Positions 1-27,317 of a stretch of DNA of 27,317 nt are shown here, in pieces. This DNA is from a virus: the IMG/VR virus record IMGVR_UViG_3300047666_000754, positions 1 to 27,317 of that record. The stretch is one strand, 5' to 3'. Under the pieces are notes generated by a model, which worked only from the letters and a program-made list of their open reading frames with translations, was not told where the DNA came from and ran no database searches. The translations under genes and the position numbers were made by a program. How positions within the stretch are numbered: position 1 is the stretch's first letter; every line of letters begins with the position of its first letter.

Positions 1-720
1 GTGCTATCAGAAGAAACACTAGATATAAAGACAACATAGGTACCTACGTATTCTTTATTGGTTGGTGACTGACTAAAACCACCTCCTGAGCTTGTATCAG
101 CGTAAGCAATGTGAAAGTAAGAAGTCTCACCGTTAGTACCATCTACACCAGCAATGCCATTTGTACCATCTGTACCGTCAATACCATTAGTACCGTCAAT
201 ACCATTAGTACCGTTTGTTCCAGAGTCTCCTTTTGTTAACAACCAGTTATAATCAGTGGGGTCAGAAGAATCACTAGATATAAAGTCAACATAGGTACCT
301 ACGTATTCCTTATTTGTTGGTGACTGACTAAAACCACCACCTGAGCTTGTATCAGCGTAAGCAATGTGTAAGTAAGAAGTCTCACCATTAGTACCGTTAG
401 TACCTGCAGTACCATTAGTACCTGCAGTACCATTAGTACCTGCAGTACCGTCAGTACCGTCGGTACCATTTGTCCCAGAGTCTCCTTTTGTTAACACCCA
501 ATTATAATCAGTGGGATCAGAAGAATCACTAGATATAAAGTCAACATAGGTACCTACGTATTCCTTATTTGTTGGTGACTGACTAAAACCACCCCCTGAG
601 CTTGTATCAGCGTAAGCAATGTGAAAGTATGACGTTTCACCGTTAGTACCATCTACACCAGCAATACCATTTGTACCATCAATACCATCTGTACCGTTTG
701 TTCCATTATTACCGTCTTCA
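1..720 (-). repeat. 255-bp (85-aa) tandem repeats with collagen-like linkers inside the J-like gene
   Basis: The word TACCTACGTA recurs at 41, 296 and 551, and the GETSY-coding word lies at 117, 372 and 627, so the period is exactly 255 bp. Each unit encodes a 55-residue module beginning GETSY(F/L)HIAYADTSS followed by exactly ten G-x-y triplets. One linker also contains an 18-bp microrepeat (GTNGTA, three copies, about 405-465). The array continues past the left edge. Confidence 0.9.
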
Positions 721-3101
721 CCAACAAACAATGCAAAGGAGATACCTGTGGTTACTGGAAGGGTAGGTAAGTCCCCATTATAAGGGTAATAAGCAACAAA
801 GGTATTTGGGCCGAGAGTGTAGCTTTGTGTATTTGAAGCCTCATTTTCTGTATTAGCATATACTACAGCCACTTTTCCAACTGTAGTTAGTTGAATTGTT
901 TCTACTGACGAAAGTGCTCGGACAGAATACTCACCAATAGAGTTAACAGACCTTACAGAAAATACGTAGGGGTTTGTTTGTAGACCGGGAACATCTATTT
1001 CACTACCAAAAGTTACCCCTATAGTTCTAAATATTGCTGACCCATTTTGAGCATTAGTTAAGCTATCAGTTGTGTACTCAACAAGGTAGCTTCTTACAAA
1101 GGCATCATTCGGTGTTGTCCAAGTAATTTTACCCGAAGATGTACCAAGGTCATTTGCAGCTGAGTCAAAAAGTACAGCTAGTGGTGGAGATACTACCTGT
1201 TTTGGAACAATCCTGTTTTTATAAGCAATATCGTCATCAATATTCCAAGCAAGGACAGCAAAGTTAAACTCGTAAGCATCTACCTTTACAGATAAATCGC
1301 TATTAATCTTTGCTGAGTCAACTCGCCATACAGAGCTAGAGATATTCAAAGAATCTGATTGTAATATAAAGAAATCTCCCGGTTCTAGTAGTAGGGCTTT
1401 TCTTTGCAGTACGCAGCTAATTACAGCACCAGATCTACTAAAACGAACCATTTCCTCTGCTTTAGCAAGTGCGTGGTAAGGGTCTGTAATACCTGCTGGA
1501 CTAATAGCTGTACGAAATTCTTGTCCGTTATCCTCAGTAAGGTATTGAGCATGGACAGAAGATCCAAGAGCGGGCCAACTAACAGAGTCATCTTTGAAAT
1601 CGTTGTAGGCGTTAGGGAAGCGAACAGTTACCTGATTGTACTTATCTTCAGAGCTAGGCCAAGCAAGTTGAATATCTGACTTGATAATATCACTGTCGTC
1701 AAACGCATGTCGGCTATCAACTAAACCATTTGCTACAGAAGGCTGTTCTGTCGGGTTTACCAGATTGAGCTTGTATGTACCACCTGTCCAGATAAGGGTT
1801 GCTTGACTCATAGATTCAAGAATCTGCGAAATGTTATCACGGATAGGGTTTCTAGTGTCAACAATGTGGTTTAACTCAAATAGTTTAACATCTGTTGTTC
1901 CAGATCCTCCCGTAATCTTACCACTTTTAGTAGCACCTGTTTTTACAGTAGTGTCACAAATAGCCTTAGCATTAAAAAAGGACTCAAGGTCTATATTTGT
2001 TAAGGATAAACCACGCCCATAAATAGTGTTTGTAAGGTAATCAAGAAGACACCGAGAAGGGTTACTGCTGTAAGTCTTAGTTGAAGAAAGAGAGTAAACC
2101 CCACTAGACTCCTCAATATCATAAACGAGCTGTCCTTCAACATAGAAGTTAAGTCGTGGTATACCATTACTAAACTGAGGGTCGTCTCGGTTTAACTTAA
2201 ACACGCAGGCTGCGTAGGTGGTATCTGTGAACAGGTTGTTAGAGTTGAAGCCGTTTGCAACACTCATGTTATCTACACCGCCTTCATTGTATACATTTAT
2301 ACGGAGGCTATCTAAAAATTTATTATCAAATATGCTTGTACCTTCAATATCAACAGCGGTTACGCGAGAAATACCAGCAAAGGCCATTGCATTTTGTGTT
2401 ATAAGAAACTCGTTTTTTGAACCGGTCTTTGATGAATCAAGGCCGTTAGCAAATACACTCATACTTGCATCGTTGTCTACACGACGGATGCCAAACCTAT
2501 AAACACTGTTGCTAACTCGGCTAGAAGTACCTGCATAGTAAGAAAAGCCATTCTCATCAACCATATTGATACCACTACGATACTCTTCAAAGCTTGAAGT
2601 AAGGAAAGACCCGTTTGACAAGGTAATTGTTGACATGTCTACTGTTTGGTCTTTGACAGTTACACCACCAAATACAACAACCGTTCGAATAACTGTTATA
2701 TTGATGATGTCATTACCAACATCATTGTCACCTGTTAATACTGATCCAGTTGTGCCAGTTACAGTTACTTCAAAATAGTTGTTTGCATCACTTAAGAAAC
2801 CTGATACAGGCACGTAATTCGAAGTGTTGTAACCTGTAGGGGCCGCGTAGGTGTAGTTGTCTTTAGTTTGGTAGTCTGTGATTACACTACCAATTTTGTT
2901 TAAACCATAAACAACAGGTAGGTTGTCTACAGTATCTTGCTTAGTTGCTTCGTAACCCTTGCGAGCCTCTGCTGCTGCTTCTTGCGCGGCCTTCATATCC
3001 GCATTCTTTTTGTATTGGTAAATAACAGAACCGATAGTTACCGCTGCTTGGAACACTGCAAGACCGCCATAAGCTGCTATTGCTGCTGTAATAAAAGGCA
3101 T
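1..3101 (-). CDS. Tail-tip / host-specificity protein (phage J-like), 3' end outside window
   Basis: The frame is open from an ATG at 3101 to the left edge, 1033 codons, with no stop. The ATG overlaps the previous gene's stop (TAATG). Residues 1-27 are hydrophobic, followed by LPVVYGLNKIGSVITDY, as in the start of J-like tail-tip proteins. Around residue 330 the segment SSNPSRCLLDYLTNTIYGRG matches the usual J-family '(Y)SSNPA..LLDYLTN..YGRG' motif. Residues of about 640-727 read as a fibronectin type III domain (ITWTTPNDAFVRSYLVEYTT). From about residue 795 there are collagen-like G-x-y triplets alternating with a 55-residue module in tandem. J-like proteins sit at the distal tail tip, contact the host receptor and gate DNA release. 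The upstream order (minor tail protein, NlpC-like protein, DUF2163-like protein, J) fits a siphovirus-type tail tip. Family assignment is from recalled motifs. Confidence 0.85.
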   Translation of the reverse strand, partial: MPFITAAIAAYGGLAVFQAAVTIGSVIYQYKKNADMKAAQEAAAEARKGYEATKQDTVDNLPVVYGLNKIGSVITDYQTKDNYTYAAPTGYNTSNYVPVSGFLSDANNYFEVTVTGTTGSVLTGDNDVGNDIINITVIRTVVVFGGVTVKDQTVDMSTITLSNGSFLTSSFEEYRSGINMVDENGFSYYAGTSSRVSNSVYRFGIRRVDNDASMSVFANGLDSSKTGSKNEFLITQNAMAFAGISRVTAVDIEGTSIFDNKFLDSLRINVYNEGGVDNMSVANGFNSNNLFTDTTYAACVFKLNRDDPQFSNGIPRLNFYVEGQLVYDIEESSGVYSLSSTKTYSSNPSRCLLDYLTNTIYGRGLSLTNIDLESFFNAKAICDTTVKTGATKSGKITGGSGTTDVKLFELNHIVDTRNPIRDNISQILESMSQATLIWTGGTYKLNLVNPTEQPSVANGLVDSRHAFDDSDIIKSDIQLAWPSSEDKYNQVTVRFPNAYNDFKDDSVSWPALGSSVHAQYLTEDNGQEFRTAISPAGITDPYHALAKAEEMVRFSRSGAVISCVLQRKALLLEPGDFFILQSDSLNISSSVWRVDSAKINSDLSVKVDAYEFNFAVLAWNIDDDIAYKNRIVPKQVVSPPLAVLFDSAANDLGTSSGKITWTTPNDAFVRSYLVEYTTDSLTNAQNGSAIFRTIGVTFGSEIDVPGLQTNPYVFSVRSVNSIGEYSVRALSSVETIQLTTVGKVAVVYANTENEASNTQSYTLGPNTFVAYYPYNGDLPTLPVTTGISFALFVGEDGNNGTNGTDGIDGTNGIAGVDGTNGETSYFHIAYADTSSGGGFSQSPTNKEYVGTYVDFISSDSSDPTDYNWVLTKGDSGTNGTDGTDGTAGTNGTAGTNGTAGTNGTNGETSYLHIAYADTSSGGGFSQSPTNKEYVGTYVDFISSDSSDPTDYNWLLTKGDSGTNGTNGIDGTNGIDGTDGTNGIAGVDGTNGETSYFHIAYADTSSGGGFSQSPTNKEYVGTYVVFISSVSSDS

Positions 3102-3664
3102 TACTCTTTCCCCCACTTGAATTTAGTTTCATTATTTGCAATAACATTATCAAAAGATGTATCATTTGTGTTAAATTGATCCATACCGTCTGAAGATGTA
3201 ATCATTGTTTTGATCAAACCGAGGTCAGCCATAGGTGAAGAGCAATCAATGTTGATTGTTGATTCTTCAAAGTCTGATGTAAAAGAAGTACCATCAATCC
3301 AGCCCTCATAAGAGATAATAAAATTCTCTGGGTCTGTGTTTGGAGTCTTGTCAGCATTAAAAAACCCGACAGACATCTTAGCGGCTTTACCCGCAATACC
3401 AACACTAAGGCGATCCTTAAAGGAACCGTCTGGGTCTGCAATAGAAAAGCTAAAATTCTCCCTGTCAACAACCGAAGTCTGACTTGGGGCTGAGTAATCC
3501 ACAATACCAACGGAGCTAATATAAAGCTGTCCGTCAACAGTAATGTCGTAGGGGAGAGTAGTAAAGTACAAATCTAAATTGTATAGCTCAAGATAGATAA
3601 TAGCGTAGTATTCTAAAATTTCTGCGTAGATTTTGCTCTCTACGAAAGCGTTAACTTGTCTCAT
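3101..3664 (-). CDS. Minor tail protein, DUF2163/BR0599-like tail-tip component
   Basis: This 187-residue protein lies directly upstream of the J-like gene, with its stop overlapping the J start. It starts 14 bp inside the end of the NlpC-like gene. The sequence is beta-rich, with a central segment (TVDGQLYISSVGIVDYS) and an acidic mid-region (IADPDGSFKDRLSVGIAGK) resembling tail proteins that precede J in siphoviruses and gene transfer agents. No signal peptide or membrane segment is visible. Position in the cluster is the main support; the family name is inferred. It most likely forms part of the tail hub or tip. Confidence 0.55.
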   Translation of the reverse strand: MRQVNAFVESKIYAEILEYYAIIYLELYNLDLYFTTLPYDITVDGQLYISSVGIVDYSAPSQTSVVDRENFSFSIADPDGSFKDRLSVGIAGKAAKMSVGFFNADKTPNTDPENFIISYEGWIDGTSFTSDFEESTINIDCSSPMADLGLIKTMITSSDGMDQFNTNDTSFDNVIANNETKFKWGKE

Positions 3665-4121
3665 AATAAGGCCTCATTGAAAAGTGTAGATGACGTTTTA
3701 CGAACTTGTCGGTCAACGTTTCCATTTCTGGTAAGTTAGAAGAAGTGTACCAAGTGTTTGGGGACACCTTTACAACGGTAGACCACATTTCTGGGTTGTT
3801 TGGATAAAAAATAGCCGACATATCTCCAATCTGAGTTTCCTCAAAATACACATCTTTCCAGTAGTAATGAGAGAGAAGTGAGTGGGGGTCCTTAAAGCCC
3901 GTAGAATAGAGCTTTTTGAACCAGTCGTCTTGGTCTTTATAGCCAAGGAATTGAGTTTTTAATGCTTCATTCCCTCTGATGTATCCATCATAATAACAAA
4001 ACAAAGTCCAGCAATCAGAGATACCGTAAGCGTAACCAATTCTGGTTCTCTTAAAACGGTTTACCTTTTTGATTGCTTTGTTTAAAGCCTCAATACGTGC
4101 TTTATCTGTAAAACTGTTCAT
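3651..4121 (-). CDS. NlpC/P60-like (DUF6950-type) tail-tip protein
   Basis: A 156-residue protein with ATG at 4121. The segment GYAYGISDCWTLFCYYDGY (about residues 29-47) matches the active-site Cys region of NlpC/P60-like phage tail peptidases, with Cys37 as candidate nucleophile. A second family-like segment, IGDMSAIFYP, follows at about residues 97-106. The usual His of the 'HVGI'-type motif after it is not seen; the aligned stretch reads MWSTVVKVS, so catalysis may be lost or use another residue. Such proteins sit beside J in tail-tip operons and may open peptidoglycan during DNA entry. Fold assignment is likely; activity is uncertain. Confidence 0.6.
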   Translation of the reverse strand: MNSFTDKARIEALNKAIKKVNRFKRTRIGYAYGISDCWTLFCYYDGYIRGNEALKTQFLGYKDQDDWFKKLYSTGFKDPHSLLSHYYWKDVYFEETQIGDMSAIFYPNNPEMWSTVVKVSPNTWYTSSNLPEMETLTDKFVKRHLHFSMRPYYETS

Positions 4122-4123
4122 GT

Positions 4124-4720
4124 TTATACTACTTCTTGAAGATTAATAGATCCGGGTGATGCAAGAACACCATCAGAATAAGTGATACCTGAGATATTAC
4201 TTGTTGACCTCAAGTAGTTTAATTGCGGCTTTGTAGTGTATCCCCCAAAGTATACTGTTGTTGTTGCAGGTACAGCATTACGCAGAGAGGGGAACACATC
4301 AATGCTGTCTGAGGTTCCATCCCAATCACTCGTAGTAATGTAAATTTTACTATGATTAGAAAACTGAATAAAGGACCCTTTTGAAAGTGTTCCACTACCA
4401 CCACCACAAACAATAGAGGTAGCACCCGCAGAAACCGTTTGGGATGTAGTGATCTGCCCAGTTGTAGTTGAAGCGTTTTCAACATCTGTTATCTGTGGCA
4501 TAATCATAGTTTTAACAGTGTAAGTGTTGTCTAACATACCAAGGAGTACATCACCTGCGTTGCTGTTAGTTAAGATTGTAAACTGCAAGTCCCAACGCTG
4601 GGCGTTTGTTCTATGTACAAGCTGTTTAAGGTTTGCTGTTTCAGAAGAAATTACTCTATCGTTAGATAAAAAAGTTAGTGGTGTGAGGATAAGGTTTCCC
4701 TCAAATTCATAAGATGCCAT
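4124..4720 (-). CDS. Putative minor tail protein
   Basis: A 198-residue beta-rich, Thr/Ser-rich protein, first gene of the tail-tip cluster (J, DUF2163-like and NlpC-like genes follow with 2-bp gaps or overlaps). The N-terminus (YEFEGNLILTPLTFLSNDRV) and a mid-region rich in short beta strands (TTGQITTSQTVSAGATSIVC) look like a tail structural protein. The ending, SNISGITYSDGVLASPGSINLQ, has no motif I recognise. RBS AAAGGA lies ahead of the ATG. An 11-bp hairpin stands in its leader. Function is inferred from location. Confidence 0.45.
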   Translation of the reverse strand: MASYEFEGNLILTPLTFLSNDRVISSETANLKQLVHRTNAQRWDLQFTILTNSNAGDVLLGMLDNTYTVKTMIMPQITDVENASTTTGQITTSQTVSAGATSIVCGGGSGTLSKGSFIQFSNHSKIYITTSDWDGTSDSIDVFPSLRNAVPATTTVYFGGYTTKPQLNYLRSTSNISGITYSDGVLASPGSINLQEVV

Positions 4721-4740
4721 TTGTTTTCCTTTAAAGTGGT

Positions 4741-4773
4741 GCTTGTAGGTAAGCTATTTTCCTACCTACAAGC
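4741..4773 (-). promoter_or_regulatory. 11-bp perfect hairpin in the leader of the tail-tip operon
   Basis: GCTTGTAGGTA (4741-4751) and TACCTACAAGC (4763-4773) are exact reverse complements around an 11-nt loop. It lies between phoH and the 198-aa tail gene, about 20 bp before that gene's ATG. No T-run follows in the direction of transcription, so it is a weak candidate for intrinsic termination. An mRNA processing site or 5' stabiliser fits better. Confidence 0.6.
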
Positions 4774-4821
4774 GATTAAGCGGTTAAACTCCCTCTTTAA
4801 GGAAGACCTCTTTTATTAATA

Positions 4822-5514
4822 CTAAAGTTTTTCTCTGATATAGAGCTTAACTAGGTCTGCAACAATGTCAGACCGCACGATGTCGTGAACACCAAACTCA
4901 ATAACAGGCAGTTCAATGTCCGAACGCCCTACCATTTCAGTAAAGCGAAGCAAGTCTTCGCCTTTCTTGACATCAGATTGAGCAGGGTCTCCCATTAAGA
5001 CTAGCTTGGAATTTTCTCCAAGTCTTGTGGTGATTGCTTTAATCTCATCTAGTGTCAAGTTCTGTGACTCATCTACAAGCACAATAGAGTTTGTAAAGGA
5101 TCGACCTCGAATAGTTTCGATAGGTTGGATCTCAATAAGTTCCTTTTCCATCATGTAAGCATACTTGTTTTGTCCAAGAGCTTTTTTAAGTACTTCGAGC
5201 ATAGGGAGTAGCCAAGGCGTCATCTTTTCTTTAATGTCTCCAGGGAAGTGGCCTAGAGATTTGCCTGTTGGTACGTTAGCCCTTGTAAGAACAATCTTAC
5301 TGTGTTTACCTTGAAGGTATAACATAGCAGCAGTACCCGCACTGCAATAAGTTTTACCAGTACCCGCACAACCAATTGTAACAGTAATTGGATATGACTT
5401 AATAGCATTAATCAAGTTTTCCTGTTTTTGGTTTTTAGGTAAAACAGTAAACTTATTTTCTGGCAGGCGGTGTTCTGCTTTTTCTTGGTAACGTGACTTA
5501 GCTCTTTTTTTCAT
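4822..5514 (-). CDS. phoH: PhoH-like P-loop ATPase
   Basis: A 230-residue protein of the PhoH family. Walker A is GCAGTGKT (Lys54), Walker B is IVLVDESQN (Asp148), and the GDPAQSD motif follows at about residue 175. The N-terminus is basic (KKRAKSRYQEK). The length matches the single-domain phage form. PhoH proteins are predicted RNA/DNA-dependent ATPases or helicases. The gene is common in marine phages, but its role in infection is unsettled. Here it is set among structural genes, between the fibre cassette and the tail-tip operon, not in a nucleotide-metabolism block. The ATG start is followed at once by the Lys-rich tail and needs no alternative. Confidence 0.95.
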   Translation of the reverse strand: MKKRAKSRYQEKAEHRLPENKFTVLPKNQKQENLINAIKSYPITVTIGCAGTGKTYCSAGTAAMLYLQGKHSKIVLTRANVPTGKSLGHFPGDIKEKMTPWLLPMLEVLKKALGQNKYAYMMEKELIEIQPIETIRGRSFTNSIVLVDESQNLTLDEIKAITTRLGENSKLVLMGDPAQSDVKKGEDLLRFTEMVGRSDIELPVIEFGVHDIVRSDIVADLVKLYIREKL

Positions 5515-5558
5515 GTGTAAGTAGTCCTTGTTATTTTGTCTATTTATTTAGTTAGGCT

Positions 5559-6122
5559 TTACAACGCTACAGCGGCGGCAAACAATGCGTCCATCTGCTC
5601 GTCATCAAAGCCGATCAAATACCCGATAAACTTTAGGTCGTCACTTGTGCGCCGCCAGTTTGCCGCGCTGTCGATTATTGCCTTTTGCACCCAAGTCGCA
5701 TCAGTCATGTAGAAGTTCATAACCTTAGACCAATTGGCCTCTCCTAGCGTCAGCACACCTTGCATTTTTGTGCAGGACATTTTCGCTCGGACATCCTCAA
5801 TCGGGATATTTTCTACGGTGTAACCAATTACCCAACGGTCAGTCTCGTAGGTCTCGCCTACAGCTACATCAGCGGGGAATTCATCCTCTGGCTGTTTGGC
5901 CCGAACCTCTTTTACAGGGGTAGTATCACGAAGTAATGACTGAAAGCGCGTATCATACTCAGGCTTTGCATTAGGCATTACATGGAAGACAAGGTTGCCT
6001 GTAAGAGTAGCATCCCCAATTCTTTTGGGGTAGCTGGTGTTGGGATTATCACGGCGAAGGTCTCCGAGCGTGTATGGAAATTGCTCTACCTCTCCGCTTG
6101 GTGTTGTTTTTACGAGTAGCAT
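5559..6122 (-). CDS. Fibre-associated protein of unknown function, possible tail-fibre chaperone
   Basis: A 187-residue protein directly downstream of the 743-aa fibre gene (9-bp gap). The N-terminus (FPYTLGDLRRDNPNTSYP) resembles the 'YPYS(L)..LR.DNPN.SFP' start seen in many proteins encoded after phage tail fibres. The C-terminus (DDEQMDALFAAAVAL) is also typical of that group. Codons are richer in G+C than in phoH or the tail-tip genes, like the fibre genes before it. A role in fibre assembly or as a small virion protein is inferred from position. Confidence 0.45.
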   Translation of the reverse strand: MLLVKTTPSGEVEQFPYTLGDLRRDNPNTSYPKRIGDATLTGNLVFHVMPNAKPEYDTRFQSLLRDTTPVKEVRAKQPEDEFPADVAVGETYETDRWVIGYTVENIPIEDVRAKMSCTKMQGVLTLGEANWSKVMNFYMTDATWVQKAIIDSAANWRRTSDDLKFIGYLIGFDDEQMDALFAAAVAL

Positions 6123-6131
6123 GTTATCTCC

Positions 6132-8363
6132 TTAATTGGTTGAGTATTGATAGATGGTGTCTGTGTCAGGACCGACAATATACATTTTAGTGCCAGCATT
6201 GTTAAATGCTAACCCGGAGGGTGAAGTCTCTTGAGAAGAAACACTAAAGCTAACACTATCGTAAGACGCGGTACTTAGGTCAAAAGCCGTAGATAGGCTG
6301 TATTGGTAGACGGCGTCTGTGCCGCTACCCATCACGTACATCTTAGTGCCGTCAGGATTTATGTCTAGGTCGTAAGGTATTGCGTCCTGACCAGACACAT
6401 CAAAAGAAACACTATCGTAAGACGCTGTACTTAAATCAAACCCAGTGGAAAGGCTGTATTGGTAGATAGCATCAGTGTTAAGCCCAATCATGAACATCTT
6501 AGTGCCGTCAGTGTTAAACACAATCTCTGACGCTTGGACGTCTTGACCAGAAATATTAAAGCTAACACTGTCGTAAGAAATGGTGCTTAGGTCAAAAGCC
6601 GTAGATAGGCTGTATTGATAAACTGCATCGTTGCTAATACCAGCCATATACAATTTAGAGCCGTCAGTGTTAAACGCCACCCCACGGGCGGTCGTGTCTT
6701 GAGTAGAGAAGTTAAAAGAAACACTATCGTAAGACGCAGTGCTTAGGTCAAACCCAGTAGAAAGGCTGTATTGGTAAACGGTGTCAGAGTTACCAAGCAT
6801 ATACATCTTCGTACCGTCGTTATTGAATAACACAGTTAAGGGAACACTTTCTTGAGCAGACACACTAAACGAAACGCTATCATAACTCGCATTGGCTATA
6901 TCTGGATTGGTCCAAGATACCACAGCGGGTTCTTCGGTAGAGTATTGGTAGATGGTGTCTGTGCCTACGCTGGAAATATACATTTTTGCGCCATTGCCAG
7001 CAAAGGTAAATCCAATACCGATTGTGCTTTGACTTGAAACACTAAAAGATAAGCTGCTATAAGAAGCTGAAGAAACGTCCCATGCAGCGCTAAGGTCGTA
7101 CTCAAAAACTGTTTTGTTGGTGAAGCCAAGTATCCAAAATTTTGTTCCAGTTGGGTTAAAGTATAGACCTGTTGGGGTGTTGTCTTGTAACGCCACGCTA
7201 AAGTTTTGCACATATGAAGAAGTGGAAACATTCCAAGCCGTAGAGAGGTCGTATTCGTTGATGTCATCCCCAGTAGCGCCTATCAAATACATTTTTGTAC
7301 CGTCAGGTTTAATCCACATGTCTCGTAAGGAACCTACCTGAGCAGAGGCATCGAAAGCAACGCTATCGTAAGATAATGTAGAAATGTCCCAAGCCGTAGA
7401 TAGTGAATACTGATAGATAATTGCTTCAATGTTTACGACATAAACCTTTAACCCATCTCCTCTAAAGAACATGCCGTAGGTGTTGCCACCAACCCCAGCA
7501 GGTGCGCTTTGAGAATAAGATGCTGTCGAGATGTCAAAAGCAGTGGTTAGACCGTATTCAAAAATGTCATCAGAATTAATTCCGTACATAAACAGCTTCA
7601 TTCCGTTTTCGCTAAACTGAATGTCAGTAGGACCACCATCTTGAGCAGAAACATCCAACGAAACGCTATCATAACTCGCGTTGGCTATATCTGGGTCAGT
7701 CCAAACAACACCACTAGTAGTAGCATTGATAACAAACCCCATAGCAAAGTTGTAATTACCGTAGTCCGCTGACGCCGTTATGGTCCTATCTGTAGCCCCA
7801 TCGTTTTGAATTTCGTAGTAGGACTTCATTTTGTTGCCGTCGGGTTCTGAGTTAAAAACCTCAGCATCCCAAAAGGTTTCATCAACAAACGGGGTATTTA
7901 TATACGCTCTTATCATACCAAAAACAATGGCAGGTGCAGCAGCGACATTCATTGCCTGCTGAGGAGGCTCAGTATTTAACGACCCAGACGCATTGAGGCT
8001 GCTTACGGTGACTGTGAAGACGCTGGTAGAAGGCCTAAAGACGTGCATGGTTTTGAGATTCCAACTGCTAGTGCCCATACCTGTAACAGTACTACCCGCA
8101 TCACCAATTTGTAGCAATTTATACGAAACGGACGTATCGAACGTGTCGGATTCTTCGTATATTCCTGTCCACCCAGAAGGATAAACGTTCGTTGGGCCAA
8201 CTGTTGAGTCAAAAAGAACTGCAATATCACCCACCTGCGCAGTTGCAGGGATTACGATTGTGGCTGAGTCTGTGGACGTGCTGTCTGCAACGTGAGTGTA
8301 AGATATGGCGTCAGCAGAAACACCAGCCGCCGCCATTTGCATCATGCGTGCTATATTACTCAT
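6132..8363 (-). CDS. Tail fibre / receptor-binding protein with beta-propeller-like repeats
   Basis: A 743-residue protein; its ATG overlaps the previous stop (ATGA). The N-terminus (MSNIARMMQMAAAG) looks like a virion attachment segment, followed by a beta domain to about residue 215. The rest is about ten repeats of roughly 49 residues, each with a core like NDGTKMYxxG, D(A/T)(V/I)YQYSLSTAFDLST and ASYDSVSFSVS. These recall YVTN/6-bladed-type propeller blades. The repeats fall into two halves: each starts W-T-(D/N)-PDIANASYDSVS (about residues 219 and 480) and ends DTIYQYST, with five blades per half. This suggests two adjacent five-blade propellers. Such domains usually bind glycans or receptors. 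Structural class is inferred from repeat pattern only. Confidence 0.7.
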   Translation of the reverse strand: MSNIARMMQMAAAGVSADAISYTHVADSTSTDSATIVIPATAQVGDIAVLFDSTVGPTNVYPSGWTGIYEESDTFDTSVSYKLLQIGDAGSTVTGMGTSSWNLKTMHVFRPSTSVFTVTVSSLNASGSLNTEPPQQAMNVAAAPAIVFGMIRAYINTPFVDETFWDAEVFNSEPDGNKMKSYYEIQNDGATDRTITASADYGNYNFAMGFVINATTSGVVWTDPDIANASYDSVSLDVSAQDGGPTDIQFSENGMKLFMYGINSDDIFEYGLTTAFDISTASYSQSAPAGVGGNTYGMFFRGDGLKVYVVNIEAIIYQYSLSTAWDISTLSYDSVAFDASAQVGSLRDMWIKPDGTKMYLIGATGDDINEYDLSTAWNVSTSSYVQNFSVALQDNTPTGLYFNPTGTKFWILGFTNKTVFEYDLSAAWDVSSASYSSLSFSVSSQSTIGIGFTFAGNGAKMYISSVGTDTIYQYSTEEPAVVSWTNPDIANASYDSVSFSVSAQESVPLTVLFNNDGTKMYMLGNSDTVYQYSLSTGFDLSTASYDSVSFNFSTQDTTARGVAFNTDGSKLYMAGISNDAVYQYSLSTAFDLSTISYDSVSFNISGQDVQASEIVFNTDGTKMFMIGLNTDAIYQYSLSTGFDLSTASYDSVSFDVSGQDAIPYDLDINPDGTKMYVMGSGTDAVYQYSLSTAFDLSTASYDSVSFSVSSQETSPSGLAFNNAGTKMYIVGPDTDTIYQYSTN

Positions 8364-10486
8364 GCCATGTCCTGACCAGCAAGAAACACGTTAAAAGACG
8401 CGCCAGCGTCAACAGTCTCTAACACATAGACGTTTGTTTTACCATTTGCGGGGGCATCGGGAATTACTTCTTTGGCGTACCTGAAAGTTGCACCTGAAAG
8501 TGTTACAGTAATCGCTGCTGAAGGAGTTACCTTAAACGTCAAAGCGTAAGCTATGCCAGACGCAGGTGCGTTGCTGAAGGTGTAGGTTGCATTTGAAGAA
8601 GGAGCATCAGAAAACACGTTGCCAGTGGAAAGGTCTAAGTCACTTGATGTAATGGTTCCAACGGTTTCTTGGTAAATTTTAGCGTTAACAAAACCAGTTG
8701 CCGTGACATCAGCAAGAGTTGGGCTGTCGTTAGGCTGCACCGCTGTATCAGCCGTAGAACCCTGTGCTGCCGTTGCATAATCCGACCCATCAAACGCCTT
8801 AACCGCTGCAAGGTTTGTCACCTCGCTATCCATAAGAGCGCCCGCTGCCGTGACGTTATCGGTGTCAGTAACATCGGCAAGGGCTTCAATGGCGTCTAAC
8901 TTTGTGTTATCACCTGAAGTAAAATTAACTTCAGTTAGTCCACCATCCCCTACTGAATAGGTTGTGTTGGTGTCAGTTGCATCTATCGTGCCACCCGCCG
9001 AAATAGTAATGTTCGTTCCAGCGGTAAGGGCTGAAACTACGTTATCGGTGTCAGTAACATCTGCAAGAGCTTCAATGGCGTCTAGCTTAGATTCATCAGT
9101 AGTAAGAAAGCTGGCTGTTGTGTTGGCAAGGACCGCTGTGTAGGCTTGTACGTCAACGCCCGGCTCTAGGTCAAGGCTAACTTGCGCAGCGCCCACATCC
9201 AGCAGGTCCGAAAGGTTGTTACCTCTGAGCAAGCAACCAGCCAAACCGCTTGAGCTTCCACCTTGCACGCCAATGGTGTACTCCCTAAACTCCGTTAAGG
9301 TCGTGCCGCCCGTGTTCGTTGCGGTTTCGCCAATGATCCACCAGCCGAAGAATGTAGCGTTTCTCAGGCGTTCGTTTAGGACGTAATCCTCTATCAACAA
9401 ACCCGCGCGGGCCAATACGATGTTGGCATAGTTGCCTTGGCCGTATTGAATGGCAAACTGTCCGTTGCTAAATCTGTAGAGCCTATGAGCAACAAAGGTA
9501 CCGGAACCCAAGGCCGTGATGCTACCCGCGTTGTCCCAGAACCTGACGAGGTCAGTCTGGTTTTCTGCCGCAATAGCGGATCGTTCTAGTAAGTCGTAAG
9601 TAGCGTTGGCTACTGCGTCGAGGCTTATTAGGTTCGGATTGTGAATGTCGCCCGTGCCGCCAAACTCTGTAATAGTACCTGCGCCCACGTCAAAGCCCAA
9701 GTCTCCGGCCCTGCCCGTGACGATTTGACCGCCCTTAAAGGGTACGCCCTGTGCAACCAAGGCTTGGTAAATGTCCCGAATGCTGTTTGCGTAATGACCG
9801 ATTGGGTTGTTAAAATATTCAAATCCAAGAATGGTTTCCGCGACCGTGTCAATTGAAATACGCATGGTAAACATCTTGCGCAATTTGTCTTGCCGCGTAG
9901 GGATGCTGGTTTGCTGTTGTAGGTTGCCCGCGTTATCAATGTAGACGTAAGTTGATGGTGCGGTTAAGGTTGCAACCGTGATGCCTGTTGCGCCTGCGTA
10001 TGCAATCGCAAAATAGCCTTGGTCGCTGTAGATTTCACCGTTGACTGCGGGCTGGGCAAAGGTCGTGCCACCTACCACTACTGTAGATACATAAGTGCTT
10101 GTGAAGCCTGTCCCACGCGCACGCAACAGGGCGGAGTCAGCACCATCTACAAAGGTTTGTAGGTTTGTAGTATCAACAACATTAAGGTTAGTATTGTCGA
10201 TTGTCATATTGTCAATAGCAAAGTTTGGGGTAGAGCCACTAACTACGCTTTGGTCAAGGGCTTTAACATCTACAATTGATGTCAATTCTGAATCCATCAA
10301 CGCGCCCGCGTCAGTTACATTTCCTGTAGTAGTTAAGTCTGCAATAGCTACAATTTCACTGCTGCTATTTTTTGAGTAAAATTTTTTATCGGTTAAGTTG
10401 ACAGCAATTTCCCCTATAGAGAGGTCACCCACCAAGGGTACTTTATCTGCAACTGAAGATTTCTTTGGTATAATAAGTGTTGCCAT
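8360..10486 (-). CDS. Large tail fibre / virion structural protein
   Basis: A 708-residue protein. The start chosen is the ATG at 10486 (MATLIIPKKSS), because AAAGGAG stands 8 bp upstream; an in-frame start 42 bp earlier lacks such a site and overlaps the previous gene. Residues 1-45 (VPLVGDLSIGEIAVNLTDKK) match a common N-terminal motif of marine phage fibres. Coiled or beta-helical linkers follow, with LDAIEALADVTDTDNV twice. Residues of about 107-445 form a distinct, more G+C-rich block (e.g. DLVRFWDNAGSITALGSG, ATFFGWWIIGE). The C-terminus (TFSNAPASGIAYALTFKV) is a common phage fibre end domain. Role: part of the adsorption apparatus. Confidence 0.6.
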   Translation of the reverse strand: MATLIIPKKSSVADKVPLVGDLSIGEIAVNLTDKKFYSKNSSSEIVAIADLTTTGNVTDAGALMDSELTSIVDVKALDQSVVSGSTPNFAIDNMTIDNTNLNVVDTTNLQTFVDGADSALLRARGTGFTSTYVSTVVVGGTTFAQPAVNGEIYSDQGYFAIAYAGATGITVATLTAPSTYVYIDNAGNLQQQTSIPTRQDKLRKMFTMRISIDTVAETILGFEYFNNPIGHYANSIRDIYQALVAQGVPFKGGQIVTGRAGDLGFDVGAGTITEFGGTGDIHNPNLISLDAVANATYDLLERSAIAAENQTDLVRFWDNAGSITALGSGTFVAHRLYRFSNGQFAIQYGQGNYANIVLARAGLLIEDYVLNERLRNATFFGWWIIGETATNTGGTTLTEFREYTIGVQGGSSSGLAGCLLRGNNLSDLLDVGAAQVSLDLEPGVDVQAYTAVLANTTASFLTTDESKLDAIEALADVTDTDNVVSALTAGTNITISAGGTIDATDTNTTYSVGDGGLTEVNFTSGDNTKLDAIEALADVTDTDNVTAAGALMDSEVTNLAAVKAFDGSDYATAAQGSTADTAVQPNDSPTLADVTATGFVNAKIYQETVGTITSSDLDLSTGNVFSDAPSSNATYTFSNAPASGIAYALTFKVTPSAAITVTLSGATFRYAKEVIPDAPANGKTNVYVLETVDAGASFNVFLAGQDMA

Positions 10487-10508
10487 TGGGCAATCTCCTT
10501 TTAATGTT

Positions 10509-11546
10509 TTAGTAAGTTCCACCGTCAATAATTACATCTTGTAATTCGTACCCACCCATGCTCCAAGCGTCTGTTGATTCATCCCAAACAAAAGAGACAT
10601 TAGCAAGAGTACCACGCTCAATTTCAAAACCAGCGTTCTGGCTAGGTGTACCTACCTCATCTGAATTGAGAAGGATAACTGCATCACCAATATTTACTTC
10701 GTTTGAGTTTACAGTAGTAGTTGTACCGTTAATAATCAAATTGCCAGAGATAATAGCATTACCACCAACGTTCAAATTTTCACCAATACCGACACCGCCT
10801 GTTACAACTAAGGCCCCAGAATCATCTGTGACTGATGTGTTAGCATTTGTGATAAGCATAGAGTTTGGGGTAGATGCACCACGAACCATTACTGTAGAAA
10901 GTGTATCTGCCTCTGCTGTCAAGTAAGCTTGAAGATCGCTGATTTGGGATTCAGTAATAGACAAAGCTGTCTGATCAAAGGTGTGAGTAATAGTAGAGGC
11001 GGCTGCTTGGTCAAGGGTAAAGGTGCCACCCCCTGAAAAACCGTTTCCAGAAGTAGCAAGTGTAATAATTGAGTTGTTAGCTGAAGCGGGTTTAGAGCTA
11101 AGATCGTTGTAAGAGCCTGAGGTAGCTACTGTAGCAAAACCTGCTTCGGCAGGTGATTGGTTATTGAACTTTAAAGCACCAGCATCCCAAGCGAGCAAAT
11201 CGTTATCAGCAATAGAAGAAATAGTTACGTCTGAAAGATCTCCCACGCTTATAGTTTTACTTTCCCAGCGGTTAGCTGTAGAGTTGTAACCTAGAAAGTA
11301 ATCTTCACCAAGGAAGTTAATTGAAACATCACTTAGATCATCAATAGCAACTTGAATGTTAGCATTAATATCACCAGCATCATACTCTTCAATAACGTTA
11401 CCAGCACCGTCAGAGATAACAATAAACAGGTGGTTGTTAACACCAACGTAAACGGATGAGACACTATCTCCTTTAGAGCCTTGTCCCCCTGTTCTTGATA
11501 GAGACACTTCATATGTGTTGTTTAAAACTGAAATAGAATAAGTCAT
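10509..11546 (-). CDS. Tail fibre / virion structural protein
   Basis: A 345-residue protein. It has a Gly-rich start (SRTGGQGSKGDSVSSVYV), GDLSDV(T/S)I repeats (typical of marine phage fibres), and a C-terminal segment GVGIGENLNVGGNAIISGNL followed by NEVNIGDAVILLNSDEVGTP. The latter resembles beta-helix/trimer modules seen in structural proteins of cyanophages and other marine phages. It is the second gene of the cassette after terL and is spaced 23 bp from the 708-aa fibre. No enzymatic motif is seen. Confidence 0.55.
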   Translation of the reverse strand: MTYSISVLNNTYEVSLSRTGGQGSKGDSVSSVYVGVNNHLFIVISDGAGNVIEEYDAGDINANIQVAIDDLSDVSINFLGEDYFLGYNSTANRWESKTISVGDLSDVTISSIADNDLLAWDAGALKFNNQSPAEAGFATVATSGSYNDLSSKPASANNSIITLATSGNGFSGGGTFTLDQAAASTITHTFDQTALSITESQISDLQAYLTAEADTLSTVMVRGASTPNSMLITNANTSVTDDSGALVVTGGVGIGENLNVGGNAIISGNLIINGTTTTVNSNEVNIGDAVILLNSDEVGTPSQNAGFEIERGTLANVSFVWDESTDAWSMGGYELQDVIIDGGTY

Positions 11547-11548
11547 AG

Positions 11549-11998
11549 TTATACCTCCTCAGAAGGTGAGTAAAGCACTTCTACAAGACCGCGAAAGGGT
11601 TTCCATACTAGTTGGGAATCCCCCGCACCAGTATCACGTACCTCAACACCGATCCAACCATAAGTAGGCTTTTCTGGTGCAGGTTGAGTTGTCCAGTTGT
11701 CAATAAGAGTCTCTGGTACTACAATCTTAAATGAGTTGTCTGTTAAAACAGAGTCAATAATAGGTAGAGTAGTTACTTGACCACCAACCTTGGTTAGCAA
11801 AGGATAACCTTCTTCATCTAAGCTTTGTGTCATGTCGGCTTCAACTACTTTAGCTGTGATAGTATAGCCTGTAAGATTAGTTAGCCAGTTAAGTGTCAAG
11901 TCCATTTGGATTTGTTCGCCCTCAACAATAGACAAAAGTACTGCCCCGTTGTCTTTGATAAGGTCCTTACCCCGTGTATTAATTCTGGAACGTGCCAT
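11549..11998 (-). CDS. Putative virion protein with BppU-like N-terminal beta domain
   Basis: A 149-residue protein between terL and the fibre genes. Residues of about 25-60 (EGEQIQMDLTLNWLTNLTGYTITAKV) follow the pattern of the 'baseplate upper protein' N-terminal beta domain, which attaches fibres to the virion. The end (VWKPFRGLVEVLYSP) is also like the close of such domains. The resemblance is by eye and weak. The two-bp gap to the 345-aa fibre gene supports co-translation and a structural role. Confidence 0.35.
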   Translation of the reverse strand: MARSRINTRGKDLIKDNGAVLLSIVEGEQIQMDLTLNWLTNLTGYTITAKVVEADMTQSLDEEGYPLLTKVGGQVTTLPIIDSVLTDNSFKIVVPETLIDNWTTQPAPEKPTYGWIGVEVRDTGAGDSQLVWKPFRGLVEVLYSPSEEV

Positions 11999-12054
11999 GT
12001 TAATATTTCCTTTATTCTTGTCGATCCTCAGATGGACTATTTTAAGTTATTTTA

Positions 12055-13392
12055 TTAGAAGGTAGAGCCTTTAGCGGTTACCTTAGTCCCAGCACGAATT
12101 GGGTAGAGATATTCTACAGCGTACCGTAGACCATCAGACCAGTGCTCAACTCCTTCTTTCTTATCGATAGAGGCGATGTCTGGGTTACTCTCTGTCCAAG
12201 ATGTTCTTTCAACAGAACGAATGGTATTAACACAACGAGGGTGGATTAACATATCAATCTCACCAAGTGCGTTCTTAAACTTCTTATTGACAGCAGCTAC
12301 CGAATCAATAATAGGTGGTGCCTTACTATGTGCTCGTGTCTGTATCTTGTATGCTGGACTCTCAAGGATTTTGAAGTCGGTGATACCCACGGCAGCTGAT
12401 GTCTTCCTTGCTCGACCACTTGGGTCAGGGTAGGAGATAATCTTGTGGTTCTTATATTTTGTTCTTAGCGCCTTAGCCAAGGCATACGTATCGGGGTGAC
12501 CTTGCATTTCATCAAGGATCTGAATTTGATTACCTCGAATAGCAAAGATGATACTAGCCATGATACCGACGTTAAAGTCAATAGCTACGTGTACATCCTC
12601 ATCACCATCAAAGTCTTGAAGGGTTGGATCAATGTGTTCTTTACGGTTAAAGGTATAGAATACGCTGTTACCAGAGTCTTCAAAGGAAGCCTTATATTCT
12701 CGTGCAAATTTGAGCGGGTCTAGTGTAGACTTAATACGGTCAATTTCTTCTGTGTCTAGGTAAGGTGAATCGTGATAAGTATAGGTGTAACTATTCCAAT
12801 CATCATCGACCTCTTTACGGTTATACATTTCATAGAAGTAGTCATAGCCTTTAGGTGTGCTAATAATCAGTGCTCGACCGGGGTTAGCCCCATAACGTGC
12901 AGCATTCTTCCTTGACCAACGTGTTGATACACAGGGCTGAATAATACTCTCCCAAGACTCCTTGAGGTTCATACCAGCGCCCTTCCAAGATGTTACCTCA
13001 TCGGCTACAACAAAGTATTGACCAGTACCACGCATACGCTCTGATGCTTCATAGGACCAGATCTTGAGTGTTACATTGTTAGGAAACCAGAAAGTACCAG
13101 CACTTCTTGAGGACTTAATAGCGTGTTCTGCCATACCAAGTTGGTAAGCAATTAGTGGGAAATAGATGTCTACGGCTTGACTATAAGTAGGGGCAATAAC
13201 AGCCACGTTCTTGTTAGGTACATCAGGGGGTAAGGCTATCAGTTCATTAACAGCAATTGCAGCAGCAGTACCAGCCACATAAGACTTACCAAAGCCACGA
13301 GAAGCGTTCGCTACAAGATAGCGGCAGGTCTTAGCTACAAATAGGTCGTTAATGATATCTGACTGGCCTTCGTGCAATACAATATCTGTCAT
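12055..13392 (-). CDS. terL: Terminase large subunit
   Basis: A 445-residue packaging motor ATPase/nuclease. Walker A is NASRGFGKS (Lys36) and Walker B is YFVVADE (Asp131, Glu132). A likely coupling motif, LIISTPKGYDYFY, follows. The RNase H-fold nuclease carries VAIDFNVG, ISYPDPSG and the late acidic motif HWSDGLRYAVEYL. It translocates DNA into the prohead and cuts it at the start and end of packaging. Length is normal for the family. A 61-aa gene, a membrane protein gene and a terS-like gene lie upstream; fibre genes follow directly, with no portal nearby. Confidence 0.95.
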   Translation of the reverse strand: MTDIVLHEGQSDIINDLFVAKTCRYLVANASRGFGKSYVAGTAAAIAVNELIALPPDVPNKNVAVIAPTYSQAVDIYFPLIAYQLGMAEHAIKSSRSAGTFWFPNNVTLKIWSYEASERMRGTGQYFVVADEVTSWKGAGMNLKESWESIIQPCVSTRWSRKNAARYGANPGRALIISTPKGYDYFYEMYNRKEVDDDWNSYTYTYHDSPYLDTEEIDRIKSTLDPLKFAREYKASFEDSGNSVFYTFNRKEHIDPTLQDFDGDEDVHVAIDFNVGIMASIIFAIRGNQIQILDEMQGHPDTYALAKALRTKYKNHKIISYPDPSGRARKTSAAVGITDFKILESPAYKIQTRAHSKAPPIIDSVAAVNKKFKNALGEIDMLIHPRCVNTIRSVERTSWTESNPDIASIDKKEGVEHWSDGLRYAVEYLYPIRAGTKVTAKGSTF

Positions 13393-13398
13393 AATTCT

Positions 13399-13584
13399 TT
13401 AATCTTTCTTACTGGGCCTCAATATAAAGCCAATCTGTTGTTTCTCTTCCTCATAGGCGAGGGGTTGACCATCTGGACCTAACACTGAACTAAGCCAAAC
13501 TTCAGGGTCTTCAACAAACATAGTCTCGGCATGTCGATGCACGTCCTGTGACCACATGTCTTCTTCTGGTTCTGTTATAAGCAT
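13399..13584 (-). CDS. Small acidic protein of unknown function
   Basis: A 61-residue acidic protein (MLITEPEEDMWSQDVHRHAE) ending six bp before the terL start codon. No motif or membrane segment is recognisable. Its tight placement just upstream of terL suggests co-translation with the terminase and perhaps a packaging role; that is only positional. ATG at 13584. Confidence 0.55.
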   Translation of the reverse strand: MLITEPEEDMWSQDVHRHAETMFVEDPEVWLSSVLGPDGQPLAYEEEKQQIGFILRPSKKD

Positions 13585-13595
13585 TACTATACTTT

Positions 13596-14195
13596 CTAAA
13601 TTACTTTGAAGGTTTGGCTCATGGGTGACACAATACGTTCATACACACCACACTCAACAGGAATAATCTCTGGGAAGTAGCTATAGGTTCCTGTAGGTAA
13701 ATTTTCTGGAATAGTAATTTGCCAAGTAAAAGCACTAAAGTCATTTGATACAGGAGCATTGACAGAGGAGATTACATAGAATTGTGGCAGGGCAAGGGTG
13801 TTAGATGAGTGGTTAAAAAACCTTACATTAGTATCCATTTCACAACCAACATTACGGCGAATAACAGCAGTGAGTCTAATAGTGTCACCTCTTTTAACAG
13901 TAGGGTTGGCTACAATAACAGTACCTTTGTACTCAATAATCTGAGGAGCAAACCTGTCAATTTGTACTCGTAAGGCCCCAACCTCTGTAGCTAGGCTGTT
14001 AATATCACTAGGTACGTTTACCCAGTTAGGTGCTACAGTGTTTACAGTAAAAATAAACAACATGCCAGCAAGAGATAACACTGTGACTGTCTTAATAAAA
14101 AGATCCATCCAGTCCCGTATGCTTTTTATGTTGAAGCGTCTACTGTCTTTCATTTGAGCAATTATCTTATACTCGTCTTCTGGTGTCATGGTCAT
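13596..14195 (-). CDS. Single-pass membrane protein with extracytoplasmic beta domain
   Basis: A 199-residue protein. A charged N-terminus (about 31 residues, RRFNIKSIRDWMD) is followed by one transmembrane helix at about residues 32-55. Beyond it is a C-terminal domain of about 140 residues that is Cys-poor and beta-rich (e.g. VKRGDTIRLTAVIRRNVGCE, FTWQITIPENLPTGTYSYFP), Ig-like in pattern. Topology N-in/C-out is predicted from the positive N-terminus. The position between terS and terL is odd for a membrane protein. A lysis role (spanin- or holin-associated) or superinfection exclusion is possible, but nothing in the sequence settles it. Confidence 0.6.
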   Translation of the reverse strand: MTMTPEDEYKIIAQMKDSRRFNIKSIRDWMDLFIKTVTVLSLAGMLFIFTVNTVAPNWVNVPSDINSLATEVGALRVQIDRFAPQIIEYKGTVIVANPTVKRGDTIRLTAVIRRNVGCEMDTNVRFFNHSSNTLALPQFYVISSVNAPVSNDFSAFTWQITIPENLPTGTYSYFPEIIPVECGVYERIVSPMSQTFKVI

Positions 14196-14234
14196 ATGGT
14201 TTCCCCACTTTATTATTGTTTTGTCATACTCTTT

Positions 14235-14705
14235 TTAGGAGGGACGGGTGGTTAGTGTAATAGAGATAGGACTCTTAGTAGAGTTTTCTACTTCAGTCTT
14301 TTCAGGGATTCTCTTGTAACCATACTGCATAAGGTTGTTAATAAGGGTTGCCTTAGTAGCAATCAACTGGGCATAAGCACCAGAGCCTACTCTAACAAGG
14401 TTATTGTCTAGTACTCGGCAGATCTCTTCGTATTCATAGACCATACGTTCAATAGGGTCAAAGTTAAGCTCTTGTAGTTTATTAACTGACTCGTGGGAGT
14501 GGATGTTTTTAGATCCTTTGGGACGGCCTGAGCCAGTACGCTTACCACCACGAATACCGTCACCCTCACGCTTCTTATTACGGACACTCTCAGGGAGTTT
14601 GAAAGAGCCTTTAGGACGACCTCGACCACGCTTCTTGGTAGGGACATCTACTTCTTCCTTGGTTTCTTCTTGGGATAAATTTTCTTCATTTTTCTTACCT
14701 TCCAT
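14235..14705 (-). CDS. terS: Putative terminase small subunit with two AT-hook motifs
   Basis: A 156-residue basic protein. Two AT-hook-like motifs, RGRGRPKGS and GSGRPKGS, lie in the first half (about residues 27-64) within a Lys/Arg-rich low-complexity tract. 'GGKRTGSGRPKGS' is a frequent start of phage small terminases. The second half (LNFDPIERMVYEYEE, then ATLINNLMQYGYKRIPE) looks like the helical oligomer segment of that family. TerS binds the packaging site and controls TerL. The gene is first in the late block and lies next to the structured non-coding element. RBS AAGGAAGG precedes the ATG. Confidence 0.65.
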   Translation of the reverse strand: MEGKKNEENLSQEETKEEVDVPTKKRGRGRPKGSFKLPESVRNKKREGDGIRGGKRTGSGRPKGSKNIHSHESVNKLQELNFDPIERMVYEYEEICRVLDNNLVRVGSGAYAQLIATKATLINNLMQYGYKRIPEKTEVENSTKSPISITLTTRPS

Positions 14706-14782
14706 AATAAGACCTTCCTTACATCTTTTTCATTAGAAATTTTTTACTAAATGTTAACATAAGAATACCAGTACAACAACCT

Positions 14783-14811
14783 ATTTTAAAGAAATCAATC
14801 AAGAATCTTAA
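14783..14811 (-). promoter_or_regulatory. Possible sigma-70 promoter for the late block
   Basis: On the minus strand, TTAAGA (complement of 14806-14811) is followed after 17 bp by TAAAAT (complement of 14783-14788), close to -35/-10 consensus. It lies about 80 bp before the terS-like gene. In AT-rich DNA such matches arise by chance, so this is tentative. Confidence 0.25.
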
Positions 14812-14918
14812 GATTTGTTATAACTAAGGAACCTAAAAAAGTAGTTCCAGTCTGATCTTATTTAACACAGTAATATTGATAAAATTATTTTAATAATAAC
14901 TATCACACAATACTCACA

Positions 14919-15128
14919 CCTGAGGCCCTAAACAAGTGAATACTAAGCAAACACTTGGGTGGTGCTACCCCCGTCCTTAGGGATAGATACTATTACAATA
15001 ATAATAGAGCCTTTAGACAGCTAACTTTACAAGGACATTATCGGGGGTAGACATACAGTTCCCCTTTCAAATGTCAGTAGGGGAGTGCATAACAGTGTTT
15101 GCTTAGTAATCACTTGCAGAGGCTCAGG
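14919..15128. other. Nested inverted-repeat element (possible packaging site, origin or structured RNA)
   Basis: Outer arms CCTGAGGCC/GGCTCAGG (14919-14927, 15121-15128, one bulge) enclose a 23-nt inverted repeat with one mismatch (14933-14955 and 15094-15116, core TACTAAGCAAACACT). Inside are CTACCCCCG/CGGGGGTAG (14965-14973, 15042-15050), TCCTT/AAGGA, CTATTA/TAATAG (14990-15007) and a separate TCCCCT/AGGGGA hairpin (15060-15084). These stems are mutually compatible and fold as a branched structure. It lies upstream of the terS-like gene, as cos/pac sites often do. Function is unknown. Confidence 0.6.
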
Positions 15129-15250
15129 CAGAGTCATTGCAGTTAGAGAGTCTACAGTTTTGTAAAGCTCTTATCATTAGTCGGCAGTATTTTTGTGTTT
15201 ATTCTTTACCCTTATTTGTATAGAGATTATGAAGTCCCATAAAAAGCAAA

Positions 15251-15321
15251 AAAAAAATTATGGTCACCCAACCAACCCAACCAAAACACCCCAGAGGGCA
15301 TTAAGGAAGGGTTGGTTGGGT
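15251..15321 (-). terminator. Strong hairpin terminator at the early/late boundary
   Basis: ACCCAACCAACCC (15266-15278) and GGGTTGGTTGGGT (15309-15321) are exact 13-bp complements around a 30-nt loop. On the minus strand the hairpin is followed by a run of T (complement of 15250-15258). On the plus strand it is followed by TTTTAATTTA, so it could act both ways. It ends the early transcript just after the 43-aa gene. Confidence 0.75.
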
Positions 15322-15327
15322 TTTAAT

Positions 15328-15459
15328 TTAGTCGCATAGCTTCTCAATAGTCTCTGTTTGAGTAAGTTCTTTTTCCTCCTGTAAGTAGGAGTTAATAATA
15401 AAGGCCGTTGTAAAACTTAATACAAATATAGTTAAGAGGTGATATATCTCAGTTCTCAT
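15328..15459 (-). CDS. Small single-pass membrane protein (43 aa)
   Basis: A 43-residue ORF starting MRTEIYHLLTIF, with RBS TGGAG 7 bp before the ATG. Residues of about 5-26 form one hydrophobic helix and the C-terminus is charged (EEKELTQTETIEKLCD). It is the last gene of the early block, ending right before the terminator. Function unknown. Micro-membrane proteins of this sort are common in phage early regions. Confidence 0.5.
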   Translation of the reverse strand: MRTEIYHLLTIFVLSFTTAFIINSYLQEEKELTQTETIEKLCD

Positions 15460-15491
15460 AGTAGTTCTCCATTATTGTATGATGTTTATTC

Positions 15492-15641
15492 CTAACAGGA
15501 TTGGTCACACCAACGATGTCCACAGGTATCACAAGAGGGGCCATAAGAGCAGTCACAGTTTTCCCCTACAGGATCACCATCACTATCTGTTTCTTCCTCA
15601 CAATCTGAACAGTAAACTTTATTCTTATCTTCTTCCATCAT
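15492..15641 (-). CDS. Cys-rich mini-protein, zinc-ribbon-like (49 aa)
   Basis: A 49-residue protein whose start overlaps the previous stop (ATGA). It carries eight cysteines (YCSDCEEE, ENCDCSYGPSCDTCGHRWC, terminal SC) plus a His, a pattern fitting one or two small zinc-binding knuckles. The middle is acidic. No family recognised. Tight translational coupling supports it as real. A DNA-, RNA- or protein-binding adaptor role would be a guess. Confidence 0.6.
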   Translation of the reverse strand: MMEEDKNKVYCSDCEEETDSDGDPVGENCDCSYGPSCDTCGHRWCDQSC

Positions 15642-15829
15642 AATTCAGCAAACTCGTCTAGAGCCTCCAGTATGCTATCAGAAAGTTTACTGTTTGAGGT
15701 TGCCGCCAACTTACGAATCTTCCTCACAAGAGACTCATAATCATCCAGCACAGAGGAGAGCCTTTTAGACTCATCAGAGAGTGACTGGCAAGACGCTTGT
15801 ATGTTTTGTATGTCCTTGTTAAGCTTCAT
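15638..15829 (-). CDS. Small predicted coiled-coil protein (63 aa)
   Basis: The start chosen is the ATG at 15829 (MKLNKDIQNIQASC), which has GAGG about 10 bp upstream and overlaps the previous gene by 11 bp. An in-frame extension further upstream overlaps that gene more and lacks a site. The sequence is heptad-like (SDESKRLSSVLDDYESLVRK) and acidic at the end. No family recognised. Confidence 0.5.
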   Translation of the reverse strand: MKLNKDIQNIQASCQSLSDESKRLSSVLDDYESLVRKIRKLAATSNSKLSDSILEALDEFAEL

Positions 15830-16196
15830 TAGAAAGAACCTCTTCCCATCTTGAATTACCAAACTCTATTGCATTACGGATTGCCTTAGCACCTTGCTGG
15901 GGTGTAGGATCAGAGTGAACAGCAAGGTTATTGAAACAAAGATCTAAGGCAGTCCCCTCTGTTAAGCTAGAAATAGACATTACAGCAGCCTCTAAAGACA
16001 TGTCAGTCTTATTGATTGAGTTGATCCAACCACCAATACAACAGGCAGAACCACATTCTACTGTAGTCTCATCGGTGGGCGAGCAGAAACCCATGTCAAA
16101 GCCAAGGTCTAAGGTAGGGTCTTTATTATCCATACCATCAAGAATGACAGCAAGTTCTTCAAGGGTCGTGATTGGTTTCATATCAGCAATAAGCAT
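15819..16196 (-). CDS. Conserved-type hypothetical protein with CGSACCIGGW motif
   Basis: A 125-residue protein with RBS AAAGGA and ATG at 16196. The motif ECGSACCIGGWINSI (about residues 47-61) is shared with hypothetical phage and bacterial proteins of the 'CG(T/S)xxCxxGW' type, which also carry a short helical second half as here (PTPQQGAKAIRNAIEFGNSR). The cysteines may bind metal. Function of the group is not known to me. It lies in the run of small early genes, one bp from its neighbour upstream. Confidence 0.6.
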   Translation of the reverse strand: MLIADMKPITTLEELAVILDGMDNKDPTLDLGFDMGFCSPTDETTVECGSACCIGGWINSINKTDMSLEAAVMSISSLTEGTALDLCFNNLAVHSDPTPQQGAKAIRNAIEFGNSRWEEVLSNEA

Positions 16197-16197
16197 T

Positions 16198-16398
16198 TTA
16201 TTGTTCCTTTGAATCTGTAGTGTCTAAGTCTTCTGGGCTAACCTCTTTAGCAGTGATAATTGCAATTGCAGTCTCGTACCCAAGACGAATACAAGCACGT
16301 TTGTATGCCTCAGGCTCGTCTAATAGTTTAGGCTGAACACGCGCTAGCTGTTTAACAAACTGCTCAGTGCCTTGTTTTGCTTTTCGAATAGAGTCCAT
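16198..16398 (-). CDS. Small hypothetical protein (66 aa)
   Basis: A 66-residue, mainly helical protein (TEQFVKQLARVQPKLLDEPE) with an acidic tail. RBS GGAA precedes the ATG at 16398. It ends one bp before the CGSACC gene, so the two are probably co-translated. No motif recognised. Confidence 0.5.
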   Translation of the reverse strand: MDSIRKAKQGTEQFVKQLARVQPKLLDEPEAYKRACIRLGYETAIAIITAKEVSPEDLDTTDSKEQ

Positions 16399-16422
16399 TT
16401 ATTTATTTCCTTCCTTTGTATC

Positions 16423-16587
16423 TTAATCGGTTTCAATTTCAAAAGGGACAGACACCCACACACAGTCAGCAACGTTATTCTTTGTCTGGCAAGCATAATC
16501 CTCTGTGTGTTTGATCATAGTCACAAAAAAAATCGAAGCTATAACGCCACAAACGTATCCCAACCAAAAGCTATCACTACCCATCAT
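16423..16587 (-). CDS. Micro-membrane protein, paralogue A (54 aa)
   Basis: A 54-residue protein; ATG overlaps the preceding stop (ATGA). One transmembrane helix is predicted at about residues 7-25 (FWLGYVCGVIASIFFVTMI). The tail holds CQTKNNVADCVWVSVP, a C-x8-C pair that could form a disulfide if exported. It is paralogous to the 54-residue protein at 17187-17351 (CQTENNVADCTWVLVP), and the two flank the 199-residue gene. Function unknown. Confidence 0.65.
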   Translation of the reverse strand: MMGSDSFWLGYVCGVIASIFFVTMIKHTEDYACQTKNNVADCVWVSVPFEIETD

Positions 16588-17183
16588 TTATTTTCCTTCC
16601 AGCTAGAGTTAATAGTATCAATATTAGATACTTCTGCGCCATTCCAAACAGTATTACCATTAACAGCCACGTAAGAATCCTCAGGTTTAACCCAAGTGCC
16701 ACTATAACCACAACGAACACGTTCCAAAGGGAAAGCCTCAAGTAGCTGTTTACAGGTGTTGATAGCATCTGACTTCACTGAGTGAAAACCATTAACAAAC
16801 CCTGTGTCGTGATCCCAAGAGTGGTTATAGTCACACCCAATTTTTACTGCCTCAATAATACCTGATGACTTTCGGTCCCAGAAGTTTTCATCGCTATTCC
16901 AAGTGATGCCACCATAGAAGTCTAAGTGATTCCAAGCCGACCCAACATTCAAGCCGTACTCCCCTTCAAAGTTAGCAAACTGAGGCCAGCTCTCAGGGTA
17001 CATAAGCTTGTTAGCATAGAGGTAGTAACACCAAGTACCGGGGTTTCCTTCAAAAGGGTGGGTGTGTACCATAGGGTCAAATTCCCTATAGCCGTGGTAA
17101 CTCAAGGAGTAGGGGATACCGCCTTCCTTAAAACTCCAAGTGGTTGATCCTTCAAGTAGTTCTTCATAAGTTGCTTTAGACAT
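16584..17183 (-). CDS. Hypothetical phage protein (199 aa), Trp/Gly-rich
   Basis: A 199-residue soluble protein, rich in Trp, Tyr, Gly and Asn, with segments such as WPQFANFEGEYGLNVGSAWN and HLDFYGGITWNSDENFWDRK. Several Cys and His residues occur but no catalytic signature is clear. No signal peptide or helix is seen. RBS AAAGGAATAAACA before the ATG is identical to that of the next gene upstream. It lies between two paralogous micro-membrane proteins, with the downstream one overlapping its stop. I have no functional assignment. Confidence 0.6.
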   Translation of the reverse strand: MSKATYEELLEGSTTWSFKEGGIPYSLSYHGYREFDPMVHTHPFEGNPGTWCYYLYANKLMYPESWPQFANFEGEYGLNVGSAWNHLDFYGGITWNSDENFWDRKSSGIIEAVKIGCDYNHSWDHDTGFVNGFHSVKSDAINTCKQLLEAFPLERVRCGYSGTWVKPEDSYVAVNGNTVWNGAEVSNIDTINSSWKENK

Positions 17184-17186
17184 TGT

Positions 17187-17351
17187 TTATTCCTTTTCAA
17201 TAGTTGGTACAAGCACCCAAGTGCAGTCCGCAACGTTATTTTCTGTCTGGCAGTCGGACTCTAACTTATGGTCAGTGACTAACACAGAGAGAAACGCAAG
17301 TATACCACCAACAATAAGGCCAGTCCAAAAATTCATCTCTTCATTATCCAT
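17187..17351 (-). CDS. Micro-membrane protein, paralogue B (54 aa)
   Basis: A 54-residue protein with RBS AAAGGAATAAACA before the ATG at 17351. One transmembrane helix at about residues 8-26 (FWTGLIVGGILAFLSVLVT), then a tail with CQTENNVADCTWVLVP. Over 16 residues the tail matches paralogue A at 13. Both are exactly 54 aa and start their helix with FW-x-G. A duplication origin is very likely; function is unknown. Confidence 0.65.
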   Translation of the reverse strand: MDNEEMNFWTGLIVGGILAFLSVLVTDHKLESDCQTENNVADCTWVLVPTIEKE

Positions 17352-17354
17352 TGT

Positions 17355-17546
17355 TTATTCCTTTTTAAGAAGTGATCTAAGGTAGAATAGTCGCTTACGT
17401 TTGTCTTCTATGGAGACATAGGCACTGATCTCCCTAGTGAGTTTGCCAATCTCTAAGTGTTGTGAGTAGGTTACCCCAAACTCTTCCCTGTACTCCTTGT
17501 CGAGTTGTTCCTCATGTGCTTCCCTAGCGTCATCATAGTGTCCCAT
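17355..17546 (-). CDS. Small hypothetical protein (63 aa)
   Basis: The first ATG of this frame is at 17546 (MGHYDDAREAHEEQL), with GGAG about 15 bp upstream. A TTG 51 bp further up would extend it but overlaps the neighbour more. The protein is highly charged and helical (EEQLDKEYREEFGVTYSQHL). It overlaps the 59-aa gene upstream by 14 bp. No family recognised. Confidence 0.5.
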   Translation of the reverse strand: MGHYDDAREAHEEQLDKEYREEFGVTYSQHLEIGKLTREISAYVSIEDKRKRLFYLRSLLKKE

Positions 17547-17712
17547 TAGCTGCCAACTTTCTCCCTTGGGAAATAACAATATCTTCAAGTAAGGCAACGT
17601 ATTTACTTACAGCCTCCCCTAGATCATCATTACCATTTAGGATATTCATCTGCGAATAGTACTCAGACTTTATTGCTTCCATCTGAGTAGCTGTTATTTT
17701 TTTACGTGACAT
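17533..17712 (-). CDS. Small hypothetical protein (59 aa)
   Basis: A 59-residue ORF from ATG at 17712 (MSRKKITATQMEAIKSEYYS), with a basic N-terminus and helical middle. It overlaps the 63-aa gene downstream by 14 bp and starts six bp after the upstream KOW-like gene stops. The overlap pattern supports both. No motif recognised. Confidence 0.5.
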   Translation of the reverse strand: MSRKKITATQMEAIKSEYYSQMNILNGNDDLGEAVSKYVALLEDIVISQGRKLAANGTL

Positions 17713-17717
17713 ACTAT

Positions 17718-18215
17718 TTATACCTTAACGAGTTTTGCTGAAGAGTAATCGATTACACCATCAATTTTGTTGTAAGTCATTTTGCACCAATAATTTTCCA
17801 ATACAAAGTGCTTTGCGGCCTTTACTACAACCGGTTCCTTAACCTTAACACGGTAACAATACTCATTATGAAGTTCAGGTTTATAAGTTAGATCTAGCCA
17901 ATCACCAGATGCACCAAGAAGAAGTTGAATAGTTTCTCCTTGGTGTGAAGCTAGAAGAATCTCAAATTTCTGTTCAGTTGTCATATCTCCCCAAGGGGTA
18001 TAAGTAGGTGCCTTTACTGGAAGAAATCGATACGGTAGCCAGCCCCCGGATAACGTACCCCTATCATCAGTGATTTTAAGATAAGTTCCAAATTCATAAT
18101 AGTTTATATCCTCAATAACGTACTCCTTACCTTTTGTAAAGTAAGGTGAGAAGCTTATTTCAGCTGGGTTTCGGATTACTTTATCACCAATTTCATAATT
18201 ATGTGTGGTATTCAT
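17718..18215 (-). CDS. Hypothetical protein with SH3/KOW-like N-terminal domain
   Basis: A 165-residue protein. Residues of about 6-68 (YEIGDKVIRNP, then KGKEYVIEDI and YLKITDDRG...GGWLPYRF) follow the pattern of KOW/SH3-like barrels. From about residue 80 a second region has the widespread phage motif of the form LLASHQGETIQ...DWLDLTYKPE...YCYRVKV, seen in many phage proteins of unknown function. It is one of four genes in this window with the 'xxVGDKV' start. Nucleic-acid or protein binding is possible. Confidence 0.5.
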   Translation of the reverse strand: MNTTHNYEIGDKVIRNPAEISFSPYFTKGKEYVIEDINYYEFGTYLKITDDRGTLSGGWLPYRFLPVKAPTYTPWGDMTTEQKFEILLASHQGETIQLLLGASGDWLDLTYKPELHNEYCYRVKVKEPVVVKAAKHFVLENYWCKMTYNKIDGVIDYSSAKLVKV

Positions 18216-18241
18216 TTGTCTTCCCTATTTTTTTATGTTTG

Positions 18242-18505
18242 TTAACTTACAAGAGGCCAAGGTATGCAAGTTCTGCCTGTTGTTCCATCATCAACTAACA
18301 TTTCATAGGTTATGTTTCCAATAGAGTTTAGAATGATTACCGTATCAGGTAGCATACCCTGTCTTCGTTCAAAGGTTATAAACAAGGTATTATGCTCCAT
18401 TACATCAAGTGTTGGCTTGCCAACGTAATTCCTGAAGGACACCTCATACTTACAAGCTAGTGTTTCAATTACCTCAAGGTAACCGTCGCCTACATAGTAT
18501 TCCAT
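18242..18505 (-). CDS. Small hypothetical protein (87 aa)
   Basis: An 87-residue protein with GGAA 5 bp before the ATG at 18505. The composition looks coding (MEYYVGDGYLEVIETLACKY) and alternates strands and short helices, but no motif is recognised. It lies alone between two KOW-like genes with short gaps. Confidence 0.5.
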   Translation of the reverse strand: MEYYVGDGYLEVIETLACKYEVSFRNYVGKPTLDVMEHNTLFITFERRQGMLPDTVIILNSIGNITYEMLVDDGTTGRTCIPWPLVS

Positions 18506-18521
18506 GATATTTCCATATTAT

Positions 18522-19127
18522 TTATGTGTGTTTATCGATAACCGTAGGAAGTGTTTCTGAGATAGCCATAGTTACAGTAGAAACAGGGTAAAACCGGCTA
18601 TTGCTCTTAACTCTAGGGTTAACAAAGCCATGGTAATCCTTAGCCCAGTTACGAACAATGGTTTCAACCTGATCTGAGGTAAGTTCCAACGATCTTGTTT
18701 CCACTTGGGTTGTTACAACAGAGCTTTTCACAATGATTTTCGTATTTTTTACGTTTGGTGCGTGATCAAGTTCAGTCTCTAAGGCATACAGCGAGCAAGA
18801 CATGTCAGACCACTTAACATAGTAGCCCCTCATTTCAAAATTACCAACCACCTCACCAGACATACCATTACGCTTTGACATAATGTGTGTGCTGTTACCT
18901 ACAACATAGTCACCTATTTTGAATTTGTGATCCTGTTTCCTTATAGTAGTAGTAGCCTTTTCAAAATTACTATAAAGTCCCTCTCGCTTAATACCTTTAG
19001 TATCTAAGAGAGTTAACCAGACACCCTCCACGAGGACAACATCAAAAGTCTTACTTCCCAACCAACAGTAGTCATTTAAATAAGGCTTACGAGAAACCTT
19101 GTCGCCTACTTTGAAAGTGTTTGTCAT
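18522..19127 (-). CDS. Hypothetical protein with two SH3/KOW-like segments
   Basis: A 201-residue protein from the ATG at 19127 (MTNTFKVGDKVSRKP), chosen because GGAG lies 6 bp upstream; an ATG 12 bp earlier overlaps that site. Two 'K-V/I-GD' segments, TFKVGDKVSRK near residue 4 and KFKIGDYVVGN near residue 70, suggest duplicated SH3/KOW-like barrels. The C-terminal 70 residues are different, including SLELTSDQVETIVRNWAKDY. It shares the N-terminal pattern with three other genes here. Function unknown. Confidence 0.5.
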   Translation of the reverse strand: MTNTFKVGDKVSRKPYLNDYCWLGSKTFDVVLVEGVWLTLLDTKGIKREGLYSNFEKATTTIRKQDHKFKIGDYVVGNSTHIMSKRNGMSGEVVGNFEMRGYYVKWSDMSCSLYALETELDHAPNVKNTKIIVKSSVVTTQVETRSLELTSDQVETIVRNWAKDYHGFVNPRVKSNSRFYPVSTVTMAISETLPTVIDKHT

Positions 19128-19154
19128 GTTAATCTCCATATATGATTTATGTTA

Positions 19155-19523
19155 TTAAGAAAGTTGTTGTAGCAAAGATTTTAGCCGGACCAAGGCTGGA
19201 GTATTAGAGTCAGAGGTTAGTTTACGTACATCGTTATAGATAGTATGAAGCTGTGGAGCGATGCCCCCATAGATATGGTTGTGTAGAGCGTTTGTTGCGT
19301 GGGCCTGTTGGTGTGCCTTAGACCAGCCACCCTCAGAAGGGTCTGTATCATAAAGAATGCCAAGGGCAAGCTCTGTCTTCCACCGCTTTCCATAGCGACA
19401 TTCATATTGTACAGTTGAGGACCTCGCTTGAATGTAAGGTCCTTCTTCTTCTAAATTAAGGTACACTTGACGCCCTGTGTAGGAGTCAATAACTATATCG
19501 GCGAGTTCTGATTTGGTGAGCAT
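19155..19523 (-). CDS. Hypothetical protein (122 aa)
   Basis: A 122-residue protein beginning MLTKSELADIVIDSYTGRQV. A His/Ala-rich segment (SKAHQQAHATNALHNHIYGG) lies in the middle and the rest is helical. No motif recognised. Its ATG stands 2 bp after the end of the downstream part of the interrupted lipoprotein gene, which shows that lipoprotein once ran up to here. Confidence 0.5.
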   Translation of the reverse strand: MLTKSELADIVIDSYTGRQVYLNLEEEGPYIQARSSTVQYECRYGKRWKTELALGILYDTDPSEGGWSKAHQQAHATNALHNHIYGGIAPQLHTIYNDVRKLTSDSNTPALVRLKSLLQQLS

Positions 19524-19525
19524 TA

Positions 19526-19651
19526 TTAATTACGATCAGTTGTGAGTTCTTCCAAGTCAATGTTCAAGTCTACGTCAGGAATAATTGATTGTGGCTTCCA
19601 GATAATACGGCTGTGGTATACACTAACATCGGCTGTTTCAGTCTGCATAGC
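19526..19651 (-). pseudogene. Detached C-terminal part of the lipoprotein gene after an in-frame TAA
   Basis: In the same frame as the lipoprotein, beyond its TAA (19652-19654), 42 more codons follow (e.g. VYHSRIIWKPQSIIPDVDL) before a second TAA at 19526. The stretch reads like the usual C-terminal end of phage beta-sandwich lipoproteins (recalled '...VFKP..I.PDID'). An in-frame ATG 2 codons after the TAA could allow re-initiation as a 40-residue peptide. Confidence 0.6.
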
Positions 19652-19654
19652 AAA

Positions 19655-19951
19655 TTAGGTGACGTTATCTGAAATACCAAGGAAGTGCTTCTCAAATTCA
19701 TTCTCGCCAGTCTTACAAGTGACCTCAAGACGACCGGAAATAGGCTGGATAGAACAGCGACCCTCAATAACAGCAATGTACTCATCAGTAATACCATTGT
19801 AGAACACAATTTTACGTTCAATCTCGAACATGTCGGCTGCTCGTGATAGGTTAGCCGAAGCCATTGAAGCATCATCAACACAGGCTGACAGGCTAAGAAC
19901 ACCCACAAGGGCGAAAATTGCAAGGAAGGATTTTTTAAATAGTGATTTCAT
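19655..19951 (-). CDS. Phage beta-sandwich lipoprotein, shortened by an in-frame stop
   Basis: A 98-residue protein with GGAGAG before the ATG. A signal peptide of about 23 residues (LFKKSFLAIFALVGVLSLSA) ends in the lipobox LSAC with Cys24 as the lipidation site. The mature part (ADMFEIERKIVFYNGITDEY, GRCSIQPISGRLEVTCKTGE, KHFLGISDNVT) closely follows a widespread phage 'beta-sandwich lipoprotein' family as I recall it. Normally about 40 further residues follow; here TAA stands where the family has Tyr (DNVTYF) and the rest continues in frame. It would be anchored in the host envelope; superinfection exclusion is a known role for phage lipoproteins, unproven here. Confidence 0.8.
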   Translation of the reverse strand: MKSLFKKSFLAIFALVGVLSLSACVDDASMASANLSRAADMFEIERKIVFYNGITDEYIAVIEGRCSIQPISGRLEVTCKTGENEFEKHFLGISDNVT

Positions 19952-19955
19952 AGTG

Positions 19956-20138
19956 TTACTCTCCTAGAGCTTTAGTTTGTGTGTTTGTGTTTAGGAATAT
20001 TTTCAAGGTGTAACCATCATCTTGTAGGACGACACCTACGTTATGGCATTCATAGTTCATGTAGGTACGGTTAGTTTCAGTATTGTTGTGATCTCCGTGG
20101 TCAATAATCTCAACACGGTTTACCTTTGGAGTTATCAT
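19956..20138 (-). CDS. Small hypothetical protein (60 aa)
   Basis: A 60-residue protein whose start overlaps the upstream stop (ATGA). It is rich in Asn, Thr and His (EIIDHGDHNNTETNRTYMNY). No motif recognised. It lies four bp upstream of the lipoprotein start, so all three genes are probably translated together. Confidence 0.5.
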   Translation of the reverse strand: MITPKVNRVEIIDHGDHNNTETNRTYMNYECHNVGVVLQDDGYTLKIFLNTNTQTKALGE

Positions 20139-20665
20139 TCGTCCATAACCTCTCTCACATGTGTATAGCCATGCTTTTCAGTAAGGGGATCTCTCAGTAC
20201 ACTTTCTAAGCTATAGTGTGCATAGCCATCATTATTACTAACCCAGAACTCTTGTGGCTTAGCTGGTTCAACATACTCTTTATCCACACGGAAGGCAAGG
20301 ATCGGGTCTATAGCGTGATTCCAGCTAAAGTTCTCCGCTCGGCCTTTAACAGGTTGGTTGTCATTGGTTAAAATAGTTTCAACGATAGTTTCTTTATGAA
20401 CAGGGCGTTCCCCACCATTCCAGCAATGCCAGCTACCATCATTGTAGTTGGAGTTATTTTCTTCTACCTTTTCTACCCAAGGCCCCATAATGTCAAGGCT
20501 GGATAGACGAGTACTCCTACTCCAGTAATTTCCATTACTACGATAAGTGTAGTGACCTGACTTAAAGGGGTATTCTAGATCATAGTTATTACTATCAATC
20601 TCCATGCGTTTACCATTGCGGGTAATTCCAACATAGCCTACGTGCAGCTTTACTTTATTAGTCAT
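20135..20665 (-). CDS. Hypothetical phage protein (176 aa)
   Basis: A 176-residue protein with a strong site (AAAGGAG) before the ATG. A beta-rich first half (YVGITRNGKRMEI, SGHYTYRSNGNYWS) precedes a segment 'AENFSWNHAIDPILAFRVDKEYVEPAKP'-like in several pieces, a pattern seen in many phage hypothetical proteins ('F.W......I.AFR'). No known function. It overlaps the next gene by 4 bp. Confidence 0.55.
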   Translation of the reverse strand: MTNKVKLHVGYVGITRNGKRMEIDSNNYDLEYPFKSGHYTYRSNGNYWSRSTRLSSLDIMGPWVEKVEENNSNYNDGSWHCWNGGERPVHKETIVETILTNDNQPVKGRAENFSWNHAIDPILAFRVDKEYVEPAKPQEFWVSNNDGYAHYSLESVLRDPLTEKHGYTHVREVMDE

Positions 20666-20677
20666 TTAGAAACTCCT

Positions 20678-21019
20678 TTAAGTTGTGATGTGTGGATTGC
20701 CAAGTGTTTTAGTGAGCCTTTCAATCTGTCTCCAATTTAACCCGTTTAGCTCGTCCATCATAATGATAGGATAATATTTACCTTTATGACAGCTGTGGGC
20801 AGAAACAAGGTCAATCGAACCTCCACCCGGATACCTAACCGTGTGGTGCATCATACTACAAGTTGCCATTACTGTTGAACTGATATCCATAATTTGCTGA
20901 AATATGTATTGCATTTCCATGTGGTTGCCATAAATAAAGGTCACCTTCTTACCTTCACTTGCAAGTAAGCAAGCCTTTAATGCCAGCCGATGTGTGCGGC
21001 CATTTGCTCTGTCAATCAT
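20678..21019 (-). CDS. Possible degenerate P-loop NTPase-like protein
   Basis: A 113-residue protein. The N-terminus (ANGRTHRLALKACLLASEGK, then KVTFIYGNHMEMQYIF) and a late IIMMDEL resemble the Walker A strand/helix and Walker B strand of a small P-loop fold. The P-loop is degenerate: GRTHR in place of GKT/GRTT. Length is too short for a full helicase or terminase. Classification is by eye only. Its ATG overlaps the upstream stop (ATGA). Confidence 0.4.
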   Translation of the reverse strand: MIDRANGRTHRLALKACLLASEGKKVTFIYGNHMEMQYIFQQIMDISSTVMATCSMMHHTVRYPGGGSIDLVSAHSCHKGKYYPIIMMDELNGLNWRQIERLTKTLGNPHITT

Positions 21020-21156
21020 GTAGTTTCCTTATCTTTATTTTCATAGGTTTCTAGTATTGCGTCAGAAAGGTGTTCCATACTTGGCCAGTACTTAGCTGAT
21101 AACTCACAAAGTTTCTTGATATCAGCAAGCTGCTTTTCAAGTTTTTGCTGCTTCAT
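21016..21156 (-). CDS. Small helical protein (46 aa)
   Basis: A 46-residue ORF (MKQQKLEKQLADIKKLCELS) with GGGAGG 8 bp before the ATG and ATGA overlaps at both ends. It is amphipathic and probably a coiled coil. No family recognised. The double overlap is strong support for it being a gene. Confidence 0.6.
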   Translation of the reverse strand: MKQQKLEKQLADIKKLCELSAKYWPSMEHLSDAILETYENKDKETT

Positions 21157-21308
21157 TCTTCAGACCTCCCTGAGTGTTGATTTGAGCTATCCCAACCAGC
21201 GTCAAAGGCTTCCCTAAGCCAGTCTTCAGCATCGTATTCATCCATACGATTTTCACAGTTACTTACTATGTCTTCTTTGTTGTTTTCAAACCATTCTTCA
21301 AAGCTCAT
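21153..21308 (-). CDS. Small acidic protein (51 aa)
   Basis: A 51-residue strongly acidic protein (MSFEEWFENNKEDIVSNCEN, then DWLREAFDAGWDSS). Both ends overlap neighbours by 4 bp. Strongly acidic small phage proteins can mimic DNA, but nothing here proves that. No family recognised. Confidence 0.6.
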   Translation of the reverse strand: MSFEEWFENNKEDIVSNCENRMDEYDAEDWLREAFDAGWDSSNQHSGRSEE

Positions 21309-21403
21309 TCCCAGTTACTCCAATTGTCGCGATCGTTGTCGTCGTCTTTGAAAGCCAAGGCAACAACAAAGGCCGCAGCTAAAGCTATTAAAATGTATTC
21401 CAT
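21305..21403 (-). CDS. Micro-membrane protein (32 aa)
   Basis: A 32-residue ORF (MEYILIALAAAFVVALAFKD) with one helix and an acidic tail (DDDNDRDNWSNWE). It starts within the stop of the prs-like gene (TAATG) and ends by overlapping the next gene. Coupled translation supports it. Function unknown. Confidence 0.5.
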   Translation of the reverse strand: MEYILIALAAAFVVALAFKDDDNDRDNWSNWE

Positions 21404-22095
21404 TAAATTTCATCCCCAATGTACCAATCAGCAAAGTTAGATCGCAAGAACTCTGGCTTATGGATATTTTCGTTGTACCGAACCCAAAGGGAGATATCCC
21501 CTCCAAAGCCGTTATCAAAAAGAATATCAACAAGCATTTGAACAGTAGCACCACCACCAAGGAGATCATCAACAATAATAATATCATACACATCTAAGTT
21601 AAGCTCTGTGTCAAAGGAAAGACTAGTGACCTTCCCATCCTTTCTTACTTTAGTTGCAAAACCATCAACCTGAGGGAAGAACTTAGGTACAGAGCTATCC
21701 GCCCCAATAAAAAGAACGTTGTCAGTATTTACGGTAGGCAAGTCTCCAAGGATTTCTTTCTTAGTAAGGATGTCTGATTTAATATACCCTGTGCTTTCAT
21801 GCTGGATAGAAAGGCAGACAATATCGAAAGAGTGAAGATAAGAGTAAATAGTACTTACAGGGAACTCATCCTTATCCCCTCTCATGTGGTCTACATAACC
21901 CTCCACATAGACTGTCTGTTTTCGGGCAGCACACCGTGAGCTTTGGCTTTTGTATAGTTGGAGTGCCATTAGTGACACAAAGGTTTTACTATCCAGTTGA
22001 CGAACATGAATAGCGTCTTGAACAGCCAAATCAAGGAAGTTCTCGGTGTTGAGTTCGCCTTTGCCGCGCTTGTAGTAATTAAAAGTCTTCATCAT
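21403..22095 (-). CDS. prs: Short ribose-phosphate pyrophosphokinase (PRPP synthetase)-like protein
   Basis: A 230-residue protein. The phosphoribosyl-binding motif DIIIVDDLLGGGATV lies at about residues 171-185. Upstream, VEGYVDHMRGDKDEFPVSTI and FDIVCLSIQHES align by eye with the Prs core 'YxxxARQDR...S.K' and 'D.HS'. It is well below the roughly 315 residues of bacterial Prs, with the N-terminal part reduced. PRPP synthetase makes PRPP from ribose-5-phosphate and ATP. Beside nadV this would supply the second substrate for NMN synthesis. Whether the short form is active is not shown. Two adjacent ATGs compete; the first is given. Confidence 0.65.
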   Translation of the reverse strand: MMKTFNYYKRGKGELNTENFLDLAVQDAIHVRQLDSKTFVSLMALQLYKSQSSRCAARKQTVYVEGYVDHMRGDKDEFPVSTIYSYLHSFDIVCLSIQHESTGYIKSDILTKKEILGDLPTVNTDNVLFIGADSSVPKFFPQVDGFATKVRKDGKVTSLSFDTELNLDVYDIIIVDDLLGGGATVQMLVDILFDNGFGGDISLWVRYNENIHKPEFLRSNFADWYIGDEI

Positions 22096-22096
22096 A

Positions 22097-22237
22097 TCAT
22101 GTTTCTTTCTTTACTTCATTTAATTTATCTTCTAGCCAAGGTATCCAACATTGGAGGTGCCAACGTAACCCTGCAAAACGCATTTGACCTCCAACGTTAT
22201 CCTGACCCTTGCCACAATAGGGACACAGTATAGCCAT
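22097..22237 (-). CDS. Zinc-ribbon-like mini-protein between nadV and prs (46 aa)
   Basis: A 46-residue ORF (MAILCPYCGKGQDNVGGQMR, then LRWHLQCWIPWL) with one CPYCG knuckle plus a WHLQC pair, giving a possible C4 or C3H zinc site. The ATG is 3 bp after the nadV stop and the stop is adjacent to the prs start. Its conserved-looking position inside the NAD cassette makes an accessory role there possible. Confidence 0.6.
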   Translation of the reverse strand: MAILCPYCGKGQDNVGGQMRFAGLRWHLQCWIPWLEDKLNEVKKET

Positions 22238-22240
22238 ATA

Positions 22241-23581
22241 TCAAAATACCTTCTTAAGATCACCACCAACAAAACGTCCGGTAAGAGATTTCTTACTTTG
22301 GTCTGTTTTAGGGTCTTTCTGAATGTTTACCCACTCACCATCAATCTCAACGGCAGTAGCTTTAAAGGCAAAACCCAACTCATCACGGGTAGTAAGCTGG
22401 TAGGTGTAGGCACCAATGCCAAAGACAAGGTTAAGTGGTGAGTAACCCCGTTCAACCATTGTATCAAGCATAGTGATAATCCGCTCTTGATTCATACCAT
22501 CACCGTAGATCAGACCAATGTGTGAGTCAAGAACTTTAAGTCCGGCTGAGTCAAGAGTGTGACCAAAGACTTCATCAAGGATTCGGAGTGAACCTTTTTC
22601 TGCATCTGTTGGCTTGTGATTTGGAATATAAGCAACCCCACAGATAATCTCAACAGGATCACCTGAGTCAGGACGAATAACAACCTTACCTTCACGAGCC
22701 ATGATACGATATTTCATGGAGGGGAGTGTCTCAGTAAGAACCTTAAAGTAATCCCAAGTGTCTGATACAATAGAAACAATACCAGAAGGATAGATGTCAA
22801 GGATCCGTGAGTAGGTTTCTTCTTCGGTGGCCTGACCACCAGCACACATAACAGAGTGTTCAGTAGCAGGAACAGAGAAGCCAGTAATCTCACCATAAAC
22901 CTGCTCCATTTTACGGATAGCAGGAATAGTGTCAGAACCCTTAAAGTTAGCAAGGTGTCCACAACCAACCATAGCTGCGGCTTCATCACCCATCAGGCCA
23001 CGGTAAGAGAAGTCGTGGCCCATGAAGTCAATAGCAGCAAGTTCTTCTTCAGAGTAGCCAACCATCTTTGCTTCAATAGATTTACGAATGTGCCAAGCAC
23101 GGTTAGCTGCAGTTGTTACGCCCCAAACGTTTGCCAACATACTTGTTTCAATAAAGGCCGGAAGCCAAGCAAAGCGATCGTCTGTGTTTTCAATAGTTAG
23201 CAGGGGTGTTTGGAACTTAGCAATGGTCTTCTCAGGTACCGCACAGATAGTGATTGGTATCTTACCCAGCATCCAAAGGCCTTTCCAGTGAGAAACGTCG
23301 TTATCACCACCAAGGCGAGTGTCAAGGAACTTCTTGTACACTACAAGGTCATCATCAACCTGTTGTCCATTTAAGTTAAGAAAGTCCTCCGCCCAAGTTT
23401 GAAGCTTATCAATGAACAGGGAGTAGCCAAACCACTGGAACTCCTCTTTAGAAATGTTATCGTTGTAGTTGGCACCACGAGCAACAAGTACTGAGTGTAC
23501 CTTGGTAACGTTATCAGGGTACTGTGCTTTGTGAGACACTTTATAAAAGTCAGCAGCGTACATTAGGTTGAAGTTAGTCAT
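22241..23581 (-). CDS. nadV: Nicotinamide phosphoribosyltransferase (NAMPT/NadV)
   Basis: A 446-residue enzyme that joins nicotinamide to PRPP to give NMN, the first step of NAD salvage. Motifs in order: AADFYKVSHKAQYP at the N-terminus, DFMGHDFSYRGLMGDEAAAM (about 187-206), SVPATEHSV, IVSDTWDYF, VVIRPDSGDPVEI (the phosphoribosyl site), IGLIYGDGMNQ and LVFGIGAYTYQ. It is shorter than human NAMPT (491), lacking part of the C-terminal tail after SLTGRF. NadV occurs in many phages and is part of NAD+ reconstitution that counters NAD-depleting defences. Prs follows two genes downstream. Confidence 0.95.
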   Translation of the reverse strand: MTNFNLMYAADFYKVSHKAQYPDNVTKVHSVLVARGANYNDNISKEEFQWFGYSLFIDKLQTWAEDFLNLNGQQVDDDLVVYKKFLDTRLGGDNDVSHWKGLWMLGKIPITICAVPEKTIAKFQTPLLTIENTDDRFAWLPAFIETSMLANVWGVTTAANRAWHIRKSIEAKMVGYSEEELAAIDFMGHDFSYRGLMGDEAAAMVGCGHLANFKGSDTIPAIRKMEQVYGEITGFSVPATEHSVMCAGGQATEEETYSRILDIYPSGIVSIVSDTWDYFKVLTETLPSMKYRIMAREGKVVIRPDSGDPVEIICGVAYIPNHKPTDAEKGSLRILDEVFGHTLDSAGLKVLDSHIGLIYGDGMNQERIITMLDTMVERGYSPLNLVFGIGAYTYQLTTRDELGFAFKATAVEIDGEWVNIQKDPKTDQSKKSLTGRFVGGDLKKVF

Positions 23582-23613
23582 TGTTTTCCAATCATGTGGG
23601 GTTTGTTATTTAT

Positions 23614-24063
23614 TTAAACGTAGAAGCCCATATCAACACGAGCTTTACTTTCCCGGAAAGAGTTATCAGGGTTCCCTAATTTTGCAACCCAATAAAGATC
23701 TAGGTCAGGTCTATAGGTATACGTCATTGAGCTTAGTGCCTCCTCTTTTGTTACAGAGTGCATACAGCCAACCTCCTCAAGGTCTCCACTACTATACTCA
23801 AGCTGGGCATAGGCTTTGTTGCAGGAAGTTACGCCAAGAACACAATGCTGATTGTTTACCCAACCCCAGTCTACAACAATTTCGTTAAAGTCTTTACGGT
23901 TACAAATGTAAGACTTTTCTATTGTACCCTCATAACTACCGTTTGCATGTATTAAGTTACTAGAACGTTTCGGGTGGTTGTTAAAACTTGATTCAAATAG
24001 CAAAGCCGTGTTTGGGTTTTCGCCGTTGTCAATCGAAAAAATTACAATGTTGTGCTGCAGCAT
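23614..24063 (-). CDS. Hypothetical protein (149 aa)
   Basis: A 149-residue protein with AAGGAAA before the ATG. It is Asn/Ser-rich in the first half (HPKRSSNLIHANGSYEGTIE) and has several Trp/Tyr and four Cys. The sequence VDWGWVNNQHCVLGVTSCNK looks like beta strands. No family recognised. It lies just upstream of nadV and may share its transcript. Confidence 0.5.
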   Translation of the reverse strand: MLQHNIVIFSIDNGENPNTALLFESSFNNHPKRSSNLIHANGSYEGTIEKSYICNRKDFNEIVVDWGWVNNQHCVLGVTSCNKAYAQLEYSSGDLEEVGCMHSVTKEEALSSMTYTYRPDLDLYWVAKLGNPDNSFRESKARVDMGFYV

Positions 24064-24090
24064 TACCTTAGTTTCCTTATTGATGTTAGG

Positions 24091-24732
24091 TTAAACCATT
24101 ACCGAGTGTACTGCTTTCAACTCTTCAATGAGTTTACCCAAATTATCCTTTGTAAAAAAGGGCGCGCGACGTTTTTCAAATTCCGCTCCAATTACCAACT
24201 CAATACAGCTATTTGTGCTGTTGGGTTTAATACTAATAAGTGCATTACCTTTTGTTCGGGAATCGATAGACTCCTTTACAAAACTATTAGTTACTGTTAC
24301 TGTCTCTACAAATTTGCTTGTCATTGTTTTTTCTTCCTTTTTTACAGTTGCTCTTGAAATTACCTTGAATCCTTTAATTTGGGAGCTTAGCCCACCTGTG
24401 GTGTATCCCTTACTGAGATAAATCTCAGACCCGTTTGATTTCAAACCCTTAGCATCCTTCACATATTTAATACCACACTCGTGCTCAATAACATCACCAA
24501 GGTTTAAATTGAGTTCGTCAATGGTAAAGTATTCTTCTTCAGTGTATAGATTAAAATCTCTGTTAGGGTGCCAGTTATCCTGCTCAAGAAAATCATTTGT
24601 CAATGAAACTCTAGCGGATCCCGGATCAGTTTTAGTAATAAAACCTACATCACCTACACTGTTTTGAGAACTATCCCAAGAGTTTCCTGTCAAAATAACC
24701 TTGTCGCCTACCTTAAATTTATAATTTTCCAT
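24091..24732 (-). CDS. Hypothetical protein with SH3/KOW-like N-terminal domain
   Basis: A 213-residue protein. The first part (MENYKFKVGDKVILTG, SVGDVGFITKTDPGSARVSL) reads as a KOW/SH3-like barrel, like three other genes in this window. The C-terminal half, from about residue 135 (MTSKFVETVTVTNSF), is a different domain with a strand-rich start and a helical end (KLIEELKAVHSVMV). Function unknown. Confidence 0.5.
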   Translation of the reverse strand: MENYKFKVGDKVILTGNSWDSSQNSVGDVGFITKTDPGSARVSLTNDFLEQDNWHPNRDFNLYTEEEYFTIDELNLNLGDVIEHECGIKYVKDAKGLKSNGSEIYLSKGYTTGGLSSQIKGFKVISRATVKKEEKTMTSKFVETVTVTNSFVKESIDSRTKGNALISIKPNSTNSCIELVIGAEFEKRRAPFFTKDNLGKLIEELKAVHSVMV

Positions 24733-24765
24733 AGTAATTACTCCGTAAAAGTTAAAATAACCCAG

Positions 24766-24960
24766 TTACCACTTAGGTAATTGGCTTTGGCATTCAGTTT
24801 TAGTCTTATAAAACCTACTAAAATCTGTGATTCCGAAAATTTCTTTTCTAGATAGCTTTGGCTTAAGATCCCTTTTGATAGACTTCCTTGGTATAAGATT
24901 GTGAGACCAACCCCAAGTGTAGTAGTTACCTTCTTTGTCTTTGCTGAAAATAACGTGCAT
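24766..24960 (-). CDS. Small basic hypothetical protein (64 aa)
   Basis: A 64-residue protein starting 1 bp after the RNA ligase stop (TGATATG), so likely translated together with it. It is strongly basic (RKSIKRDLKPKLSRKEIFGI) and has a short Trp/Gly segment near the start (GNYYTWGWSHNLIPRK). It could bind nucleic acid, which would suit its neighbour, but this is inference. Confidence 0.5.
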   Translation of the reverse strand: MHVIFSKDKEGNYYTWGWSHNLIPRKSIKRDLKPKLSRKEIFGITDFSRFYKTKTECQSQLPKW

Positions 24961-24961
24961 A

Positions 24962-25879
24962 TCAAAACAAGTCCGGCTGAACAGCTTTGATACTGATGAT
25001 TACATAGCGATGAAGCAAACCAAAGTTGATAGTTGGCTTCTTGTTGTCTTTCAGGATCTCCCACATTTCTTCTGTGATAATATCGTGGAAGGTTGTGTTG
25101 ATAAGTCGTGGAATTAGCTTACTATGCCAAGGACCAACTTCATCTTCTATTTTAAGCTTGATCTTTTCTACACGAGCCGCTGTTGTGTACTTCTCAGCAA
25201 TCAACTGCTCAATCATTTCATCTTTAATTTCTTTAGGCCCAAAGGCAATAGCATTGGCTTCTTTAAATAGGTTAGTGACAAGCTTGGCGTATGGGGTAGT
25301 CCCAAACTGGTTTAAAAACTCATAATTCTTAATCACAACACCTTCACCACAACCCTTACCATCCTCAATCTGGTAGGTGTTCTCTTCGGCACAACGTTCA
25401 AAGCGGGTGTAGTTTCCATTTGTAATGATAGCCATTGGTGGGATAATACAGATGTCTGAGCAACATACAGATTCAAGAACTGGTTGGAGTGCGCCTTTGT
25501 ATTCCTCGTAAGTTAGGTAGCGGTTTTTATCTTGATCCCACACGTCAAAGATATAGAATTGACGCCAAGACTCTTCACGATAGGTTTTAAGTGAGTGTGG
25601 TACTAACCATTCACCATAAATATTCCAAGTAGGGAAGCTCATGACTAACTCTTTGGCTGTCGGGTGATCCTTCATGTGATTAAAGAAACCCGCGTTGTCA
25701 GCGCCTTCTGAAAGCTTCCGGCGACGTGATCCAGCACCAAGTGTCTGGTTTTCTTCATCCCAGAAGATAGAGGCGTTTGTCCCATCAAGCTTTGGGAAGA
25801 CATAACAGGTGCCTACCTCAATACCTCGGACTTCTGATTTGTTTGCTCTTACCAGAGACATAAAACCAATATATTTCAT
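24962..25879 (-). CDS. RNA ligase, Rnl2-type
   Basis: A 305-residue nucleotidyltransferase ligase. Motif I is FPKLDGTNA with Lys30 as the adenylation site. Motif III is NIYGEWL, IIIa FYIFDV, motif IV GEGVVIKN and motif V YAKLV, in the correct order. C-terminal residues from about 215 form a helical domain typical of Rnl2/REL1. The enzyme seals 3'-OH/5'-phosphate ends of RNA, especially nicks in duplex RNA. With a kinase-like gene and a phosphoesterase nearby it suggests RNA repair, e.g. of tRNAs cut by host defence nucleases. RBS AAAGGA before the ATG. Confidence 0.85.
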   Translation of the reverse strand: MKYIGFMSLVRANKSEVRGIEVGTCYVFPKLDGTNASIFWDEENQTLGAGSRRRKLSEGADNAGFFNHMKDHPTAKELVMSFPTWNIYGEWLVPHSLKTYREESWRQFYIFDVWDQDKNRYLTYEEYKGALQPVLESVCCSDICIIPPMAIITNGNYTRFERCAEENTYQIEDGKGCGEGVVIKNYEFLNQFGTTPYAKLVTNLFKEANAIAFGPKEIKDEMIEQLIAEKYTTAARVEKIKLKIEDEVGPWHSKLIPRLINTTFHDIITEEMWEILKDNKKPTINFGLLHRYVIISIKAVQPDLF

Positions 25880-25897
25880 TGTAAATTCCTTTGCTAA

Positions 25898-26035
25898 TTA
25901 TGCTTGCGTGTAAGAAGATTTTTCTAGGTGATCAATAACCTCTACATTTTCAGAGCCATCGTATTCTTCAATGCGCCACCAGCTACCCTCAGGTACATCA
26001 ATGTGTGTTACATTAGCCCATCCACCCCAATACGC
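25898..26035 (-). pseudogene. Detached C-terminal part of a small hypothetical gene after an in-frame TAA
   Basis: After the TAA at 26036-26038 the frame stays open for 45 codons (AYWGGWANVTHIDVPEGSWW, RIEEYDGSENVEVID) up to a TAA just before the RNA ligase leader. 'RIEEYDGSE' and 'YWGG' recall phage hypothetical proteins. No in-frame ATG gives a useful restart. Confidence 0.6.
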
Positions 26036-26179
26036 TTATGGGAAGGCTTCTTCCACTTCTACTTTTGAGGCACCTCGGTCATATAGCCCCACCAATACAG
26101 GGTCGTCACAACTCGGTGCATCGTTCCAGTCAGGACCAATACCCGCACCAAATCCCGGTGAGAATAGTACTCTTGTCAT
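26036..26179 (-). CDS. N-terminal part of a small hypothetical protein cut by an in-frame TAA
   Basis: A 47-residue ORF (MTRVLFSPGFGAGIGPDWND, then ASKVEVEEAFP) starting in TAATG overlap with the previous stop. The start 'MTRVLFSPGFGAG' recalls a family of phage and bacterial hypothetical proteins whose C-terminus ends in an 'EEYDG' segment; here that segment follows the stop in the same frame. The product is therefore probably a broken gene or a readthrough protein of 93 residues. Confidence 0.5.
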   Translation of the reverse strand: MTRVLFSPGFGAGIGPDWNDAPSCDDPVLVGLYDRGASKVEVEEAFP

Positions 26180-26592
26180 TAAGATTTCCCTTCTACAACT
26201 ACCAACTTAACAACAATACTTTCCCAGAACGGGTTAACATTGAGTTTTACATTTGTTTCCCTGTTCCACTGAGCCTTGTAGTTGAAGGAGTTTGTGGCAG
26301 CGGACTTAGTGTTAAACACGCTAGTACCTCTACGACCTACAAACAAGGCACCGGTTTGTTTATTCTGAATTGCGTGGTATTTTGTAGTTTTTTCTTCAAC
26401 AAGCTCTAGCTCAGATAATGAAGAAAAATTACCTAATGATGTATTATTTACCTGTGTTTTTGATACTCGAACCCCCCACCCTTCAGTAGAGGAGTCAATC
26501 TCTGTTACAAAGCCAACGAAGCCAACCTTATTAATTGAGAGGGAATGATTACGAATTAATTTTACTTTACTTCCAAGTACAATATTAGTCAT
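26179..26592 (-). CDS. Hypothetical protein with SH3/KOW-like N-terminal segment
   Basis: A 137-residue protein, TAATG-overlapping at both ends. The first part (IVLGSKVKLIRNHSLSINKV, GFVGFVTEIDSSTEGWGVRV) has the KOW/SH3-like pattern. The rest (KYHAIQNKQTGALFVGRRGT, AQWNRETNVKLNVNPFWESI) is a separate beta-rich region. It is the fourth member of this group here. Function unknown. Confidence 0.5.
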   Translation of the reverse strand: MTNIVLGSKVKLIRNHSLSINKVGFVGFVTEIDSSTEGWGVRVSKTQVNNTSLGNFSSLSELELVEEKTTKYHAIQNKQTGALFVGRRGTSVFNTKSAATNSFNYKAQWNRETNVKLNVNPFWESIVVKLVVVEGKS

Positions 26593-27146
26593 TATACGTT
26601 TGTCCTTTGTTTGATTTCTTCAATGTGCATTGGTCTGAAATTAGTCTGCTCAACACATACACAAAAGTGGTCTGTAGTAGGAGAAGCCTCATCGTGAAAG
26701 TGGCCATGAACGTTAATTCCATTTTCTTGTCCGGTTCTCTCAACAATTTCCCTTTTAAAGACAGGTGCGTGGGAAAAGATAAAGGGGTATTCGGGATCTT
26801 TAAATACGCGCCAATACATAATTTTTTGAAACAACCTGTGTTGCTCAAAGAAACGGATGTCATCGTGATTGCCCACAATAAGTCGCTTCTTACCATTCAA
26901 ACGTGGGTGGATGTCTTCAGCATAACTCTTACGGCTACCAAAGGTAACATCGCCAAGGTGATAAACCTTATCCTCTGGTTTGATTAGACTGTTCCAATTC
27001 TCAATTAACACCTCGTCCATCTGCTTTGTGTTATTGAAAGCAGCTTTTCGAGAAGAGGAATATTCCAGAATCTTGTTGTGTTGAAAATGTGTATCTGAAA
27101 TAAACCAGATGTCATTTCTGAAGTTTGACAATAGTTTCTCCTTCAT
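26592..27146 (-). CDS. Calcineurin-like metallophosphoesterase
   Basis: A 184-residue enzyme with a complete metal-site set: IWFISDTHFQH (Asp18, His20), YHLGDVTFG, IVGNHDD, IFSHAPVF and VHGHFHDEA. It is the single-domain phage/bacterial form of the YfcE-like group and would cleave phosphoester bonds in nucleotides or nucleic-acid ends. ATG at 27146 overlaps the preceding gene by 35 bp. A TTG at 27131 has AAGGAG 6 bp upstream and may be the true start. Its place between a kinase-like gene and the RNA ligase suggests end-healing of RNA, but the substrate cannot be read from sequence. Confidence 0.85.
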   Translation of the reverse strand: MKEKLLSNFRNDIWFISDTHFQHNKILEYSSSRKAAFNNTKQMDEVLIENWNSLIKPEDKVYHLGDVTFGSRKSYAEDIHPRLNGKKRLIVGNHDDIRFFEQHRLFQKIMYWRVFKDPEYPFIFSHAPVFKREIVERTGQENGINVHGHFHDEASPTTDHFCVCVEQTNFRPMHIEEIKQRTNV

Positions 27147-27317
27147 AATCTTCAAAACGGTTCTTCATTTTCTGGACGATTTCTTCCGGTACAGAGTGTG
27201 TGTTTCCAAAGTCATCATCCATACGGTAAACTTCTACATAGTAGCCAAGGGATTTAGCCAAGTGAACATAGTGGGCAAACTCCCATTTTTGAGTAAAGGT
27301 GTTAGAGATACACAGGT
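27112..27317 (-). CDS. C-terminal part of a P-loop kinase-like protein (5' end outside window)
   Basis: The last 67 codons of a gene that enters from the right edge: CISNTFTQKWEFAHYVHLAK, GYYVEVYRMDDDFGNTHSVP, EEIVQKMKNRFEDYEGE. This matches, as I recall it, the C-terminal part of phage ATP-binding proteins related to N4BP2-type polynucleotide kinases ('SNTFTRKWE...GNIHGVP...M..RFE'). The Walker A motif would lie outside the window. If right, it would phosphorylate RNA or DNA 5' ends, completing a kinase/phosphoesterase/ligase set. Confidence 0.55.
   Translation of the reverse strand, partial: LCISNTFTQKWEFAHYVHLAKSLGYYVEVYRMDDDFGNTHSVPEEIVQKMKNRFEDYEGETIVKLQK

Follow-up and report, generated by a model that had tools for sequence, protein, structure and literature searches.

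A covarying pseudoknot RNA upstream of the terminase genes in uncultured marine phages

Phage phi29 has no TerS/TerL system, and the loops of its pRNA pair between neighbouring molecules. The RNA described here shares with pRNA a helix plus two arms, complementary loops and nearby packaging genes; it differs in that an intramolecular pseudoknot is the simplest reading of its loops, whereas those of pRNA pair intermolecularly. In the pistol ribozyme, a 6-bp pairing joins the P1 loop to the strand between P2 and P3 (PMC6154101). This helix order and 6-bp pseudoknot are the same in our RNA, and pistol too is often found near phage genes (PMC6154101). However, the P1-P2 linker and the fixed-length P3/P2 junction of pistol, with the catalytic bases and the scissile G-U, are without counterpart in our RNA, in which neither the P1-P2 linker nor the P3 region is constrained in length or sequence; its invariant letters lie elsewhere (P1 loop ACU..UGRA, P2 CCCCCG), and it has no Rfam match. 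The putL element of HK022 closely follows its promoter and works as a folded nascent RNA (PMC9378689). Our RNA would likewise be a folded nascent RNA that heads a long operon, follows a phage promoter and has its first bases in a stem, whereas put measures about 70 nt, comprises two stem-loops and belongs to early operons of lambdoid phages (PMC9378689). There is no sequence or pairing likeness between the two, and only ours has a pseudoknot architecture. The cabRNA of staphylococcal phages is also a structured phage RNA of the terminase region, yet it is transcribed inside terS-terL and has no sequence common among phages, while ours is intergenic and conserved (PMC10686824). Finally, the Rfam families manA, wcaG and PhotoRC-II are structured cis-elements found mostly in marine phage DNA (PMC2864571), but they accompany other genes and none reaches threshold here.

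The window, i.e., the whole stretch of DNA analysed, is a 27,317-base IMG/VR virus record. It contains no gathering-threshold match to Rfam 15, and in permissive Rfam searches of 11 loci no match at the RNA reaches any family's cut-off. Blastn searches of 50,697 phage records, with either the whole gap or the core as query, gave no match; nor did a comparison of the commonest core variant with GTDB genomes or a search of IMG/VR with the exact P0 arm, the last because the letters of P0 are not conserved. A search of the openly accessible journal literature found no description of the RNA. It is a new RNA family, outside Rfam 15, of a general kind (phage leader RNA) that is already known.

Nearly all plausible genes of the window read on the minus strand, with the late genes to the left (Table 1). 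The earlier note took the gene beside the structured element for terS, for which position and family resemblance speak, but the identification gains no confirmation from structure: the AlphaFold model of the protein is weak (mean pLDDT 66), and Foldseek returns no PDB match. We observe two AT-hook-like motifs in this TerS-like protein, RGRGRPKGS and GSGRPKGS, which adjoin the AT-rich gap; the second alone is kept in most relatives. The gap itself (about 14706-15640) is, as had been noted, the longest non-coding stretch around the terS-like gene. It also holds a terminator-like hairpin that probably ends upstream transcripts and is retained in the relatives L007 and L010 with changed letters in its arms. 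This hairpin sits between the early genes and the promoter-like element; one arm, GGTTGGGTTGGTTGGG, is G-quadruplex-prone, and the L007 version reads CCCCTCCCTCACCCC..GGGGTGAGGGAGGGG. Elsewhere in the window, two adjoining genes (21403-22095 and 22241-23581) are, as read from their translations, ribose-phosphate pyrophosphokinase-like and nicotinamide phosphoribosyltransferase-like, and together look like an NAD salvage pair.

Table 1. Features of the RNA and its surroundings; positions are those of the window unless a locus is named.
Feature	Position	Strand	Basis or remark
Large terminase subunit (TerL)	12055..13392	-	PHROG 2, E 6e-36
First gene of unit, probable small terminase subunit	14235..14705	-	Position; family not confirmed
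AT-rich stretch between RNA and first gene	14706..14908	-	23% GC at 14700-14899
P0 3' strand: inner arm 14955-14933, outer part 14924-14909	14909..14955	-	Repeats, folds
Core matched by covariance model R1, 55.3 bits	14963..15087	-	Window sequence (L081) is one of 20 training sequences
P2 3' strand CGGGGGU	14967..14973	-	Pairing in homologues
P3 region	14974..15033	-	Length and sequence variable between homologues
Pseudoknot 3' strand AAUGUC, just inside G/C stem P2	15034..15039	-	Hexamer covariation
P2 5' strand ACCCCCG, then 2-nt spacer AU	15042..15048	-	Pairing in homologues
P1 hairpin: 5' strand 15084-15079, 13-nt loop ACU-GACAUU-UGAA 15078-15066, 3' strand 15065-15060	15060..15084	-	Compensatory changes
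Pseudoknot 5' strand GACAUU, in P1 loop	15070..15075	-	Hexamer covariation
P0 5' strand: outer part 15138-15123, internal-loop side 15122-15117, inner 23-nt arm 15116-15094	15094..15138	-	Repeats, folds
5' hairpin directly after promoter-like element	15147..15171	-	Folding
Promoter-like element AAATACTGCCGACTAATGATA, -10-like TAATGAT	15172..15192	-	Invariant or near-invariant here across clades
Terminator-like hairpin 15267-15320, then T run 15246-15261	15246..15320	-	Repeats; strongest hairpin plus T tract
PHROG 8198 inserted genes	L024:4009-4752, L028:1325-2107, L058:2889-3632, L106:7934-8674

The nested inverted repeats from which the earlier note had drawn a branched element are present, far beyond chance: a 23-nt repeat (14933-14955 / 15094-15116, 96%), a 9-bp stem (14965-14973 / 15042-15050, 100%) and the outer arms (14919-14929 / 15118-15128). 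Compared with 200 dinucleotide shuffles, the 210-nt stretch folds far better on both strands, with no shuffle as good (minus strand, -85.9 kcal/mol, z -8.0; plus strand, -82.1 kcal/mol, z -6.8). The first description was right in its repeats but incomplete: the pseudoknot, the promoter-like element at 15172-15192 and the terminator-like hairpin at 15267-15320 went unnoticed. The hairpin CAAGTG/CACTTG, which had been proposed as one side of a switch, is present only in near-identical relatives and absent from L006 and the other clades.

On the minus strand, the central feature is a pseudoknot in which 6 bp link the loop of the P1 hairpin (15075-15070) to the strand at 15039-15034. In general, the P1 loop has 13 nt (ACU-N6-UGRA) and P2 is a C/G stem; the N6 letters of the loop pair with a hexamer that lies two bases inside P2. 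The order of these parts is that of pistol, and this, together with the small core, its invariant unpaired letters and its occurrence in phages, would suit a new self-cleaving ribozyme of pistol-like topology, which would trim the late transcript to a 5'-hydroxyl end. The conserved linker and junction of pistol are absent, however, no Rfam ribozyme matches and no permuted forms were seen; judged on these sequences, such a ribozyme is unlikely.

A search with TerL yielded 80 related viral loci, of which four near relatives have an alignable gap. With unalignable flanks, L006, L008 and L041 share the core CUACUGACAnnUGRAAG ... CCCCCG(nn)nnUGUC ... CGGGGG, and further homologues were gathered by pattern scans. 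A covariance model built from 20 sequences, the window (L081) included, matches 43 TerL-selected sources, which score 43-90 bits, and 35 pattern-selected loci, which score 54-92 bits; several of the latter are further copies of the same contigs. Below the true matches, scores drop clearly, to 30 bits and lower. Because the window belongs to the training set, its own score is not independent evidence, whereas the covariation is. By this model, the RNA lies upstream of a terS-like gene in dozens of IMG/VR phage contigs, and it is the only strong match in each of 15 contigs of up to 61 kb. One match, in L130 (29.5 bits), was rejected as it has neither the pseudoknot nor the P2 3' strand.

Compensatory changes affect P1, P2 and the pseudoknot, and also the outer stem P0; covariation in related phages was among the checks proposed in the earlier note. 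Among 46 aligned homologues, the pseudoknot is formed by nine different hexamer pairs (GACAUC/GAUGUC, GACAUU/AAUGUC in the window, GGUACU/AGUACC, GAUACU/AGUAUC, GAUAUC/GAUAUC, AACAUC/GAUGUU, GGUAUC/GAUACC, UGCAUC/GAUGCA and GACAGU/ACUGUC), and all 46 are complementary at 6 of 6 positions. Five of the six pairs of P1 show compensatory changes (45 distinct homologues), and the outer pair of P2 is C-G, A-U, U-A or G-U in 46/46; P2 pairs were counted by script, MAFFT having shifted the P2 3' strand by one base in homologues with five Cs. Taken jointly, P1 and the pseudoknot have a covariation score of 0.616 against 0.209 in shuffles (0/500), and slid controls give at most 0.15. Since relatedness among the sequences inflates this shuffle test, a second test left the pseudoknot letters free: IMG/VR was scanned with both hexamers unconstrained, and duplicates were removed. 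The P2 3' strand is present in 27 of the resulting sequences, of which 26 have perfectly complementary hexamers and one pairs at 5 of 6, and five random matches without the P2 3' strand score 0, 1, 1, 2 and 5.

The letters of P0 are wholly different between clades, with pairing kept. P0 was scored with a strict alignment; a loose symmetric one ran past the real stems. In the strict stems, a strand-unbiased count gives 27 G-U against 1 A-C on the sense strand of the operon; over half of the G-U come from one ancestral position, and the others, found mainly in L115 and L146, lean the same way. This excess indicates that the RNA is read as a minus-strand transcript. A real conserved RNA fold on the minus strand, in the sense of the downstream genes, is therefore almost certain, and the structured phage RNA that the earlier note had listed among several options is strongly supported by compensatory change, constant sense orientation and the predominance of G-U over A-C. 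The internal loop of P0 is conserved as CUCUG opposite UAU in L029, L031, L116 and others, and is UUCUA in some clades, with the first and last letters changing together.

In L115, P0 amounts to about 50 bp of double-stranded RNA. Such a long duplex could be a site at which the leader is cut, for example by RNase III, to release a trans-acting RNA directed at the host, defence or packaging; the loop complementarity could be intermolecular, the packaging genes adjoin, and two junction arms with complementary loops recall phi29 pRNA. However, clade C (L052, L205, L212) has no P0, and L043 carries a hairpin in its place, so that release by RNase III is not general, no terminator was found after the RNA in the window, and the variable parts give no conserved antisense target. 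We consider a trans-acting product rather doubtful.

Just before the RNA lies a 20-nt promoter-like element, which reads TACCTGACGTTTAAGAATAA in most loci, ATACTnCCGACTAATGATA in the clade of the window and TACTGCCCnCTTATGATA in a third. It ends in a -10-like word and is normally single-copy per locus; the window holds one copy even with 6 mismatches allowed. The element at 15172-15192 is the putative late promoter. It is separated from the RNA by 0-100 nt and is followed by P0, by an unrelated hairpin or by P1 itself. Short 5' hairpins of unrelated sequence stand right after it in L171, L172, L117, L127, L043 and L202, as well as in the window, and sequence resembling a tRNA 3' end (by appearance) lies directly upstream of it in L133, L145, L160, L117 and L094. 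In L205 and L212, the distance from the element to the P1 loop is only 13 nt, which means that the core must be at the 5' end. Most simply, then, the late (terS-terL) transcript probably starts with this RNA, and in the window its first base would fall near 15166-15171.

A structured 5' end and core could protect the late mRNA against 5'-dependent decay by RppH/RNase E, or by RNase J in many alphaproteobacteria, and thereby stabilise it. The first transcribed bases would fall in P0 or in an unrelated 5' hairpin in many clades, and the RNA is independent of the first gene, both of which fit such a protective leader. A simple stem would suffice for that purpose, though, and the invariant letters of the loop and P2, like the pseudoknot, suggest a more specific task; the conserved compact core thus argues for more than a plain protective stem, and we give protection a modest chance.

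In all 50 loci examined (50/50), the RNA is on the strand of the operon and terS, and upstream of terS where terS is present. Its distance to terS spans about 150 nt to over 1 kb, and in some loci the interval contains further genes: a PHROG 8198 gene (about 247 aa, function unknown) in four (Table 1), and apparent homing endonucleases, identified by eye, in L008 (GIY-YIG) and L044 (HNH). These insertions indicate that the RNA is independent of the start of terS. Where other genes run into terS (L060, L061, L074), neither the promoter-like element nor the RNA is present, while the promoter-like element is kept and the RNA absent in L034 and L038, as well as in L007, L010 and L011, where the element is of the window type. 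The RNA is also absent from the whole records of the Naomviridae isolates DSS3_PM1 and DSS3_VP1 and of EBPR siphovirus 1. As far as these sequence comparisons go, the RNA accompanies the promoter and the head of the operon, not terS as such, and it is replaceable; from L034, L038 and the Naomviridae isolates, it follows that late expression can do without it. In L115, a group I intron (RF00028, 2665-2908, E 7e-23) lies where the terL match breaks off, and so probably within terL.

That the RNA does not depend on the first gene speaks against a translational switch. Control of terS by a ligand riboswitch or a translational leader would agree with a 5' leader that has a conserved pseudoknot core, but with terS at varying distance, intervening genes and junction linkers free in length, it is highly improbable. 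The same holds for a cos or pac element working as double-stranded DNA next to terS, one of the options in the earlier note. Here the adjoining terS/terL, the AT-hook-like motifs of the TerS-like protein and a slight enrichment of contig ends in the RNA element (about 7/62) are outweighed: what is conserved is RNA pairing with sense-strand G-U, the RNA stays by the promoter when other genes separate it from terS, and the contig ends spread over about 100 nt, the pattern that assembly breaks at an inverted repeat would produce. Contigs that start inside the element at scattered positions (L006, L008, L012, L018, L035, L044, L079) probably reflect such breaks.

The note's further option, a replication origin, has found no support beyond AT-richness. 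Promoter, structured 5' RNA and an AT-rich unwinding region could together form a transcription-primed origin, and in homologues the 150 nt downstream of the RNA have a mean of 24% GC against 40%, with the median at the 1st percentile. However, AT-richness is common in non-coding leaders, and in loci with a PHROG 8198 insertion (L024, L106) it is far less pronounced, which leaves an origin very unlikely.

We give about even credence to the RNA being some kind of cis-acting operon leader. RNA polymerase would start at the promoter-like element, and the leader would fold while emerging and act in cis on the whole operon, not on translation of one gene. Its compact fold may contact the elongating host polymerase or a factor on it; along the long late operon, the polymerase could then withstand pausing or termination by Rho, as with HK022 put. 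Of the mechanisms considered, we favour this polymerase-directed, put-like one, by analogy of position with putL, but only tentatively. No strong intrinsic terminator is present inside the late genes of the window, so that nothing obvious needs antitermination except against Rho, and boxA of lambda nut, GCUCUUU(A), has a full match only in L041, with no recurrence among loci; these two results keep our confidence in the mechanism low.

In summary, a well-supported RNA family with an unusually clear covarying pseudoknot heads the packaging operon of common marine phages. Its position allows short, cheap tests from synthetic DNA, of self-cleavage, antitermination and mRNA stability. It is possible, if somewhat speculative, that late transcription in widespread uncultured marine phages is controlled by a new class of self-cleaving ribozyme with pistol-like topology or by an RNA-only modifier of RNA polymerase. 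If the RNA cleaves, it would represent a new ribozyme class; were RNA polymerase its target, it would join HK022 put as the second example of RNA-based control of phage operons.
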